Assembly: GCF_008632125.1 (NCBI RefSeq)
Contig: NZ_VWRN01000068.1
Span: forward strand, 1 to 64,000
Length of the DNA stretch: 64,000 nt
Reading direction: 5' to 3'
From: Cupriavidus cauae
Lineage (GTDB): Bacteria > Pseudomonadota > Gammaproteobacteria > Burkholderiales > Burkholderiaceae
Shown: positions 1 through 64,000 of the stretch, in pieces
How positions within the stretch are numbered: the stretch's first letter is position 1
How the letters are laid out: each line of letters starts with the position of its first letter
Made by a program: the position numbers and the translations under genes
The notes under the pieces: generated by a model
What the model was told of the DNA's origin: nothing
The model's database searches: none
What the model saw: the letters and a program-made list of their open reading frames with translations, nothing else

Positions 1-1108
1 CCGGGTCGGCGGCCAGCGCATCGATCGCCGCGGCAAGCGCGAGGCCGTCGCCCGGCGCGACCACGCGCCCGCAGCGCGCCGCCAGCCGGGCCAGCTCGGT
101 GCCGGGATGCGCGGTCGCAATGACCGGCCGGCCGCTGGCCAGCATGCCCGCCAGCTTCGACGGCAGCACCAGGTCGGCGGCATCGGCGCGCTGCGGCAGC
201 AGATGCAGATCGGCGGCGGCCAGCAGCGCGGGAAAGCGCGAGGCCGGCTGCAGCGGCAGGAAACGGACCTGCGGCAGCCCGGCGCACGCCTGCTCGAGCG
301 CGGCACGGCCCGCGCCGTCCCCGCACAGCACGAACCAGATGTCTGGCCGGTCGCGCAACTGGCGCGCGGCCGCGGCCAACACTTCCAGTCCCTGCTTGTT
401 GCCCATGTTGCCGGAGTACAGGGCTACCGTGGCATCGGGCGCAATGCCCAGCCGACGCCGATAGAGACTGCCGCGGCCGGGCTGGATCGCGCGCAGGTCG
501 ACCCAGTTCGGAATCAGTTGCGTGCGTGCGGCCGGCGCGCCCTTGTCGCGCGCCAGCCGCAGCATTGCCTCGGAGATCGTCGATACGCGGTCGAAACCGG
601 CCATCGCATGACGCTCCAGCCCATAGGCGAGCCTGCGCAGCAACGGCTGCTTCAGCAGTCCGAGCGCGAAGGCGGCATCGACCTCGTAGTCCTGCACATG
701 CAGCCAGGTCTTCGCACCGGTCCAGCGGCCGAGCAGCAGCGCGGCGGGGCTGCACAGCAGCGGCGGCTCGACCACCATCACCACGTCCGGACGCCAGCGC
801 CATTGCGCCAGCAGGCAAGGCAGGCTGCTCAGCGCGAAGCTGGCCAGATGCAGCACGCGCTTGAGGCCAGACGGCCGGCGCGGCACCCAGATCGGCGCGC
901 GCCATACCTGCACGCCGTCGTGTTGCTCGCGCCGGTATTGCCAGGCGCGGTAGCCGGCGCCGACACGCCAGGCCGGATAGTAGGGCGGGGCCGTGACGAC
1001 GCGCACCTGGTGGCCGCGCGCGGCGAACCAGCGAGCCTGTTCGCCTGTGTACTTGCCGATGCCGGTCAGCTCGGGAGCGTAATTGAGGCAGTACAGCAGG
1101 ATCTTCAT
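1..1108 (-). CDS. wcaI: WcaI-like glycosyltransferase family 4 (3' end off the window)
   Basis: Transfers a sugar to the growing lipid-linked repeat unit at the cytoplasmic face of the inner membrane; the closest family I recognise is WcaI of colanic acid synthesis. The protein opens MKILLYCLNYAPELTGIGKY, the typical WcaI N-terminus, followed by VVTAPPYYPAW. It ends in a GT4-like C-terminal half with YSGNMGNKQG and DLHLLPQ segments and LPSKLAGMLASGRPVIAT. About 369 codons are visible; the family is about 405-412 residues, so only some 40 residues are lost beyond position 1. The ATG lies 19 bases after the fcl stop, so the two are co-transcribed. Donor and acceptor cannot be read from sequence. 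Confidence 0.85.
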   Translation of the reverse strand, partial: MKILLYCLNYAPELTGIGKYTGEQARWFAARGHQVRVVTAPPYYPAWRVGAGYRAWQYRREQHDGVQVWRAPIWVPRRPSGLKRVLHLASFALSSLPCLLAQWRWRPDVVMVVEPPLLCSPAALLLGRWTGAKTWLHVQDYEVDAAFALGLLKQPLLRRLAYGLERHAMAGFDRVSTISEAMLRLARDKGAPAARTQLIPNWVDLRAIQPGRGSLYRRRLGIAPDATVALYSGNMGNKQGLEVLAAAARQLRDRPDIWFVLCGDGAGRAALEQACAGLPQVRFLPLQPASRFPALLAAADLHLLPQRADAADLVLPSKLAGMLASGRPVIATAHPGTELARLAARCGRVVAPGDGLALAAAIDALAADP

Positions 1109-1127
1109 CGGCGGGACCTGCGCGGGC

Positions 1128-2129
1128 TCAGCGCAGCGCGACCAGCCGCGGCTGGCGCCGCGGCGGGCTCTCCAGGCGGCCGCTTTGCAGCGCGTCGCGA
1201 TAGGCCAGCCGCAGTCCGTCGACCAGCGACACGGTCGGCTTCCAGCCGGTCGCCTCGATCCGGCGCGAGTTCAGCCGCTTGCGCGGCGTGCCGTCGGGTT
1301 TGCTGGTGTCGAAGCGGATCGCGCCGCGAAAGCCCACGGTGTCGGCGATCAGCTCGGCCAGCACGCGGATGCTGACCTCGTCGGGGCTGCCCACATTGAA
1401 GAAACCCGGCGCGCCGGCGTGGTTGCGATATTCCTGCTGCGGCAGCGCCATCAGGTGCACGCAGGCCTGGCCGAGATCGTCGGCGTAGAGGAATTCGCGC
1501 AGCGGCGTGCCGGTGCCCCACACCACCACCTCGCTGGCGCCGCTCTGCTTGGCCTCGTGGAAGCGCCGCAGCAGGCCGGGTATCACATGGCTGTTCTCCG
1601 GGTGGTAGTTGTCGCCGGGGCCGTACAGATTGGTGGGCATCGCGCAGCGGAAGTCGGTGCCGTATTGCCGGTTGTAGCTCTCGCACAGCTTGATGCCGGC
1701 GATCTTGGCGATGGCATACGGCGCGTTGGTCGGCTCCAGCGCGCCGGTGAGCAGCGCCGCCTCGTCGATCGGCTGCGTGGCGAAGGCCGGATAGATGCAG
1801 CTCGAACCGAGGAACAGCAGCCGCTTGACGCCCGAGCGCCACGATTCATGAACGACGTTGGCCGCGATCAGCAGGTTCTGCTGGATGAACTCGGCCGGAT
1901 AGGTGTTGTTGGCATGGATGCCGCCGACACGTGCGGCGGCCAGGTAGACCTGGTCGATGCGCTGCTCGGCGAAGAAGGCGCGTACCCTGGCCTGGTCGCA
2001 CAGGTCCAGTTCGGCATGCGTGCGGGTGATCACGGTGATGTCGGGACGCGCGCCGAGCGCGCGCACGATGGCGCCGCCGACCATGCCGCGATGGCCGGCA
2101 ACGAAGATGCGTTGTGGAGGCTGATTCAT
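1128..2129 (-). CDS. fcl: GDP-L-fucose synthase
   Basis: Epimerises and reduces GDP-4-keto-6-deoxy-mannose to GDP-L-fucose with NADPH in the cytoplasm; it is the step after Gmd, which is encoded at 6792-8018. The 333-residue product matches the family (about 320). It shows the Rossmann glycine motif GHRGMVGG (residues 12-19), the SSCIYP motif (109-114) holding the catalytic serine, and the YAIAK Tyr/Lys pair (Y138, K142). The reading frame stays open upstream to 2408, but [12 protein letters not shown] at 2129 is the natural N-terminus. It heads a unit with wcaI and is divergent from the Wzy-like gene at 2441. Confidence 0.93.
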
Positions 2130-2440
2130 GGCTGTGACACTGACTGTGGATCGGCGAAGTGGGCCACCGGCGTGGCGGTCGGGCGAGGATCGGGAACGCC
2201 GGGCTGCACCCGGAAGGGCGTGCACTGGACGGACTCTAGCGCGCGATCCCGCTCCCGACTGTGGGCTTGCGCACATTGGCGCGGGGCGGCTCGAACCGGT
2301 GTGCGCCATCGAACGGAAAACATGCTTACCCCCCGGCATCGTGCGGCCATGCGGGTCCGTGGGCTCGCGGGTCCGGATGTCCGGTTCCGCCCTGGTCCCG
2401 CACGGCATACCCGCTCACCGACTCAGAAGGCGGTCAGACC
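2130..2440. other. divergent intergenic region fcl / Wzy-like gene
   Basis: This 311-base gap must hold promoters for both the leftward fcl-wcaI unit and the rightward polysaccharide unit. I looked for a JUMPStart/ops element and for paired -35/-10 boxes and found no convincing match. The stretch 2310-2322 (GAACGGAAAACAT) is the only locally A-rich part. Nothing else is recognised. Confidence 0.4.
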
Positions 2441-3712
2441 ATGCAAACCACCTCGACCCTGCCGATCGGCGCGCGCACCAGCCACGCCGCCCTGCTGCTG
2501 TACCTCGGGCTCGGCGCACTGTGTGCGATCAAGCTCAATGTGATCGGCGAAGTGTACGTCGGCGAATTCATCGCGGCGGCATACGGCCTGGCGATGCTGT
2601 CGACGCTGCGGATCGAGCGCGGCTATGCCACCTTCCTCGGCCTGACATTGATGTGGGCGTTCGCCCAGGCGCTGTCGGACCTGTCCAACAGCACGCCGCT
2701 GACCAGTTCGATCAAAGGCGTGCTGGCGCCGGGCGTGTTCTTCCTGACGGTGTTCGCGATCGGCACGCACTTCAGCCAGGGCAGTCCGAAGCGGATCTGG
2801 TATTTCCTGATCGGCGCCGCGCTCAGCGAGATCTTCAACGTGAGCCGGGCCCCGACCGAGGAGATGCTGTACAACCCCTGGAAGTGGGGTTATGCGACGC
2901 CGGTGCTGATGCTGCTGCTGTGCTATCTGGCGCTGGCACGCGCCGGCGCGCTGCGCATCGCGCTGTGCATCCTGGCCTATTGCGCCGTGTCCGCGGCGTT
3001 CGACTTCCGCAGCGCGGCGGGGCTGCCGCTGCTGGCGCTGGTGATCTACCTGCTGCGCCGCAGCGCCGTGGTTGCGTGGGTGCGCAGCCTGACCAATGCG
3101 CGCGGCGGCATTCCCTTGCTGTTCGGCGTACTGGTGCTGGTGATCGCGGCGCTCAACGCGCTGTTCTCGATGGTCTTCGCGCATGCCGGCGAGTTCGGCT
3201 TCCTCACTCCCGAAGCCGCGCACAAATACACCGTGCAGGCCACCAGCGAGCTCGGCATCCTGTTCGGCGGCCGCTCGGAGATCCTGATCTCGATGCGCGC
3301 CTTCCTCGATGCGCCGCTGCTCGGCCATGGCTCGTGGGCGATCGACCGCAACGGCTACCAGGACGCCTACAGCGTGATGGTCTACCAGATGGGGGCCGCG
3401 CTCGACGACAAGATCGTCGTCACCGACGACACGCTGATACCCGCCCACTCCTTCCTGATGGGCGCGCTGATCTGGAGCGGCCTCGTCGGCGGCCTCTACT
3501 GGATCTGCATGCTGGCCCGCACGCTGTGGTTGTTCGTGCGCAATATTCCCACGCTGCCGATCTTCTTCTATGTCGGCACCGCGCAGTTCGTCTGGGACGT
3601 GTTCTTCTCGCCGTTCTCGGCGGACCACCGCTGGGAGTCCGCGCTGTTCCTCGGCATGCTGTTCGCCTGGCACCATGCCTCCCGCAATCGCCAGCTGCGG
3701 AGCGTGCAATGA
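2441..3712 (+). CDS. O-antigen polymerase/ligase-like (Wzy/WcaD-type) membrane protein
   Basis: A 423-residue polytopic inner-membrane protein with about ten hydrophobic segments and a longer hydrophilic loop (about residues 250-330, between the AHAGEFGFLTPEAA and MGALIWSGLVGG stretches). This is the shape of Wzy polymerases and O-antigen ligases. In this cluster it most likely joins repeat units into the exopolysaccharide in the periplasm, as WcaD does for colanic acid. Primary sequence in this family is poorly conserved, so polymerase versus ligase is inferred from context only. The start MQTTSTLPIG at 2441 was preferred over upstream in-frame codons because it begins just before the first membrane span. 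It overlaps the next gene by 4 bases (ATGA). Confidence 0.72.
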   Translation: MQTTSTLPIGARTSHAALLLYLGLGALCAIKLNVIGEVYVGEFIAAAYGLAMLSTLRIERGYATFLGLTLMWAFAQALSDLSNSTPLTSSIKGVLAPGVFFLTVFAIGTHFSQGSPKRIWYFLIGAALSEIFNVSRAPTEEMLYNPWKWGYATPVLMLLLCYLALARAGALRIALCILAYCAVSAAFDFRSAAGLPLLALVIYLLRRSAVVAWVRSLTNARGGIPLLFGVLVLVIAALNALFSMVFAHAGEFGFLTPEAAHKYTVQATSELGILFGGRSEILISMRAFLDAPLLGHGSWAIDRNGYQDAYSVMVYQMGAALDDKIVVTDDTLIPAHSFLMGALIWSGLVGGLYWICMLARTLWLFVRNIPTLPIFFYVGTAQFVWDVFFSPFSADHRWESALFLGMLFAWHHASRNRQLRSVQ

Positions 3713-4512
3713 AATTCAGCGTGGTGACGGTCTCGTTCAACCAGGCGCGGTATCTGGAGCAGGCGATCCGTTCGGTCACGGGCCAGCGCGGTTGCGAGAT
3801 CGAATACATCGTGGTCGATCCGGGCTCGACCGATGGCAGCCGCGACATCATCGCGCGCCATGCCAGGTCGATCGACCATTGCATCCTCGAGCCCGACAAC
3901 GGCCCCGCCGACGGCCTGAACAAGGGCTTCGCGGCGGCGACGGGGGAGATCTTCTGCTACCTGAACTCCGACGACCTGTTCCTGCCAGAGGCGTTCGCCA
4001 AGGTGGCCGCCTACTTCCGCCGCTATCCGTCGTCCGACGTGATCTGCGGCAACGGCTACGTGATCGACGGCGAGGGCGCACTGGTGCGGCGCGTGTACTC
4101 CGACCGCTTCGGCCTGCGGCGCGCCGCCTATGGCGCCAGCATTGCGATCCAGCCGTCGACCTTCTTTCGCGCCGAGACCTATCGCGCGGTCGGCGGCTTC
4201 AATGTCGAGAACCGCTCGAACTGGGACGGCGAACTGGTGGTCGACATGGCGCTGGCCGGAGCCACCTTCCGCAATGTGCCCGACTTTCTCAGCTGCTACC
4301 GCGTCTACGCCGAGTCGATCACCGGCTCGGCGCGGATGGCCGAGGCGCACCGGCAGTTCGAGCAGCGCATGTTCCGCAAGATTCTGGGGCGCGATCGCCG
4401 CCGCTACGACGATCTGGCGTCGGCCTGGTTCCGCGTGACCAAGCATCTGGCCAATCCGCGCGCCGCCTATGAGCGCGTGGTACGCGGCCCCGTGTTCGGG
4501 AGGCAGTCATGA
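3709..4512 (+). CDS. glycosyltransferase family 2
   Basis: A 267-residue inverting GT-A glycosyltransferase that acts in the cytoplasm on the repeat unit. The N-terminus MKFSVVTVSFNQARYLEQAI is the standard GT2 opening. VDPGSTDGS (residues 36-44) forms the nucleotide pocket, and NSDD (86-89) supplies the DxD-type metal ligand. GFNVENRSNWDGELVVDMAL fits the acceptor-side ED region. It resembles WcaE/WcaA-type enzymes of colanic acid clusters, but I cannot assign the sugar. The start codon overlaps the stop of the Wzy-like gene (ATGA), and its own stop overlaps the acyltransferase start, so the three are translationally coupled. Confidence 0.88.
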   Translation: MKFSVVTVSFNQARYLEQAIRSVTGQRGCEIEYIVVDPGSTDGSRDIIARHARSIDHCILEPDNGPADGLNKGFAAATGEIFCYLNSDDLFLPEAFAKVAAYFRRYPSSDVICGNGYVIDGEGALVRRVYSDRFGLRRAAYGASIAIQPSTFFRAETYRAVGGFNVENRSNWDGELVVDMALAGATFRNVPDFLSCYRVYAESITGSARMAEAHRQFEQRMFRKILGRDRRRYDDLASAWFRVTKHLANPRAAYERVVRGPVFGRQS

Positions 4513-5183
4513 TCCGGAAAGTGCTGGCGGCCGTCTCGATCGGCCTGCCGTGGCCGCTGCGGCGGCGGCTGCTGAACCGCTTCTGCGGCGCGCGCATCGA
4601 TCCGAGCGCGCGCATCGGCTGGTCGCTGGTGCTGTGCGACGAACTCGAGATGGGGCCGCACTCGCACATCGCCCACCTGACGCTGGTCAAGGGCATCCGC
4701 CGGCTGAGCCTGGGCGAGCATGCCATTCTCGGCAGCCTGAACTGGGTGTCGGGATTCCCGCAAGGGCTGACCGATTCGCCGCATTTTCGCGATGCCGCCG
4801 ACCGCGACCCGGCACTGGTGATCGGGCGGCATGCCGCGATCACCTCCCGCCATATCCTCGATTGCACCGACACCATCACGGTCGGTGCGTATTCGACGGT
4901 GGCGGGCTATCGCAGCCAGATCCTGACGCACAGCGTGTCGATCCGCGAATCGCGCCAGCGCTGCGCGCCGGTGACGATCGGCGCCTACTGCTTCGTCGGC
5001 ACCGGCTCGATCCTGCTGCCCGGCGCGGCACTGCCCGACTACAGCGTGCTGGCCGCCGGCGCAGTGCTGAACCGCAGCATGGCGGCGCCACACATGCTGT
5101 ACGGCGGCTGCCCGGCGAAGGCGGTGCAGGAACTGCCCGAGGACCTGGCTTATTTCCGGCGCGAGGAAGGGTATATCGTCTGA
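4509..5183 (+). CDS. left-handed beta-helix (hexapeptide) acyltransferase, WcaF/WcaB-like
   Basis: A 224-residue protein that probably acetylates a sugar of the exopolysaccharide using acetyl-CoA. Hexapeptide repeats typical of the LbH fold are visible: IDPSARIGWSLVL, LSLGEHAILGSLN, VTIGAYCFVGTGSILLPGAAL and YSVLAAGAVL, then the common ending YGGCPAKAV. The first 25 residues are hydrophobic and basic (VLAAVSIGLPWPLRRRLL), so membrane association is possible. It is the last gene of the rightward unit and overlaps the GT2 stop by 4 bases. WcaF-type enzymes are nearer 180 residues, so the exact colanic-acid ortholog is uncertain. Confidence 0.8.
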   Translation: MIRKVLAAVSIGLPWPLRRRLLNRFCGARIDPSARIGWSLVLCDELEMGPHSHIAHLTLVKGIRRLSLGEHAILGSLNWVSGFPQGLTDSPHFRDAADRDPALVIGRHAAITSRHILDCTDTITVGAYSTVAGYRSQILTHSVSIRESRQRCAPVTIGAYCFVGTGSILLPGAALPDYSVLAAGAVLNRSMAAPHMLYGGCPAKAVQELPEDLAYFRREEGYIV

Positions 5184-5341
5184 CGGTGCGCACGGCGCCC
5201 GATGTCAGATGCGTCGTCTCCGCGCCCGCGGGGGACCCGGCGGCTCGCGAAGACGCCCGATTCTCCGCATCCGCCGCGCATCCGCCGCCTGCATCCGCCG
5301 CCCGCATCCGCCGCAATGACAGCCAACGAGGGGATGATCCT

Positions 5342-5389
5342 TTCAGGGCTTGACCGGTTCAGAGCTTGACCGGTTCAGGGCTTGGCCAG
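5342..5389. repeat. 16-bp x 3 tandem repeat over the wzx stop codon
   Basis: Three consecutive copies of TTCAGGGCTTGACCGG at 5342, 5358 and 5374; copy 2 has one change and copy 3 two. The stop codon of the leftward flippase gene (5375-5377) lies in copy 3, so the final codons plus stop have been duplicated twice downstream. Each extra copy contains another in-phase-looking TGA. Confidence 0.9.
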
Positions 5390-6679
5390 CACCCCGGCCA
5401 ATCCGTGCCGAGCGAAACCGTGTATCAGCGGCAGCAGCGCCAGCAGGATCAGCAGCTCGGTGGCAAGCACGCCGAACGACACCGCCGCCTGGCCCAGCAG
5501 CTTGCCGCCCGCCACCGCGATCAGCAGACCGGCGGCGTTCGCGGCCAGATACACCAGCGACAGCCGTGCGTGGTTGTTGGTCGAGGTCACCATCACCGAT
5601 GCCGTATGCCACAGCGAATTGACCACCGCGGCGGCCAGCAGCCAGCTGTAGTCGGGATGGATCGGCGCGATCTTGCCATGCGTCCACAGCTGGCAGATCC
5701 ATTCACCGGCGATATACAGGAACACGCCGCAGGCACCAGCCAATCCCACCGAGGCGCTGAGCGCATGACGGAACAGGGCGCGCAGCGCGCGCGCGTTGCG
5801 CTGGCCATAGAGCCGGCCGATCTCGGGAGACAGCGACTGGCTGATCAGCTGGCCCAGCTGGTAGGGGATGCGCGAGAGCGTGCGCATCGCGCTGAAGTAG
5901 GCGACGAAGGCGGGACCGAAGACAAAGCCCGCGCACAGCACCATGCCCTGCATATTGAGGGCGTTGCCGATCGGGAAGGCATTGAGCGCCAGCGCGGGCA
6001 GCAGCATCTCGCGCAGTTCGGCTCGCGAAAACGCCGATACGCCGGCGCGCGCCCATGCGGCCAGGCGCACCATCCGCACATACGTCACCACCACCAGCAG
6101 TACCCGCACAATGGCCAGCAGCGTCAGCAGCAGCAGGAAGCCGCCATCGAACAGCAGCACGCCGGCGGCGAGCGCGACGAATTCGAGCAGCCGGAACAGG
6201 TTCAACCACATGATGGCCTCGGCGTAGCGCCCCACGCTGTAGAACACGCCGTGCGACAGCAGTGCAAACATGTAGCCGACCACGTAGATCGCGATCATCA
6301 GCATCGCCAGCACCGCCGCGCCGCCGGCCAGGCCGGTCCATCCCTCGATCGCGTCGCCGAAGGCGGCGCCGGCCAGCATCGCCATCCCGCCCAGCACGGC
6401 GCCGATCGACAGCAGCAGCACCAGCGTCGACTGGTAGCACACCACGGCGGCGCGCTGGTTGCCCGCGGCGATGCTCATATTGATGCGATTGACCGCCACG
6501 CCGGTGAAGCCCAGGTCGGCGAGCCCCAGATAGACCGGTACCGCAATGACCATCAGCCAGGTGCCGTAGCGCTCGGGACCCCAGGCCGCCAGAAACAGCG
6601 GCACGCTGAGCAGCTGGGTCACGATGGTGACCACCTGCCCCAGGGCGTTCGCGCCGATGCCGCGCAATATCCGCTCCAC
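5375..6679 (-). CDS. wzx: polysaccharide flippase (Wzx/MOP superfamily)
   Basis: A 434-residue integral membrane protein with about 12 hydrophobic helices that should flip the lipid-linked repeat unit across the inner membrane. The opening LRGIGANALGQVVTIVTQLL and the LFLAAWGPERYGTWLMVIAVPVY segment are typical of the O-antigen/teichoic exporters of the MOP superfamily. The best start is GTG at 6679, because AAGGAAGAG stands about 7 bases upstream. An earlier ATG at 6769 would add a basic, non-family 30-residue leader. It follows gmd on the same strand with a gap of about 110 bases. Its stop lies in a 16-bp tandem repeat. Confidence 0.83.
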   Translation of the reverse strand: MERILRGIGANALGQVVTIVTQLLSVPLFLAAWGPERYGTWLMVIAVPVYLGLADLGFTGVAVNRINMSIAAGNQRAAVVCYQSTLVLLLSIGAVLGGMAMLAGAAFGDAIEGWTGLAGGAAVLAMLMIAIYVVGYMFALLSHGVFYSVGRYAEAIMWLNLFRLLEFVALAAGVLLFDGGFLLLLTLLAIVRVLLVVVTYVRMVRLAAWARAGVSAFSRAELREMLLPALALNAFPIGNALNMQGMVLCAGFVFGPAFVAYFSAMRTLSRIPYQLGQLISQSLSPEIGRLYGQRNARALRALFRHALSASVGLAGACGVFLYIAGEWICQLWTHGKIAPIHPDYSWLLAAAVVNSLWHTASVMVTSTNNHARLSLVYLAANAAGLLIAVAGGKLLGQAAVSFGVLATELLILLALLPLIHGFARHGLAGVLAKP

Positions 6680-6791
6680 GCTTGCCTCTTCCTTTGCGCG
6701 GCCCGGGCGCCGCCGAAGCAGGCCCGGGCCGCCATTCATGCGCCGGCGCGCCGGCGCGCACCGCCGCACTTACGCGGTTGCCATCACCCCG

Positions 6792-8018
6792 TCATTCGTG
6801 GTGATCGTAGGCGCGGAAGCCCGCCAGCTTGCACAGGGCGTCGCGCCGTGCCGCCGCGTAGTCGGCACCGATCATCTCGCGCACCAGTTCGTCGAAGCTG
6901 GTGGTCGGCGACCAGCCCAGCCGCTCGCGCGCCCGGGTGGGGTCCCCCAGCAGCGTGTCGACCTCGGTCGGGCGGAAGTAGCGCGGATCCACCCGCACGA
7001 TCACGTCGCCGATCTTGCGCCCGGGCGCCAGCTGCTGGCGGCTGTTGTCGATCGCGGCGATCACGCCGATCTCGTCGACCCCGCTGCCTTCGAAACGCAC
7101 CGTGATGCCCAGTTCGGCGGCGGCCCGCTGCACGAACTCGCGCACGCTGTGCTGCTCGCCGGTGGCGATGACGAAGTCCTCGGGCTGCGCCTGCTGCAGC
7201 ATCATCCATTGCATCTGCACGTAGTCGCGCGCATGGCCCCAGTCGCGCAGCGAGGACAGATTGCCCAGATGCAGCGTGTCCTGCAGGCCGAGCGCGATCC
7301 GCGCGATGGCGCGCGTGATCTTGCGCGTCACGAAGGTCTCGCCGCGCAACGGGCTCTCGTGGTTGAACAGGATGCCGTTGCAGGCGTACATGCCATACGC
7401 CTCGCGGTAGTTCACCGTGATCCAGTACGCGTAGAGCTTGGCGGCCGCATACGGGCTGCGCGGATAGAACGGCGTGGTTTCCTTCTGCGGAATCTCCTGC
7501 ACCAGGCCGTACAGCTCCGAGGTCGACGCCTGGTAGAAGCGCGTGGTCTTTTCCAGGCCGAGGATGCGGATGGCTTCGAGCAGCCGCAGCGTACCGAGCG
7601 CATCGGTGTTCGCGGTGTATTCCGGCTCCTCGAACGACACCTGCACGTGGCTTTGCGCCGCCAGGTTGTAGATCTCGTCGGGCTGCGATTGCTGCACCAC
7701 GCGCACCATGCTGGCGGTATCGGTCATGTCGCCGTGGTGCAGGAACAGGCGGCGGTCGGGGGCCTGCGGGTCCTGGTACAGATGGTCGATCCGCTCGGTA
7801 TTGAACAGCGAGCTGCGGCGCTTGATGCCATGGACCTCGTAGCCCTTTGCCAGCAGCAGCTCGCACAGATAGGCACCGTCCTGGCCGGTGATGCCGGTGA
7901 TCAGCGCACGCTTGCGGCGTGCCCCGCTGCCGGCCGACGCCTCGTCGTGCTGCCGCGGCTGGAGTTCGAGATCGCCGGCCGCGAGCGGGCCGAGCGGTTG
8001 CAGGTCAAGTGCGCCCAT
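6792..8018 (-). CDS. gmd: GDP-mannose 4,6-dehydratase
   Basis: Converts GDP-D-mannose to GDP-4-keto-6-deoxy-D-mannose in the cytoplasm, the first committed step toward GDP-fucose. The short-chain dehydrogenase signature is complete: GITGQDG (residues 42-48) for NADP, STSELYG (165-171) with the catalytic Thr and Glu, and [10 protein letters not shown] (Y190, K194). The chosen ATG at 8018 lies inside the last codons of manC (14-base overlap). This gives 408 residues, with a 35-residue N-terminal extension before [13 protein letters not shown] that most family members lack. No better start codon was found nearer the conserved block. Confidence 0.94.
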
Positions 8019-9429
8019 AAATGTCTGCCATCCTGATGATGTCGTCTTCGCCAAGGTACGAGCCGGACTGGATCTCGATCAGCTCGAGCGGGATCCGGCC
8101 GGGATTTTCTAGACTGTGGGTTTCGCCGATCGGGATATAGGTGGACTGATCCTCGGTCAGCAGGAATTCGACGTCGCCGCGGCGCACGCGCGCGGTGCCC
8201 GACACCACCACCCAGTGCTCGGCGCGGTGGTGATGCTTCTGCAGCGACAGCTTGGCGCCGGGTTTGACGCTGATGCGCTTGACCTGATAGCGCTGGCCGT
8301 GGTCGACGCTGTCGTACGAGCCCCACGGCCGGTAGACCTGTCGATGCTGCGTGGCCTCGGGGCGCCCCTGCGCGCGCAGCGCTTCGACCAGCTGCTTGAC
8401 GTCCTGCGCATGGTCCTTGTGGACGACCAGCACGACGTCGGGCGTCTCCACCACGATCACGCTGTCGAGCCCGGCCACCGCCACCATCCGATGCGAGGCG
8501 TGGACCAGGCAATCGCGCGCGCCGTGCGTGACCACGTTGCCGACCGCCGCGTTGTTGCCTTCGGTCTTCTCGGCCGCCTTCCACACCGCGTCCCACGAGC
8601 CGATATCGCTCCAGTCGGCCGCGAGCGGCGCCATGCGCCCGTCGCGCAGATGCTCCATCACCGCATAGTCGATCGAATCGGACGGGCACGCGCCGAAGGC
8701 ATCGGCATCGAGCCGGCAGAAGTCCAGATCGGATTTGCCGCGCGCCACCGCCTGTTCGGCGGCACGCAGGATGTCGGGGGCGAACTGCCGCAGCGCATCG
8801 AGATAGACCGAGGCGCGGAACAGGAACATGCCGCTGTTCCAGAAGCAATTGCCTTCGCCGAGGAAGTCGGTGGCCTGCTCCAGCGAAGGCTTCTCGACGA
8901 ATCGCTTGACCGTCATCAGCGCGCCATCGTTGGTCGGCACCGCCTTGATATAGCCGTAGCCGGTGGCCGGGAAGGTCGGCACCACGCCCAGCGTGGCAAC
9001 AGCGCCCGCCGCGGCGGCCACGCTGGCGGCGGTGACCGAGCGCGCGAACGCCGCGTGGTCGCGGACCAGATGGTCCGACGGCAGCACCAGCAGGATCGGA
9101 TCGTCGCCGCCCGACTGCGCCTTGATCGCGGCGACCGCGGCCGCCGGCGCGGTGTTGCGCGCATGCGGCTCGAGCAGGATCGCCGCCGGTTCGCAGCCGA
9201 TCTCGCGCGCCTGTTCGGCGACGACGAAGCGGTGCGCTTCATTGCTGACGAGGATGGGGGCGCCGACGCCGTCGATACCGCGCACGCGCAGCAACGTGTC
9301 CTGCAGCAAGGTATGGTCGCCAAGCAGACGCAGGAACTGCTTCGGATGGCCGTCGCGCGACAGCGGCCATAACCTCGAGCCGGTGCCGCCGCACAGCACC
9401 ACCGGTACGATTCGATTCTCGCTTGCCAT
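8005..9429 (-). CDS. manC: mannose-1-phosphate guanylyltransferase / mannose-6-phosphate isomerase
   Basis: A bifunctional 474-residue enzyme supplying GDP-mannose. The nucleotidyltransferase half begins with [14 protein letters not shown] (residues 12-25), the pyrophosphorylase signature, and has RFVEKPS further on. The C-terminal cupin half (type II isomerase) carries [20 protein letters not shown], where the histidines bind the metal. The start [10 protein letters not shown] at 9429 follows GGAGATGTC, a usable ribosome site. It is the first gene of the leftward manC-gmd-wzx unit and overlaps gmd. Usual family length is about 470-480. Confidence 0.95.
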
Positions 9430-9577
9430 GACATCTCCAACCGGCCGCTGCACGCGTGCCGATGCGATTGGGTGAAACCGTCAGGGCAAGTGTATCGACC
9501 GCTGTCCCGCAGCAATGTTTGTTAGGCAACAGAGATCGACGGTCACCGTCTCGCGCCGCAGGTGGCGCAGCGATGAC

Positions 9578-9605
9578 AAAAAGGGCCGGCGCAATGGCCG
9601 GCCCT
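9578..9605 (-). terminator. rho-independent terminator of the WxxGxW operon
   Basis: Perfect 9-bp stem AGGGCCGGC / GCCGGCCCT (9582-9590 with 9597-9605) with a 6-base loop. Read on the minus strand it is followed by TTTTTGTCAT, a U-tract. It lies about 65 bases after the stop of the leftward gene at 9671. Confidence 0.85.
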
Positions 9606-9670
9606 GCGGGGCTCAAACAAAGAGAGTGGATGGGGGCGCTTCTCTCGTTCCAGCGAGACAGCGGGCGGGT

Positions 9671-10000
9671 TTATCGCACCCAGTGTCCCGGCCGCATCAC
9701 CCAGCCGTGCGGCCCGCGCACCCAGCGCTCGGGCACATAGCGGTAGCCGGGGCGGGCGCGTTCCCAATGGCCCGGTTGCCATACATAGCGCGGACCGGCG
9801 GCACGCCAGTAGCCCGGCACCCAAACCTGTCCCCGGCGTGCGGCCCGTGGCGCTTCGTAGCGCGGCGGTGGCGGCGCGTCACGGCGATAGCCATGGTCGC
9901 GATCGTAGCGATGGCCGTCATGCGCCTGGGCCGGCGACACGAGGCCGAAGGCCGAGCCGGCGGCGAGGGTGGCGAGCGCGAGAATCAGAGGGCGGGTCAT
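9671..10000 (-). CDS. secreted WxxGxW-repeat protein
   Basis: A 109-residue exported protein. A clear signal peptide (MTRPLILALATLAAGSAFGL, cleavage after AQA near residue 26) leads into a His/Asp/Arg/Pro-rich linker. Four copies of the aromatic repeat follow: VWVPGYWR, YVWQPGHWER, YRYVPERWVR and WVMRPGHWVR. These YxWxxGxW repeats define a family common in Burkholderiales. Its members are thought to sit in the periplasm or outer membrane, but the function is unknown. The start has AGGAG about 7 bases upstream. It lies 87 bases after the small His-rich lipoprotein gene on the same strand and is closed by the terminator at 9578-9605. Confidence 0.85.
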   Translation of the reverse strand: MTRPLILALATLAAGSAFGLVSPAQAHDGHRYDRDHGYRRDAPPPPRYEAPRAARRGQVWVPGYWRAAGPRYVWQPGHWERARPGYRYVPERWVRGPHGWVMRPGHWVR

Positions 10001-10087
10001 GAGGTACTCCTGGTCCGGGTAACAAGCTGGGCGTTGCGGTGATGCACTGCGATGCGGTTCGGGGCCGTTGGCGCGGCCGCAATTCCA

Positions 10088-10207
10088 TCAATAGCGGTGA
10101 TGGCGATGGTGATGCCCGTGCCCATGTCCATGCGGCACGACGATGCAGGCGGACAGCATGGCGGCGGTGGCGGACAGCAGCACGAGGATGGAGAGGGTTC
10201 GTTTCAT
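10088..10207 (-). CDS. 39-residue His-rich lipoprotein
   Basis: A very small gene with strong features. AAGGAG stands about 7 bases before the ATG. The product opens MKRTLSILVLLSATAAMLSA, followed by Cys21, a proper lipoprotein signal with an LSAC lipobox. The mature part is only about 19 residues, IVVPHGHGHGHHHRHHRY after the cysteine, with nine histidines. Metal binding (Ni, Zn, Cu) at the envelope is the natural guess but is inference. It precedes the WxxGxW gene and is probably co-transcribed with it. I know no named family for it. Confidence 0.78.
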   Translation of the reverse strand: MKRTLSILVLLSATAAMLSACIVVPHGHGHGHHHRHHRY

Positions 10208-10608
10208 CTGTGGGCTCCTTGGCGGGGCGCGTTGAACATGGCTGCAATGTAGCGGTGCCCCCGCTGCGGCGGCCGTTGCACTTGTAAGGCACTCTCACAG
10301 CGCCATCGCGTCGCCGCGGCCGCGTCGAGCGACGGCGTCGATTGGCGTATCTCCTTGCGCGGCAAGGCTTTTTCGCCAGGATGAACGCGTGTGGAATCGC
10401 CGCGCCGCGTTGCGCGTGCGTAATGTGGCGTTACATCGGAAATGAATGCGGGCAGGGCGGCATGCCGATCGGCACGCCGAGCCTGCGAATTGGCCAGCGA
10501 ATCGGCGAGCAAATCGGCCAGCGAACAGGTCAGCGAACAGGCCAGTAAATCGGCCGTTGAATCGGCCAGGGAATCAGCCAATCAGCCGAGGAGCCTGCCG
10601 TGAGCGCG
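10208..10608. other. intergenic region with a 12-bp tandem array
   Basis: This 401-base gap lies between the RpiR regulator (its 3' side) and the small lipoprotein (its 5' side), both leftward. The part next to the lipoprotein should hold its promoter, but I see no clear -35/-10 pair. The RpiR-proximal part is a 12-bp array (separate entry). Several weak open frames across the array translate to arginine/asparagine-rich repeats and are not genes. Confidence 0.5.
10487..10582. repeat. 12-bp x 8 degenerate tandem array
   Basis: Eight units of consensus GAATCGGCCAGC at exact 12-base spacing, each differing from the consensus by one to five bases (for example GAACAGGTCAGC, AAATCGGCCGTT). It is non-coding and lies just downstream of the RpiR gene. 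Confidence 0.9.
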
Positions 10609-11466
10609 TCAGTGCGCCGTGCTGGTGTACTCGATCTCGAGCCGGTAGGCGACCGCGAGAAATAGCGATTGCGCCAGGCACAGCGTGCTGGTCAGCGAAC
10701 GGAAGCCGAAGGTTGCGCCATCCTGGACTTGCAGCAGCACGCTGGCGTGTTCGGCCAGCGGGCCGAGAGCACTGTCGCTCAACGCGACGATGCGCGCGCC
10801 CTGCGCTGCCGCGGTTCTCACGCAGGCCAGCGTTTCCTCGGCATAGGGCGCGAACGAGACCGCGATCATCACGTCGCCCGGCCGGAGCGCGCGCAATTGG
10901 CCCTGCTGCATATGACCCAGGCCATTGAGCCACTGGATCGGCTTGCTGGTGTGCTGCAGCGCGTAGGCCAGGTAGGCGCCCACCGGGAAAGCCCGCCGCG
11001 ATGCCACCAGCCAGATCGACGGCGCGTCGACCAGCAGCTCGACGGCCTGGCCGAAGCGTTCGCCGTCGACCTCGCGCTGCAGAGCCTCGAGGCTGTCGAG
11101 GCTGCCCGCGATGACCTCGTGCGCGATGTCCGCCGGCGCCAGCGGACCGCCCTTGCTGCCGATCAGCGCGCGCAGCCGGTCGCGATAGTCCCGATTGGGC
11201 GCCAGCTGCCGGGCCGCCGCGGCGCGGAACAGCGCCTGCATCTGCGAATACCCCGACAGTCCGAAATGCTTGGCGAAGCGGACCATGGCCGAAGGCTGCA
11301 CGCCGCAATGGCGGGCCGACTCGTTGACGCCGTCGAGCACCAGCTGCTCGCGATGGCTCTCGACGTACTGCGCGATCGCCTTGAGCTGCTTGCTCAGTTG
11401 CGGGAAGCCGGCGCGCACGGCGGCCAGGAATTGATCGGCGTCTGCGTAGGGAAGGGATTCGCTCAT
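10609..11466 (-). CDS. RpiR-family transcriptional regulator (IolR-like)
   Basis: A 285-residue regulator with an N-terminal RpiR helix-turn-helix (about residues 15-90; VLDGVNESARHCGVQPSAMVRFAKHFGLSGYS) and a C-terminal SIS sugar-phosphate binding domain (about 130-265; IWLVASRRAFPVGAYLAYAL and GDVMIAVSFAPYAEETLACV). RpiR proteins often repress sugar or inositol catabolism and respond to a phosphorylated intermediate. It is divergent from iolC-iolB, and the region between carries two GAA-N6-TTC sites, so control of the inositol genes is likely. I use no gene symbol because IolR is a name shared by unrelated regulators. Confidence 0.85.
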   Translation of the reverse strand: MSESLPYADADQFLAAVRAGFPQLSKQLKAIAQYVESHREQLVLDGVNESARHCGVQPSAMVRFAKHFGLSGYSQMQALFRAAAARQLAPNRDYRDRLRALIGSKGGPLAPADIAHEVIAGSLDSLEALQREVDGERFGQAVELLVDAPSIWLVASRRAFPVGAYLAYALQHTSKPIQWLNGLGHMQQGQLRALRPGDVMIAVSFAPYAEETLACVRTAAAQGARIVALSDSALGPLAEHASVLLQVQDGATFGFRSLTSTLCLAQSLFLAVAYRLEIEYTSTAH

Positions 11467-11543
11467 CGGTGTTCGGTGTCGCCGCGCTGCCTCTCCGGCG
11501 GCAGCATCGTGCAGGCCGCATGTGGAGAGACAGGCATTGAATT

Positions 11544-11586
11544 GGAATTTATTTTCTCACACAACAAAAAACAGAACAAATTTTCT
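11544..11586. promoter_or_regulatory. pair of GGAA-N6-TTCC-type RpiR/IolR operator candidates
   Basis: In an unusually AT-rich 60-base stretch between the regulator and iolC, site 1 reads GGAATTTATTTTCT (11544-11557) and site 2 AGAACAAATTTTCT (11573-11586). Both follow GAA-N6-TTC and are 29 bases apart. From memory, the RpiR-type IolR of Sinorhizobium recognises GGAA-N6-TTCC, which fits. A possible iolC -10 (TATCAT, 11597-11602) follows site 2. Confidence 0.6.
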
Positions 11587-11650
11587 ATTCTCGCGCTATC
11601 ATCGCTTCCATCGCTGGCGCAGCCGCTCGGTCCCGATCCACGGCAGCGAC

Positions 11651-11670
11651 CAAGACAAGACAAGACAAGA
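11651..11670. repeat. pentanucleotide (CAAGA)4 in the iolC leader
   Basis: Four perfect CAAGA units end 23 bases before the iolC ATG and continue into imperfect CAGACAGAGACAG. This purine-rich tract is the only ribosome-binding-like sequence ahead of iolC, so copy number could affect translation. Confidence 0.75.
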
Positions 11671-11693
11671 CAGCAGACAGAGACAGCACCTTC

Positions 11694-13661
11694 ATGCGCA
11701 CCCTCCCATTTCCCGATCAGCGCGATATCGATGTGGCCTGCCTTGGCCGGCTGGCGGTCGATCTCTATGCGCAGCAGATCGGCTGCAGCCTCGAGGCGGC
11801 CAGCACCTTCGCCAAATACCTGGGCGGCTCGTCGGCCAATATCGCCTTCGGCACCGCGCGGCTCGGCTTGCGCTCGGCGATGATTTCGCGCGTCGGCAAC
11901 GAGCAGAACGGGCGCTTCCTGCTCGACACGCTGCGCCGCGAGGGCTGCGACGTCAGCCAGGTGCAGATCGACGACGCGCGGCTGACCGGCATGGTACTCC
12001 TGGGCATCAAGGACCAGGACACCTTCCCGCTGCTGTTCGCGCGGGAGAACTGCGCCGACATGGCGCTGGATGCCGAGGCCATCGACGCCGCCTTTCTGGC
12101 CCGCTGCCGCAGCCTGGTCATCACCGGCACGCATCTGAGCACGCCCGGCGTGCTGGCCGCCTCGCGGCGCGCCCTCGAGATCGCCGGGCGCCACGGCGTG
12201 GTGCGCGTGCTGGACATCGACTACCGCCCGGTGCTGTGGGGCCTGACCGGCAAGGGCGACGGCGAGACGCGCTATATCGGCAATGCCGAGGTCAGCCGCC
12301 ACCTGCAGGCGCAGCTCGGCGCGTTCGAACTGATCATCGGCACCGAGGAGGAATGGCTGATCGCCGGCGGCGTCGAAGGCGACCTGATGGCCAGCCTGCG
12401 CCAGGTGCGCGCCTGCACGCAGGCCACCCTGGTGGTCAAGCGCGGACCGCTCGGCTGCACGATCGTCACCGGCGAGATTCCGCCGACGCTGGACGATGCG
12501 CTGACGGTGCTGGGCGAGCGGGTCGAGGTGCTCAACGTGCTCGGCGCCGGCGATGCCTTCGCCTCGGGCCTGCTCGCCGGCCTGCTGCGCGGCAAGGACT
12601 GGCGCGAATCCGCTGCCATCGCCAATGCGTGCGGCGCCATCGTGGTGTCGCGGCACGGCTGCGCGCCGGCGATGCCTACGCCCGCCGAGCTGGCGCACTG
12701 GTTCTCCGGCCATCGGCATCCGCGGCCGGACCGCGATCCGACGCTGGCCCATCTGCATCGCGTGTCGGCGCCGCGCCAACCGTGGCCCGAGCTGTACGTG
12801 CTGGCCTACGACCATCGCTCGCAATTCGAGGAGCTGGCGCGCGCGGCAGGCGCCGACGTGGCCGAGATCCCGCGGCTCAAGCGGCTGATCAACGAAGTGG
12901 TGGCCGAGGTCGAAGGCGATCCGGGCTGCGGCGGCAAGATCGGCGTGCTGATCGACGGCCGGCTGGGCGAATCGGCGCTGCATCAGGCCACCGGTCGGGG
13001 CTGGTGGGTGGGCCGCCCGATCGAGCTGCCCGGTTCGCGGCCGCTGCGCTTCGACGGCACGCGCTCGCTCGCTTCCGAGCTGGCGCACTGGCCGCGCGAG
13101 CAGGTCGTCAAGTGCCTGGTGTTCTATCACCCGGACGATCCGGCCGCGCTGCGCGCGGAGCAGGACGACTACCTGCAGGCCGTATGGGAAGCGACCCGCC
13201 ACAGCGGCCACGAGCTGCTGCTCGAGGTCATTCCGCCCAAGGACACGCTGGCACCGGATGACCGGGGCGAAGCGGTGGTCCGCGCGATCCGCCACTTCTA
13301 CGACATCGGCCTGAAGCCGGAATGGTGGAAGGTCGGCGCGATGTCGGCAGCGCAATGGCAGGCGCTGGACCGGCTCGTGCAGGAGCGCGACCCCTGGTGC
13401 CGCGGGGCGGTGATTCTTGGCCTGAACCAGCCGCTCGAGCAACTGCTCGATGGCTTCGCGCAAGCCAGCTCGCCGCTGGTCAAGGGCTTCATGATCGGCC
13501 GCTCGGTATGGGCCGAGGCGAGTCTTGCGTGGCTGCGCCGCGAACTGGACGACGACGCCTTCCAGGCAAGGGTCGCCGCCAACTTCCGCCGGCTCATTGC
13601 AGGCTGGCGCAGCACCCGGCCCGCGCCCACGGGCGACAGCACCACACGGGAGGCAGCATGA
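11694..13661 (+). CDS. iolC: 5-dehydro-2-deoxygluconokinase fused to a DUF2090 domain
   Basis: A 655-residue two-domain protein. Residues 1 to about 325 are a PfkB-family kinase: the opening VACLGRLAVDLYAQQIG, the GGSSANIAFG sugar-binding motif, and the C-terminal signature NVLGAGDAFASG with catalytic Asp near 287. In inositol catabolism it phosphorylates 5-dehydro-2-deoxy-D-gluconate. Residues about 335-640 are DUF2090 (opening ELYVLAYDHRSQFEEL, later PEWWKVG and GFMIGRSVWAEA). This is an aldolase-like barrel often fused to IolC in proteobacteria and may perform the following IolJ-type cleavage; that role is inferred. It overlaps iolB by ATGA. Confidence 0.92.
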   Translation: MRTLPFPDQRDIDVACLGRLAVDLYAQQIGCSLEAASTFAKYLGGSSANIAFGTARLGLRSAMISRVGNEQNGRFLLDTLRREGCDVSQVQIDDARLTGMVLLGIKDQDTFPLLFARENCADMALDAEAIDAAFLARCRSLVITGTHLSTPGVLAASRRALEIAGRHGVVRVLDIDYRPVLWGLTGKGDGETRYIGNAEVSRHLQAQLGAFELIIGTEEEWLIAGGVEGDLMASLRQVRACTQATLVVKRGPLGCTIVTGEIPPTLDDALTVLGERVEVLNVLGAGDAFASGLLAGLLRGKDWRESAAIANACGAIVVSRHGCAPAMPTPAELAHWFSGHRHPRPDRDPTLAHLHRVSAPRQPWPELYVLAYDHRSQFEELARAAGADVAEIPRLKRLINEVVAEVEGDPGCGGKIGVLIDGRLGESALHQATGRGWWVGRPIELPGSRPLRFDGTRSLASELAHWPREQVVKCLVFYHPDDPAALRAEQDDYLQAVWEATRHSGHELLLEVIPPKDTLAPDDRGEAVVRAIRHFYDIGLKPEWWKVGAMSAAQWQALDRLVQERDPWCRGAVILGLNQPLEQLLDGFAQASSPLVKGFMIGRSVWAEASLAWLRRELDDDAFQARVAANFRRLIAGWRSTRPAPTGDSTTREAA

Positions 13662-14488
13662 ATCCGAGGTCGATGCGCAACACCGGCAGCCTGCTGGTCA
13701 AGGCCCAGCCGGGCCGCCATATCGTCGACATCACGCCGCAGTCGGCCGGCTGGCGCTATATCGGCTTTCGTGCAATCCGGCTCGACGCCGGCGAGGCCGA
13801 AGCGTTGTCCACCGGCGCGCGCGAGCTGTGCATCACGGTGTTGTCCGGGCAGGTCGACGTGGTGGTCGGCACGCAGCGGTTCAGCGCGCTGGGCAGCCGC
13901 CGGTCGGTCTTCGAAGCGCAATCGCCGTATGCCGTCTATGTGCCGCCGGGCCGCGACGTGCAGGTCATCGCGCGCGATGCGGCCGAGATCGCGTTCAGCA
14001 CCGCACCGGCCGAGGGCCGCCTGCCGTGCCGCGTGATCGAACCCGCGCAGATGCGGCGCAGCGTCCGCGGCCAGGGCGCCAACACCCGCCATGTCTGCGA
14101 CATCTTGCCCGAGAGCGAGGCTGCCGAATCGCTGCTGGTCGTCGAGGTGATCACGCCCGCGGGGCATTCGTCCAGCTATCCGCCGCACAAGCACGACAGC
14201 GCCGACGCGAGCGACCCGATGGCCGAGACCGCGCTGGAGGAGGTCTATTACCACCAGCTCGATCCCTCGCAGGGTTTTGCCTTCCAGCGCGTCTATACCG
14301 ACGACCGCAGTCTGGACGAGGCGATGGCGGTCGAGCATCGCGATGCGGTGCTGGTGCCGCGCGGCTATCACCCCTGCACCGCGCCGTACGGCTACGACCT
14401 CTATTACCTGAACACGATGGCCGGGCCCGAACGGCGCTGGGCCTTCCGCAACGACCCCGCGCACGAGTGGCTGATGGCGCCGCGCTGA
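13658..14488 (+). CDS. iolB: 5-deoxy-glucuronate isomerase
   Basis: Isomerises 5-deoxy-D-glucuronate to 5-dehydro-2-deoxy-D-gluconate, the substrate of IolC. The 276-residue product has the paired cupin motifs of the family. The metal site segment SSYPPHKHDSAD carries two histidines, LEEVYYHQLDPSQGFAFQRV supplies the Glu and His, and VPRGYHPCTAPYGYDLYYLN completes it. Length matches IolB (about 265-275). It overlaps iolC by 4 bases. No iolD, iolE, iolG or mmsA follows, so the rest of the pathway must be elsewhere or absent. Confidence 0.92.
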   Translation: MNPRSMRNTGSLLVKAQPGRHIVDITPQSAGWRYIGFRAIRLDAGEAEALSTGARELCITVLSGQVDVVVGTQRFSALGSRRSVFEAQSPYAVYVPPGRDVQVIARDAAEIAFSTAPAEGRLPCRVIEPAQMRRSVRGQGANTRHVCDILPESEAAESLLVVEVITPAGHSSSYPPHKHDSADASDPMAETALEEVYYHQLDPSQGFAFQRVYTDDRSLDEAMAVEHRDAVLVPRGYHPCTAPYGYDLYYLNTMAGPERRWAFRNDPAHEWLMAPR

Positions 14489-14617
14489 GGCGCCGCGCCA
14501 ACGCCGCTCAAACGTCGCTGAAACGCCGAACCCGCTTGTTCGCCGCCGCCGCGCGGCACCCGCTTCGCCATACGACAAGGGAACACCGCAGTTCCCGCCA
14601 AGACAGGAGACATCGCC

Positions 14618-15637
14618 ATGAAGACCCGCATCCCCCGCGGCATTGCCCGCGCCTTCGCCGCGCTCGCCACGACGCTTGCCACGTCACTGGCCACGACGTT
14701 TGCCTGCGTGGCCCCGGCCGGCGCACAGACCTTCCCCAGCCAGCCCGTCAAATGGATCGTGCCCTATGCGCCGGGCGGTACCACCGACGTGATCGCGCGC
14801 AACCTGGCGCTGCGCATGGGGCAGGACCTGGGCCAGCCCGTGGTGGTCGAGAACCGGCCCGGCGCGGCCAGCATCATCGGCGCCACCGCCATCGCGCGAG
14901 CGGCGCCCGACGGCTATACGGTCGGCACCGCGGACTCGGGCACGCTGGCCTTCAACCCGGCGATGTATTCGAGCCTGACCTATGACGCGGGCAAGGACTT
15001 CACCTTCATCGGCGGACTGGGCCGGATGCCGCTGGTGCTGGCCGTGCATCCGTCCTTTCCGGCGAAAGACCTGAAGGAGTTCGTCGCGCTGGTGCGCAAG
15101 TCGCCGGGGCGCATTTCTTCGGCGTCGTCGGGGCCCGGCTCGCCGCTGCATGTCGCGCTGGAACTGTTCAAGCAGCGTACGCGTACCGACATCCTGCACG
15201 TGCCCTACAAGGGCTCGTCGCCGGCGCTGCAGGACCTGATGGCCGGCCAGGTGCAGACCATGTTCGTCGACTTGCCGCCGAGCCTGTCGATGATCCGCGC
15301 CGGCAAGATCCGCGTGCTGGCCGTGGCCACGCCCCAGCGACTGCCGATCCTGCCCGACGTGCCGACCATGGCCGAATCCGGCCTGCCCGAACTCGCGGGC
15401 TTCGAGGCCTATGCATGGCAGGGCTTTGTCGGCCCGGCCAAGCTGCCGCAGCCGGTCGTCGCGCGGCTCAACCAGGAACTGGTCGCCGCGCTGCGCCATC
15501 CGGGCACGCGCGCCAAGCTCGAGGAGCTTGGCATCCAGCCGATGCCGATGTCCGCCGCGGAGTTCGGCGATTTCACGCGCAGCGAGCAGAAGCTGTGGTC
15601 CGGCGTGATCAAGGCCGCCGGCATCCGGCTCGATTGA
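14618..15637 (+). CDS. Bug-family (TctC) periplasmic solute receptor 1
   Basis: A 339-residue extracytoplasmic binding protein of the tripartite tricarboxylate transporter type. A long signal peptide ends at AGAQ near residue 37. The mature start TFPSQPVKWIVPYAPGGTTDVIARNLA and the NRPGAASIIGA motif are diagnostic of Bug receptors, which bind carboxylates, amides or aromatic acids. No tctA/tctB membrane genes are in the window, so it is an orphan receptor, as is common in Burkholderiales. AGGAGA lies about 7 bases before the ATG. It is 129 bases after iolB and may share the transcript; the ligand is unknown. Confidence 0.9.
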   Translation: MKTRIPRGIARAFAALATTLATSLATTFACVAPAGAQTFPSQPVKWIVPYAPGGTTDVIARNLALRMGQDLGQPVVVENRPGAASIIGATAIARAAPDGYTVGTADSGTLAFNPAMYSSLTYDAGKDFTFIGGLGRMPLVLAVHPSFPAKDLKEFVALVRKSPGRISSASSGPGSPLHVALELFKQRTRTDILHVPYKGSSPALQDLMAGQVQTMFVDLPPSLSMIRAGKIRVLAVATPQRLPILPDVPTMAESGLPELAGFEAYAWQGFVGPAKLPQPVVARLNQELVAALRHPGTRAKLEELGIQPMPMSAAEFGDFTRSEQKLWSGVIKAAGIRLD

Positions 15638-15709
15638 GCGCGGCCTGCGCCGGTTCTCTCCTCGCTCCTGCTCTCGCTCCAGTCTTTACCGTACCCCGGA
15701 GTTTTCGTC

Positions 15710-16690
15710 ATGAATGAACCGCTTCATCAACGCCGCGCCGTGCTGCGCGCGCTCGCTGCGATGTCTGCCACCGCGGCCTGCCCGGCGCTGGCCCAGGGCG
15801 GCGCCTACCCGTCGCGCCCAATCGAACTGATCGTGCCGTTCGCGGCGGGCGGCGGCACCGATGTGCTTGCGCGCGCCTTCGCCGAGGCCGCGCGCAAGCA
15901 TCTGCCGCAGAACCTGGTGATCCTGAACAAGTCGGGCGCCAGCGGCGCGGTGGGCTGGGCTGATCTGGTCAGCGCCAAGCCCGACGGCTATCGGCTGGCG
16001 GTGATCACGGTCGAGCTGACGATGATCCCGCATCTGGGTCTGGCCAAATTCACCGCCGACGACATGACGCCAGTCGCGCGCCTGAACGCGGACCCGGCCA
16101 CCATCGCGGTGCGCGCCGATTCGCCCTTCACGACCATCGAGGCGTTCCTGGCCGCCGCCCGCAAGCAGCCCGATTCGATGCGCGTGGGCAATGCCGGTCC
16201 CGGCTCGCTCGGCCATCTGTCCGCCGCCGCGCTGGAGGACAAGGCCGGCGTGCGCTTCAACCATGTGCCGTTCCGCGGCGCGAATCCGGCGGTGCTCGAC
16301 CTGCTCGGCGGACATATCGAAGCGGTGGCGGTGACGCCGGTGGAAGTCGCGACCTATGTGGCCGCCGGCAAGATCCGCCCGCTGGCGGTGATGTCGGAGC
16401 AGCGCATCAAGGCGGGCTGGGAGAACGTGCCGACGCTGAAGGAGCGCAACGTCGATCTGGTCATTCACGGCTGGCGCGGCATCGCGGCGCCCAAGGGCAC
16501 GCCACCGGACGTGGTCGCCCGCCTGGGCAGCGCCATCGCCAAGACCATGCAGGACCCCGCGCTGCGCGAGACGATGGCCAAGCAGAACATGGGCGAAGGC
16601 TATCTGGACGAAGCCGCCTTCAAGCGCGTGATCGCGCGCGACAACGCTACCTTCAAGGCGCTGATCGAAAAACTGGGGATCAAGACCTGA
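15710..16690 (+). CDS. Bug-family (TctC) periplasmic solute receptor 2
   Basis: A second, clearly diverged Bug receptor (326 residues) in tandem with the first. The N-terminus RRAVLRALAAMSATAACPALAQ resembles a signal peptide with a twin-arginine-like start but lacks a full Tat motif. The mature protein begins YPSRPIELIVPFAAGGGTDVLARAFAE and has GASGAVGWADLVSAKPDGYR, the usual ligand-loop region. It lies 72 bases downstream of receptor 1 in the same direction, with GGAG about 10 bases ahead of the start. Two different receptors in tandem suggest uptake of two related acids, possibly sharing a permease encoded elsewhere. Confidence 0.88.
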   Translation: MNEPLHQRRAVLRALAAMSATAACPALAQGGAYPSRPIELIVPFAAGGGTDVLARAFAEAARKHLPQNLVILNKSGASGAVGWADLVSAKPDGYRLAVITVELTMIPHLGLAKFTADDMTPVARLNADPATIAVRADSPFTTIEAFLAAARKQPDSMRVGNAGPGSLGHLSAAALEDKAGVRFNHVPFRGANPAVLDLLGGHIEAVAVTPVEVATYVAAGKIRPLAVMSEQRIKAGWENVPTLKERNVDLVIHGWRGIAAPKGTPPDVVARLGSAIAKTMQDPALRETMAKQNMGEGYLDEAAFKRVIARDNATFKALIEKLGIKT

Positions 16691-16709
16691 TCGGAAGTCC
16701 GGGCCGGCC

Positions 16710-16770
16710 TACGCAGAAACGGGTACGGTCGGCTTCGGCAGCGCGGCTGCGGTACGCAGAAACGGGTACG
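16710..16770. repeat. two exact 18-bp direct repeats
   Basis: TACGCAGAAACGGGTACG occurs at 16710-16727 and again at 16753-16770, 43 bases apart and identical. It lies in the convergent space between receptor 2 and the MFS gene. Function unknown; it may be part of a dispersed repeat. Confidence 0.85.
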
Positions 16771-16854
16771 CATCGTCGTGCAGTGTGCCCCGTTGCAGCG
16801 GCCATGCGGGCGAACTGGTGGCGTCGGAAAGAGAAGAAGGAGCGCCGATGTGGC

Positions 16855-16884
16855 CGAAGGCGAAGACCGAAGCCTTCGCCTTCG
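16855..16884. terminator. bidirectional hairpin between convergent genes
   Basis: Perfect 11-bp stem (CGAAGGCGAAG at 16855-16865 with CTTCGCCTTCG at 16874-16884), 8-base loop. It stands between the rightward receptor operon and the stop of the leftward MFS gene (16895). No U-tract, so activity is inferred from position and stem strength. Confidence 0.55.
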
Positions 16885-16894
16885 CAGGCAGCCA

Positions 16895-18325
16895 TCAGAC
16901 CCGGCTCGGCATCGCCAGCAGATACCGGCGTGGATCGAAGCGCGTGGTGGCCAGCATCACCAGCACGACCGCGGCGAGGTGGTACCACCAGGCAGCGGCG
17001 AAGCTGCCGGTTGCGTCGTGCAGCACCGCCGCCAGCCACGGAGCGCAGCCGGCCAGCAGGAAGCCGCCGCCCTGCATCAGTGCGCCGAGCGCGGCGGCGT
17101 CTTCGGGGCGGGGCAGGTGGTCCAGCGCGACCACCAGGTAGAGAGAGAAGCAGCCGCCCAGGCCGGCGCCGCCGATGATGGCCCATGCGAGGGGCGCGAG
17201 GTCCGGCCATCCGGCCAGGCCGGCGAAGCCGATCGCCTGCAGGGCGAGCGCGAGGGCCAGCCATGCGCGGCGATCCGGGCTGCGGGCCGCCAGCGTCGGC
17301 AGCGCCAGCGCGGCAACGGCCTGCGCGACCGACATCACCGCGATCAGGCCGCCCGAGGCCGGACCGCTCCAGCCGCGCTCCTGGTAATAGGCGGCGAGCC
17401 ACGCGATCAAGGAGGCATAGCCGCCGTTCATCACGCCGAACGAGGCCATCAGCAGCCAGGTGCGTGGGCGCTTGAGCAGGCGCAGCACCGGAATCGCGGT
17501 GGGGCGGCTGGCTTTGGCACTGGCATCAACGGTGTGGGCGGCGTTCGCTTTGGCTCTGGCATCGGCGACGTGAGCGGCGTTGGCTTTGGCGCTGGCATCA
17601 ACGGTGTCGGTGGCGTTCGCTTTGGCCCTGGCATCGGCGACGTCGGCAGCGTGGGCTTCGGCTCTGGCATCAACGACGTCGTTGGCGTTGGCCCTGGCAT
17701 CGGCGACGTCGCGGCAAGATATCGCTGGCTCGACCGCCGCACCGCGCGGCAGCGTCCGCCACGCCAGCAGCCATCCGGCCCATGCGGGCAGCGCCCACAC
17801 CGCCAGCCCCGCATGCCAGCTGCCGCTCAGCCCGGCGATCCACGGCGTCAGCTGCGCGCCGAGCGCGCCGCCCGCCATCAGCGCGGCCGAATAGAGGCCC
17901 ATCACCATCGCCATCCGTGCCGGAAACTGGCGCTTGACGATGGCCGGCAGCGCCGCCTGCGCGGCCGCCGTCCCGAGGCCGCACAGCGCGGCCGTGGCGA
18001 TCAGCGCCGTGCCGCCGGGCCACGCGAGCCGCAACAGCGAACCAATGCCGACCAGCGCCAGTGCGAGCAGCACCGCGCGCCGCTCGCCGAGCCATCGGCG
18101 CATCGCCGGCGCGAGGCAGGCGCCGACGCCGATCAGCACCATCGGCAGCAGCGTCAGCCACGCCATGCCGCGGTAATCCAGCCCGGTGCTGTTGCGGATG
18201 ACCGGCGCCAGCGGGCCGATGCCAGTCAGGAAGGGACGCAGGTTCAGGCCAGCCAGCACGATGGCCGCCAGTGCCCAGCCCGGCGCGCCGATGCCGCGCC
18301 GGCCGGTGGGGACTTCAACTGCCAT
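16895..18325 (-). CDS. MFS transporter, CynX/NimT-like, with a repeat-expanded central loop
   Basis: A 476-residue major facilitator of the cyanate/nitroimidazole (CynX, YeaN) type. It opens with ALAAIVLAGLNLRPFLTGIGPLAPVI, the hallmark NLRP segment of that family, and has 12 hydrophobic spans. The cytoplasmic loop between helices 6 and 7 (about residues 205-275) is swollen by 12-residue units such as DVADARAKANAT and DTVDASAKANAA. Family members lack this and are nearer 390-400 residues. It is 5 bases downstream of the deaminase gene, so a substrate linked to purine or nucleobase deamination is plausible. The true substrate is unknown. Confidence 0.85.
   Translation of the reverse strand: MAVEVPTGRRGIGAPGWALAAIVLAGLNLRPFLTGIGPLAPVIRNSTGLDYRGMAWLTLLPMVLIGVGACLAPAMRRWLGERRAVLLALALVGIGSLLRLAWPGGTALIATAALCGLGTAAAQAALPAIVKRQFPARMAMVMGLYSAALMAGGALGAQLTPWIAGLSGSWHAGLAVWALPAWAGWLLAWRTLPRGAAVEPAISCRDVADARANANDVVDARAEAHAADVADARAKANATDTVDASAKANAAHVADARAKANAAHTVDASAKASRPTAIPVLRLLKRPRTWLLMASFGVMNGGYASLIAWLAAYYQERGWSGPASGGLIAVMSVAQAVAALALPTLAARSPDRRAWLALALALQAIGFAGLAGWPDLAPLAWAIIGGAGLGGCFSLYLVVALDHLPRPEDAAALGALMQGGGFLLAGCAPWLAAVLHDATGSFAAAWWYHLAAVVLVMLATTRFDPRRYLLAMPSRV
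17508..17712. repeat. in-frame 36-bp tandem repeat inside the MFS gene
   Basis: About 5.7 degenerate copies of a 36-base unit (on the plus strand like GTTCGCTTTGGCTCTGGCAT...GGC). It encodes 12-residue Ala/Asp/Lys-rich segments on the minus strand. Alternating units differ at fixed places (VADARAKAN versus TVDASAKAN), which suggests an older 72-base unit. The frame is kept throughout. Confidence 0.9.
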
Positions 18326-18330
18326 GGATC

Positions 18331-18774
18331 TCAACGGCCATAGACCGCATCGGCGGTGACACCCACATCGAGGCGGATCAGCGGCAGCGGCGGCGGATCG
18401 AGCGTCAGCCGCAACGCCTGGTAGGTGGCCTCGCTGGACAGGCCGTAGGGCGCGGCGTCGTTGTTGTCGAAGGCGTAGTAGACCTCCTGCACGCCGCTGA
18501 TCACCAGCGCGGCCAGGCACATCGGGCAGGGATGGCCGCTGGCATAGACCGCGCAGCCGCGCAGGTCCGGGCTCTGCAGGCGCCGGCTGGCGGCGCGGAT
18601 CGCCTCCATCTCGGCATGGCTGGTCGGATCGTGGCTGTGGACGATGCCGTTGACGCCGGTGGCGATCAGCTGGCCTTCACGCGCCAGCACGGCGCCGAAG
18701 GGCCGGCCGCCGCGTGCGCGGTTGGCCTGCGCCAGATGCACGGCTTCGCGCAACAGGGATTCGTGGTTAGACAT
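18331..18774 (-). CDS. nucleoside/guanine deaminase (cytidine deaminase-like fold)
   Basis: A 147-residue zinc deaminase. Both zinc motifs are intact: HAE (residues 53-55, with E55 as proton shuttle) in SHAEMEAIRAASRRL, and PCPMC (82-86) in GHPCPMCLAALVISGV. The order and spacing match bacterial guanine deaminases and the TadA-related family; PYGLSSEATYQAL in the C-terminal part favours a free-base or nucleoside substrate over tRNA. Cytoplasmic. It is the first gene of a two-gene unit with the CynX-like transporter (gap of 5 bases) and divergent from a LysR regulator. Confidence 0.85.
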   Translation of the reverse strand: MSNHESLLREAVHLAQANRARGGRPFGAVLAREGQLIATGVNGIVHSHDPTSHAEMEAIRAASRRLQSPDLRGCAVYASGHPCPMCLAALVISGVQEVYYAFDNNDAAPYGLSSEATYQALRLTLDPPPLPLIRLDVGVTADAVYGR

Positions 18775-18887
18775 GGGGATGCCTCGCGGAAAAGAGCCTG
18801 CGGGTAGAGGACCAGACTGTACGCGCGCGCTTGGCAATTGGGAAATTAAATGATGGAATGCGAGGCAGTGAGAAATCAAATAGCCCG

Positions 18888-18996
18888 GCAAAGGGCCGCT
18901 CAAAGAGCGCGCCAAAGACCTGCGCAAAGGACCTGGAAAAGGACCCGCGCAAAGGACCGCGCAAAGGACCGCGCAAAGGACCGCGCAAAGACCGGC
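18888..18996. repeat. 12-bp x 9 degenerate tandem array
   Basis: Nine units of consensus GCAAAGGACCGC, the last four nearly identical, with one extra base between units 5 and 6. It occupies the divergent intergenic space (18775-19047) between the deaminase and LysR genes, where promoters would be expected. Confidence 0.9.
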
Positions 18997-19047
18997 TCCA
19001 ATCCCTGCCCGAATCCCTGGACACATAGCCGCCTCGAACGCCACCCC

Positions 19048-19938
19048 TTGAACGACATCCTCGATCCCCAATTGCTGCGCAGCTTCGTCGCCGTGGCCGA
19101 CAGCGGCAGCTTCACCCGCGCCGCCGAGCGCGTCCATCTGACCCAGTCCACGGTCAGCCAGCAATTGCGCCGGCTCGAGGAGCAGTGCGGGTGCGCGCTG
19201 CTCGACCGCGGCGGGCGCTATGTCACGCCGACGCCCGAGGGCGAACGCCTGCTGGGCTATGCACGGCGGATCCTGCAGCTGTCGGGCGAGGCCGTCGCGC
19301 TGATCCGCGACAGCGCGGTGCAGGGCGAGATCCGGCTCGGCGTGCCGGAAGACTTCGCCGCGCAGACGCTGACGCCGGTGCTGGCCGATTTCGCCGACGC
19401 GTGGCCCGGCGTGCGGCTCGAGGTCACCAGCGGCCTGAGCCACGAGCTATGGCAGGGATTCCAGGAGGGCGACTTCGATCTGGCGCTGATCAAGCAGCGC
19501 GAGGGCAGCGCCGCCGGGCTCGCGAGCTGGCCCGAGCCGTTGTGCTGGATTGACAGCCGCCGGCGTCCCGCCTTCGGGCGCGAGCCGGTGCCGCTGGCGG
19601 TCTTTCCTGGCGGCGCCCTGTATCGCGGGGAGATGACGCATGCGCTGGAGGCGAGCGGCCGGCGCTGGCGCATCGGCTTCGTCAGCGCGAGTCTCGCCAG
19701 CCTCAGTTCGGCGGTGGCCGACGGCCTGGGCATCAGCCTGCTGCCGCGCCGCGTGGTCACGCGCGCGCATCGCGTGCTCGACGAGCCCGCGCTGATCGGC
19801 GCGGTGCCGCCGGTCGAGCTGAGCCTGCATGCCCGGCCGGAACCGTCGGCGCCGGCGCGCGACATGGCGGCGCGGCTGCAGGCCATGTGCGATGCCGTGA
19901 TGCGGCGCGACCAGCGGCGCGGCCAGTTGCGCGACTAG
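19048..19938 (+). CDS. LysR-family transcriptional regulator
   Basis: A 296-residue regulator. The winged helix is at residues 4-65: ILDPQLLRSFVAVADSGSF, AAERVHLTQSTVSQQLRRLE. The substrate domain follows. No ATG or GTG fits the family N-terminus, so I choose TTG at 19048 (LNDILDPQLL). The nearest upstream ATG (18850) would translate the 12-bp array into an Arg/Lys-rich leader. A clear ribosome site is lacking, so low expression is likely. It is divergent from the deaminase-MFS unit and probably controls it. Confidence 0.82.
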   Translation: MNDILDPQLLRSFVAVADSGSFTRAAERVHLTQSTVSQQLRRLEEQCGCALLDRGGRYVTPTPEGERLLGYARRILQLSGEAVALIRDSAVQGEIRLGVPEDFAAQTLTPVLADFADAWPGVRLEVTSGLSHELWQGFQEGDFDLALIKQREGSAAGLASWPEPLCWIDSRRRPAFGREPVPLAVFPGGALYRGEMTHALEASGRRWRIGFVSASLASLSSAVADGLGISLLPRRVVTRAHRVLDEPALIGAVPPVELSLHARPEPSAPARDMAARLQAMCDAVMRRDQRRGQLRD

Positions 19939-19997
19939 CACCCGCTCAAGCACCGCGTTAGTCCCGGCGAGCAGCCTGTTAGCACCGGATCAGCGAC

Positions 19998-20052
19998 GAG
20001 TCAGCACCGAGTTAGCACCGAGTTGGCACCGAGTTAGCACTGAGTCAGCACG
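19998..20052. repeat. 11-bp x 5 tandem array
   Basis: Five units of GAGTTAGCACC (with C/G/T variants) at exact 11-base spacing in the convergent gap between the LysR and metallohydrolase genes. Looser copies extend upstream to about 19960. Confidence 0.9.
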
Positions 20053-20119
20053 GTGCAGCGGCCGGTCGGCAGCGGGCAGCGCCGGGTCAGCGACGCGTTA
20101 GCGGCGGATCGGCGCGTGA

Positions 20120-21133
20120 TCACCGATCCGTGCGGATCGGCCCGAACTCGACCGGCACCCACGTATAGCCGTTGCCGTCGGCCCGCACGTGCCCGATGCC
20201 GGGGAAGGGCAGATGCATGCCGGCGACCCACAGCTTGTTGCGCGCGGCATCGTTGAACAGCCGCTTGCGCGTGCGCACCGCGGCGCGGCTGTCCACGTCG
20301 AATTCGATCGCGACATCCGGCCGGCGGAACTGCACCGCATGGCTGTGCACGATGTCGCCCCACACCAGCAGGCTGTGCGCCTTGCCGTTCTTCTCCGAGC
20401 GCACCAGATAGCCGGTATGGCCGGGGGTGTGGCCATAGGCGGCCACCGCGGCGATGCCCGGCACCACCTCGTCGCCGGCCTTGAAGGTGCGGAAGCGCCC
20501 GCCCGCCTGATACGGTGCCACCGCATCGCGCGCCATCTTGAAGTAGGGCTGCGCCTCGGCCGGGGCCTTGTCGGCGATGTCCTGCGACAGCCAGTAGTCC
20601 GCGTCCATCTGCGAGGCATGGACCGTCGCCGTGGGGAACACCGGCTTGCCGTCGACCGCGAGGCCGCAGGCATGGTCGCCATGCAGATGGGTCAGCAGCA
20701 CGGTGTCGACCTGCATCGGGTCGTAGCCGGCCGCCCGAATGTTGTCGACGATCTTGCCCAGTGCGGGGCCGAAGCAGGCGCCGGCGCCGGTGTCGACCAG
20801 CACCAGCTGCTTGCCGGTGTGGATCAGGAACCCGTTGACCGCGGTCTGCACGCCGGGTGTCGAGTCGAGGAACATGCGAGCCAGCAGGGTTTGCACCTCG
20901 CGCGCGCTGGTGTTGCGCAGCAGCTTGGGGTCGACATCGATATACCCGTCGTACAGCGCGGTGATCTCGAACTCGCCGAGCATCATCCGGTAATAGCCGG
21001 GCACCTGATTCTGCTGCTGCGCCGGTACGCCCTGCGCGTGGGCCGGCGTGCCGGCGAGCGCCGCGCACGACAGTGCGGCGGCCAGCGCGAGAGGAAGAAC
21101 ACGACGCGGAAGGGCAAAACGGGACGGGTTCAT
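20120..21133 (-). CDS. exported MBL-fold metallohydrolase
   Basis: A 337-residue metallo-beta-lactamase-fold hydrolase with a signal peptide (ALPRRVLPLALAAALSCAAL, cleavage near AHAQ, residue 34), hence periplasmic. The metal motif THLHGDH (residues 148-154) is intact. Other ligands are GHTPGHTGY (His), WGDIVH (Asp) and a late GMHLPFPGIGH. The ATG at 21133 has GGAG about 8 bases upstream and is preferred to ATGs at 21184 and 21145. Such proteins act on lactones, thioesters or phosphoesters; the substrate cannot be read. It lies downstream of the MarR gene on the same strand (105-base gap). Confidence 0.85.
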   Translation of the reverse strand: MNPSRFALPRRVLPLALAAALSCAALAGTPAHAQGVPAQQQNQVPGYYRMMLGEFEITALYDGYIDVDPKLLRNTSAREVQTLLARMFLDSTPGVQTAVNGFLIHTGKQLVLVDTGAGACFGPALGKIVDNIRAAGYDPMQVDTVLLTHLHGDHACGLAVDGKPVFPTATVHASQMDADYWLSQDIADKAPAEAQPYFKMARDAVAPYQAGGRFRTFKAGDEVVPGIAAVAAYGHTPGHTGYLVRSEKNGKAHSLLVWGDIVHSHAVQFRRPDVAIEFDVDSRAAVRTRKRLFNDAARNKLWVAGMHLPFPGIGHVRADGNGYTWVPVEFGPIRTDR

Positions 21134-21205
21134 ACGGCGCTCCATGCGGAAGAACGTTGTTTGGCGCAATGACGGGAACAACAAGCCGGAAATCGGGCTG
21201 GCGCT

Positions 21206-21225
21206 AATGTATCACTCGTCACATT
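21206..21225. promoter_or_regulatory. inverted repeat AATGT-N10-ACATT
   Basis: A 5-bp inverted repeat with 10-base spacer in the 105-base gap ahead of the metallohydrolase gene. It has the size of a MarR-type operator half-site pair. Weak evidence: short and imperfect. Confidence 0.3.
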
Positions 21226-21238
21226 TCCCCGCAGACCG

Positions 21239-21757
21239 TCACTCCGCTGGCGGCAGCCGATACGGCACGCTGCCGTGCTCGTTGGTCGCCTCGACCAGGC
21301 GGATCAGATACAGCAGGAACCGTTCACGGTCGGCCGGCGGCAGATGGTCGACGGTGCGATCGTGCGCGCGCTGAACCGCCGCCTCCATCTTCCTGACCAG
21401 TGTCTTGCCCTTGCGGGTCAGCTTGACGAGCTTGACGCGCCGGTCGGTTTCGCTTTGCCGGCGCTGCAGCAGTCCGCGCGCCTCCAGCCGAGGAATGACT
21501 TCGGCCACCGTGGTGCGCTCCAGGCCTACCTCGAGGGCCACGGTGTTCTGGTCGAGTTCGCCGTGCTGCTCCAGTGCCGTCAACAGGCTGTACTGGACGG
21601 GCGTGATGCCGAACGCCTCGGTCTCCTCGAGGAACAGCGAGCAGTGGACCTGATGCAGGCGCCGGATCAGGAAGCCGGGGCGCCCCAGCAGCGTGGAGCG
21701 GTGCCGGGCGGCGTCGATCTCGGTCTGGATGGCGATGGGTCGTTTGGTCGTCGTCAT
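21239..21757 (-). CDS. MarR-family transcriptional regulator
   Basis: A 172-residue winged-helix regulator. The recognition region LDQNTVALEVGLERTTVAEV (about 77-96) and the wing RRQSETDRRVKLVKLTRKG are the classical MarR signature (D-x-R basic wing). It should act as a dimeric repressor released by an aromatic or heterocyclic ligand. It is divergent from the amidohydrolase-molybdenum hydroxylase operon, and the region between holds two 25-base elements that are good operator candidates. The metallohydrolase gene follows on the same strand. Confidence 0.9.
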   Translation of the reverse strand: MTTTKRPIAIQTEIDAARHRSTLLGRPGFLIRRLHQVHCSLFLEETEAFGITPVQYSLLTALEQHGELDQNTVALEVGLERTTVAEVIPRLEARGLLQRRQSETDRRVKLVKLTRKGKTLVRKMEAAVQRAHDRTVDHLPPADRERFLLYLIRLVEATNEHGSVPYRLPPAE

Positions 21758-22126
21758 GCGGTGCGGTGTTCGGAAACGGACGGCATTTCGCCGCCGGCGG
21801 TTGGCGCCAGGTCAGGGGGCAGCCGTTCCAGCGTGGCTTCGGTTGCCGCCATTATCGCCGGATAGGTGGTATGCCCCGTATTGCACAGCAACGGGGCAGG
21901 TTTGCTGCCCGCTGGGTTCGTATACGCCGATTCCCGGTGCGCCGGCACCAGCCTCGCGCATCCGGAATCGACCCGGATAAGTGGCATACCCCGTATTTCG
22001 TTGCGTCGACGGAAGACCGCAAAGCCTTGGCCGGCAAGGGTTTCCGGCAACGGGGGCCGGGCCTGCGGCATGCACTGGCAAAGTTCTTGCGTTTTGCAGG
22101 CAGCGTTTTCACCCCACGAGGCCAGC
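21758..22126. other. divergent regulatory region, MarR / amidohydrolase operon
   Basis: 369 bases with no gene. It holds two copies of a 25-base element (separate entry) and should contain the promoter of the long catabolic operon. A G/C-rich inverted pair, GCCCCGT (21873-21879) and ACGGGGC (21891-21897), adjoins the first copy. No sigma70 boxes could be placed with confidence. Confidence 0.6.
21858..21997. promoter_or_regulatory. twin 25-bp direct elements, probable MarR operators
   Basis: Copy 1 at 21858-21882 and copy 2 at 21973-21997 share 22 of 25 bases. Both run CCGGATA-RG-TGG-YAT-R-CCCCGTATT and are spaced 115 bases apart, about 11 helical turns. At the three differences the central GGTATGCC of copy 1 becomes GGCATACC, its exact reverse complement, so the core is effectively palindromic. 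Confidence 0.7.
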
Positions 22127-23410
22127 ATGACTGCAAGTAAGCGCGACATCGTTCTTCGGCAAGGCCGCGTCATCGATCCGGACGCCGGCATCGACGCGGT
22201 GTGCGATGTATGGATCCGCAACGGCCGCATCGCCGCCGTCGGCGACGGCTCGGCGGCCTTGCCTGCCGACGCCGATGCGGCCGAAGTCGTCGACTGCCGC
22301 GGCAAGCTGGTGCTGCCCGGCCTGATCGACACGCACGCGCACGTGTACCAGTACGTGACCGGACGCTTCGGGCTGAACGCGGACATGTGCGGCGTGCATT
22401 CCGGGGTCACCACGCTGATCGACCAGGGCGGCGCGAGCTGCATGACGCTGCCCGGCTTTCGGCACTACGTTGCCGAGCCGGCAAGCAGCCGCATCTACGC
22501 CTTCCTGTCCGCCTATCTGGTCGGCGGGCTCGAAGGCCATTACTACGCCGAGCTGTATCGGCCCGAATGTGTCGATGTCGATGCCACGGTGAAGGCCGCG
22601 CTGGCCAACGCCGACCTGGTGCGCGGCATCAAGGCCCATGCCGAGCTCGGCGGGTTTGCGCGGTGGGGCGTCGAGGTGATGCGTGCGTCCGCCGAGATCG
22701 GCCGTCAGGCAGCGCTGCCGGTCTACGTCCACTTCGGCCAGTTGTGGCCGATGCCTGGCCACCCCGAGCATGAGGTCGACCCCGACACGATCCTCGAGCA
22801 GGTGGTCGACATGCTCAAGCCCGGCGATGTGCTGGCGCATCCGTTCAGCCGCCATCCCGGCGGCTTCGTCAACCGCGACGGCACCGTGCACCCGCTGGCG
22901 CGCGAGGCGGCGGCGCGCGGCCTGAAGATCGACGTCGGTCACGGCTCGCACTTCAGCTACCGGATGGCGCGCACCGTGCTGGACGCCGGCATCGTGCCCG
23001 ATACGCTGGGCGCCGACATGCACGGCTACAACACGCACGTGCCGGCGCCAGCGGGTACGCCGGCGGAACATCCGGACCAGGACCATATGTTCCTCGGCCG
23101 CGTCCGCTTCAGCCTGGTGTCGGCGATGACCAGCATGCTGGCGCTCGGTTTGCCACTGGACCATGTGGTGCGCATGGCCACCGTCAATGCGGCACGCATG
23201 GCCGGCCTGAAGGACGGCGCCGGCACGCTGCGGGTCGGTGCCGAGGCCAACGTCTCGGTGCTGGAAGACCTGCGTGGCCGCTGGGTCCTCGCCGACAACG
23301 AGGGGACCCAGGTGGTGGTCGAGCGGATGCTGGAACCGGTGTTCTGCCTGCGCGCCGGGCAGCGCTTCGATGCGGCCGCGTCCATCCTGCCCGTTGCGCA
23401 GGTCGCCTAG
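22127..23410 (+). CDS. amidohydrolase/deacetylase-family metallohydrolase (COG3964-like)
   Basis: A 427-residue TIM-barrel hydrolase. Metal ligands in order are HAH (H70, H72), the carbamylated-lysine candidate K169 in VRGIKAHAE, H202 in VYVHFG, H272 in DVGHGSH, and D297 in LGADMHGY. This layout is that of the Atu3266-type (COG3964) subgroup of the amidohydrolase superfamily, whose known members cleave N- or O-acyl groups. It is cytoplasmic and the first gene of the operon. Paired with a molybdenum hydroxylase it may open or deacylate the hydroxylated product. The start at 22127 is the only one that fits the conserved DIVLRQGRVIDP opening; its ribosome site is weak. Confidence 0.85.
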   Translation: MTASKRDIVLRQGRVIDPDAGIDAVCDVWIRNGRIAAVGDGSAALPADADAAEVVDCRGKLVLPGLIDTHAHVYQYVTGRFGLNADMCGVHSGVTTLIDQGGASCMTLPGFRHYVAEPASSRIYAFLSAYLVGGLEGHYYAELYRPECVDVDATVKAALANADLVRGIKAHAELGGFARWGVEVMRASAEIGRQAALPVYVHFGQLWPMPGHPEHEVDPDTILEQVVDMLKPGDVLAHPFSRHPGGFVNRDGTVHPLAREAAARGLKIDVGHGSHFSYRMARTVLDAGIVPDTLGADMHGYNTHVPAPAGTPAEHPDQDHMFLGRVRFSLVSAMTSMLALGLPLDHVVRMATVNAARMAGLKDGAGTLRVGAEANVSVLEDLRGRWVLADNEGTQVVVERMLEPVFCLRAGQRFDAAASILPVAQVA

Positions 23411-23420
23411 GGAGATCGCG

Positions 23421-25910
23421 ATGACGACCCCGGCAGCGCACGGCGACCGCAGCAAGAACGGCGGCAACAACGGCGGCAACAACGGCGGCAAGACCGGCGG
23501 GAAGACCGGCGGCATCGGCGCGCGGCTGCGCCGCAAGGAGGACGACCGATTCCTGCGCGGCCGCGGCGACTATGTCGCCAACCTGCGCATGGTCGGCATG
23601 CGCGATGTCGCGTTCGTGCGCAGTCCGCTGGCGCATGCGCGCATCCGCGGCATCGAGAAGCCCGAAGGGCTGGCCGATGCGGTATTCACGCTGGCCGACC
23701 TCGACGGAGTGCGGCCCATCGTCGCCGACTCGGGGCTCGCCGGCTTCAAGTCGTCGGCGCAGCCGGTGCTCGCCGACGGCAAGGTGCGCCAGGTCGGCGA
23801 GATGATTGCGATGTGCGTGGCCCCGACCCGCGCGCTGGCCGAAGACATTGCGGCGCAGGTCTTCGTCGACTTCGAGGAGCTGCCGGCGGTGGTCGACATG
23901 CTGGCCGCACGCGAGGCCGGCGCGCCGCTCGTGCACGAGCACTGGGGCGACAACGTGTTTCTTTCGACGGCGGTCGGCACGGACGGCGACAACGAGGCCG
24001 CGTTGGCCGCGATCCGCGCGAGCGCGCCGATTCACGTCATCCGCACGCTGCGTACCGCGCGCCAGAGCATGGCGCCGATGGAGGGCCGTGGCGTGGTCGC
24101 CTGGTGGGACCGGCGCCTGGCCCAGCTGGTGGTGGTCACCGCGGCGCAAATGCCGCATATCAACCGCACGGGGTTGGCAGGCTGTCTGGGCCTGGACGAA
24201 GGGCAGGTTCGCGTGATCTCGCCGGACGTCGGCGGCGGCTTCGGCTACAAGGGAATCCTGCTGCCCGAAGAAGTCTGCGTCGCGTGGCTGGCGATGCGGC
24301 TGGAGCAGCCGGTGCGCTGGATCGAGGATCGGCGCGAGCAGCTGACGGCCAACGCGAACTGCCGCGAGCACGCCTATCGCATCGAGGCCTGGGCCGAGCG
24401 CGATGGCCGCCTGCTGGCGGTCGACTGCGAGGCCACGGTGGATTCGGGCTGCTATTCGTCGTACCCGTTCTCGGCCTGCCTGGAGGCCGCACAGGTCGGC
24501 AGCATCCTGCCGGGGCCCTACATGATGGAGCGCTATCGCTGCCGCACCTGGTCGGTGGCGACCAACAAGCCGCCGATCCTGCCATACCGCGGCGTGGCGC
24601 GCACCGGCGTCTGCTTCGCGATCGAGAGCGTGATGGACGCGATCGCGGTCGAGGCGGGGCTGGAACCCCATCAGGTGCGGCTGCGCAATCTGGTGCCGCC
24701 CGAGCGCATGCCGTTCGACAACATCACCGGCAAGCACTTCGACAGCGGCGACTATCCCGAATGCGTGCGACGCGCCGTGGCGGCCATCGATCTGCCGGGC
24801 CTGCGGGCGCGCCAGCAGCGCGGCGAGCCCGACGGGCGCCGCATTGGCGTCGGGTTTGCGGTGTTCTGCGAGCAGGGCGCCCATGGCACTTCCGTCTATC
24901 ACGGCTGGGGCATTCCGATGGTGCCGGGCCGCGAGCCGGCCGTGGTGCGGCTGACGCCGGACGGGGTGCTGGAGATCCGCGCCGGCGTGCATTCGCACGG
25001 GCAAGGCATGGAAACGACGCTGGCGCAGATCGCGCACGAGGTGCTCGGCGTCGACACCGATCAGGTGCGCGTGCTGCTTGGCGATACCGCGATCACGCCG
25101 TACTCCACCGGCACCTGGGGCTCGCGCTCGATCGTGATGGCGGGCGGGGCCGTGGGCCAGGCCTGCAAGCAGTTGCGAACACGGCTGCTGCACATCGGCG
25201 CCCATCTGCTGGGGCTGCCTGTGCCGGCGGCGCGCTGGGAGGACGGGGCGGTGGTGGGCGGCGGTGGCCGCGTGCCGCTGGCCGAGCTCGCCCACGTCTG
25301 GTACCGGCAGCCGCAGAAGTTGCCCGCCGATGTCGATCCTGCGGGGCTGGAGGTCATGACCACCTACCAGGCAACGCGCGATACCGGCACCTTCAGCTAT
25401 GCGTGCCATGCGGTGGCGGTCGCCGTCGATACCGAACTCGGCAAGGTCGAACTGATCGACTACGCGATCGTCGAGGACGGCGGCGTGCTGATCAATCCGA
25501 TGGTGGTCGACGGCCAGGTCTACGGCGGGGCGGCGCAGGGCATCGGCACCGCGCTGTACGAGGAGATGCGCTACAGCGAAGACGGCCAGCCGCAGGCATC
25601 GACGCTGGCCGACTACCTGCTGCCTGGCGCTACCGAAGTGCCTGCGATCCGCATCCACCATATGGAAACGCCGGCGCCCTACACCGAGTTCGGCCAGAAG
25701 GGCATCGGCGAGAGCGGTGCGATCGGCTCGCCCGCGGCGATCGTCAACGCCATCAATGACGCGTTGCGGCCGCTGGGCGCCGAACTGCGCGAGCTGCCGG
25801 CAAGCCCGCGGGCGATCCTCGCCGCGCTCGCCAATGCGCGTGCCAGGGATGTCCGCCACCCCGGCCACTTCAGCCCGATGCCGTCGTCGCCTGCGCAGGT
25901 GGCGGCATGA
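23421..25910 (+). CDS. xanthine dehydrogenase-family molybdopterin-binding (large) subunit
   Basis: An 829-residue catalytic subunit of a molybdenum hydroxylase, cytoplasmic. Molybdopterin contacts include GGGFGYKG (from about residue 271), LPYRGVARTG and GIGESGAIGSP, with the catalytic Glu at 764. The CO dehydrogenase AYxCSFR loop is absent, so CO is not the substrate; aldehydes, purines and N-heterocycles remain possible. The start at 23421 has GGGAGA about 6 bases ahead. Residues 12-32 are a Gly/Asn/Lys array, NGGNNGG...KTGG, from a 12-bp DNA repeat, an insertion before the conserved IGARLRRKEDDRFLRG start. It overlaps the FAD subunit by ATGA. Confidence 0.92.
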   Translation: MTTPAAHGDRSKNGGNNGGNNGGKTGGKTGGIGARLRRKEDDRFLRGRGDYVANLRMVGMRDVAFVRSPLAHARIRGIEKPEGLADAVFTLADLDGVRPIVADSGLAGFKSSAQPVLADGKVRQVGEMIAMCVAPTRALAEDIAAQVFVDFEELPAVVDMLAAREAGAPLVHEHWGDNVFLSTAVGTDGDNEAALAAIRASAPIHVIRTLRTARQSMAPMEGRGVVAWWDRRLAQLVVVTAAQMPHINRTGLAGCLGLDEGQVRVISPDVGGGFGYKGILLPEEVCVAWLAMRLEQPVRWIEDRREQLTANANCREHAYRIEAWAERDGRLLAVDCEATVDSGCYSSYPFSACLEAAQVGSILPGPYMMERYRCRTWSVATNKPPILPYRGVARTGVCFAIESVMDAIAVEAGLEPHQVRLRNLVPPERMPFDNITGKHFDSGDYPECVRRAVAAIDLPGLRARQQRGEPDGRRIGVGFAVFCEQGAHGTSVYHGWGIPMVPGREPAVVRLTPDGVLEIRAGVHSHGQGMETTLAQIAHEVLGVDTDQVRVLLGDTAITPYSTGTWGSRSIVMAGGAVGQACKQLRTRLLHIGAHLLGLPVPAARWEDGAVVGGGGRVPLAELAHVWYRQPQKLPADVDPAGLEVMTTYQATRDTGTFSYACHAVAVAVDTELGKVELIDYAIVEDGGVLINPMVVDGQVYGGAAQGIGTALYEEMRYSEDGQPQASTLADYLLPGATEVPAIRIHHMETPAPYTEFGQKGIGESGAIGSPAAIVNAINDALRPLGAELRELPASPRAILAALANARARDVRHPGHFSPMPSSPAQVAA
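23457..23516. repeat. in-frame 12-bp x 5 repeat in the molybdenum subunit
   Basis: Five 12-base units (AACGGCGGCAAC twice, then AACGGCGGCAAG, ACCGGCGGGAAG, ACCGGCGGCATC) encoding a Gly/Asn/Lys/Thr tract at the N-terminus of the protein. Confidence 0.92.
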
Positions 25911-26737
25911 AGCCGGCGCCGTTCGACTATCGGCGGCCCGACACCGTCGAAGCGGCGCTCGCCGCGCTCGCCGGCAGCAATGGCGTTGCCAAGGCCGTCG
26001 CCGGTGGCCAGTCGCTTGGCCCGATGCTGAACCTGCGGCTGGCACAGCCGGCCGAGCTGATCGATCTGGGCGGCATCGCGGCACTGCGCGAATGCCTCGA
26101 CGCGGGCACGTCGGTGCAACTGGGCGCCGGCATCACCCATGCGCAGATCGAGGACGGGCGCATTCCCGATCCGAGCCGCGGCCTGATGTCCTTCGTCGCG
26201 CGCGGCATCGCTTATCGGGCCGTGCGCAACCGCGGCACACTGGGCGGCAGCCTGGCCCATGCCGACCCGGCGGCCGACTGGATCAACGTGATGGCGCTGC
26301 TCGACTCCACCTGCATCGTGATGGGCCCGCGCGGCCAGCGCGAGATCGCGCAGCGCGACTGGATGGTCGGCGCATTCACCACGGCGCTGGCGGATGACGA
26401 AGTGCTGCTCGGGGTCCGCATCGCGCGCTTGAGCCCCGGCGCGCGCTGGAGCTACTACAAGGTCAACCGCAAGCCGGGCGAATTCGCCGAGGCGATCTGC
26501 GCCTTCGTCGACGACGGCGCACAGGGTAGGCGTCGCGCGGTGATCGGCGCCATCGACGGCGCGCCGTTCGTGATCGCCGACGCCGGCGCGCTGATCGAGC
26601 GCTGGGACGAAGCGCTGGCGCACCGCCACCTGTGCGAGGCCGGGCTCGAGCCCGGCACGCTTGAATACCAACTCCACGCGGTGGCGTTGCGGCGCGCCGC
26701 CGCGGCGCTGGCTGTCTTTACCGGAGAAGGCGCATGA
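25907..26737 (+). CDS. xanthine dehydrogenase-family FAD-binding (medium) subunit
   Basis: A 276-residue CoxM-type flavoprotein that passes electrons from the iron-sulfur subunit to the acceptor. The two FAD motifs are clear: AGGQSLGPMLNLRLAQP (about residues 32-48) and RGTLGGSLAHADPAAD (about 108-123). The C-terminal CO-dehydrogenase flavoprotein domain follows. Length is normal (about 270-290). Start and stop overlap both neighbours by 4 bases (ATGA), so the three subunits are translationally coupled in the order large-medium-small, as in cox clusters. Confidence 0.93.
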   Translation: MKPAPFDYRRPDTVEAALAALAGSNGVAKAVAGGQSLGPMLNLRLAQPAELIDLGGIAALRECLDAGTSVQLGAGITHAQIEDGRIPDPSRGLMSFVARGIAYRAVRNRGTLGGSLAHADPAADWINVMALLDSTCIVMGPRGQREIAQRDWMVGAFTTALADDEVLLGVRIARLSPGARWSYYKVNRKPGEFAEAICAFVDDGAQGRRRAVIGAIDGAPFVIADAGALIERWDEALAHRHLCEAGLEPGTLEYQLHAVALRRAAAALAVFTGEGA

Positions 26738-27231
26738 CACTCCCCATGCCTGTCGAACTGTGTGTCAACGGCGAGCGTGTCAGCGCCGCCATCGAGCCCC
26801 GCACGCACCTGGCCGACTTCCTGCGCGAACACCTGAACCTGACAGGCACCAATCTCGGCTGCGAGCAGGGCGTCTGCGGCGCCTGCACGTTGCAGGTCGA
26901 CGGCGTGCCGACGCGCTCGTGCACCGTGCTGGCCGTCAGCTGCACCGGCGCCGAGGTACGCACCATCGAGGACTTCGATGCCGACCCCGTGATGGCGCAA
27001 CTGCGCGAAGCCTTCAGCGCCGAACACGCGCTGCAATGCGGATATTGCACGCCGGGCATGCTGGCCACCGCGCGTGACATCGTGCTGCGGCTGCCGGATG
27101 CCGACGATGCGCGCGTCCGTCACGAGCTTGCCGGCAACCTGTGCCGCTGCACCGGCTATGTCGGCCTGGTGCGGGCGATACGCAGCGTGCTCGATGCCCG
27201 CAAGACCGCCGGCGCGGTCAATCGCACCTGA
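26734..27231 (+). CDS. xanthine dehydrogenase-family 2Fe-2S (small) subunit
   Basis: A 165-residue protein with two [2Fe-2S] clusters. The N-terminal plant-ferredoxin cluster is CEQGVCGAC (C43, C48, C51) plus C63. The C-terminal four-helix cluster is CGYCTPG and LCRCTGY. It relays electrons from molybdenum to FAD. All eight cysteines are present. The hydroxylase is therefore a complete heterotrimer, unlike the nicotinate dehydrogenase further right, which lacks an FAD subunit and uses cytochrome c. Confidence 0.94.
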   Translation: MTLPMPVELCVNGERVSAAIEPRTHLADFLREHLNLTGTNLGCEQGVCGACTLQVDGVPTRSCTVLAVSCTGAEVRTIEDFDADPVMAQLREAFSAEHALQCGYCTPGMLATARDIVLRLPDADDARVRHELAGNLCRCTGYVGLVRAIRSVLDARKTAGAVNRT

Positions 27232-27294
27232 CCAGAACCCGCGGGAACCGACACGACACGCTACCGAGGCGACCCACAGGAGGCTGAGCCCCGC

Positions 27295-27963
27295 ATGGAA
27301 CTCCAACAAACGATCTTGCTGCCGTTCGCGCGCGACGCGGTATGGCGCTGCTTCCGCGATACCGAGGGCGTGATCGCCTGCCTGCCCGGGGCGTCGCTGT
27401 CGGCGCCGCCACGAGACGGCCGGTTGCCCCTGACGATGACCGTCAAGCTCGGGCCCATCGTCGCGGTCTTCGCCGGCGACGGCGAGATGCGCCTGGACGA
27501 TGCCGATTACCGTGGCGCGGTGACAGGCACCGGTGCGGACCGCAAGAGCGGCTCGCGCGTCAAGGGCGAGGCCGCGTTCTCGCTGCATGACGTCGCGGAC
27601 GCGACCGGCGGGCCCGCCACGCGCGTCGACATCGCGGTCGACTATGCGATCGCCGGCAGCCTGGCGCAGTTCTCGCGAGGCGGCATCGTCCGCGAGCTGG
27701 CCGCCCGGCTGACCGAGGCCTTTGCCGCCAACCTGCGCCGCAAGCTCGAAGCCGAGGCCGGACCGGCCGTTACCGTTGCGGCGGCTCCCACGGTAGCCGC
27801 CTTCGCCGCGGCCGAGCCGCCTGCCTTTGTCGACACGGCGCCTGCGCCGTCGAGGCAGGCGCCAGCCAGTGCGCCGGCCAGTGCGCCGCTCGACCTCAAT
27901 GCCCTGTTCTGGCCCGCGCTGTGGGCCCGCCTGCGGCAGTGGCTGTCGTTTGGCCGCCGCTGA
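27295..27963 (+). CDS. CoxG-like SRPBCC protein with a C-terminal anchor
   Basis: A 222-residue protein. Residues 1-150 are a CoxG-type SRPBCC domain (ELQQTILLPFARDAVWRCF, EGVIACLPGASL, GEMRLDDADYRGAVTG). CoxG proteins accompany molybdenum hydroxylases and, in CO oxidisers, tether the enzyme to the membrane or carry quinone. After an Ala/Pro-rich linker (about 155-195) the tail LNALFWPALWARLRQWLSFG is hydrophobic and amphipathic, suitable for membrane contact. It lies 63 bases after the iron-sulfur subunit. A role in linking this hydroxylase to the respiratory chain is inferred. Confidence 0.85.
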   Translation: MELQQTILLPFARDAVWRCFRDTEGVIACLPGASLSAPPRDGRLPLTMTVKLGPIVAVFAGDGEMRLDDADYRGAVTGTGADRKSGSRVKGEAAFSLHDVADATGGPATRVDIAVDYAIAGSLAQFSRGGIVRELAARLTEAFAANLRRKLEAEAGPAVTVAAAPTVAAFAAAEPPAFVDTAPAPSRQAPASAPASAPLDLNALFWPALWARLRQWLSFGRR

Positions 27964-28021
27964 GTTTGCCGTCCCTTTCCCTGATTCGCTCCGCAAGACC
28001 TGTCCCGTGACGAGGTATTCC

Positions 28022-29215
28022 ATGACTCCCAAGCTGATCCGTACCGCGCTGCTGTCCGCGCTCCTGATGGGCGCCACCGCGCTGGCCCAGGCCCAGTCCA
28101 CCATCCGCATCGGCGCGCCGCTCGCGTTGACCGGAGGCCTGGCCGACGAAGGCAAGAAGCAGCAGGTCGCCTATGACATGTGGCTCAAGCGGGTCAACGC
28201 GGCCGGCGGCATCAATGTCGGCGGCACCCGGCGCAAGGTGGAGCTGATCACCTACGATTACCAGTCCGACGAGAAGCGCGCGCAGCAGATGGCCGAGAAG
28301 CTGATCACGCAGGACAAGGTCGAATTCCTGACCGCGCCCTTCGGCTCCGGACATACCAAGGTTGTCGCGGGCGTGGCCGAGCGCTATGGCATTCCCGTCA
28401 TGGCGTCGGCCGCGTCGTCGGAGTCGGTGTTCGACCAGGGCTACAAATACCTGTTCGGCACGCTGGCACCGAACGGCGGCCTGGTCGATTCGATGATCCG
28501 CACCTTCACCGCACAGATGCCCACGGTCAAGAAGATCGCGATCCTCGGCCGCGAGGACGTGTTTCCGCGCTCGATGGCCGCGACCATGAAGGCACATGCC
28601 GAGAAGGCCGGGCTCAAGGTCGTCCACAACGAATATTTCCCGGTGGGAGCGCTCGACCATTCCGCGTCGCTGTCGCGCATCAAGGCATCGGGCGCCGAGT
28701 GGATCTATATCACCGGCTACACCAAGGACCTGATCCTGGTGCGCAAGCAGATGGCCGATCTGGGCACGACCGCGCCGATCATCACGATGATCACCGGTCC
28801 GGCCTACCGCGAGTTCATCGATGCGCTGGGCCCGCTCGCCAACAACGTCAGCAGCGCGACCTGGTGGCATCCGTCGTCGCAATACAAGGCGGACGATGTG
28901 TTCGGTTCGACCAAGGCGTTCTACGACGAGTTCGTCGCCCGCGAGAAGCACGACCCCGACTATGTGCACGCCTCCGCGGCGGCGGCGCTGATCGCGCTGC
29001 AGAAGGCCATCGAGAAGGCGGGCAGCACGCAGGGCGCCAAGGTGCGCGACGCGCTGGCCTCGCTCGATGCGATGACGTTCTACGGCCCGGTCAAGTTCGG
29101 CCCCAATGGCATGAATGCCGGGCGCGACCTGCCGATCATCCAGGTCCAGTCGGGCAAGGTGGCCGTGCTGTATCCGCAAGCCGTCAAGCAGGCCGACCTC
29201 GTCGCCGTGCGCTGA
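28022..29215 (+). CDS. HAAT-family ABC transporter substrate-binding protein 1
   Basis: A 397-residue periplasmic binding protein of the LivJ/LivK type. The signal peptide ends ALAQAQ (about residue 25); the mature part starts STIRIGAPLALTGGLADEGKKQ. Other Peripla_BP_6 landmarks are VELITYDYQSDEKRAQQMAE and GIPVMASAASSESVFDQGYKY. These receptors bind amino acids, amides, ureas, purines or aromatic acids; in this operon the ligand should be the substrate of the hydroxylase/amidohydrolase pair. It lies 58 bases after coxG and opens a complete five-gene importer. Confidence 0.9.
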   Translation: MTPKLIRTALLSALLMGATALAQAQSTIRIGAPLALTGGLADEGKKQQVAYDMWLKRVNAAGGINVGGTRRKVELITYDYQSDEKRAQQMAEKLITQDKVEFLTAPFGSGHTKVVAGVAERYGIPVMASAASSESVFDQGYKYLFGTLAPNGGLVDSMIRTFTAQMPTVKKIAILGREDVFPRSMAATMKAHAEKAGLKVVHNEYFPVGALDHSASLSRIKASGAEWIYITGYTKDLILVRKQMADLGTTAPIITMITGPAYREFIDALGPLANNVSSATWWHPSSQYKADDVFGSTKAFYDEFVAREKHDPDYVHASAAAALIALQKAIEKAGSTQGAKVRDALASLDAMTFYGPVKFGPNGMNAGRDLPIIQVQSGKVAVLYPQAVKQADLVAVR

Positions 29216-29239
29216 CACGGACCGCCGGAAGCCACCGCC

Positions 29240-30103
29240 ATGAGTCTCTACGCACAAATCGTCGTCAACGGCCTGATGCTGGGCGCGCTGTACGCCTGCA
29301 TCGCCGTCGGCTTTTCGCTGGTCTGGGGCGTGCTGAACGTGATCAACATGCTGCACGGGTCGTTCATCGTGCTGGGGGGCTATCTGGCCTACTTCGCGTG
29401 GCTGCACTGGCAGGTCAGTCCCTTCGTGATGCTGCTGGTGGTATCGGTGGGATTGTTCCTGCTCGGCTTCCTGCTGCAGTACGGGCTGGTCAACCGGGTC
29501 GTGTCGCAGCCGGTGCTGACCACGCTGACGCTGACCTTCGGCCTGGACATGATCCTCTACAACCTGATGAACGTGTGGTTCGACGCGACGCCGCGCCGGA
29601 TTTCGCTGGACCTTGGGCGGCTGGACCTGAACGGCGTGATCGTGCCGAACGACCGGCTGCTGGCGATGCTGCTGGCGCTGGCGATGACCGGCGTGCTCTA
29701 TCTGGTGCTGCGCAGCTCGCGCATCGGCCGCGCGATCGTCGCGGTGCGGATGGACCGTGATGCCGCCACGCTGATGGGCATTCGCGTGGGCCGCGTCTAC
29801 GCGATCACGTTCGGCATCGGCGCGCTGATGGCCGGCGCCTGCGGCGTGCTGATGTCGGTGGTGTTCCCGATCACCACCAATATCACCGGGCTGCTGCTCG
29901 GCAAGGCCTTCGTGATCTGCGTGATCGGCGGGCTCGGCACGGTGCCGGGCGCGCTGGTCGGCGGCCTCGCACTGGGGCTGATCGAGAGTGTGGCGGGCAA
30001 CTTCCTGGGGGCGCAGAGCGCGATCCTGGTCGGCTCGCTGCTGATGCTGGTGCTGTTGATGACGCGGCCCACCGGGCTGATCGGCAAGCGAGGGTACCAA
30101 TGA
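29240..30103 (+). CDS. branched-chain-type ABC permease, LivH-like
   Basis: A 287-residue inner-membrane permease with about eight hydrophobic helices. Family landmarks are NGLMLGALYACIAVGFSLVW and VLNVINMLHGSFIVLGGYLA at the N-terminus and VCVIGGLGTVPGALVGGLAL-like sequence (VIGGLGTVPGALVGG) near the C-terminus, which forms the contact with the ATPase. It pairs with the LivM-like permease, overlapping its start by ATGA. Confidence 0.92.
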   Translation: MSLYAQIVVNGLMLGALYACIAVGFSLVWGVLNVINMLHGSFIVLGGYLAYFAWLHWQVSPFVMLLVVSVGLFLLGFLLQYGLVNRVVSQPVLTTLTLTFGLDMILYNLMNVWFDATPRRISLDLGRLDLNGVIVPNDRLLAMLLALAMTGVLYLVLRSSRIGRAIVAVRMDRDAATLMGIRVGRVYAITFGIGALMAGACGVLMSVVFPITTNITGLLLGKAFVICVIGGLGTVPGALVGGLALGLIESVAGNFLGAQSAILVGSLLMLVLLMTRPTGLIGKRGYQ

Positions 30104-31101
30104 ACGCCAACCGTTCCCGCTTCCCCGCGCGCGGCGCGCATCTGCTGTTCGCCGGCGGCGTGCTGTTGCTGGCCGCGATGCCGTTCCTGGCCGACAACTA
30201 CTTCGTGCGGCTCGCCACGTTCGTCTGCATGTACGGCGCGCTGGCGCTGTCGTGGAACTTCATCGGCGGCTATGCCGGCTATCCGTCGTTCTCCACCGCG
30301 GCCTTTGTCGGCCTGGGCAGCTATGTCGGCGGCCTGCTGCAGAACGCGGGCGTGCCGATGGTGCTCGCCTGGCTGGGCGCGACCGTGTTCGTCAGCCTGT
30401 TCGCCGCGTTGCTTGGCGGCGCAATCCTGCGGATGAAGGGCCATTACTTCGCGATCGGGTCGATCACGCTGGTCGAGGTGCTGCGCATGGTCGCCTCGCT
30501 GTGGGTCGATGTGACCGGCGGCGGTGACGGGCTCAATATCCGCATCCTCGGCGGCGGCCCGGACTTCGCCGGCCGTGTCTTCCTGTACGCGATGCTGGCG
30601 GTGATGCTGTGCGCGTGGGCCACCACGCTGGCGGTCGAGCGCTCGCGGCTCGGCTTCGGCCTGCGCTGCATCAGCCAGAACGAGGAGGCCGCCGATATGG
30701 TTGGCATCGACACCAACCGCTACAAGACCGCGGCCTACACACTGTCGGCCGTCTATTGCGGCACCGTCGGCGCCATCTACGCGTCGTGGGTCTCGTATAT
30801 CGCGCCGACCGACGCGTTCGGCATCCTGCTGACGCTGAAGGTGCCCGTGATGGCGATGCTGGGAGGACTTGGCACAGTGTACGGGCCGCTGGTCGGCGCC
30901 ACCGCCTTCGTGCTGATGGAGGAAACCATCTGGGCGCGCTTTCTCGACTACCACCAGGCGATCCTCGGCGTGGTGATCGTGCTGCTGATCTTCTTCCTGC
31001 CGGGCGGCCTGCTGAAGATCGACTATCGGCGCGGGCTGGCACGCATCCGATCGGCCGCCTGGGCGCGCGCCGGCCGCGCCACCGCGACGGAGGTGCGCTG
31101 A
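30100..31101 (+). CDS. branched-chain-type ABC permease, LivM-like
   Basis: A 333-residue second permease of the importer. MYGALALSWNFIGGYAGYPS and AFVGLGSYVGGLL are the usual LivM opening; RCISQNEEAADMVGIDTNRYK and VMAMLGGLGTVYGPLVGATA form the coupling region. The C-terminal 25 residues are basic and cytoplasmic. Its stop shares one base with the start of the first ATPase (TGATG). Confidence 0.92.
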   Translation: MNANRSRFPARGAHLLFAGGVLLLAAMPFLADNYFVRLATFVCMYGALALSWNFIGGYAGYPSFSTAAFVGLGSYVGGLLQNAGVPMVLAWLGATVFVSLFAALLGGAILRMKGHYFAIGSITLVEVLRMVASLWVDVTGGGDGLNIRILGGGPDFAGRVFLYAMLAVMLCAWATTLAVERSRLGFGLRCISQNEEAADMVGIDTNRYKTAAYTLSAVYCGTVGAIYASWVSYIAPTDAFGILLTLKVPVMAMLGGLGTVYGPLVGATAFVLMEETIWARFLDYHQAILGVVIVLLIFFLPGGLLKIDYRRGLARIRSAAWARAGRATATEVR

Positions 31102-31895
31102 TGGGCAAGCTGCTGGAGGTCCAGGCACTGGACAAGCATTTCGGCGGGTTGCATGCGACCCGCGAGGTCAGCTTCGCGCTGGAGGAAGGCGAGATCGTCG
31201 GACTGATCGGACCGAACGGCGCGGGCAAGACCACGCTGGTCAATCTGATCACCGGCGTGGTGCGCGCCGACGGCGGCTCGGTGGTGTTCCGCGGCCGGGA
31301 CGTGACCGCGCAGCGGCCGTGGCAGGCGGCCCGCAGCGGCCTGGCGCGGACCTTCCAGATCGTGCAGCCGTTTCCGCAGATGACGGTGCTCGAGAACGTC
31401 TGCGCCGGCGCGCTGTTCGCGGGCCACGCGGCGAGCCTGGCGCAGGCCGAGCGCGACGCGATGGACCATCTCGAATTCGTCGGCCTCGCGCACGAGGCGC
31501 GGCGCCCGGCCACCGCGCTGACGCTGCCGTCGCGCAAGCGGCTGGAACTGGCCAAAAGCCTGGCGATGCGGCCGCGCCTGCTGCTGCTCGACGAGGTCAA
31601 CGCGGGGCTGAACAGCGCCGAGATCGACCAGGCGCTGGCGTTGATGCGCGCGATCGCGGCGCGCGGCGTCACCATCCTGCTGATCGAACATCTGATGAAG
31701 GTCGTGATGTCCCTGAGCCAGCGCATCCTGGTGCTGCATCAGGGCGAACTGATCGCGCAGGGCGAGCCGCAGGCCGTGATCCGCGACGCGCGCGTGGTGG
31801 AGGCCTATCTGGGCAGCAAGTTTGCCGCGCGCCAGGCGGCGCATGGCGTAGCCGCGACGCCGGCGGCGGACACCACCACGGAGGTCCACCGATGA
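31101..31895 (+). CDS. ABC transporter ATP-binding protein, LivG-like
   Basis: A 264-residue ATPase of the importer. Walker A is GPNGAGKTT (about residues 36-44), followed by the LivG-specific ARTFQIVQPFPQMTVLENV. The ABC signature position reads TLPSRKRLELAKSLA instead of LSGGQ-like; Walker B is LLLLDEVNAGL. Note E-V-N in place of the usual E-P-T after the Walker B glutamate. A 20-residue C-terminal tail follows the last conserved helix. It overlaps LivF by 4 bases. Confidence 0.9.
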   Translation: MGKLLEVQALDKHFGGLHATREVSFALEEGEIVGLIGPNGAGKTTLVNLITGVVRADGGSVVFRGRDVTAQRPWQAARSGLARTFQIVQPFPQMTVLENVCAGALFAGHAASLAQAERDAMDHLEFVGLAHEARRPATALTLPSRKRLELAKSLAMRPRLLLLDEVNAGLNSAEIDQALALMRAIAARGVTILLIEHLMKVVMSLSQRILVLHQGELIAQGEPQAVIRDARVVEAYLGSKFAARQAAHGVAATPAADTTTEVHR

Positions 31896-32680
31896 ACGTC
31901 CAAACCCGCGTCGCCATGGGCGCTCGCACCAGTGCCGCGCCCGCCGGCGCCGCCGCGCCCCTCAACACGCCGCTGCTGGAGATTGCCGGGCTGCGCGCCG
32001 GCTACGGCGACGTGCAGGTGCTGTGGGGCATCGACCTGCAGGTGCCGGCCGGCGAGATCACCTGCATCGTCGGCTCCAACGGCGCCGGCAAGTCCACGCT
32101 GCTGCGGACGATCTCCGGCATGGTCAAGCCCTCGGGCGGGCGACTCGCGTTTGCCGGCAAGGACATGACCGGCGCCAGTCCCGACGCGATGCTGCGCGCC
32201 GGCGTCGCGCATGTGCCCGAAGGGCGGCGGCTGTTCCGCGGCCTGTCGATACGCGACAACCTGCTGCTTGGCGCGTATCTGCGCAGCGACAGCCGCGCCG
32301 ACATCGAGGCAGACCTCGACTTCGTCTTCACCATGTTTCCGATCCTGAAGACGCGCCAGAAGCAGGATGCCACCACGCTGTCCGGCGGCGAGCAGCAGAT
32401 GTGCGCGATCGGTCGCGGCATCATGTCGCGCCCGCAACTGCTGATGATCGACGAGCTGTCGCTGGGGCTGGCCCCGCGTGCGGTCGAGAACCTGGGCGAG
32501 GCGCTGCTGCAGATCAACCGCGCGGGGCTGACCATCCTGCTGGTCGAGCAGGATGTGCTGACGGCGTTCGAGCTGGCCCGCCATGCAAACGTGGTCGAGA
32601 CCGGACGCATCTCGCTTGCAGGCGACACGCGCGTGCTGGCCGACGATCCCCGTGTGCGCCAGGCCTATATGGGGATGTGA
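31892..32680 (+). CDS. ABC transporter ATP-binding protein, LivF-like
   Basis: A 262-residue second ATPase. Walker A is GSNGAGKST, then VPEGRRLFRGLSIRDNLLLG typical of LivF; signature LSGGEQQM; Walker B LLMIDELSLGLAP; H-loop replaced by LVEQDVLTAFELA (Gln, normal for LivF). The first 25 residues are a low-complexity Ala-rich extension before LLEIAGLRAGYGDVQV. It completes the importer and lies 6 bases before the DUF1116 gene. Confidence 0.92.
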   Translation: MNVQTRVAMGARTSAAPAGAAAPLNTPLLEIAGLRAGYGDVQVLWGIDLQVPAGEITCIVGSNGAGKSTLLRTISGMVKPSGGRLAFAGKDMTGASPDAMLRAGVAHVPEGRRLFRGLSIRDNLLLGAYLRSDSRADIEADLDFVFTMFPILKTRQKQDATTLSGGEQQMCAIGRGIMSRPQLLMIDELSLGLAPRAVENLGEALLQINRAGLTILLVEQDVLTAFELARHANVVETGRISLAGDTRVLADDPRVRQAYMGM

Positions 32681-32686
32681 GGCGGC

Positions 32687-33988
32687 ATGAGAATGGCAAT
32701 GGACGCGATCGATGCCAATGAAGCGGACCGCCGCGCCGCCAATGCGCGCGTGCTGGCGCGGCTCGTCTCGGTGCAACCCGCGTGGACGGCCGTAAGACCC
32801 GCGCGCGAGGCGCTCGGTCTGGAGCACCACACCCTGCTGCACGCCGGCCCGCCGCTGACGGACCCGTGCCGGCCGCCGGCACCGCTGCTCGCTTCGGCCG
32901 TGCTGTGCTGCCTGCACGAGGGCTGGGCGAGCGATGCGATGGCGGCCGAGCGCGCGATTGCATCCGGGCGCATTGCGTTGCGGCCGGCGCAGGACTTCGG
33001 CGCCGTCACGCCGCTGGCCGCGTTGATTTCGCCTTCCTCGGCGCTGGTGGAGGTCGCCGACGTCGCGGCTCCAGCCGCGTACTGCCCGCGTGCCCGGGCG
33101 TGGTCGCTGCTGGGCAGCGGCGCGGGGCCGCAGTTGCGCTTCGGCAGCCGGGATCCCGCGATCCTGCCCAGGCTGGCGTGGCGCGATGGCCCGCTGGCGC
33201 GCCGGCTGAGCGCCGTGCTGGCCGCCGGGCCGCTGCCCCTGCTGCCGCTGGCGGCGGCGGGACTGGCCGGTGGCGACGATCTGCATGCGCGTACCGTCGT
33301 GGCCAACGCGGCCCTGTGCGAGCGGCTGATCCCGGCGCTGGACACCCTTCCCGACGTGGCGGCCGACGCCACCGGCGAAGCAGACGCGTACGCGCTGGCG
33401 CAGATGCTGCGCCAGACGCCGCTGTTTTTCCTGACGCTTTGGATGGCGGCCTGCCACCTGATGCTCGAACGCGCCGCCGATGGCGGCCGCGACGCGGCGT
33501 CGACCCTCGTCGTGGCGCTGGCCGGCAATGGGCAGCAGGCTGGCATCCGGCTGGCTGGCCAGCCGCATCGATGGCATACCGCGGCTGCCGCCGCACCGGT
33601 CGGGCCGCCGCTGAACGCATCGGCGGCCGCGGCCACCGCCTCGCCGGTAATCGGCGACAGCGGCGTCATCGATGTGTTGGGCTGTGGCGGGCAGGCATTG
33701 ACCGGAGCGCCGGAGATCGCCACCGTGCTGGCGCCATGGTTGCCGGCCGACTGGCGCAAGCGGTCCGGAACCCTGCTGGCGGGCCGGCATCCGGGCCTGG
33801 CGCCGCAAGGGCTGGCCGTGGGCCTCGATGCCGCACGCGTCGCCGCGGGTTGCGAGCCGCTGACCGCGATCGCCATGATCGATGCCGCCGGGGAACGGGG
33901 CCTGCTCGGCCGCGGGCTGTTCGTGCCGCCCGCGACCCTGTTCGCGCAGGCCGCGCGGGACATCGCGGCAGCGGCCGGCGAGGCCTGA
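32687..33988 (+). CDS. diverged DUF1116 (YlbE/AllG-like) protein
   Basis: A 433-residue protein of the DUF1116 family. Shared landmarks, from memory of E. coli YlbE, are LLHAGPPLTDPC (residues 50-61), GRIALRPAQDFGAVTP, FFLTLWMAACHLMLERA, VALAGNGQQAGIRLAG and IGDSGVIDVLGCGGQAL. YlbE (AllG) belongs with FdrA and YlbF to oxamate carbamoyltransferase. Here the usual PCHEHDCVG motif is replaced by PAQDFGAVT (100-108) and the HNRNNAG motif by HARTVVAN, and no fdrA or ylbF partner is in the window. Carbamoyl transfer therefore cannot be assumed. It is the last gene of the operon, 6 bases after livF. Confidence 0.78.
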   Translation: MRMAMDAIDANEADRRAANARVLARLVSVQPAWTAVRPAREALGLEHHTLLHAGPPLTDPCRPPAPLLASAVLCCLHEGWASDAMAAERAIASGRIALRPAQDFGAVTPLAALISPSSALVEVADVAAPAAYCPRARAWSLLGSGAGPQLRFGSRDPAILPRLAWRDGPLARRLSAVLAAGPLPLLPLAAAGLAGGDDLHARTVVANAALCERLIPALDTLPDVAADATGEADAYALAQMLRQTPLFFLTLWMAACHLMLERAADGGRDAASTLVVALAGNGQQAGIRLAGQPHRWHTAAAAAPVGPPLNASAAAATASPVIGDSGVIDVLGCGGQALTGAPEIATVLAPWLPADWRKRSGTLLAGRHPGLAPQGLAVGLDAARVAAGCEPLTAIAMIDAAGERGLLGRGLFVPPATLFAQAARDIAAAAGEA

Positions 33989-34047
33989 CGCCGCCGGGCC
34001 ATTGCGGGCGCCGATTTCGCCACGCAGCGCCGGGTTGGTCCCTGCGC

Positions 34048-34076
34048 TTGCCGCCACTGTGCCGTCCCCCTATAGT
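34048..34076 (+). promoter_or_regulatory. sigma70 promoter of folE-BLUF
   Basis: TTGCCG (34048-34053), 17-base spacer, TATAGT (34071-34076). The start point near 34083 falls at the first candidate ATG (34084), which supports translation from the second ATG at 34108. Confidence 0.7.
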
Positions 34077-34107
34077 CGGGCCAATGTCCTTCAACTCGGG
34101 AAACGGC

Positions 34108-34872
34108 ATGACCACCAGCGATTCCGCTCCGAAACGGCAAGCAGCCGGCGCCTCGACGCCCGTCGTGGCCGACGCGCGCGGCCACGTCGTCGAGCAACCG
34201 GTGTCGGAGCGCATCCGCGCCCGGCTTCTCGCCGCGCGCCAGCGCTTCCACGCCAACGACAATATCTCGCGCTTCATCGAGCCGGGCGAGCTCGACCAGT
34301 TGTCGAAGGAGGTCGAGAACCGGCTGGCCGACGTGCTGCGCAGCCTGGTGATCGATATCGACAACGATCACAACACGCAGGAGACCGCGCGCCGCGTCGC
34401 CAAGATGTACCTGAAGGAAATTTTCGCCGGCCGCTATGTGCATGCGCCGAGCGTGACGGAATTTCCCAATGTCGAGCAGCTCAGCGAGCTGATGATCGTC
34501 GGTCCGATCCGCGTGCGCAGCGCGTGTTCGCACCACCTGTGTCCGATCATCGGCAAGCTGTGGGTGGGCGTCATGCCGAACCAGCACTCGAACCTGATCG
34601 GCCTGTCCAAATATGCGCGGCTGGCCGAATGGATCATGTGCCGGCCGCAGATCCAGGAAGAAGCAGTCAGCCAGATGGCGGACCTGCTGCAGCAGAAGAT
34701 GAATCCGGACGGCCTGGCCATCGTGATGGAGGCCGAGCACTTCTGCATGCACTGGCGCGGCGTGCGCGATACCGACGCCAAGATGACCAACAGCGTGATG
34801 CGCGGCTCCTTCCTGAAGAACGACAGCCTGCGGCGCGAATTCCTGACCCTGCTCAATCTGAACCGCGGCTGA
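34108..34872 (+). CDS. folE: GTP cyclohydrolase I
   Basis: Forms 7,8-dihydroneopterin triphosphate from GTP, the first step to folate and pterins; a cytoplasmic homodecamer. The core is clear: DIDNDHNTQETARRVAKMYL, then VRSACSHHLCPIIGKLWVGV with the zinc Cys and His and the catalytic HH pair, then LAIVMEAEHFCMHWRGVRD. I take ATG at 34108 (254 residues) because a promoter start point falls at the earlier in-frame ATG (34084). An N-terminal extension of about 60 residues precedes the core. The BLUF gene follows after 11 bases with GGAGG before it, so the two are co-transcribed. Confidence 0.9.
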   Translation: MTTSDSAPKRQAAGASTPVVADARGHVVEQPVSERIRARLLAARQRFHANDNISRFIEPGELDQLSKEVENRLADVLRSLVIDIDNDHNTQETARRVAKMYLKEIFAGRYVHAPSVTEFPNVEQLSELMIVGPIRVRSACSHHLCPIIGKLWVGVMPNQHSNLIGLSKYARLAEWIMCRPQIQEEAVSQMADLLQQKMNPDGLAIVMEAEHFCMHWRGVRDTDAKMTNSVMRGSFLKNDSLRREFLTLLNLNRG

Positions 34873-34883
34873 AGGAGGCCATC

Positions 34884-35327
34884 ATGCTAGTTCGTCTGCT
34901 TTACGCGAGCCGCGCCCGCCAGCCCGCCGACGAGGATCTGGTCGATACCATCGTCGCCACCAGCATCGAGCGCAATCCGCCGCAAGGCATCACCGGGGTG
35001 CTGTGCTACGGCAACGGTGTGTTCCTGCAGGCCCTGGAGGGCGCCCGCGCCGAGGTGTCGGCGCTCTATCACCGGATCGCACAGGACCCGCGGCACGAGG
35101 ACGTGGTGCTGCTGCACTACGAGGAAATCGCCGAGCGGGAATTTGCCGGCTGGGCGATGGGGCTGGTCGATACCTGCCGCATCAATACCGCCACGCTGCT
35201 GAAGTATTTCCCGCGGGCGGAGTTCGATCCGTACCGCACCAGCGGCCGCGCCTCGCTGGCGCTGCTGGGCGAATTGATCGCCGGGAATGCGGTGGTGGCG
35301 CGCAGCGCGGAACGGCCGCGTTATTGA
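34884..35327 (+). CDS. BLUF blue-light sensor protein
   Basis: A 147-residue single-domain BLUF protein that binds FAD and senses blue light. The photocycle residues are all in place: Tyr7 in LVRLLYASRA, Asn31 in IERNPPQGITGVL, and Gln49 in GVFLQALEG. The C-terminal helices (about 100-147) have no attached output domain, so it must signal by contact with a partner. Co-transcription with folE makes pterin/folate synthesis a possible target, or reflects the need of another photoreceptor for a pterin. That link is inference. AAGGAGGCC lies ahead of the start. Confidence 0.92.
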   Translation: MLVRLLYASRARQPADEDLVDTIVATSIERNPPQGITGVLCYGNGVFLQALEGARAEVSALYHRIAQDPRHEDVVLLHYEEIAEREFAGWAMGLVDTCRINTATLLKYFPRAEFDPYRTSGRASLALLGELIAGNAVVARSAERPRY

Positions 35328-35478
35328 ACCGTTGCCGTTTAGGGTTCGATGGCCGCCGAGCGGTCGGTGGTGGCCGTCGCGGGATCGCTGACCACCGAAG
35401 GGTCGCCGACCATCGACGGCCAGCGAGGGTGAATCAGGCCGCCGCGCGAAGGCAGGGCGGCCCGCCAGCGCCGATCAG

Positions 35479-35533
35479 GCGCGGGTCATACGCCAGTCAT
35501 GCGCCGGTGATGCGCCGGTGACGCGCCGGCCAG
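35479..35533. repeat. 11-bp x 5 tandem array
   Basis: Five units GCGCGGGTCAT, ACGCCAGTCAT, GCGCCGGTGAT, GCGCCGGTGAC, GCGCCGGCCAG at exact 11-base spacing. It lies between the BLUF gene and the stop of the small lipoprotein gene (35538). The rest of the 210-base convergent gap (35328-35537) shows looser GTCGCCGACCATCG-type repetition. Confidence 0.85.
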
Positions 35534-35537
35534 GCCG

Positions 35538-35723
35538 TCAGTCCTTGCCGAGCTCGTGGCCGATATAACCGCCGACCGCTGCGCCGCCGATGGTGCCCCA
35601 CGGGCTGCCGTCACTGACCTCGTGGCCGATTGCGCCGCCGGCGACCGCGCCGCCCAGCGTACAGCCCTGCATCGAGATGGTCATCGCGCCCGCCGCAACG
35701 AGCGTCGCTATCAGCTTCCACAT
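35538..35723 (-). CDS. small glycine-zipper lipoprotein
   Basis: A 61-residue outer-envelope lipoprotein. The signal WKLIATLVAAGAMTISMQGC ends in a lipobox cysteine at residue 21. The mature part GGAVAGGAIGHEVSDG...GGAAVGGYIGHELG has two glycine-zipper (GxxxG) segments, as in OsmB and related osmotically induced lipoproteins that stabilise membranes. A purine-rich GGAGATCATC lies immediately before the ATG. It has no close operon partner. Confidence 0.85.
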   Translation of the reverse strand: MWKLIATLVAAGAMTISMQGCTLGGAVAGGAIGHEVSDGSPWGTIGGAAVGGYIGHELGKD

Positions 35724-36062
35724 GATGATCTCCTGAGCGGCGTGTTGCCGCCTGATGCGTCCAGCTTAGGCCCGGCCGGCGCGGCGTCGATTCGGCCCCG
35801 GGCTGAATTGCCTGTAGGAAAGGGACGACACCCCGGGCGGCGGCCGTGTCACAGCCGGCGCCGCGCTCGTGCCCCGCTGGCGCCCCTGCCTGCGCCGCGC
35901 TTGTGCCCCGCTTGGCGCCACTGCCTGTGCCTCGCTTGTGCCTCGCTTGTGCGCTGCCGCATGCCGCGCCGGCATGCCCGCCATGCCGAGGCCGCGCTTG
36001 AGCGGCACCGGGACTCCGCGCGATCATCGTGGCGTCGCTGCAGCGCCCCACGAGGAGACACG
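35724..36062. other. intergenic region with degenerate repeats
   Basis: 339 bases between the lipoprotein and the chromene-carboxylate isomerase-like gene (divergent), so promoters for both should lie here. Positions 35862-35953 are a degenerate repeat (separate entry). The isomerase has ACGAGGAGACACG just before its start. No clear -35/-10 pair was found. Confidence 0.45.
35862..35953. repeat. degenerate CGCTTGTGCC-type tandem repeat
   Basis: Two units of about 34-35 bases (GCGCTCGTGCCCCGCTGGCG... and GCGCTTGTGCCCCGCTTGGC...) followed by two 11-base units TCGCTTGTGCC and TCGCTTGTGCG. Confidence 0.75.
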
Positions 36063-36683
36063 ATGTCGGCCGCGCCCCCACCCGCCCTGGAGTTCTGGTT
36101 CGAGTTCGGCAGCAACTACAGCTACCTGAGCGCGATGCGGATCGAGCCGCTGGCCGCCCGGCACGGCGTCGCGCTGGCGTGGAAGCCCTTCCTGCTCGGC
36201 CCGGTGTTCGCCGCACATGGCTGGGAAGGCTCGCCCTTCGTGGTGCAGCGCGCCAAGGGCGCCTACGCGATGATCGACGCCGCCCGCCAGTGCGCCAAAT
36301 ACGGCCTGCCATGGCGGCAGCCGAGCCAGTTCCCGCGCCGGGCGCTGCTGCCGATGCGCGTGGCGCTGCTCGGCGCCGAGGAGCCCTGGATCGGCGCCTA
36401 TTGCCGCCGCATCATGCGGATGAATTTCGCCGAGGACCGCGATATCGACAATCCCGAGGCGGTCGGCGAGGCCCTGGCCGAACTGGGTCTGCCGGCCGAC
36501 GCGCTGCTGTCCGCCGCGGTGCTGCGGCAGAACAAGGAGGCGCTGCGCGCGCAGACCGAACGGGCGCTGCACCGCGGCATCTTCGGCGCGCCGACCTTCT
36601 TCGTCGGCGAGCAGATGTTCTGGGGCAACGACCGGCTGGAAGACGCGCTGGCGCTGGCCATCGGGAAGCCCGCGAACGCCTGA
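36063..36683 (+). CDS. DsbA-fold isomerase, 2-hydroxychromene-2-carboxylate isomerase family
   Basis: A 206-residue protein of the GST-kappa/HCCA isomerase family. EFWFEFGSNYSYLSAMRIEPL contains the catalytic-type Ser near residue 17 in place of the DsbA CxxC. The middle is helical, and the ending RGIFGAPTFFVGEQMFWGNDRLE is the conserved thioredoxin-fold strand with cis-Pro. Family members isomerise ring-opened aromatic intermediates with glutathione, as in naphthalene catabolism, but many copies have unknown substrates. No aromatic ring-cleavage genes are adjacent. AGGAGACACG precedes the start. Confidence 0.82.
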   Translation: MSAAPPPALEFWFEFGSNYSYLSAMRIEPLAARHGVALAWKPFLLGPVFAAHGWEGSPFVVQRAKGAYAMIDAARQCAKYGLPWRQPSQFPRRALLPMRVALLGAEEPWIGAYCRRIMRMNFAEDRDIDNPEAVGEALAELGLPADALLSAAVLRQNKEALRAQTERALHRGIFGAPTFFVGEQMFWGNDRLEDALALAIGKPANA

Positions 36684-36751
36684 GCGAGTGGGGGGCGGGG
36701 CGGGCTGGGCACGGTGGATACGCGGGGCACGCGTGCTACCATCGTCGCCCC

Positions 36752-37267
36752 ATGCCGACCAATATCGAAATCAAGGCCCGCGTCGACGACCGCGACGCCC
36801 TGGCGCCCCTCGCGGCCGAACTGGCCGATCACGGTCCCGAGCTGCTGCAACAGGACGACACCTTCTTCCATTGCGGCAACGGCCGCCTCAAGCTGCGCGC
36901 GTTTCCCTCGGGACGGGGCGAGCTGATCTTCTATCGCCGCGCCGACGACAGCGGTCCCAAGCCCAGCCACTACCAGATCGTGCCGACCGCCGAGCCGGAC
37001 CAGTTGCGCGCCGCGCTGTCGGCCGCCTACGGTGAGGCCGGGCGCGTGCGCAAGGCCCGCATCCTCTACCTGATCGGCCGCACCCGCGTGCATCTGGACC
37101 GCGTCGAGGGACTGGGGGACTTCCTCGAACTGGAGGTGGTGCTGCGCGACGGCGAAGCGCCCGAGCACGGCGTGGCCGAGGCGCACGCGCTGCTGGGCAA
37201 GCTGGGCATCGACGCCAGCCGGCTGGTGCCGACCGCCTATGTCGATCTGCTGCGCGCAAGGGGCTGA
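36752..37267 (+). CDS. CYTH-domain protein (class IV adenylate cyclase / triphosphatase family)
   Basis: A 171-residue CYTH protein forming the triphosphate tunnel metalloenzyme fold. The N-terminus MPTNIEIKARV is the ExExK motif with Asn in place of the first Glu, a variant seen in class IV cyclase-like members. Other charged strands are GRLKLRAF, ELIFYRRADD, RTRVHLDRVEGLGDFLELEV (late R/E strand) and the ending RLVPTAYVDLL. It hydrolyses or cyclises a triphosphate (thiamine triphosphate, inorganic triphosphate or ATP); which one is unknown. It is 68 bases after the isomerase gene. Confidence 0.85.
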   Translation: MPTNIEIKARVDDRDALAPLAAELADHGPELLQQDDTFFHCGNGRLKLRAFPSGRGELIFYRRADDSGPKPSHYQIVPTAEPDQLRAALSAAYGEAGRVRKARILYLIGRTRVHLDRVEGLGDFLELEVVLRDGEAPEHGVAEAHALLGKLGIDASRLVPTAYVDLLRARG

Positions 37268-37775
37268 TCCCGCCCGGCTTCTCGCAGAGGGCTTGATTGC
37301 CGCGCCGCTCTCCTGCCCTTCCTCGCCGACTGCGTCGCTGCCTGCCTTGTTCGCCGATCTCCCGCGCCGCACCGCCTCCCCGCCGGTGCCATTCCCGTGA
37401 ACACCCTGATTTCCACCCGCTTTGATGTAGTACATACTGAACGTCCATTCGGTAAACACTACATCAATGGCGGGGCCCGGAAGCACCACGCCGCGCCGCG
37501 GCCGGACGTATCCGCCGCGGAACGAGCGCGAAGCCGCTTGCCGTGGCATGCTTGCACGGTTCGGCGTGGGCAGCCGCTGGCCCGTTCCTTGCGTCAAACC
37601 GGCCGCTGCGATGTATGTAGTGAATCCTGAATGAAAACAGTGCGCGGCGCACCGCCCGGGCGGGGCGCCACGCACCAGCGCTGTGCCGTCCCTGTGCCGG
37701 GCCTGCGCCGGCGCGCCTTGCCGTTCCACCGTCCATCTCCGCCAACCGGCGACTCGCTTCAGCAAAGGAAGAACG
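37268..37775. other. 508-base regulatory region before the second ABC importer
   Basis: No gene is supported here; the open frames crossing it have no family features. It contains a 46-base imperfect palindrome (37422-37467, separate entry) and a related GATGTATGTAGTGAA stretch at 37605-37619, close to a possible -35 TTGCGT (37587-37592). The receptor gene starts at 37776 behind AAAGGAAGAACG. Confidence 0.5.
37422..37467. promoter_or_regulatory. 46-bp palindrome, probable operator
   Basis: Perfect 10-bp arms TTGATGTAGT (37422-37431) and ACTACATCAA (37458-37467). The inner part ACTGAACGTCCATTCGGT (37436-37453) is itself an imperfect palindrome (ACTGAAC against ATTCGGT). About 17 of 23 base pairs match overall. 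It is AT-richer than its surroundings and suits a TetR- or GntR-type dimer. Confidence 0.6.
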
Positions 37776-39005
37776 ATGCACAACCGAATCCGCCCCCAAC
37801 GACGACTGCGCCGCGCCACCGCTGCCATGGCAGTCACCGTGTCGGCGCTGCTCGGCAGCGCCGCGGCGCTGGCGCAGAACACCATCAAGATCGGCGAGAT
37901 CAACAGCTACAAGGCGCAGCCGGCGTTCCTCGAGCCGTACAAGCGCGGCTGGGAAATGGCGGTGGACGAGGTCAATGCGGCGGGCGGGGTGCTCGGCAAG
38001 AAGCTGGAGGTGGTATCGCGCGACGATAACGGCAATCCCGGCGACTCGGTGCGGGTGGCCGAGGAACTGGTGGCGCGCGAGCGCGTGGCGCTGCTGTTCG
38101 GCGGCTTCCTGTCCAACACCGGATTGGCGCTGACCGACTACGCCAAGCAGCGGCGCGTGTTCTTCCTCGCCGCCGAGCCGCTGACCGACAAGATCGTCTG
38201 GCAGAACGGCAACCAGTACACCTACCGGCTGCGCCCGTCGACCTATATGCAGGTCGCGATGCTGGTGCCCGAGGCGGCCAAGCTGAAGAAGAAGCGCTGG
38301 GCCATCGTCTATCCGAATTACGAGTACGGCCAGTCGGCGGTCGCGACCTTCAAGAAGCTGCTGAAGCAGGCGCAGCCCGATGTCGAGTTCGTTGCCGAGC
38401 AGGCGCCGCCGCTGGGCAAGGTCGACGCCGGCTCGGTGGTGCAGGCGCTGGCGGATGCCAAGCCCGATGCGATCTTCAACGTGCTGTTCGCCGCCGACCT
38501 CGGCAAGTTCGTGCGCGAGGGCAATACGCGCGGCCTGTTCGAGGGGCGCGAGGTCGTGTCGCTGCTGACCGGCGAGCCCGAATACCTCGATCCGCTGCGC
38601 GGCGAGGCGCCGAAGAACTGGGTGGTCACCGGCTACCCGTGGTACGCGATCGATACGCCCGAGAACAAGAAGTTCGTCGAGGCCTACCGCAAGAAGTTCA
38701 ACGACACGCCGCGCGTCGGCTCGGTGGTCGGCTACGCCGCGGTCAAGTCGATCGCGGCCGGGCTGCAGAAGGCCGGCACCACCGACAGCGACAAGCTGGC
38801 CGCCGCGTTCTCCGGCCTGCGCGTCGACACGCCGATGGGGCAGATCGTCTACCGTCCGCAGGACCATCAATCGACGATGGGCGCCTACGTCGGCCGCACC
38901 GGCGTGCGCGACGGCAAGGGCGTGATGACCTCGTTCGTCTATGTGGACGGCGCCAAGGTCCAGCCGAGCGACGCCGAAGTGAAGGCGATGCGGCCGGCGC
39001 AATAA
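37776..39005 (+). CDS. HAAT-family ABC transporter substrate-binding protein 2
   Basis: A 409-residue periplasmic receptor. The signal peptide RRATAAMAVTVSALLGSAAA ends at ALAQ (about residue 30). The mature protein starts NTIKIGEINSYKAQPAFLEP and has DEVNAAGGVLGKKLEVVSRD plus LLFGGFLSNTGLALTDYAK, the ligand cleft region. QPAFLEPYKRGWEMA differs from leucine receptors, so an aromatic or amide ligand is more likely than an amino acid. The ATG at 37776 (after AAAGGAAGAACG) is preferred to one at 37683 that would misplace the signal peptide. It opens the second importer operon. Confidence 0.9.
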   Translation: MHNRIRPQRRLRRATAAMAVTVSALLGSAAALAQNTIKIGEINSYKAQPAFLEPYKRGWEMAVDEVNAAGGVLGKKLEVVSRDDNGNPGDSVRVAEELVARERVALLFGGFLSNTGLALTDYAKQRRVFFLAAEPLTDKIVWQNGNQYTYRLRPSTYMQVAMLVPEAAKLKKKRWAIVYPNYEYGQSAVATFKKLLKQAQPDVEFVAEQAPPLGKVDAGSVVQALADAKPDAIFNVLFAADLGKFVREGNTRGLFEGREVVSLLTGEPEYLDPLRGEAPKNWVVTGYPWYAIDTPENKKFVEAYRKKFNDTPRVGSVVGYAAVKSIAAGLQKAGTTDSDKLAAAFSGLRVDTPMGQIVYRPQDHQSTMGAYVGRTGVRDGKGVMTSFVYVDGAKVQPSDAEVKAMRPAQ

Positions 39006-39008
39006 CGG

Positions 39009-39078
39009 CGATGCAACCACGCCGACGCAATCGGGCCGATGCAACAGGCCGGTGCAAATAAGGCCAATGCAATAAGGC
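39009..39078. repeat. 14-bp x 5 degenerate tandem array
   Basis: Five 14-base units (CGATGCAACCACGC, CGACGCAATCGGGC, CGATGCAACAGGCC, GGTGCAAATAAGGC, CAATGCAATAAGGC), with a weaker sixth. It fills most of the 99-base gap between the receptor and permease genes of one operon. Confidence 0.9.
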
Positions 39079-39104
39079 CGGCGCGTCCCGGCTGGAGTCG
39101 ACAC

Positions 39105-41078
39105 ATGACACTGACAAGCTTGCTGGTCCAGCTGCTGAACGGCCTGGCCGAAGCCTCGACGATGTTCCTGGTGGCCGCCGGGCTGTCGCTGATCTTCGGC
39201 GTCACTCGCATCGTCAATTTCGCGCACGGCTCGTTCTTCATGCTGGGCATCTATCTGTCGTACACGGTGGTCAGCCGCATCGGCGAAACCGCCGCCGGTT
39301 TCTGGGGCGGCGTGCTGGTGTCGGCGCTGCTGGTCGCCGCGATCGGCGCGCTGGTCGAATGCGTGATCCTGCGGCGCATCTATCAGGCGCCGGAGCTGTT
39401 CCAGCTGCTGGCGACCTTCGCGCTGGTGCTGGTGATCAAGGATGCGGCGCTGTTCGTCTGGGGACCGGAAGACCTGTTCGGCCCGCGCGCCCCGGGCCTG
39501 AGCGGCGCGGTGGAGATACTGGGCCAGCGCTTCCCGCAATACGACCTGGTGCTGATCGCGATCGGCCCACTGGTGCTCGGCCTGCTGTGGCTGCTGCTGA
39601 CGCGCACGCGCTGGGGCACGCTGCTGCGCGCGGCGACGCAGGATCGCGAGATGGTCGGCGCCCTCGGCATCAATCAGGCCTGGCTGTTCACCGGCGTGTT
39701 CGCGCTGGGCTGCTTCCTTGCCGGACTGGCCGGCGCGCTGCAGGGTCCGCGTGTCCCGGCCAACCTGGCACTGGATCTGGAGACCATCGGCAACGCCTTC
39801 GTCGTCGTCGTGGTCGGCGGCATGGGCTCGATTCCCGGCGCCTTCCTCGCGGCGCTGCTGATCGCCGAGATCAAGGCGCTGTGCATCGCGCTCGGCACGG
39901 TGTCGTTTGGCGGCGTCGAGATCGCGCTGACCAAGATGACGCTGGTGGTCGAGTTCCTGGTGATGGCGGTGATCCTGGTGGTGCGGCCATGGGGACTGCT
40001 GGGCAAGCCGCAGGCGCCGTCGCGCAATGGCGCCGAGCTGGAGGCGCCGCTGCGCGCGCCCGGCAAGGCGGTCAAGCTCGCCGGCGCGCTGACCGTCGCG
40101 GCGCTGCTGCTGGTGCCGGTGCTGGCGCCGGCCTATCCGTACCTGACCGTGCTGCTGGTCGAGATCCTGATCGCTGTGCTGTTCGCCGCCAGCCTGCACT
40201 TCATCATGGGGCCTGGCGGCCTGCATTCGTTCGGCCATGCCGCCTACTTTGGCCTCGGCGCGTATGCCGCCGCGCTGCTGCTGACCAAATGGCAGCTGCC
40301 GATGGAGGCCACGCTGCTGCTGGGGCCGCTGGTCGCCTGCATTGGCGCGGTGGTGTTCGGCTGGTTCTGCGTGCGGCTGTCGGGCACCTATCTGGCGATG
40401 CTGACGCTGGCCTTCGCGCAGATCGTCTGGTCCGTCATCTATCAATGGGACGGCTTTACCGGCGGCAGCAACGGGCTGCTGGGCGTGTGGCCAGCCGGCT
40501 GGCTGTCGTCACCGACCGCGTTCTACTACCTGACCATGGGGCTGTGCTGCCTGTGCGTGCTGGCGCTGCGGCGCGTGCTGTTCGCCCCGTTCGGCTACGC
40601 GATGCGGGCCGGCCGCGACGCGGCGCTGCGTGCCGAGGCGATCGGCATCGACGTCAAGCGCGTGCAGTGGGTGGCGTTCGCCATCGCGGGCCTGTTCTGC
40701 GGCATGGCGGGCGTGCTGTTCGCCTACTCGAAGGGCAGCATCTCGCCGGACGCGATCAGCGTCGGCCGCTCGGTCGACGGCCTGGTGATGGTGCTGCTTG
40801 GCGGCGTGCAGACGCTGGCGGGGCCGCTGGTCGGCGCGTCGGTGTTCACCTGGCTGCAGGACACCATCGCGCGCGAAACCGATTACTGGCGCGCGCTGCT
40901 GGGCGCGACCATGCTGCTGCTGGTGATCCTGTTCCCGGCGGGCATCGTCGGTTCGCTGCGCAAGCGCTTCGGGCGCGAGACGGACCCGGCCGTAGCCGAG
41001 CCGGCGGCCGGCGGTGCGGGGGTGGCCGGCGCGTCCCCCTCGTCCTGGCAATCCCCCTCGCTGAAGGAGCCGGCATGA
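39105..41078 (+). CDS. fused LivH-LivM ABC permease
   Basis: A 657-residue fusion of both permease subunits. Residues 1 to about 300 are LivH-like (GLSLIFGVTRIVNFAHGSFF, VVVGGMGSIPGAFLAALL). After a short hydrophilic linker (about 300-325), the LivM-like half follows (FIMGPGGLHSFGHAAYFGLG, VRLSGTYLAMLTLAFAQIVW, VMVLLGGVQTLAGPLVGASV). Such fusions fix the permease pair at 1:1. The Ala/Gly/Ser-rich C-terminal tail is probably disordered. It overlaps the following ATPase start by 4 bases. Confidence 0.92.
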   Translation: MTLTSLLVQLLNGLAEASTMFLVAAGLSLIFGVTRIVNFAHGSFFMLGIYLSYTVVSRIGETAAGFWGGVLVSALLVAAIGALVECVILRRIYQAPELFQLLATFALVLVIKDAALFVWGPEDLFGPRAPGLSGAVEILGQRFPQYDLVLIAIGPLVLGLLWLLLTRTRWGTLLRAATQDREMVGALGINQAWLFTGVFALGCFLAGLAGALQGPRVPANLALDLETIGNAFVVVVVGGMGSIPGAFLAALLIAEIKALCIALGTVSFGGVEIALTKMTLVVEFLVMAVILVVRPWGLLGKPQAPSRNGAELEAPLRAPGKAVKLAGALTVAALLLVPVLAPAYPYLTVLLVEILIAVLFAASLHFIMGPGGLHSFGHAAYFGLGAYAAALLLTKWQLPMEATLLLGPLVACIGAVVFGWFCVRLSGTYLAMLTLAFAQIVWSVIYQWDGFTGGSNGLLGVWPAGWLSSPTAFYYLTMGLCCLCVLALRRVLFAPFGYAMRAGRDAALRAEAIGIDVKRVQWVAFAIAGLFCGMAGVLFAYSKGSISPDAISVGRSVDGLVMVLLGGVQTLAGPLVGASVFTWLQDTIARETDYWRALLGATMLLLVILFPAGIVGSLRKRFGRETDPAVAEPAAGGAGVAGASPSSWQSPSLKEPA

Positions 41079-41875
41079 CGCTGCTGCAAGTCAGACATCT
41101 GGGCAAGGCGTTCGGCGGCGTCAAGGCGGTCAGCGACGTGTCGTTCGACCTGCCCGCCGGCCAGCTGCTGGCGCTGCTCGGCCCGAACGGCGCCGGCAAA
41201 TCGACCTGCTTCAACATGCTGAACGGCCAGCTGAAGCCGGACCAGGGCTCGATCCGCTTCGACGGGCACGAGATCGCCGGCATGCGGCCGCGCGACATCT
41301 GGCGGCTCGGCGTCGGCCGGACCTTCCAGATCGCCGCGACCTTCGGCTCGATGACGGTGGTCGAGAACGTGCAGATGGCGATCCTGTCGCGCGAGCGCAA
41401 GCTGTTCCAGCTGTGGCGCCCGGTGCGCGAGCACCATCGGGAGGAGGCGATGGCGCTGCTCGAGCAGGTCGGCATGGCGAGCCAGGCCGAGCGCGCCTGC
41501 GGCGTGCTGGCCTACGGCGACGTCAAGCGCGTCGAACTCGCGATCGCGCTGGCCAACCGGCCCCGGCTGCTGCTGATGGATGAGCCGACCGCAGGCATGG
41601 CGCCGGAGGAACGCCGCGCGCTGATGGCGCTGACCAGGCAGCTGGTCGTGCGGCACCAGTTGTCGGTGCTGTTTACCGAGCACAGCATGGACGTCGTGTT
41701 CGCCTATGCGGACCGGATGATCGTGCTGGCGCGCGGGCAGCTGATCGCCGAGGGCGATGGCGAGGCGATCCGCAACGATCCGAAGGTGCGCGAGGTGTAT
41801 TTCGGCACCGGCAAGACCTTCGAAAGCCAGGCGGGACAGCGCCGCCCGGCACAGACGCAGGAGGGCTCGGCATGA
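41075..41875 (+). CDS. ABC transporter ATP-binding protein, LivG-like
   Basis: A 266-residue ATPase of the second importer. Walker A is GPNGAGKST (about residues 36-44), then GVGRTFQIAATFGSMTVVENV as in LivG. The signature region is LAYGDVKRVELAIAL, a degenerate LSGGQ. Walker B is LLLMDEPTAGMAP and the H-loop LFTEHSMDVVFAYAD. ATGA overlaps connect it to both the permease fusion and the LivF-like gene. Confidence 0.92.
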   Translation: MTLLQVRHLGKAFGGVKAVSDVSFDLPAGQLLALLGPNGAGKSTCFNMLNGQLKPDQGSIRFDGHEIAGMRPRDIWRLGVGRTFQIAATFGSMTVVENVQMAILSRERKLFQLWRPVREHHREEAMALLEQVGMASQAERACGVLAYGDVKRVELAIALANRPRLLLMDEPTAGMAPEERRALMALTRQLVVRHQLSVLFTEHSMDVVFAYADRMIVLARGQLIAEGDGEAIRNDPKVREVYFGTGKTFESQAGQRRPAQTQEGSA

Positions 41876-42588
41876 ACGCCGACATGCTGTTGGAAGTCAG
41901 CGGCCTGAACGCCTTCTATGGCCGCGCGCACATCCTGTTCGATGTCGGCCTCGAAGTGCGGCGGGGCGAGGTGGTCGCGCTGATGGGCCGCAACGGCGCC
42001 GGCAAGTCGACCACGATGAAGGCGCTGATGGGGCTGCTCGACCGCGCGCACGGCAGCATCCGCTTCCGCGGCCGCGACCTGGCGCGTGCCAAGCCGTACC
42101 AGATCAGCCGCATGGGCATGGGCTTCGTGCCCGAGGACCGGCGCATCTTCACCGACCTGACGGTGATGGAGAACCTCGAGATCGGCAAGCAGCCGCCGCG
42201 CCCCGATGCGGTCGAATGGACGCCGCAGAAGCTGTTCTCGCTGTTTCCCAATCTCGGCGAGATGCCGCACCGTCCGGGCGGCCAGATGAGCGGCGGCGAG
42301 CAGCAGATGCTGACGGTGTCGCGCACGCTGATGGGCAATCCCTATCTGGTGCTGCTCGACGAGCCGTCCGAGGGCGTGGCGCCGGTGATCGTCGAGCAGA
42401 TGGCCAACATGATCCTGGCGCTCAAGCGCGAGGGCATGTCGATCCTGCTGTCGGAGCAGAACCTGCATTTCGCCGAACTGGTCAGCGATCGCGCCTATGT
42501 GCTGGAGAACGGCCACATCCGCTATCACGGCACCATGGCGGAACTGGCGGCCAACGACGCGGTGCGGCGCGACTACCTGGCGGTGTAG
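41872..42588 (+). CDS. ABC transporter ATP-binding protein, LivF-like
   Basis: A 238-residue ATPase. Walker A is GRNGAGKST, then FVPEDRRIFTDLTVMENLEI, signature MSGGEQQML, Walker B VLLDEPSEGVAP and LSEQNLHFAELVSDRAYVLE. It ends the second importer, whose substrate is unknown. Nicotinate is conceivable because the nic genes begin 2.5 kb away, but a dedicated NicT-like carrier is also present. Confidence 0.92.
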   Translation: MNADMLLEVSGLNAFYGRAHILFDVGLEVRRGEVVALMGRNGAGKSTTMKALMGLLDRAHGSIRFRGRDLARAKPYQISRMGMGFVPEDRRIFTDLTVMENLEIGKQPPRPDAVEWTPQKLFSLFPNLGEMPHRPGGQMSGGEQQMLTVSRTLMGNPYLVLLDEPSEGVAPVIVEQMANMILALKREGMSILLSEQNLHFAELVSDRAYVLENGHIRYHGTMAELAANDAVRRDYLAV

Positions 42589-42602
42589 GGAGCGAGTCGA
42601 CA

Positions 42603-42622
42603 GGCGCGCTGGCAAGCGCGCC
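42603..42622. terminator. hairpin between convergent livF and the kinase gene
   Basis: Stem GGCGCGCT / AGCGCGCC (42603-42610 with 42615-42622), 4-base loop. A second AGCGCGCC at 42627-42634 can form an alternative pair. No U-tract. Its position between two convergent stops supports a terminator. Confidence 0.5.
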
Positions 42623-42642
42623 GGGAAGCGCGCCGCCGCGTC

Positions 42643-44880
42643 TCAGCGGCCGGTGTCCTCGATCAGGCGCAGCAGCGCATCGGGGCTGACCGGCTTGACC
42701 AGATGCTGGCCGAAGCCGGCGGCCTTGCTGCGATCGCGGTCGGTCTCCTGCCCGTAGCCGGTCAGCGCGACGAAGCGGCAGGGGTGCTCGCCGAGCGCTT
42801 CGCGCAGCCGGCGTACCAGCTCGTAACCGTCCATCACCGGCAGCCCGATGTCGAGCACCGCGACATCAGGGGCGAAGCGTTCGACGATACGCAGCGCGGA
42901 AACCGGGTCGTAGGCGACCTGCACATGGTGGCCGTAGGCCGTCAACAGCTGCGCCAGCGCCTGTACCGAATCGACGTTGTCGTCGACCAGCAGCACGCGG
43001 CGCGCATCGCCGGGGGCCACCACGGCGGCAGGTTCCTCGCGGTGCGCAGCGGCGACCAGTGCGGCGCTGGCGTGCGCGGGCAGCCGGATCGTGAATTCGC
43101 TGCCGTGACCGGGTCCTTCGCTGGTCGCCGTGACGCTGCCGCCGTGCAACTCGACCAGATTCTTGACCAGCGCCAGGCCGATGCCGAGCCCGCCCTCCGG
43201 GCGGTCGATCTTGCGCGGCCCCTGATAGAACAGGTCGAACAGATGGGGCAGCATCTCGGCGGCGATGCCGATGCCGTTGTCGCGCACCTGGATCACGATG
43301 GTGCCGTCGGCGCTCTCGCCGCTGCCGCTGCCGCTGCCGATGTCGTCTCCGCCTTGATCGTCGCGCCGTGCCGACAGCAGGATCTCGCCGCCGATATCGG
43401 TATAGCGCGCGGCATTGGTCAGCAGATTGGCCACTGCCTGCGCGAGCCGCACGGGGTCGCCCTGCCAGACCAGCGTGCGGTCGACATCGACGGTCAGCCG
43501 ATGGCTGCGCTGCTCCAGCAGCCGGCTTGCCATCTCGACGGCCTTGGTCAGCACGTCGACGAGCTGCACCGTCTCGACCTTCAGTTCGATATTGCCGCGC
43601 GTGATGCGCGAGACGTCGAGCAGATCGTCGATCAGCCGCACCAGATGATCGACCTGGCGCTCGATGATGGCCCGCTCGCGCTGGGTCTCGGTGGAGCCGC
43701 GCATGCGCATCAGTTGCAGCGCGGTGACGATCGGCGACAGCGGATTGCGCAGCTCGTGCCCCAGCATGGCCAGGAATTCGTCCTTGGCCTGGCTGGCGCG
43801 CTCCAGTTCGCGCAGCAGGCGTTCGCGCTGCTGCTCGGCGATCTCGCGCGCGACGCGGTCGCTGGCGTCGCGCGTGAAGCAGCGCGTATAGCGCAGCTTG
43901 CCGTCCTCGAAGCAGCCGTTCGAGTGGATCAGCACGGGTTTGATGCTGCCGTCCTTGCAGCGCAGCCTGGCCGGCTGGTCGTACAGCGTCTCGCCCGCCT
44001 TCAGGCTGTCGAGGATGTGTTCGATGACCGGGGCGTCGACGTGAAAGTCGGTGATTGGGCGGCCCACATACTCGTCGTAGCGATAGCCGAGCATCTGCAG
44101 CTCGGCCTGGTTGGCCCACAGGATGGTGCCGTCCGCCGCCACGCGGTGCACCCCCTCGGCGGCGTTGTCCAGAAAGTCGGTCAGCTCGATCTCGCGCCGG
44201 CGCAACGTGGCTTCGGCCTCGCGCAGGCGCTTGACCTCGTTCTCCAGCGCCAGCGCCTTCTGCTGCCATACCGCGGCGCGCAGGGCGTTGTCCTCGATCT
44301 CCGGCGGCTTGCCGGCCGCGGTGGCGTAGAAGTGGGTGTGGACGTCGCAGACGCAGCGAAAGTGCCGCGCCTGCTCGTCGCTGTCGAACACGCGATGCGG
44401 ATACGCGCACAGCAGCTTGAAGCCGTGGCGCCGGATCAGGTCGTTCCACAGTTCCTCTAGCCGCAGCGCGGCGTCGTGCCTGCCCTGCTCGCACAGCAGC
44501 GCTACCATCTCGCCGAAGGCGTGCAGCGGCGGAGCACGCCGCGCTTCGGTGGCGACCAGCTCCCCCACACTTGCCAGAAAGCGCTGCTCGTCCGGCCAGC
44601 CGTCGACCATGAAACGGTCCAGCGTCGCCTGCGCCGGCAGTGCGACCAGATTGCCGGTGTACCACGGTCGGTCGTCGCGTCCGGGGCCGAGCCCGCGCAA
44701 CAGCGGCAGCAGGGCGTCCAGGTGTTCTTCGGTGGCGATCAGGATCGCACTGCCGCCGCAGCGCAGGGCCTCGTCGGCGAACTCGCGCACGTCCGCCAGA
44801 AGGATCGAATCCTCGTCGTAGAAGCGGACCATGTGGGAGGGCTCGGGCCTGGCCAGATGCCCCGGGATGACGGCTGACAT
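42643..44880 (-). CDS. hybrid histidine kinase: MEDS-PAS-HisKA-HATPase-REC
   Basis: A 745-residue cytoplasmic hybrid sensor kinase without membrane segments. Residues about 15-185 match the MEDS sensory domain (HMVRFYDEDSILLADVREF, then RHGFKLLCAYPHRVF). A coiled coil (about 205-230) leads to a PAS domain (about 232-345; ADGTILWANQAELQMLGY). The phosphoacceptor is H375 in AMLGHELRNPLSPI; the ATPase has NLLTNAARYTD, DNGIGI and GGLGIGLALV; the receiver is VLLVDDNVDS with Asp in VAVLDIGLPVMDGYE. The start MSAVIPGHLA at 44880 was chosen over upstream codons that add an Arg-rich leader. MEDS domains sense small methylated or redox signals in methanogens and methylotrophs; the ligand here is unknown. 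Confidence 0.9.
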   Translation of the reverse strand: MSAVIPGHLARPEPSHMVRFYDEDSILLADVREFADEALRCGGSAILIATEEHLDALLPLLRGLGPGRDDRPWYTGNLVALPAQATLDRFMVDGWPDEQRFLASVGELVATEARRAPPLHAFGEMVALLCEQGRHDAALRLEELWNDLIRRHGFKLLCAYPHRVFDSDEQARHFRCVCDVHTHFYATAAGKPPEIEDNALRAAVWQQKALALENEVKRLREAEATLRRREIELTDFLDNAAEGVHRVAADGTILWANQAELQMLGYRYDEYVGRPITDFHVDAPVIEHILDSLKAGETLYDQPARLRCKDGSIKPVLIHSNGCFEDGKLRYTRCFTRDASDRVAREIAEQQRERLLRELERASQAKDEFLAMLGHELRNPLSPIVTALQLMRMRGSTETQRERAIIERQVDHLVRLIDDLLDVSRITRGNIELKVETVQLVDVLTKAVEMASRLLEQRSHRLTVDVDRTLVWQGDPVRLAQAVANLLTNAARYTDIGGEILLSARRDDQGGDDIGSGSGSGESADGTIVIQVRDNGIGIAAEMLPHLFDLFYQGPRKIDRPEGGLGIGLALVKNLVELHGGSVTATSEGPGHGSEFTIRLPAHASAALVAAAHREEPAAVVAPGDARRVLLVDDNVDSVQALAQLLTAYGHHVQVAYDPVSALRIVERFAPDVAVLDIGLPVMDGYELVRRLREALGEHPCRFVALTGYGQETDRDRSKAAGFGQHLVKPVSPDALLRLIEDTGR

Positions 44881-45100
44881 AGAAGCGATGTGGGCGCGCT
44901 GCGCCGTGCGGAAGGCCCCATGATACTGCGCGCGCGCCGGCAGGCCGTCAAATCGCACGCCTATTGCCGTGAACCGGACGCGGATTGGACGCGGACCGGC
45001 CGCGCATCGGACCCGAACCGCCCGCGAACCAGCCCAGGAAATGCCGGCGAAGGCAGCGCTGAAAGCGGCGGCGAAGGCCCCGTATCGACGCCGTGCCCGA

Positions 45101-45106
45101 TATACT
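45101..45106 (+). promoter_or_regulatory. -10 box candidate of nicR
   Basis: TATACT 20 bases before the nicR start, without a good -35, in the 245-base gap between the kinase and nicR, which are divergent. No copy of the AGTGT/ACACT operator is found here. Confidence 0.35.
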
Positions 45107-45125
45107 CTGCGCAACACTCCTACCG

Positions 45126-45620
45126 ATGCCGCCACGCAAAGTGTCCACCTCGTCATCCAACAAGAACAAGACGCCGGTCCCTTCGTACGATTTCACCGAC
45201 CAGGTCGGCCACCTGTTGCGGCGGGCCTATCAGCGGCATGTCGCGATCTTCCAGCAGACCATTCCCGATTCGCAGCTGACCGCGGCGCAGTTCGTCGTGC
45301 TGTGCGCGGTCAAGGAGCGGCAATCGTGCTCGCTCAGCGAGATCGTGCGCGCCACGGCGATCGACCAGGCCACGGTGCGCGGCATCATCGAGCGGCTGAA
45401 GGCGCGCGAGCTGATCGCGGTGTCGCATGACCCCAGCGACCGGCGCAAGGTGGTGGTCACCGTCACGCCCGCCGGACTGGCGCTGATCGACCAGACGATT
45501 CCCTTCGCGCACCAGATCACCGAGCAGACCTTCGGCGACCTGAACCCGGCCGAACGCGTCGCGATCACCTATCTGCTCAAGAAGATGAGCGAGTTCGACG
45601 AGCGCGAGCCGGGGGCGTAG
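45126..45620 (+). CDS. nicR: NicR-like MarR-family regulator of nicotinate catabolism
   Basis: A 164-residue MarR regulator. The helix-turn-helix segment SLSEIVRATAIDQATVRGII and the wing SHDPSDRRKVVVTVTPAG are intact, and ERQSCSLSEIVRATAIDQAT is typical of NicR/BpsR proteins. In Pseudomonas and Bordetella these repress the lower nic genes until 6-hydroxynicotinate binds. The basic, Ser-rich N-terminus (PPRKVSTSSSNKNKTP) precedes the domain. ATG at 45126 is preferred over one at 45093. It lies convergent to the first nicB gene. Confidence 0.85.
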   Translation: MPPRKVSTSSSNKNKTPVPSYDFTDQVGHLLRRAYQRHVAIFQQTIPDSQLTAAQFVVLCAVKERQSCSLSEIVRATAIDQATVRGIIERLKARELIAVSHDPSDRRKVVVTVTPAGLALIDQTIPFAHQITEQTFGDLNPAERVAITYLLKKMSEFDEREPGA

Positions 45621-45683
45621 CACCAACTCGAACGCGAACGCAAAGGCTGCCGTTCCCGCGAGCGCGGTAATGCAGCCGCTGCT

Positions 45684-48137
45684 TCAGCCGGCAAGGGCGG
45701 AGACACCGGGTCCCCGCATTCGCGCGGGCGACGATTTCCCTGCGGCGTCGGCCAGCGCCGCGCGCACCGATTCCGGCGTGAACGGCGGCCGCCGCAGCCG
45801 CAGGCCGGTGGCGTCGAACAGCGCATTGGCCAGCGCCGGCGCGCCCGGCAGCGAGGCGGACTCGCCGGCGCCAAGCGGCGCCTCGTGCTGGCGCGGCATC
45901 AGCACCACCGAAATCGGCGGCAGCTCGGGGAAGGTCAGCAGCGGATAGCTGCCCCATTCGCGGCTCGCGACGCCGTCCGCGTGGAAGCGCACCTGCTCCT
46001 TCAACGAGCGGCTGAGGGTCTGCACCACATTGCCATGAACCTGATGGCGGACGCCGTCGGGGTTGACCATCATGCCGGTGTCCTGGCCGACCACCACGCG
46101 CAGCACGCGGATGCTGCCGCTGTCCGGCTCGACCTCCAGATCGACGACCCACGCCGACCAGGCCGCGCCGAAGCCGGGAAACTTGCTGTGGATATAGCGG
46201 GCATAGGCGATGCCGCGGCCGCGCAGCCTGCCGTCGGCAGCGGGGATGCCGCGTGTCCCGCGTTCGCCCTCGCGCCAGCCGGCTTCGTTGGCGACCGCGC
46301 GCAGCAAGTCCGCCGCACGTTCGTCGGCAAGATGCCGCAGCCGGAAGGCCAGCGGGTCCGCGCCCGCCTCGTGCGCCAGCTCGTCGATAAAGGACTCGTG
46401 CGCGAAGGTATTCGGCAGCGCCGATACCCCGCGCAGCCACGCGGCGCGGACGATGGCCGGCGTATCGTCGCAGGCGATGTGCGTATGCGCGTAGTCGTAG
46501 GGCGGCACCGCGGTGCGGTCGCCCATTTCCAGCATCCGCGGCGCCGGGTCGATCCTGCCGGTCAGCAGCAGCGCCAGCGTCGGCGCGTCGTTGGACGGAT
46601 AGCGGCTGACGAAGTCGTAGCCCAGCAGCGCGCCATCGGCGCCAAGCGAGCCCTGCACGTCCATCAGCTGCGCCGCGCCCTTGGGCTCCCACAGATGTTC
46701 CTGCTCGCGCGACAGCTGCACGCGCACCGGCCGGCCCACCGCGCGGGACAGCAGCACGGCGTCGGCGCAGACGTCGTCCGCGCAGTTGCGGCCATAGCAG
46801 CCGGCCGCCTCCATCCGCACGATCTCGATCCGGCTTTCGTCCAGCCCGGTCAGGCGCGACAGGTCGATGCGCAGCACATGGGGGTTCTGCGTGCCGGACC
46901 AGACCGTCAGCGCGCTGCCGTCCGCATCGTTGTGCCGTTCTTCGTGCCGTTCTTCGCGCTCTTCGTTGCGTCCGTCGTCGTCCCGCTCTTCGTTGCGGCC
47001 TTCGTTGCGCCCATCGTCGCGCCCTTCGTTGCGCCCTTCGTTGCGCCAGTGGGCCACACCGCAGGACGGCCCGATCGACGCGTGCATCTGGTAGGGCCAT
47101 ACATAGCTGCGCTGCAGCGTGGTGGCGGCCTGCTCCCGGGCAAGATCGACATCGCCCTGCGCGCGCAGCTCGCGCCGTTTGGCGGGATTGGCCCGCAGCG
47201 CGGGCTCGGGATCGTCCAGCGGCGGCAATGGCGGCGCGGCGCGCCAATGCACGCGCAGCCGGCGCGCCGCTTCGATCGCCTGCTCCTCGCGCTGCGCGAC
47301 CACGCCGACGAAATCGCCGATCGTCACGACATCGACCACGCCCGGCACGTTGCGGATCGAGTCCCGATTTACCGAAATCAGGCTGCGGCCGACGAAGTCG
47401 CCGGCATCGCGTCCCGCATACGGGGGACGGATCACGCGCCCATGCAGCATGCCGGGCACGCGCACGTCATGGACGAAGGTCAGCGCACCGGTGGCCTTGC
47501 CCGGAATATCGACGCGCGGCGCGGCCTTGCCGACCACGCGATAGGCGCTGGCCGGCTTGAGCGCGACCTCGTCGGCCAGCGGCAGTTCGATGTGGTCGTC
47601 GCCGAGCAGGGCCCCGTAGGACAGGCCGGTTTCGGCGGGCGTATGGCTGTCCGATGGACGGACGCGAACGCGGCCCGCGTCCACGACCAGGCCGTCGGCC
47701 GCCACGCCAAGGCGCTCGGCGGCGCGCGCCAGCAGGAAGGCGCGCGCCTGCGCCGCGGCCCGGCGCAGCGGCTGCGCGGAAATCTGGATGGTCGCGCTGG
47801 CGATGGTCGGGCCCTGGTTCGGCGTGGCATCGGTATGCCCGAGCACCATGCGCACCGAAGCGAGCGGCACGTCCAGTTCCTCGGCGACGATCTGCGCGAG
47901 CGCGGTGCGGATGCCCGTGCCGAGATCGACGTGGCCATTGAAGGCCAGCACCTCGCCGTCCGCTTGCACGGCGACGAAGACATCCGGCAGCGCCGGCACA
48001 TAGTCGGATGCCGCCCCGGGCTGGCCGGGCGCGGGTTTGGGCGCGGCCTGCGGGGCGCGCGTGATCAGCAGCACGCCGCGGGCCTGCGACAGCGCCGCCC
48101 TCAGGGCGCGCGGAGAGTCATCGTCGTGCATCGGCAT
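45684..48137 (-). CDS. nicB1: nicotinate dehydrogenase molybdopterin subunit (NicB-like, without cytochrome domain)
   Basis: An 817-residue molybdopterin protein of the isoquinoline 1-oxidoreductase/NicB type. Conserved features are GHVDLGTGIRTALAQIVAEEL, SYVWPYQMHASIGPSCGVAH, EAAGCYGRNCADDVCADAVL, and GAGESASLPGAPALANALFD with the catalytic Glu (about 757). It lacks the C-terminal haem c domain of the one-piece NicB and presumably works with NicA and the second NicB at 54655. Residues about 362-406 are an Arg/Glu/Asn array (GRNEGRNEER-like) from a 12-bp DNA repeat, placed between GVAHW and the ALTVWSGTQNPH strand. The start ATG at 48137 is preceded by GAAGGAAAACG. Confidence 0.85.
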   Translation of the reverse strand: MPMHDDDSPRALRAALSQARGVLLITRAPQAAPKPAPGQPGAASDYVPALPDVFVAVQADGEVLAFNGHVDLGTGIRTALAQIVAEELDVPLASVRMVLGHTDATPNQGPTIASATIQISAQPLRRAAAQARAFLLARAAERLGVAADGLVVDAGRVRVRPSDSHTPAETGLSYGALLGDDHIELPLADEVALKPASAYRVVGKAAPRVDIPGKATGALTFVHDVRVPGMLHGRVIRPPYAGRDAGDFVGRSLISVNRDSIRNVPGVVDVVTIGDFVGVVAQREEQAIEAARRLRVHWRAAPPLPPLDDPEPALRANPAKRRELRAQGDVDLAREQAATTLQRSYVWPYQMHASIGPSCGVAHWRNEGRNEGRDDGRNEGRNEERDDDGRNEEREERHEERHNDADGSALTVWSGTQNPHVLRIDLSRLTGLDESRIEIVRMEAAGCYGRNCADDVCADAVLLSRAVGRPVRVQLSREQEHLWEPKGAAQLMDVQGSLGADGALLGYDFVSRYPSNDAPTLALLLTGRIDPAPRMLEMGDRTAVPPYDYAHTHIACDDTPAIVRAAWLRGVSALPNTFAHESFIDELAHEAGADPLAFRLRHLADERAADLLRAVANEAGWREGERGTRGIPAADGRLRGRGIAYARYIHSKFPGFGAAWSAWVVDLEVEPDSGSIRVLRVVVGQDTGMMVNPDGVRHQVHGNVVQTLSRSLKEQVRFHADGVASREWGSYPLLTFPELPPISVVLMPRQHEAPLGAGESASLPGAPALANALFDATGLRLRRPPFTPESVRAALADAAGKSSPARMRGPGVSALAG
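46930..47047. repeat. in-frame 12-bp repeat inside nicB1
   Basis: About ten degenerate units of TTCGTTGCGCCC (plus strand), encoding four-residue GRNE/EERH-type units on the minus strand. Frame is kept. The insert adds a highly charged loop to the molybdenum subunit. Confidence 0.9.
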
Positions 48138-48253
48138 TTCGTTCGTTTTCCTTCGATGGCGGCCGCGCCGCGATGGCGCCGCAGTGCTCTCGCATCGCCT
48201 TGCATGGATCGCCCCGCATGGCCTGCAAGGCGTGCGGCCGCGGGCACCTTCGA

Positions 48254-48264
48254 CAGTTATACTG
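48254..48264. promoter_or_regulatory. CAGT-TAT-ACTG palindrome in the nicB1-nicS gap
   Basis: An 11-base palindrome (CAGTTATACTG) containing a TATACT -10-like box (48258-48263), 36 bases before the TetR start. It could be the self-operator of the TetR protein and may also govern nicB1, which is divergent (gap of 163 bases). No good -35 was found. Confidence 0.4.
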
Positions 48265-48300
48265 GCAGCTTCGCAACGCCAGATCCTCGCAACCGACGAC

Positions 48301-49089
48301 ATGACCACCGCGACGGCAAGAACCAGGGCAGCGGCCGGCACGCGGGCCCGGCAAGCCCAGGATACGCGCGCCAAGATCCTGAAGGCCGCCATCAAGGTGT
48401 TCGCCGAGCGCGGCTACGACGGTGGACGGGTCGAGCGCATCTCGTCGCTCGCCAAGACCTACGACCGGATGATCTACTACTACTTCGGCAGCAAGGAAAA
48501 GCTGTTCGTCGAAGTGCTCGAGACCATCTACATGCAGCTGAACGAGGCCGAGCAGGCGCTGGAGCTCGATCCGGACAATCCGGTGCGCGCGCTGATGCAG
48601 CTGACCGATTTCGTCTGGCACTACTACCTGGACCACCCCGAGTTCGTCGCGATCCTGACCAGCGAGAATATCAGCCAGGGCCGGCATGCGAAGAAGTCCG
48701 GCCGGCTCAAGGAAATCTCGAGCTATGCGCTGTCGGTGCTCGACGGCGTGCTCGAGCGCGGCAAGGCCAGCGGCCAGTTCCGGCCCGAGGTGCGCGCCCG
48801 CGACATCTATCTGGTGATCGCCTCGCTGGGCTACTTCTACAACTCCAACCACCATACGCTGAGCGCGTTCCTCGGCGAGCCGATGATGAGCAAGCCCGCG
48901 CTGGAGCACTGGCGCGAGGTGATGCAGCACACCGTGCTCAACGCGGTCTGCCGGCCCGCCATTGCGGCGGAGCAGGCGACGGCGGCCGAGCCGGCCGCGG
49001 CATCCCGCCCCGCCAGGTCCGCGCGCAAGCCGGTGCGCAAGACCGTGGGCAAGACCGCGCAGAACGCCCGCGTGGCGGCGGCCGGTTGA
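48301..49089 (+). CDS. nicS: TetR-family regulator, NicS candidate
   Basis: A 262-residue TetR regulator. The DNA-binding domain is RAKILKAAIKVFAERGYDGG, then RISSLAKTYDRMIYYYFGSK (about residues 22-68). The ligand domain carries AIASLGYFYNSNHHTLSAFL-like sequence (VIASLGYFYNSNHHT). In Pseudomonas a TetR protein, NicS, represses the nicAB genes; the divergent position next to nicB1 suggests the same job here, which is inference. The C-terminal 40 residues are an Ala/Arg/Lys-rich tail (ARKPVRKTVGKTAQNA) built from 12-base repeats and not part of the fold. Confidence 0.75.
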   Translation: MTTATARTRAAAGTRARQAQDTRAKILKAAIKVFAERGYDGGRVERISSLAKTYDRMIYYYFGSKEKLFVEVLETIYMQLNEAEQALELDPDNPVRALMQLTDFVWHYYLDHPEFVAILTSENISQGRHAKKSGRLKEISSYALSVLDGVLERGKASGQFRPEVRARDIYLVIASLGYFYNSNHHTLSAFLGEPMMSKPALEHWREVMQHTVLNAVCRPAIAAEQATAAEPAAASRPARSARKPVRKTVGKTAQNARVAAAG

Positions 49090-49129
49090 AGCGGGACGCA
49101 TCGGCGGTCTCCGGCGGTCTGTCGAAGCC

Positions 49130-49762
49130 TTAACGATCCTGCGCCGCGGCGATCGCGCCCAGCGCTTCGTCGCGCGGCATCACGGTCGCGTACTTCTGCT
49201 CCATATCGAACAGATTGGCCTGATGCGGGCCCAGCGCGCGATCGCCGACGCAGTCGGACAGCACCAGCGGGCGGAAGCCGTGCGACATCGCATCGACCAC
49301 GCTGGCGCGCACGCAGCCGCTGGTCACGCAGCCGGCCACCAGCAGCGTGCGCACGCCGCGGTGCGCCAGCCAGGCCGCCAGCGACGTGCCGAAGAACGCC
49401 GACGGCACGGTCTTGCGCACCACCAGCTCGCCGTCGCGCGGCGTCAGCTCGGGCACGATCGCGCTGTTGTGGCTGGCCTCCTTCAGCGTCAGCATGCCCG
49501 GCACCTTCTGCGTGAAGACATTGCGGTCGGCATCGTCGTCGGCAAAGACGATGCGCGTATGCGCGATCGGCCAGCGCTGTTCGCGCGCCGCGGCCAGCAG
49601 CGGCCCGGTGTTGGCGATCGCCTGCGGGATATTGCCGCCGCCAAAGACCGCCGGATCGGCAAAGCCGTTGACGAAGTCGATGATCAGCAGGCCGAACGGC
49701 GCGGCGATCTCCATGGTCGCGCCAAAGCCCTGGCGCTGGTACGTCGACACTTCATCCTGCAT
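49130..49762 (-). CDS. nicF: maleamate amidohydrolase
   Basis: Hydrolyses maleamate to maleate and ammonia. A 210-residue isochorismatase-like cysteine hydrolase. The catalytic triad is complete: D29 in GLLIIDFVNGF, K117 in VVRKTVPSAFFGT, and C150 in VAGCVTSGCVRAS with the cis-peptide before it. The start MQDEVSTYQR at 49762 lies one base after the nicX stop behind GGAGCC, better than an ATG at 49795 inside nicX. It is the last gene of the leftward nicE-nicD-nicX-nicF operon; convergent with the TetR gene. Confidence 0.92.
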   Translation of the reverse strand: MQDEVSTYQRQGFGATMEIAAPFGLLIIDFVNGFADPAVFGGGNIPQAIANTGPLLAAAREQRWPIAHTRIVFADDDADRNVFTQKVPGMLTLKEASHNSAIVPELTPRDGELVVRKTVPSAFFGTSLAAWLAHRGVRTLLVAGCVTSGCVRASVVDAMSHGFRPLVLSDCVGDRALGPHQANLFDMEQKYATVMPRDEALGAIAAAQDR

Positions 49763-49763
49763 G

Positions 49764-50843
49764 TCAGGCTCCGTCGTTTCGATAGTCGAATGCATGCTGC
49801 ACCGGCGCGCCGCCGTCCATCACGCGGCCGCGCTCCACCACCGTCTCGCCATCGAGGCGGACGGTGCAATGGCGTACCGGAATGTCGATGTGGCAGGCGG
49901 TGGTGCGGCTGCCGCCGGCCTCGTTGTTCGGGCCGAACGAGCACAGGAAGTTGCCCTCGTAGGCGCGCGCGTCCATGCCGATGGTGGCCTCGCGGTCGTA
50001 CATCGCCAGCGTGGACCAGCGCGCGCGCGGCTGCAGGCCCCAGCCGATGTGCGACATCGCATAGGCCTCGGGGTCGTTGAACGAGGCCATGTAATCGGCC
50101 AGCAGCTCGGCGTCGAGCTCGCCGTCGATCGACGTGACATAGCCGTTCTCGACCGTGACATCGATCGGCGCCTGCAGATAGGACTTCATCGGCAGCAGGA
50201 TGTCGCCGCGGTCGAGCACGATGCGGCCGTTGGTGCCGCCCTCGTTGGGCCAGGTCAGCACGAAGCCGCTCGGCCAGTGGTCCCAGCGGCCGGGTTCGTC
50301 GACGAAGCCGTACTCGCTGATGGCCGGGAATTCGCCGAGCGCGCAGCGCAGGTCGGTGCCGGCGTCGGAGACGACATGCATCTCCCGCGCCCGCGACAGC
50401 CGCGCGGTGGCGGCGCGCACGCGCGTGCGGTCCGCTTCGGTCGGCACCAGCCGCACCAGCACCTCGGGCGGCTCGACCGCCAGCAGGATCTTCGTGCCGG
50501 TGGCGAGGATCTCGTGCTGCTCGGGCGAGAACAGCAGCGTCATCAGGTCGAGCACCAGGTCGCTGGCCTTGAGCGCGGCGATCGCGGCCGGATTGCCGGT
50601 CAGCGGCGTGGTGCCGAGATAGGCCAGCGAATCGCGGCTCAGCGCCTTCTCCGCGTTGACCGGCGGCAGATCCAGCCGGTTGACGATGGCGCCCATCGAC
50701 GAGGCCGCCAGCAGCGCGGTGCGCATCGTCTGCGGATGCGTGGCGGCGCTGGTCAGCACGGTGACGCTCTGGCCCGGCTGCAGCTTCGACAGCGTCAGCA
50801 CCTGCTTCCAGGCTTGCGTCAGATCATGATCGCTTACCGGCAT
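49764..50843 (-). CDS. nicX: 2,5-dihydroxypyridine 5,6-dioxygenase
   Basis: Opens the ring of 2,5-dihydroxypyridine to N-formylmaleamate with O2 and Fe(II). A 359-residue protein of the M29-aminopeptidase-like fold. The iron ligands fall at the positions I recall for the Pseudomonas enzyme: H265 (AMSHIGWGL), H318 and D320 (TACHIDIP). Other family sequence is SFGPNNEAGGSRTTACH and GDILLPMKSYLQAP. The start MPVSDHDLTQAW is preceded by AAGGAGAACGC. It sits 42 bases after nicD and one base before nicF. Confidence 0.95.
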   Translation of the reverse strand: MPVSDHDLTQAWKQVLTLSKLQPGQSVTVLTSAATHPQTMRTALLAASSMGAIVNRLDLPPVNAEKALSRDSLAYLGTTPLTGNPAAIAALKASDLVLDLMTLLFSPEQHEILATGTKILLAVEPPEVLVRLVPTEADRTRVRAATARLSRAREMHVVSDAGTDLRCALGEFPAISEYGFVDEPGRWDHWPSGFVLTWPNEGGTNGRIVLDRGDILLPMKSYLQAPIDVTVENGYVTSIDGELDAELLADYMASFNDPEAYAMSHIGWGLQPRARWSTLAMYDREATIGMDARAYEGNFLCSFGPNNEAGGSRTTACHIDIPVRHCTVRLDGETVVERGRVMDGGAPVQHAFDYRNDGA

Positions 50844-50885
50844 GCGTTCTCCTTGCTCGGTGATTCGGTGAGGGTTGGCGTGCGC

Positions 50886-51716
50886 TCACGGCTGCAGCGG
50901 CGCGCCGAGGAAGTCGCCGAAGGCGCGATAGAACCCGGCCTCGTCGTCCCACGGAATCATGTGGCCGGCGTCTGGCACGCGCGCGACCTGCAGCTGCGGC
51001 ATCAGGCCGCGGATTTCTTCGACGTCCTCGGGTCGGATCACGTCGCCGCGGCCCGCGACCATCAGCAGCGCCGGCACGGCGACATGGGGCATGTCGGCAT
51101 GCACGTCGTCCTGGTGGAAGCCATCGAAGCTGGCCACCACCGCGCGTTCGTCGCAGGTATGCAGCCATTCGGCGCGCAGCCGCAGCTGCGCCTCGGTCCA
51201 GGTCGGGCAGAAGGCGCGCATGCCTTCTACATCGATGCCCCGGCGCGCCAGCCGGATCGAATCGACATACCAGGGCAGCTGCGAGGGGTAGGGCCGGCGG
51301 CCGGGGCCGGATACCGGCGGGTCGATCATCGCCAGCCGTACCAGGCCGGCCGGCCTGGCGCGCGCCGCGCGCAGGCCGATGCGCGCGCCCATCGAGTGGC
51401 CGACCACGCTGTAGCGCTGCAGGCCGAGGGCCTCGGCGAAGGCGATCACGTCGGCCGCCTGGGCATCGAGGCTGTAGTCGAGCGCGTCGCCGGCCTCGGA
51501 CAGGCCGCGGCCGCGTACATCGAGCACATAGGTATCGAACTGGCGGCCGAAGCGCTCGCCGACGAAGCCCCAGGTGATCGCAGGGGAGGTGATGCCCGGC
51601 ACGACGATGACCGGGTCGCGCGCGTCGCGGCCTTCGCCCGGACCGCCGTAGCGCAGGTAATGCTGGCGGATGCCGTTGGCAAGGACGTTGCCGCCATAGA
51701 GTAGGGACGCTGTCAT
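50886..51716 (-). CDS. nicD: N-formylmaleamate deformylase
   Basis: Hydrolyses N-formylmaleamate to maleamate and formate. A 276-residue alpha/beta hydrolase with nucleophile S108 in VVGHSMGARIG, acid D132 in LAMIDPPVSG, and base H252 in PDAGHMIPWDD. The oxyanion region is VPGITSPAITWGF. Family length is about 270. It lies 12 bases after nicE, in operon order between the isomerase and the dioxygenase. GGAGG precedes the start. Confidence 0.93.
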   Translation of the reverse strand: MTASLLYGGNVLANGIRQHYLRYGGPGEGRDARDPVIVVPGITSPAITWGFVGERFGRQFDTYVLDVRGRGLSEAGDALDYSLDAQAADVIAFAEALGLQRYSVVGHSMGARIGLRAARARPAGLVRLAMIDPPVSGPGRRPYPSQLPWYVDSIRLARRGIDVEGMRAFCPTWTEAQLRLRAEWLHTCDERAVVASFDGFHQDDVHADMPHVAVPALLMVAGRGDVIRPEDVEEIRGLMPQLQVARVPDAGHMIPWDDEAGFYRAFGDFLGAPLQP

Positions 51717-51728
51717 GACGGCCTCCGC

Positions 51729-52481
51729 TCAGTACGCGCCCGACAGCAGCGTGCCGCCGCCCGGCACCACCGCCTCCAGGTCCAACGCCTTGAGCATCGC
51801 GTAGGTGGTCGCGATCGCGGCGGTGATCACCGGCTTGCCGGTCATCGCTTCGACCTTCTCGACCACCGGCAGCGAAGGCATCTGCACGCAGGCAGACAGC
51901 ACCACGGCATCGACGTCGCGCGTATTCATCTGCGCGACGATGGCCGGCAGGCGGTTCGGATCGTGGCGGCCCACTTCGAGATTGTCCGGAATCTCCAGCG
52001 CGCGCCAGTCGACCACCTCGTAGCCCTCGTTCCGGATGTAGTCGACCACCAGCTCGGTCAGCGGCTTCATATAGGGCGCGACCAGCGCAATGCGCTTCGC
52101 CCCGATCACCTTCAGCGCATTGACCAGCGCGCCCGCGCTGGTGACCACCGGTGCGGTGCCGTCGTTCTCGGCGGTGCGCGACTGCAGGCGCTCTTCCGAC
52201 ACGCGGTGATAGCCGCGCCCCATCGACATGATCGCCACCAGGCAGGCGTAGCCCAGCACGTCGACCCGCGCATCGCTGAGTTCGACCGCGCAGCGGTCCG
52301 ACTCGGCGTCCATCGCGGCAAGCTCCTCCTTCTTGACCGTCTTCATCCGCATCCGGCTCGAGTGGAAGGTAAAGCGTTCCGGCCGCACCAGCTGGCGCGC
52401 CGCCAGCATCGCGGGGATCTCGGTTTCCATGGTGGTGTTGGAGCTCGGCACGATCTGGCCGATCCGGAAGACTTTCTGCAC
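51729..52481 (-). CDS. nicE: maleate cis-trans isomerase
   Basis: Converts maleate to fumarate, the last step, feeding the citric acid cycle. A 250-residue Asp/Glu-racemase-superfamily protein. Opening FRIGQIVPSSNTTMETEIPA and the two catalytic cysteines C80 (GYACLVAIM) and C198 (LSACVQMPSLP) are as in known maleate isomerases. It is the first gene of the leftward lower-pathway operon; its promoter (TTGTCG-17-TACAAT) is overlapped by the AGTGT/ACACT palindrome about 60-80 bases upstream. Confidence 0.95.
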   Translation of the reverse strand: MQKVFRIGQIVPSSNTTMETEIPAMLAARQLVRPERFTFHSSRMRMKTVKKEELAAMDAESDRCAVELSDARVDVLGYACLVAIMSMGRGYHRVSEERLQSRTAENDGTAPVVTSAGALVNALKVIGAKRIALVAPYMKPLTELVVDYIRNEGYEVVDWRALEIPDNLEVGRHDPNRLPAIVAQMNTRDVDAVVLSACVQMPSLPVVEKVEAMTGKPVITAAIATTYAMLKALDLEAVVPGGGTLLSGAY

Positions 52482-52545
52482 TGTCGACTCCGTTTGTCAG
52501 TAGAGAGGGGCGCGTTACGGCAAGCCGTCTTGCGTGTGTCGAGTC

Positions 52546-52574
52546 ATTGTAGTGTACACACTGTATTACGACAA
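52546..52574 (-). promoter_or_regulatory. nicE promoter with NicR-type operator
   Basis: On the minus strand: -35 TTGTCG (52574-52569), 17-base spacer, -10 TACAAT (52551-52546). The palindrome AGTGT-AC-ACACT (52551-52562) covers the spacer and the edge of the -10, so a bound dimer would block polymerase. Start point near 52539, leader about 58 bases. Confidence 0.75.
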
Positions 52575-52723
52575 CCATCTCCGGCACCGTGCCGAATGCA
52601 CCATTTTAGTAAGTACTCAACGAACGTAAGGCGCAATTGGTGCTTGATTTCACGGATATGGCGCATTGCAGCGTTCCGTCCACTTCAATACCTAGGGATT
52701 ACACCGAGTCGCCACATTCCGCC

Positions 52724-54019
<1,296 letters not shown>

Positions 54020-54148
54020 GCGCAGGCCTTGCGCGGGTCTTCGGGCCCGCCGGCGCGGTCGAGCCGGCGCGCTCCGGCCCGCGATGCCCATCGTGAATCC
54101 CGGAGGCGCGGCAACCTTGCATTGCCGCCCCCAAGACAAGCCAGCCCC

Positions 54149-54658
54149 ATGAGCGTGCCTCGCCCCCCCAGCCAGCTCTCGCTGAACGTCAACCGCACCG
54201 AACGATCGGTCTGCGCCGACCCGGCCACGCCGCTGCTCTATGTCCTGCGCAACGACCTGGAATGCAACGGGCCGAAGTACGGCTGCGGGCTCGGTCAGTG
54301 CGGGGCCTGCACGGTGCTGATCGACGGCGTCGCGGCGCGTTCGTGCGTGGTGCCGGTCAGGGCCGCGGTCGGGCATGTGGTGACGACGCTGGAAGGGCTT
54401 GCGCGGGGCGAGCGGCTGGACCCGGTGCAGCAAGCCTTTATCGAGGAACAGGCGGCCCAGTGCGGCTACTGCCTGAACGGCATGATCATGACCGCCAAGG
54501 CCTTGCTGTCGATGCATCCCGATCCCACCGACGAGCAGATCCGCGAAGCGCTGCGCTTCAACCTGTGCCGCTGCGGCACGCATGTCGAGATCGTGCGCGC
54601 GGTCAAGCGCGCCGCGGTATTGCTGGGGCAGGCCGGCCAACAGGCGGAGCCGCGATGA
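54149..54658 (+). CDS. nicA: nicotinate dehydrogenase 2Fe-2S subunit
   Basis: A 169-residue protein with two [2Fe-2S] clusters, which relays electrons from the molybdenum centre to haem c. The N-terminal cluster is KYGCGLGQCGACTVLIDG plus a later RSC; the C-terminal cluster is QCGYCLNG and NLCRCGTHVE. GTHVE in place of GTY is typical of NicA/IOR alpha subunits. It overlaps the second nicB by ATGA and has no FAD-subunit partner, consistent with cytochrome c as acceptor. Confidence 0.93.
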   Translation: MSVPRPPSQLSLNVNRTERSVCADPATPLLYVLRNDLECNGPKYGCGLGQCGACTVLIDGVAARSCVVPVRAAVGHVVTTLEGLARGERLDPVQQAFIEEQAAQCGYCLNGMIMTAKALLSMHPDPTDEQIREALRFNLCRCGTHVEIVRAVKRAAVLLGQAGQQAEPR

Positions 54659-57600
54659 ACGATCTGGCACGGGTGGCCGGCGGCGGCGATATCGCCCACG
54701 GAGCGGACGGGACGATGCTGATCCCACCGCCCGCGCGCGAACGCTGCTTGTTTGGCGAAGTCGTGCGGCCCCGTCATCCGCATGCCGCGACGCTGCGCCG
54801 CTTCGACGCCGAGGCCGCACGCGCGGTGCCCGATGTGGTCGCGGTGGTCGCGCGCGCCAACTTCCTCGCCGTGGTGGCACGCTCGCCCGCGCAGGCGGCA
54901 GCCGGTGCGGCAGCGTTGCGCCCGGTATGGTCGGAGGCCGGGGGCCGTACCGAGCAGCGTGTTCCGCGCCGGCGCCGGGTGGTCGCCTCGCACGGCGACG
55001 CAGCGTCGGCGCTGGCGGCCGCATCCATGCAACTCGAACAGGACTACCGCTGGCCGCTGGCCGGCATCGCCCCGCCTGCCGCCACCGCGATCGCGGATTG
55101 GCGAGACGGCGAACTGCGGGTCTGGCTTCCGGATAGCCGTCCCGGTGCGCTGCGCGCCGAGCTGGCGAAGCTGCTCGGGATTGCCGAGACCGCGGTCGCG
55201 CTGATCTGCTGGCACGACGGCGCCGATATGGCCGATATGGCCGCCATGGCCGCCATGGCCGACATGGCCGACATGGCCGACGTGAGCGGTGCGGCCGCCC
55301 GGGCAAGCGTGTCCCATCATGCCGCCGCCGATGCCGCGCTGCTGGCGCAGGCGGTCGGCGGACCGGTGCGGGTTCGCTTCGATGCGGCGGCGTTCGACGA
55401 TGCCACGGGATGGATCACGACCCGCATCGCAAGTGCGACGACCGGCGGCGAGCCCGATGGCGAGGCCGCCGCGATTTCCGCCTACCAGGTCACAGCCACG
55501 GCAATGCCTGTCCAGGCTCGGCCGCTGGCATCGATCCAGACCGGTACGCCGTCCGCGGTCTCGGATGTCGGCGGCAGCGATGACGCCGGACTGGTGCCGC
55601 CGTATCGGATCGACCATCTCGAAGCGGTGTCGGCCGACATGGCGCCCACGGCAGCCGCCATCGCGATCAACCCATTGGCGGGCGCCGTCGCTCAGGTGTT
55701 TGCACGCGAATCGCATCTGGACGAGGCCGCCGCGCTGGCCGGCGTCGATCCGGTTGCGCTGCGCCTGAATCATCTGCAGGACGAGCGGGGCGCGGCGCTG
55801 GTTCGGCAGGTGGCGCGGCAGGCCGGATGGCAGGCGCCTGCACAGCGCTCTGTGTCCCGCGCCGCGTCGGGCGATGCGTCGGCGGGCGTTCGCCGCGGGC
55901 GCGGCTTCGCCTACGCCAGCGTGGTCGATGCCGATGGCGCGCAGCCAACGCACAGCTGGGCCGCCTGGGTCGCCGACGTCGAGGTAGACGCGTTCAGCGG
56001 CGAAGTCAGCGTGACACGGGTCACGCTCGGTCACGACAGCGCGGTGTCCACGTCCACACCTTCGCCGTCGTCCTTGCCTTCACCTTCACCCGGCCGAACG
56101 CAGGCCGCTGCGCCGGCGCTGGAACACGATATCGCCGAAGCGACCCGGCAATTGACGGCACAGGCGCCGTCGTTCGATCGCTGGGCGACGGCCGCCGATG
56201 CCGCCACCGCGCTGCCGGCCGCGGTCGGCACGCTCGCTCCCGAGGTCCGCGTCGTCGGCGGCTTGACGACGACCGCGGGTCTGCGCGGAAGCGCCGCCGC
56301 GACCCTGCCCGCCGCCGCCGCGATCGCCAATGCGATTTTTGATGCCACCGGCGTGCGCCTGCGCGAGCCGCCGTTCAGCGGCGAACGCGTACGCCTGGCG
56401 CTGGCCGGAGAACACACCGAGGACGCGCCCGCCAGGCGCAAGCGCCAATGGCTGATTGCGGCGGGCGCCGCCATCGCCGGACTGTGCGCCACCGTGATGC
56501 CATGGCGCTCGGCGATCGCGCCCGTTGCGCCCCCCGAGCCGGGCTTCTATTCGGCCGCGACGATCGAACGCGGCCGGCTGGTGGCGGCGGCCGGCGATTG
56601 CGCCGTCTGCCACACCGCGCCCAACGGCGCGAAGAACGCCGGCGGCCTGCCGCTCGAGACGCCGTTCGGCACGATCTACAGCACCAATATCACGCCCGAT
56701 GTCGACACCGGCATCGGCAACTGGTCGTACGCCGCGTTCGAGCGCGCGATGCGCGAAGGCGTCCATCGCGACGGACGCCGGCTGTACCCCGCCTTCCCCT
56801 ATACCGCCTTCGCCAAGATCAGCGAGGGCGATATGCGCGCGCTGTACGCGTACCTGATGTCGGCCGAGCCGGTGCATGCGCCGGCGCCGAAGACCGAGCT
56901 GGCGTTCCCCTTCAATCTGCGGCCACTGATGGCCGGCTGGAATCTGCTGTTCCATCGCAACGAGCCCTTCCAGCCTGACCCGTCGCGCTCGGTGCAATGG
57001 AACCGCGGTGCGTATCTGGCCGAAGGGCTGGGACATTGCAGCGCCTGCCATTCGCCGCGCAATGCCTTCGGCGCGGAGAAGGGCGGCCGCGCCTACCTGA
57101 CCGGCGGCGAGGCCGAAGGCTGGGAAGCGCCGGCCTTGACCTCGCTGTCGCGCGCGCCGATTCCCTGGACCGAAGAAGACCTGTTCCAGTACTTGCGCAC
57201 GGGGTACTCGTCGCGCCATGGCGCCGCCGCCGGACCGATGGCGCCGGTCGTCGAAGAGCTGGCGCAATTACCGGAGAGCGACGTCCGCGCGATTGCGCAC
57301 TACGTCGCCTCGTTCAACGCGCCGCCGCCCGATGCCGCCACGCTCGACCGGCAGGCACGGGTCCTCGAGCAGCGCAGCGCGACGCTGGCCCGCACCATGA
57401 CCGGTCCCGCCGACCGGCTCTACCAGAGCGCCTGCGCGGTCTGCCATCAATCCGATCAGGGCGTGCCGATGTTCGGCGCCAAGCCGTCGCTCGCGCTGAA
57501 CACCAATCTGCATGGCGACAAGCCGGACAACGTGATTCAGGCCGTGCTCAAGGGCATTCCGGCGCCTTCATCGAATGCGCTGGGCGATATGCCGAGCTTT

Positions 57601-57786
57601 GCCGACAGCTTCGACGACCGGCAGGTCGCCGAACTGGTGCATTACCTGCGCGCCCGTTTTGCGCCGGACAAGCCGGCCTGGCAGGGCGTGGACGAGGCGG
57701 TGGCGCGAATACGCGGCAGCGCGTCCACCGGCGCGAAGGTCGTACATGGCGCCAATGGCGCCAATGGCGCGCATCACGGGCAATAA
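54655..57786 (+). CDS. nicB2: NicB-like protein: decayed molybdopterin domain fused to a tri-haem cytochrome c
   Basis: A 1043-residue protein. Residues 1 to about 590 resemble a NicB molybdopterin domain but are worn. ARESHLDEAAALAGVDPVAL, HSWAAWVADVEVDAFSGEV and AAIANAIFDATGVRLREPPF remain, while the CYGxNxADD motif and the GxGE catalytic glutamate are absent (GLRGSAAATLP instead). A membrane span (about 599-617) is followed by a cytochrome domain with three haem c sites: C649AVCH, C795SACH, C927AVCH. It likely carries electrons from NicA and NicB1 to the respiratory chain. A 9-base repeat encodes a DMADMAAMAAM run near residues 190-210, and HGANGANGAHHGQ ends the protein. Confidence 0.85.
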   Translation: MNDLARVAGGGDIAHGADGTMLIPPPARERCLFGEVVRPRHPHAATLRRFDAEAARAVPDVVAVVARANFLAVVARSPAQAAAGAAALRPVWSEAGGRTEQRVPRRRRVVASHGDAASALAAASMQLEQDYRWPLAGIAPPAATAIADWRDGELRVWLPDSRPGALRAELAKLLGIAETAVALICWHDGADMADMAAMAAMADMADMADVSGAAARASVSHHAAADAALLAQAVGGPVRVRFDAAAFDDATGWITTRIASATTGGEPDGEAAAISAYQVTATAMPVQARPLASIQTGTPSAVSDVGGSDDAGLVPPYRIDHLEAVSADMAPTAAAIAINPLAGAVAQVFARESHLDEAAALAGVDPVALRLNHLQDERGAALVRQVARQAGWQAPAQRSVSRAASGDASAGVRRGRGFAYASVVDADGAQPTHSWAAWVADVEVDAFSGEVSVTRVTLGHDSAVSTSTPSPSSLPSPSPGRTQAAAPALEHDIAEATRQLTAQAPSFDRWATAADAATALPAAVGTLAPEVRVVGGLTTTAGLRGSAAATLPAAAAIANAIFDATGVRLREPPFSGERVRLALAGEHTEDAPARRKRQWLIAAGAAIAGLCATVMPWRSAIAPVAPPEPGFYSAATIERGRLVAAAGDCAVCHTAPNGAKNAGGLPLETPFGTIYSTNITPDVDTGIGNWSYAAFERAMREGVHRDGRRLYPAFPYTAFAKISEGDMRALYAYLMSAEPVHAPAPKTELAFPFNLRPLMAGWNLLFHRNEPFQPDPSRSVQWNRGAYLAEGLGHCSACHSPRNAFGAEKGGRAYLTGGEAEGWEAPALTSLSRAPIPWTEEDLFQYLRTGYSSRHGAAAGPMAPVVEELAQLPESDVRAIAHYVASFNAPPPDAATLDRQARVLEQRSATLARTMTGPADRLYQSACAVCHQSDQGVPMFGAKPSLALNTNLHGDKPDNVIQAVLKGIPAPSSNALGDMPSFADSFDDRQVAELVHYLRARFAPDKPAWQGVDEAVARIRGSASTGAKVVHGANGANGAHHGQ
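55222..55284. repeat. in-frame 9-bp x 7 repeat inside nicB2
   Basis: Seven units of GCCGATATG / GCCGCCATG / GCCGACATG / GCCGACGTG at exact 9-base spacing, encoding Ala-Asp/Ala-Met triplets in the decayed molybdopterin domain. Confidence 0.93.
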
Positions 57787-57986
57787 GGTCGAACAGCCCA
57801 CGAGATCGAAGAGGTCGCCGCCGCTACTCACAACCGCACCACTGCTTCACAACGCATTCCCGATCACGATGCAGCACGCACTGCATCGGAACCCAGTCAC
57901 GCCGAACCCGCACCTTGCGTCATCGACGCCGAGGCGGGGACGGTGTTGGCGCCAGCACCCAAAGGTAGACCAAGCAAGGAGCGAAG

Positions 57987-59297
57987 ATGTCGTATCAGTA
58001 CCCTCAAGGAACGGCCGGCGTGCTGGCCCCGACGACGGAACCGGATGTCTACCGCAAGGTGACATGGCGCCTGATTCCGTTCTTCTGTCTGTGCTATCTG
58101 GCCGCTTATCTGGACCGCATCAATGTCGGGCTGGCGAAGCTGCAGATGCTGGACGACCTGAAGTTCAGCGAGACGGTCTACGGCCTGGGCGCCGGGCTGT
58201 TCTTCGTCGGCTATATCCTGTTCGAAGTGCCGAGCAACCTGGTGCTGCAGAAGGTCGGCGCGCGTATCTGGATCGCCCGCATCATGGTGACGTGGGGCCT
58301 GCTGTCCGGGGCCACCATGTTCGTCACCACGCCCACGCAGTTCTATATCGTGCGCTTCCTGCTCGGCGCGGCCGAAGCGGGCTTTCTGCCCGGCGTGCTG
58401 CTGTACCTGACCTACTGGTATCCGACCCATCGCCGCAGCAAGATCATCGCGCTGTTCATGATCGGGCTGCCGCTGGCCAGCATGATCGGCAGTCCGATCT
58501 CGGGCTGGATCATGACGGCGTTTGCCGGCGTCTACGGCTATGCCGGCTGGCAATGGCTGTTCTTCCTCGAGGCGCTGCCCTCGGTGCTGCTCGGCGTGAT
58601 GGTGTTCTTCTATCTGCCGAACAACATCGACTCGGCCAAATGGCTCGATGCGGGCGAGAAACGCACGCTGCAACGCAATCTCGAAGCCGACGTGCTCGTC
58701 GAGAACCAGCATTCGCTGAAGGCGGCCTTCACCGACCGCCGCGTCTGGATGCTGGGCGTGATCGACATGTGCCTGCTGATGGGAACGTATTCGATCGGCT
58801 TCTGGATGCCGACCATCATCCGCGATTCGGGCGTCGCCAGCCCGCTGCATATCGGCCTGCTGACCGCGATTCCGCATGCCGTGGCGGTGGTGGCCATGCT
58901 GATCAACGGCGCGCATTCGGACCGCACCCGCGAACGCCGCTGGCATATCGTCGTGCCGGTGCTGTTCGGCGCCTTCGGGCTGGTCGCCAGTACCTTCGTC
59001 ACCGGCCATACCGGCGCCACACTGGCGCTGCTGACGCTGGCCAACGTCGGCATCGTGGCGACGTTCCCGGTGTTCTGGTGCCTGCCGTCGACCTTCCTGA
59101 GCGGCACCGCGGCGGCCGCGGGTATTGCGCTGGCCTGCTCGATCGCCAACCTGGGCGGGTTTGCGGCGACGTACCTGCTGGGCTGGATGAAGGACACCTT
59201 CAACAGCCCCAGCGCCGGCCTGATCCTGTTCGCCGTCTGCCTGCTGGGAAGCTGCCTTCTGGTGCTGGCGATGCCGGCGAAGACGGTCAACCGATAG
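57987..59297 (+). CDS. nicT: NicT-like MFS transporter (anion:cation symporter family)
   Basis: A 436-residue 12-helix carrier of the ACS family (phthalate/tartrate/nicotinate permeases). It opens with VTWRLIPFFCLCYLAAYLDRINVGLAKLQM-like sequence (FCLCYLAAYLDRINVG), then GLGAGLFFVGYILFEVPSNL and LLGAAEAGFLPGVLLYLTYW, all hallmarks of the family. Position after nicA-nicB2 makes uptake of nicotinate or a hydroxylated derivative likely. The start follows AAGGAGCGAAG, 200 bases after nicB2. A hairpin follows the stop. Confidence 0.87.
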   Translation: MSYQYPQGTAGVLAPTTEPDVYRKVTWRLIPFFCLCYLAAYLDRINVGLAKLQMLDDLKFSETVYGLGAGLFFVGYILFEVPSNLVLQKVGARIWIARIMVTWGLLSGATMFVTTPTQFYIVRFLLGAAEAGFLPGVLLYLTYWYPTHRRSKIIALFMIGLPLASMIGSPISGWIMTAFAGVYGYAGWQWLFFLEALPSVLLGVMVFFYLPNNIDSAKWLDAGEKRTLQRNLEADVLVENQHSLKAAFTDRRVWMLGVIDMCLLMGTYSIGFWMPTIIRDSGVASPLHIGLLTAIPHAVAVVAMLINGAHSDRTRERRWHIVVPVLFGAFGLVASTFVTGHTGATLALLTLANVGIVATFPVFWCLPSTFLSGTAAAAGIALACSIANLGGFAATYLLGWMKDTFNSPSAGLILFAVCLLGSCLLVLAMPAKTVNR

Positions 59298-59322
59298 CGG
59301 CAAGGGCGGGGCGGCATACGGC

Positions 59323-59344
59323 CACTGCGGCGGCCGCTGCGGTG
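59323..59344 (+). terminator. possible terminator after nicT
   Basis: CACTGCGGC / GCTGCGGTG arms (59323-59331 with 59336-59344), 4-base loop, two G-U pairs, no U-tract. It lies between the nicT stop and the promoter of the next gene. Confidence 0.4.
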
Positions 59345-59362
59345 ATCGGACGGCGGAGGCGA

Positions 59363-59392
59363 TATACAGTCGCCCGGCAGCCGCCGTACAAT
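59363..59392 (+). promoter_or_regulatory. sigma70-like promoter of the GntR gene
   Basis: TATACA (59363-59368), 18-base spacer, TACAAT (59387-59392); predicted start point about 26 bases before the ATG at 59425. Confidence 0.5.
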
Positions 59393-59424
59393 AGGCGCTC
59401 CAACTGCCCGTATCCGACCCCATC

Positions 59425-60168
59425 ATGCCGCGAGCGAAAGCCGTCCGCCTCGACACCGACAGCCCCGCCGAACCGCTGGACGACGGCAAGGCCGCGTCCG
59501 GCATCCAGGTCGACGAGATCGCCGAGCGCATCCTGGTCGCGATCTGGGAGCACCGGCTGCCGCCCGGCACCAAGCTGGTCGAGGAGAAACTGGCCACTGT
59601 GTTTGGCGTCAGCCGGACCAAGGTGCGGCTGGCCTTTACCAAGCTCGCACACGAGGGCGTGGTGACGGTGTATCCGAACCGCGGCACCTTCGTCTCCAGC
59701 CCGAGCGTGCAGGAGGCCCGCCAGGTCCTGCATGCGCGGCGGCTGATCGAGCCCGAGCTCGCGCGCGACCTCGCGGCCGGCATGACGCGCGAGCGCCTGC
59801 GGCCGCTGCGCGCGATCACGCGCGACGAAGCGCAGGCGCGGCGCAAGAACGACCGGCGCACGATCATCCGGCTGTCCGGCGAATTCCATGCGCGGCTTGC
59901 CGATTTGTCGGAGAACCAGTACCTGGCCAGGTATCTGCGGGAGCTGTGCTCGCTGACCTGCCTGATCATCGCGCTGTACGACGCGCCGGGCGTGCCGTCC
60001 TGCCCGCATCACGAACACGACGACATTCTCGATGCGCTCGAAGCGGGAGACGGCGAGCGCGCGGCCACGCTGATGACCGAGCATCTGGCGCATGTCGAGA
60101 GCACCTTGCACCTGGACGCGCCGGCCGACGAAGAGGTCGACCTGGAGGCGGTGTTCGCCTCCGTGTAG
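59425..60168 (+). CDS. GntR-family (FCD domain) transcriptional regulator
   Basis: A 247-residue regulator. The N-terminal winged helix is IAERILVAIWEHRLPPGTKL, then LATVFGVSRTKVRLAFTKLA (about residues 28-90) with the wing VTVYPNRGTFVSSP. The C-terminal FCD ligand domain has the metal-binding His/Asp pattern (GEFHARLADL, HHEHDDILDAL). FCD regulators respond to carboxylic acids. It is convergent with the hydantoinase operon on its right and may control that or the nic transporter unit on its left. Confidence 0.9.
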   Translation: MPRAKAVRLDTDSPAEPLDDGKAASGIQVDEIAERILVAIWEHRLPPGTKLVEEKLATVFGVSRTKVRLAFTKLAHEGVVTVYPNRGTFVSSPSVQEARQVLHARRLIEPELARDLAAGMTRERLRPLRAITRDEAQARRKNDRRTIIRLSGEFHARLADLSENQYLARYLRELCSLTCLIIALYDAPGVPSCPHHEHDDILDALEAGDGERAATLMTEHLAHVESTLHLDAPADEEVDLEAVFASV

Positions 60169-60204
60169 CAAGGCGCCAACGCGCCGGGTCATCGGAGCAC
60201 CGAT

Positions 60205-60252
60205 GTGCGGACTGACCTGCGGTCTGGGGTGCGGACCGACGTGCGGGCTGCC
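60205..60252. repeat. 12-bp x 4 degenerate tandem array
   Basis: GTGCGGACTGAC, CTGCGGTCTGGG, GTGCGGACCGAC, GTGCGGGCTGCC at exact 12-base spacing, in the convergent gap between the GntR and racemase-like genes. Confidence 0.88.
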
Positions 60253-60275
60253 GACAACGACTGGCGAACGATGGG

Positions 60276-61019
60276 CTAACGATGCTCGATACGCGCCGCT
60301 AGCGCATCGGGCAGACCCAACGTGGACTTGGCATCGGGCCGGCGGAACGTGCCGGCGGTCGCCTTGCGCGTGTTCAGCGCGACCAGCCCCTCGGCCTGCT
60401 TGACGGCGGCCGCCATCTGGTCGACCACGGGCACCGGGATGCGGTCGCGCACCCGCGCCGCCAGCCCGGCCAACGGCGCACCGGCAAGGATCACCACATC
60501 GGCCTCGTCCTCGGTGACGGCGCGGTTGGCCAGCGCCACCAGCAACGCCTCCTTCTCGTCCTGCACATCCGATACCGACGCAAACGCGTCGTCGAGCATG
60601 CGGATGCCGGCCAGCCGGCCGCGCAGTCCGTGCATGTCGACGCATTCCTCGTACCACGGGCCCAGCGCGCGGGCGAAGGTGACGATGGCAAAGCGCCGTC
60701 CCAGCATGCAGGCACTGAGCATTGCGGCCTCGGCCATGCCGACGACCGGCAGGTCGAACAGTTCGCGCGCGCCCAGCAGGCCCGGATCGCCGAAGGCGGC
60801 GATGATCGCCGCATCGACGTTCGCATGGTGTTCGGCCAGCATCTCCAGCGCGATGGCGCCGCCGATCTGCGCCTCGGCACGGGTGGCGATATAGGGCACG
60901 CCGCGTGGCGCGGTCAGCGGCACCAGCTCGGTACCGGGCGCGGCGGCATCGCTGCCGGCGGCCATCAGCCGCGCCGTGATGCCTTCGCTGGTATTGGGAT
61001 TCAGGACAAGGATGCGCAT
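60276..61019 (-). CDS. HyuE-like Asp/Glu-racemase-superfamily protein lacking both cysteines
   Basis: A 247-residue protein of the hydantoin/allantoin racemase group. MRILVLNPNTSEGITARLMA is the family opening, followed by AIIAAFGDPGLLGARELFDL and VVGMAEAAMLSACMLG. Active members have a Cys in the (C)FGDPGL segment and another in the late GC(A/T)GM segment. Here these read AAFGDPG (Ala75) and LAGAPLAG (about 178-185), so two-cysteine racemisation looks impossible. A ligand-binding or other lyase/isomerase role is possible. It is the last gene of the hydantoinase-amidase operon, 53 bases after the amidase. Confidence 0.75.
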   Translation of the reverse strand: MRILVLNPNTSEGITARLMAAGSDAAAPGTELVPLTAPRGVPYIATRAEAQIGGAIALEMLAEHHANVDAAIIAAFGDPGLLGARELFDLPVVGMAEAAMLSACMLGRRFAIVTFARALGPWYEECVDMHGLRGRLAGIRMLDDAFASVSDVQDEKEALLVALANRAVTEDEADVVILAGAPLAGLAARVRDRIPVPVVDQMAAAVKQAEGLVALNTRKATAGTFRRPDAKSTLGLPDALAARIEHR

Positions 61020-61072
61020 GGTGTCTCGGGATGGAGTCGCGGGTTCGTCACGTGCGGGGAGCGGCCGTCGCC

Positions 61073-62497
61073 TCAGCCGGCCGCCAGCAGTTGTTCGACC
61101 AGGCGCGCGGCCGCCAGTACGCGCCAGTCGGCGCCGCGCGGGCCGGCGATCTGCAAGCCGACCGGCAGGCCGTCGCGCCCGGTGCCGCATGGCACCGAAA
61201 TCGCCGGCGCCTGGGCATGGTTGAAGAACGGCGTGAAGACGGCATGCGCCCGCGGTTCGACGGCGACGCCGCCGATCCGCTCGGGACCGAGCCGGTCGTT
61301 GGGCCAGGCCACGCACGGCGTGGTCGGGCACAGCAGCAGGTCATGCTCGGTGAAGAACGCCGCCAGGGCCAGGCCGATGCGGCGGCTCGCCTCGCGTGCG
61401 CGCGCTACCTCGGCGCCGCTCCACGACAGGCCGCGCTCGATCTGCCGCGCGATGTCCGGATCGAAGCGATCCGGGTCGCTTCGCCAGGCCTCGCCGTAGA
61501 GATTGGCCAGGCCGACATGCTGCAGCGGCATCAAGGCCGCCTCGCCGGCCCCTTCCGGCCAGGCCGGATCCTGCCGCGCGATGCGCAGCCCTGCCGCACG
61601 CAGGCGTGCCACCGCCGCCTCGAAGGCCTCGGCGACATCGTCGTCGACCGGTGTGTCCAGGCCCAGGCGCGGGCTGACCGCGATGCGAAGCCCCTCCAGC
61701 GGCTCGGCCGCAGCGCACTGAAAGCCCATGGAATCGGGATCGCGCGGATCGGGACCGCACAGCGCGCGGAACATCAGGGCAGCATCGTCGACCGTGCGCG
61801 TGATCGGCGCCATCACCTGGATGCCCGGAAACGCGTGCGGAAAGCCTGCGGCATCGGGAATGGCGCCGAAGGACGGCTTGAAGCCGACCACCCCCGCGTG
61901 CGCGGGCGGGCGCCGACTGGAGCCGCCGCCATCGGTGCCCAGCGCCAGCGGCGCCATGCCGGCGGCCACCGCCACCGCGCAACCGCCCGACGAGCCGCCG
62001 GCCGTCAGCGCGGTGTCCTGCGGATGGCGCGTCAGCCCGTAGACCTTGTTGGTGGTCAGGCCCTTGCAGGCGAATTCCGAGGTATTGCCCATGCCCAGCA
62101 CGATGGCGCCGGCCGCGCGCAGCCGCTCGACCGCGATGGCGTCCTCGGGCGCGACGAAGTGGCGGTACAGCAGCGAGCCCTGGGTCACGCGGCGGCCGCG
62201 CACCCACACCACGTCCTTGACAATCACGGGCACGCCGGCGAGCGGCGGCCGTTCGCCGGCGGCCAGGCGGCCGCGCAGTTGCGCGACGTCGGCCTCGACC
62301 AGATCGCGGCGCTCCTCGAAGACGGCATTGAGTTCACCGTTGCGCGCGTCGATGCGTGCCTGGAACGCCGACACCACCGCGCCGGGATCGAGCTCGCCGG
62401 CGTTGACCTGGGCCGCGATGCCAGAGGCGTTCGGGTACGGCGGCGCGGCATCGCGGTCATGGCCGCTGTCCTGCCGACTGCGATTCGGATGGGACAT
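61073..62497 (-). CDS. amidase-signature hydrolase
   Basis: A 474-residue amidase. The Ser-cisSer-Lys triad is visible: K94 in GVPVIVKDVVWVRG, S169/S170 in TAGGSSGGCAVAVAAG, and S193 in LGTDGGGSSRRPPAHAG. The C-terminal AQAPAISVPCGTGRDGLPVGLQ is typical. It hydrolyses a small amide to acid and ammonia in the cytoplasm. Here it follows a hydantoinase (stop and start share a base, TGATG), where it may act on the carbamoyl or amide product in place of an N-carbamoylase. That pairing is inference. Confidence 0.9.
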   Translation of the reverse strand: MSHPNRSRQDSGHDRDAAPPYPNASGIAAQVNAGELDPGAVVSAFQARIDARNGELNAVFEERRDLVEADVAQLRGRLAAGERPPLAGVPVIVKDVVWVRGRRVTQGSLLYRHFVAPEDAIAVERLRAAGAIVLGMGNTSEFACKGLTTNKVYGLTRHPQDTALTAGGSSGGCAVAVAAGMAPLALGTDGGGSSRRPPAHAGVVGFKPSFGAIPDAAGFPHAFPGIQVMAPITRTVDDAALMFRALCGPDPRDPDSMGFQCAAAEPLEGLRIAVSPRLGLDTPVDDDVAEAFEAAVARLRAAGLRIARQDPAWPEGAGEAALMPLQHVGLANLYGEAWRSDPDRFDPDIARQIERGLSWSGAEVARAREASRRIGLALAAFFTEHDLLLCPTTPCVAWPNDRLGPERIGGVAVEPRAHAVFTPFFNHAQAPAISVPCGTGRDGLPVGLQIAGPRGADWRVLAAARLVEQLLAAG

Positions 62498-63933
62498 CAA
62501 AGGCTTCCTCCCGAAGTCCGGTAACGCGGCTTTGCCATCTCCGGCAGCGCGCACGGCAGGAATTCGCCGTGTCCCGCCGTCGCCTGCATCTTGCCCTCGT
62601 GCGCGACGACCTTGCCGCGCACCAGCGTCGTGACCGGCCAGCCCTTGACGCGCGTGCCTTCGTACGGCGTGTAGTCGACCGCGTGATGCAGGTCGGCGTT
62701 GCGGATGACCACCTCGCGCTGCGGGTCCCAGATCGCCAGATCGGCGTCCGCGCCGATCGCGATGGTGCCCTTGCGCGGATGCAGTCCGTAGAGCTTGGCG
62801 GGGTTGGTCGACGTCAACGCGACAAACTGGTTCAGCGAAATGCGCCCGCCGCCGACGCCCTCGGAGAACAGCAGCGGCAGCCGCGTCTCCAGCCCGGGGA
62901 TGCCATTCGGAATATAGCGGAACGGCACCTCCTGCCCGCCCGGCTGCTTGCCTTGCGGATCGTCGTAGCGGAACGGCGCATGGTCCGACGAGAAGATCGT
63001 GAACAGGCCATCGGCCAGGCCGTCCCAGATCACCTCCTGGTTGGCGCGGTCGCGCGGCGGCGGGCTGCAGACGCATTTCGCGCCATGGTAGCCGGGCTGG
63101 TCGAGGTCCGATGCCGTCAGGAACAGGTACTGCGGGCACGTCTCGGCGAAGATCTTCATGCCGCGCGCGCGGCTCCAGCGGATCTGCTCGACCGCTTCGC
63201 GCCCCGACACATGGACGATCAGGATCGGCACATCGACCAGTTCCGAGAAGGTGATGGCGCGGTGCGTCGCCTCGCGCTCGATCGCCATCGGCCGCGCGAT
63301 GGCATGAAAGCGCGGCGCGGTCTTCTGCTCGGCCTCCAGCCGGTCGGTCAGCCAGGCGATGCAGTCGGAGTTTTCCGCGTGGATCATCACCAGCGCGCCT
63401 TCCTGGCGCGCCACCGTCAGCACGTCGAGGATTTCGCGGTCGTTAAGCTTCAGGTCGTCGTAGGTCATGTAGACCTTGAACGACGTGTAGCCCTTGCGGA
63501 TCAGGGAGGGCAGCTCGTCGCGCAGTACCGTCTCGGTCGGATCGGAGACGATCAGGTGGAAGGCGTAGTCCACCACGGCGCGCCCTTCGGCCCGGCGATG
63601 GTAGTCGGCCACGGCAGCACGCAGCGACTCGCCCTTTTCCTGCGCCGCAAACGGAATCACGGTGGTGGTGCCGCCGCACGCGGCCGAGATGGTGCCCGAC
63701 TCGAAGTCGTCCGCCATCTTCAGGCCGTCGGGCATCGGCTGGTCGAGGTGGCAATGCGCATCGACACCGCCCGGCAGCACCAGCTTGCCGCTCGCATCGA
63801 TCTCCTCGCGGGCACTGCCGAGGTCGTGGCCGAGCTGCACGATGCGGCCGCCGGCGATCGCGATGTCGCATTGCACGGTGTCGCTGGCGGTCACCACCGT
63901 GCCATTGCGGATCAGAAGGTCGAACTGTTTCAC
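62497..63933 (-). CDS. dihydropyrimidinase / D-hydantoinase family cyclic amidohydrolase
   Basis: A 478-residue TIM-barrel hydrolase that opens cyclic ureides (dihydropyrimidines, hydantoins, possibly allantoin-like rings). Metal ligands are HCH in GGVDAHCHLDQP, the carbamylated Lys in YTSFKVYMTYDD, His in VMIHAENSD, His in ILIVHVSGREA, and Asp in FTIFSSDHAPFRY. CPQYLFLTASDL is also typical. Start chosen at GTG 63933 (VKQFDLLIRNGTVVTA), which matches the family N-terminus; a GTG at 63969 is also open. It heads the visible part of the leftward operon. Confidence 0.9.
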   Translation of the reverse strand: MKQFDLLIRNGTVVTASDTVQCDIAIAGGRIVQLGHDLGSAREEIDASGKLVLPGGVDAHCHLDQPMPDGLKMADDFESGTISAACGGTTTVIPFAAQEKGESLRAAVADYHRRAEGRAVVDYAFHLIVSDPTETVLRDELPSLIRKGYTSFKVYMTYDDLKLNDREILDVLTVARQEGALVMIHAENSDCIAWLTDRLEAEQKTAPRFHAIARPMAIEREATHRAITFSELVDVPILIVHVSGREAVEQIRWSRARGMKIFAETCPQYLFLTASDLDQPGYHGAKCVCSPPPRDRANQEVIWDGLADGLFTIFSSDHAPFRYDDPQGKQPGGQEVPFRYIPNGIPGLETRLPLLFSEGVGGGRISLNQFVALTSTNPAKLYGLHPRKGTIAIGADADLAIWDPQREVVIRNADLHHAVDYTPYEGTRVKGWPVTTLVRGKVVAHEGKMQATAGHGEFLPCALPEMAKPRYRTSGGSL

Positions 63934-63982
63934 GGGTATCTCATTACGGTTGTTGTTCTGGCGCGGCACACGCGGCGCTCGT

Positions 63983-64000
63983 TCAGCGTGCGGCCTCGTT
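63983..64000 (-). other. possible 3' end of a further gene of the hydantoinase operon
   Basis: Reading leftward from the right edge, NEAAR-stop ends at 63983, 50 bases before the hydantoinase start. Five codons are too few to call a gene; recorded only because an upstream co-directional gene would be expected here. Confidence 0.2.

Follow-up and report, generated by a model that had tools for sequence, protein, structure and literature searches.

The solved structure closest in sequence to the MarR-family regulator considered here is that of PcaV from Streptomyces coelicolor (4fht, E=1.4e-16), also a member of the MarR family, which has in common with our protein an RRLxQxH stretch in the N-terminal helix and for which we know of no sigma-54 promoter. 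PcaV is a MarR repressor of a catabolic operon, pca (PMC5487221). It differs in having the protocatechuate pathway as its target, and its likeness to the present MarR is at the protein level. Another relative is BpsR of Bordetella (6pcp, E=1.3e-13), a MarR-family protein that regulates breakdown of the N-heterocycle nicotinate. The ligand residues of BpsR are Arg26 and His32 (PMC6837509), and in our reading of the structure-match alignment their counterparts in our protein seem to be R32 and H38. The place of His23 of BpsR is apparently taken by Phe29 in our protein, and BpsR also differs in that its targets are nicotinate genes. A more distant comparator is HucR, the urate-responsive MarR protein of Deinococcus radiodurans, whose structure we take to be 2fbk; the sequence match is weak (E=4e-4), and to our knowledge no sigma-54 element is known for it. 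HucR is divergent from a purine-catabolism gene, and a pathway metabolite lifts repression (PMC5487221). A literature search of partial coverage returned nothing directly relevant on this operator, on MarR proteins at sigma-54 promoters or on the pathway.

The locus and its repeated dyad

In the window, by which we mean the whole 64,000-nucleotide stretch of Cupriavidus cauae DNA analyzed, marR occupies 21239–21757 on the minus strand and encodes a MarR-family winged-helix regulator of 172 amino acids (Pfam MarR, E=1.1e-12), predicted to be a repressor. Its winged-helix domain scores 48.1 bits against the PF01047 cut-off of 24.6, whereas the best score to the named MarR equivalogs (HpaR, SlyA, BilQ, Saro_0803, and others) is 60.1 bits against an NCBIfam cut-off of 200. 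The divergent operon on the plus strand begins with an amidohydrolase/deacetylase-family metallohydrolase (22127–23410; NCBIfam NF006689, E=5e-124, above cut-off) and continues with the large, FAD, and 2Fe-2S subunits of a molybdenum hydroxylase, which is xanthine-dehydrogenase-like, followed by CoxG (23463–27963, plus strand). There follow a branched-chain-type ABC transporter comprising a binding protein, two permeases, and two ATPases (28022–32680, plus strand; assigned from Pfam for the binding protein, from ORFs, and from synteny in relatives) and, as the probable final gene, an AllG-family protein, the oxamate carbamoyltransferase subunit (32687–33988, plus strand; Pfam PF06545, E=3e-51). 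The presence of an AllG-family protein at the operon end suggests that oxalurate or oxamate is a pathway product. HpxZ and amidase genes accompany the cluster in some relatives, and the gene set as a whole suggests that an N-heterocycle may be degraded toward oxalurate or oxamate. Next to the cluster, a cytidine/guanine-deaminase-like gene (18331–18819) is divergent from a LysR gene (18850–19938), and an ORF at 16895–18520 encodes an MFS-type transporter with an internal repetitive insert of VADARAKAN-like units. Among the mapped relatives, the neighboring LysR and lactonase genes are present in the two C. gilardii loci only.

The 369-bp gap between marR and the operon (21758–22126) contains two 25-nt elements which, as an earlier note on this DNA had reported and direct sequence comparison confirms, share 22 of 25 bases at a start-to-start distance of 115 bp: CCGGATAGGTGGTATGCCCCGTATT at 21858–21882 and CCGGATAAGTGGCATACCCCGTATT at 21973–21997. 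This is the top ungapped 25-mer repeat of the gap, and 1000 dinucleotide shuffles peak at 21 matching bases (0/1000). The core had also been described as self-complementary, and in this case GGTATGCC is the exact reverse complement of GGCATACC, but neither core is self-complementary alone. The symmetry reaches past the 8-bp core, with the whole element forming an imperfect 20-bp dyad, ATAnGnGGYATRCCnCnTAT, in which 14 of 20 positions are symmetric. The predicted operators, to neither of which a strand is assigned, are the imperfect 20-bp dyad ATAGGTGGTATGCCCCGTAT at 21862–21881, which is marR-proximal (operator 1), and ATAAGTGGCATACCCCGTAT at 21977–21996 (operator 2), both proposed from the repeat, the dyad symmetry, and conservation in relatives. 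The recognized consensus would approximate ATrYGkGGTRTACCmCRYAT, with an alternating pyrimidine-purine center.

Many unrelated copies across the genome would, in the terms of the earlier note, have marked the element as a dispersed repeat. A pattern search with the dyad over the 5.75-Mb genome, allowing up to two mismatches, returned just two good copies, which are both window sites, and one two-mismatch place elsewhere, with one match to the reversed pattern in the same genome as a control. Because there are only two good copies, this search rules out a dispersed repeat.

Conservation of the sites and their link to MarR

With only the two window sites as input, a matrix places its top rank in the MarR/operon gap in eight of a first set of nine related loci (18–19.9 kb each), compared with a mean of 0.47 loci and a maximum of 5 for 400 column-permuted matrices. 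The exception is G064, where a better-scoring site adjoins its second MarR gene. Upstream of that gene, whose product is 54% identical and which lies in the same cluster, there is a related perfect dyad, ATGTGTGGTGCACCACGTAT, at L073:2181–2200. In a second set of 14 further loci from a family search, one of which is apparently an earlier Caballeronia record with identical coordinates, the top rank fell in the gap in 13, and with later searches included, sites are found beside orthologous marR in 25 distinct Burkholderiaceae genomes. Being mutually related, these loci do not represent independent events, though when they are counted as about four clades, by our estimate, the conservation is still far from chance. 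All zero-mismatch sites in 60 Cupriavidus genomes are at loci with this MarR. The marR orthologs diverge from amidohydrolase or molybdenum hydroxylase genes and are adjacent to them in all nine mapped relatives, and in G028 and G005, where the amidohydrolase gene is displaced by ~9 kb, it carries its own site about 20–45 bp upstream. The C. gilardii trio are close relatives, and among them the sites show no clear excess of conservation over the remaining gap.

The usual arrangement in relatives is of three sites ~100 bp apart, operon-proximal, middle, and marR-proximal, with spacings of 102/102, 101/103, 101/104, 102/112, 101/91, 100/93, and 101/92 bp. Two sites are present in the C. gilardii genomes, 115 bp apart, and in C. 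necator A5-1, 104 bp apart, and these are taken to be the middle and marR-proximal members of the array, making operator 2 the counterpart of the middle site; the ancestral array probably had three. Neighboring-site spacing among relatives spans 72 to 136 bp, with length differences near one helical turn in the pairs 115/104, 83/72, 102/91–93, and 102/112. The spacing in the window had been read as close to 11 helical turns, which would allow looping or cooperative repression. At 10.5 bp per turn 115 bp corresponds to 10.95 turns, and the Rayleigh phase test falls short of significance both for all intervals (p about 0.08) and for interval clusters (p about 0.19).

Palindromic dyads that face a divergent operon, are unique to the gap, and are conserved conform to what is typical of the MarR family. 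The motif is absent beside MarR relatives of about 45–49% identity in the Cupriavidus group, and also beside those of Azospirillum and Pacificitalea (relatives of ~45–54% identity searched). The recognition helix reads ER[TS][TS]VAEV in this MarR group, whereas it is DRTTT-[MA]-DV in the 45–49% relatives. Upstream of marR in those relatives (L014–L033) there is another conserved stretch, TGTCAGTGTGCATACAAAATGG, represented in L030 by a dyad different from ours, CTTGTCAGCATGCTAACAAG, and this stretch is possibly their own operator. Neither R32 nor H38 varies in the MarR alignment, and their apparent match to the ligand-contacting residues of BpsR makes it plausible that the effector is a small, acidic compound of aromatic or heterocyclic type. 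From the computed co-occurrence of unique, conserved sites with this MarR we infer binding, and both dyads are very likely operators of the adjacent divergent MarR. That part of the earlier reading stands, the sites being unique in the genome, kept beside orthologous marR, following a target that has moved, and missing beside the more distant relatives. The 20-bp extent of the dyad, the probable three-site ancestry, and the sigma-54-type promoter described below go beyond that reading.

Promoters and proposed regulation

A sigma-54 promoter requires rpoN and an enhancer-binding activator, and the genome contains 19 matches to HTH_8 domains, which are common in such activators. The sigma-54-type promoter predicted here, CTGGCAAAGTTCTTGCG, is at 22075–22091 on the plus strand (GG at 22077–22078, GC at 22089–22090), and its position is kept in relatives, although the window match by itself is 9/12 (p=0.17). 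The motif GG-N8-TTGC is found 50–54 bp ahead of the amidohydrolase ATG in the first locus set and 52–62 bp ahead in the second, so that at every locus with an assignable amidohydrolase start a sigma-54-type GG-N10-GC precedes the ATG by 50–62 bp. The G021 start codon was identified by visual inspection of the printed frame, P. largidicola has the element with its ATG left unassigned by the script, and L109 and L112 of the second set yielded no amidohydrolase start. The element block is conserved in C. necator A5-1, and G027, G028, and G005 have 11/12 matches upstream of the hydroxylase gene (p 0.002–0.006); the displaced amidohydrolase promoters of G028 and G005 have no sigma-54 element. Since the idea arose from viewing the alignment, these p-values are post hoc, and the fixed distance to the ATG across many loci is the better argument that the operon promoter is, as seems likely, sigma-54-dependent. 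A sigma-70 promoter scan of the gap gave nothing above threshold; a weak candidate −10 for marR (GATAAT, 21851–21856, minus strand), kept in the C. gilardii trio, lies just downstream of operator 1.

The −12 end of the promoter overlaps the operon-proximal operator in Paraburkholderia, Caballeronia, G075, G064, and G021. This operator is missing from the window, where the remaining two have their centers at about −115 and −230 relative to the start that the −12 element predicts. Abutting operator 1 is a weak candidate NtrC-like box, TGCACAGCAACGGGGCA (21882–21898, plus strand; 9/10 to TGCAC-N7-GTGCA, p=0.03), whose position is kept in relatives as [T/G]CACCA..., and a second conserved spacer block, GGCACCAGCCTCGCGCA (21944–21960, plus strand), is a weak candidate enhancer-binding-protein site on the basis of conservation and box scoring. 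The NtrC-like boxes are weak in most relatives, reaching p<0.05 in C. gilardii loci only, and the 25 places in the window's own genome that match the NtrC consensus with at most one mismatch include none within this gap.

In the regulation that we infer from these elements, one MarR dimer would occupy each 20-bp dyad, and in the absence of effector MarR at operator 1 would repress marR itself, while MarR at both operators would repress the amidohydrolase/molybdenum-hydroxylase/CoxG/ABC-transporter/AllG operon. Because transcription of the operon most likely depends on sigma-54 (−24/−12 at 22075–22091), the upstream operators may act by obstructing an enhancer-binding protein bound in the stretch that separates them, or by keeping it from reaching the promoter. 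Binding of the substrate or an early intermediate would cause MarR to leave the DNA, and the operon could then answer its activator, perhaps NtrC under nitrogen limitation. We tentatively suggest, though at somewhat less than even chances, that MarR brackets the enhancer of a sigma-54 promoter, with two upstream operators flanking the activator sites, such that release by substrate and nitrogen limitation must coincide for the heterocycle operon to be expressed. In many relatives the −12 element is, in addition, covered by a third operator.

Other explanations of the pair were weighed. Short two-copy repeats frequently arise by chance, but with 0/1000 shuffles reaching 22/25, two copies only in the genome, and sites conserved across genera, the idea of a fortuitous resemblance, or of a dispersed repeat that regulates nothing, is already contradicted and has a negligible probability. 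The dyads might instead be bound by another regulator encoded elsewhere, for example of GntR, LysR, or TetR type, with MarR an incidental neighbor; the LysR gene is 2 kb away. This is quite improbable, given that the motif accompanies this group of MarR orthologs in 25 genomes and is missing beside the ~45–49% relatives, and that the LysR gene is confined to C. gilardii loci among those mapped.

If MarR is the binding protein, it could act differently from the bracketing repression proposed above. MarR dimers on operators 1 and 2 might bridge into a 115-bp loop required for repression, as a spacing close to 11 turns, its retention at exactly 115 bp in three C. gilardii-type genomes despite a diverged spacer, and the several length differences near 10–11 bp between relatives would allow. 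We consider such a loop unlikely, as the phase test was not significant, the 77- and 88-bp intervals are out of phase, MarR proteins are mostly simple homodimers (PMC5487221), and one dimer has just one pair of DNA-binding heads. That the operators in this genome are far upstream of where the operon is predicted to start might also be taken to mean that MarR activates the operon rather than represses it, as some MarR proteins are activators, but the majority of those characterized are repressors (PMC5487221), and the extra operator over the −12 element in Paraburkholderia, Caballeronia, G075, G064, and G021 is in a blocking position, which leaves activation decidedly improbable.

Comparison with known systems

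For an uncharacterized MarR group of the Burkholderiaceae, which would control a probable nitrogen-heterocycle pathway, the analysis yields an operator code and a regulon that can be put to the test, along with a motif that could serve in effector finding and sensor building. It also offers a small, well-bounded case of how a simple dimeric repressor might silence a sigma-54 promoter from afar. The predicted system shares with HucR its divergence from a catabolic gene, but HucR has a single operator in its intergenic region (PMC5487221), compared with two candidate sites here. The switch is slightly unusual through the predicted sigma-54 promoter beside MarR sites, yet it is not a new type of system. 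What is new here is the sigma-54-type element at a near-fixed distance before the operon ATG in relatives, together with window operators that flank a likely enhancer region.
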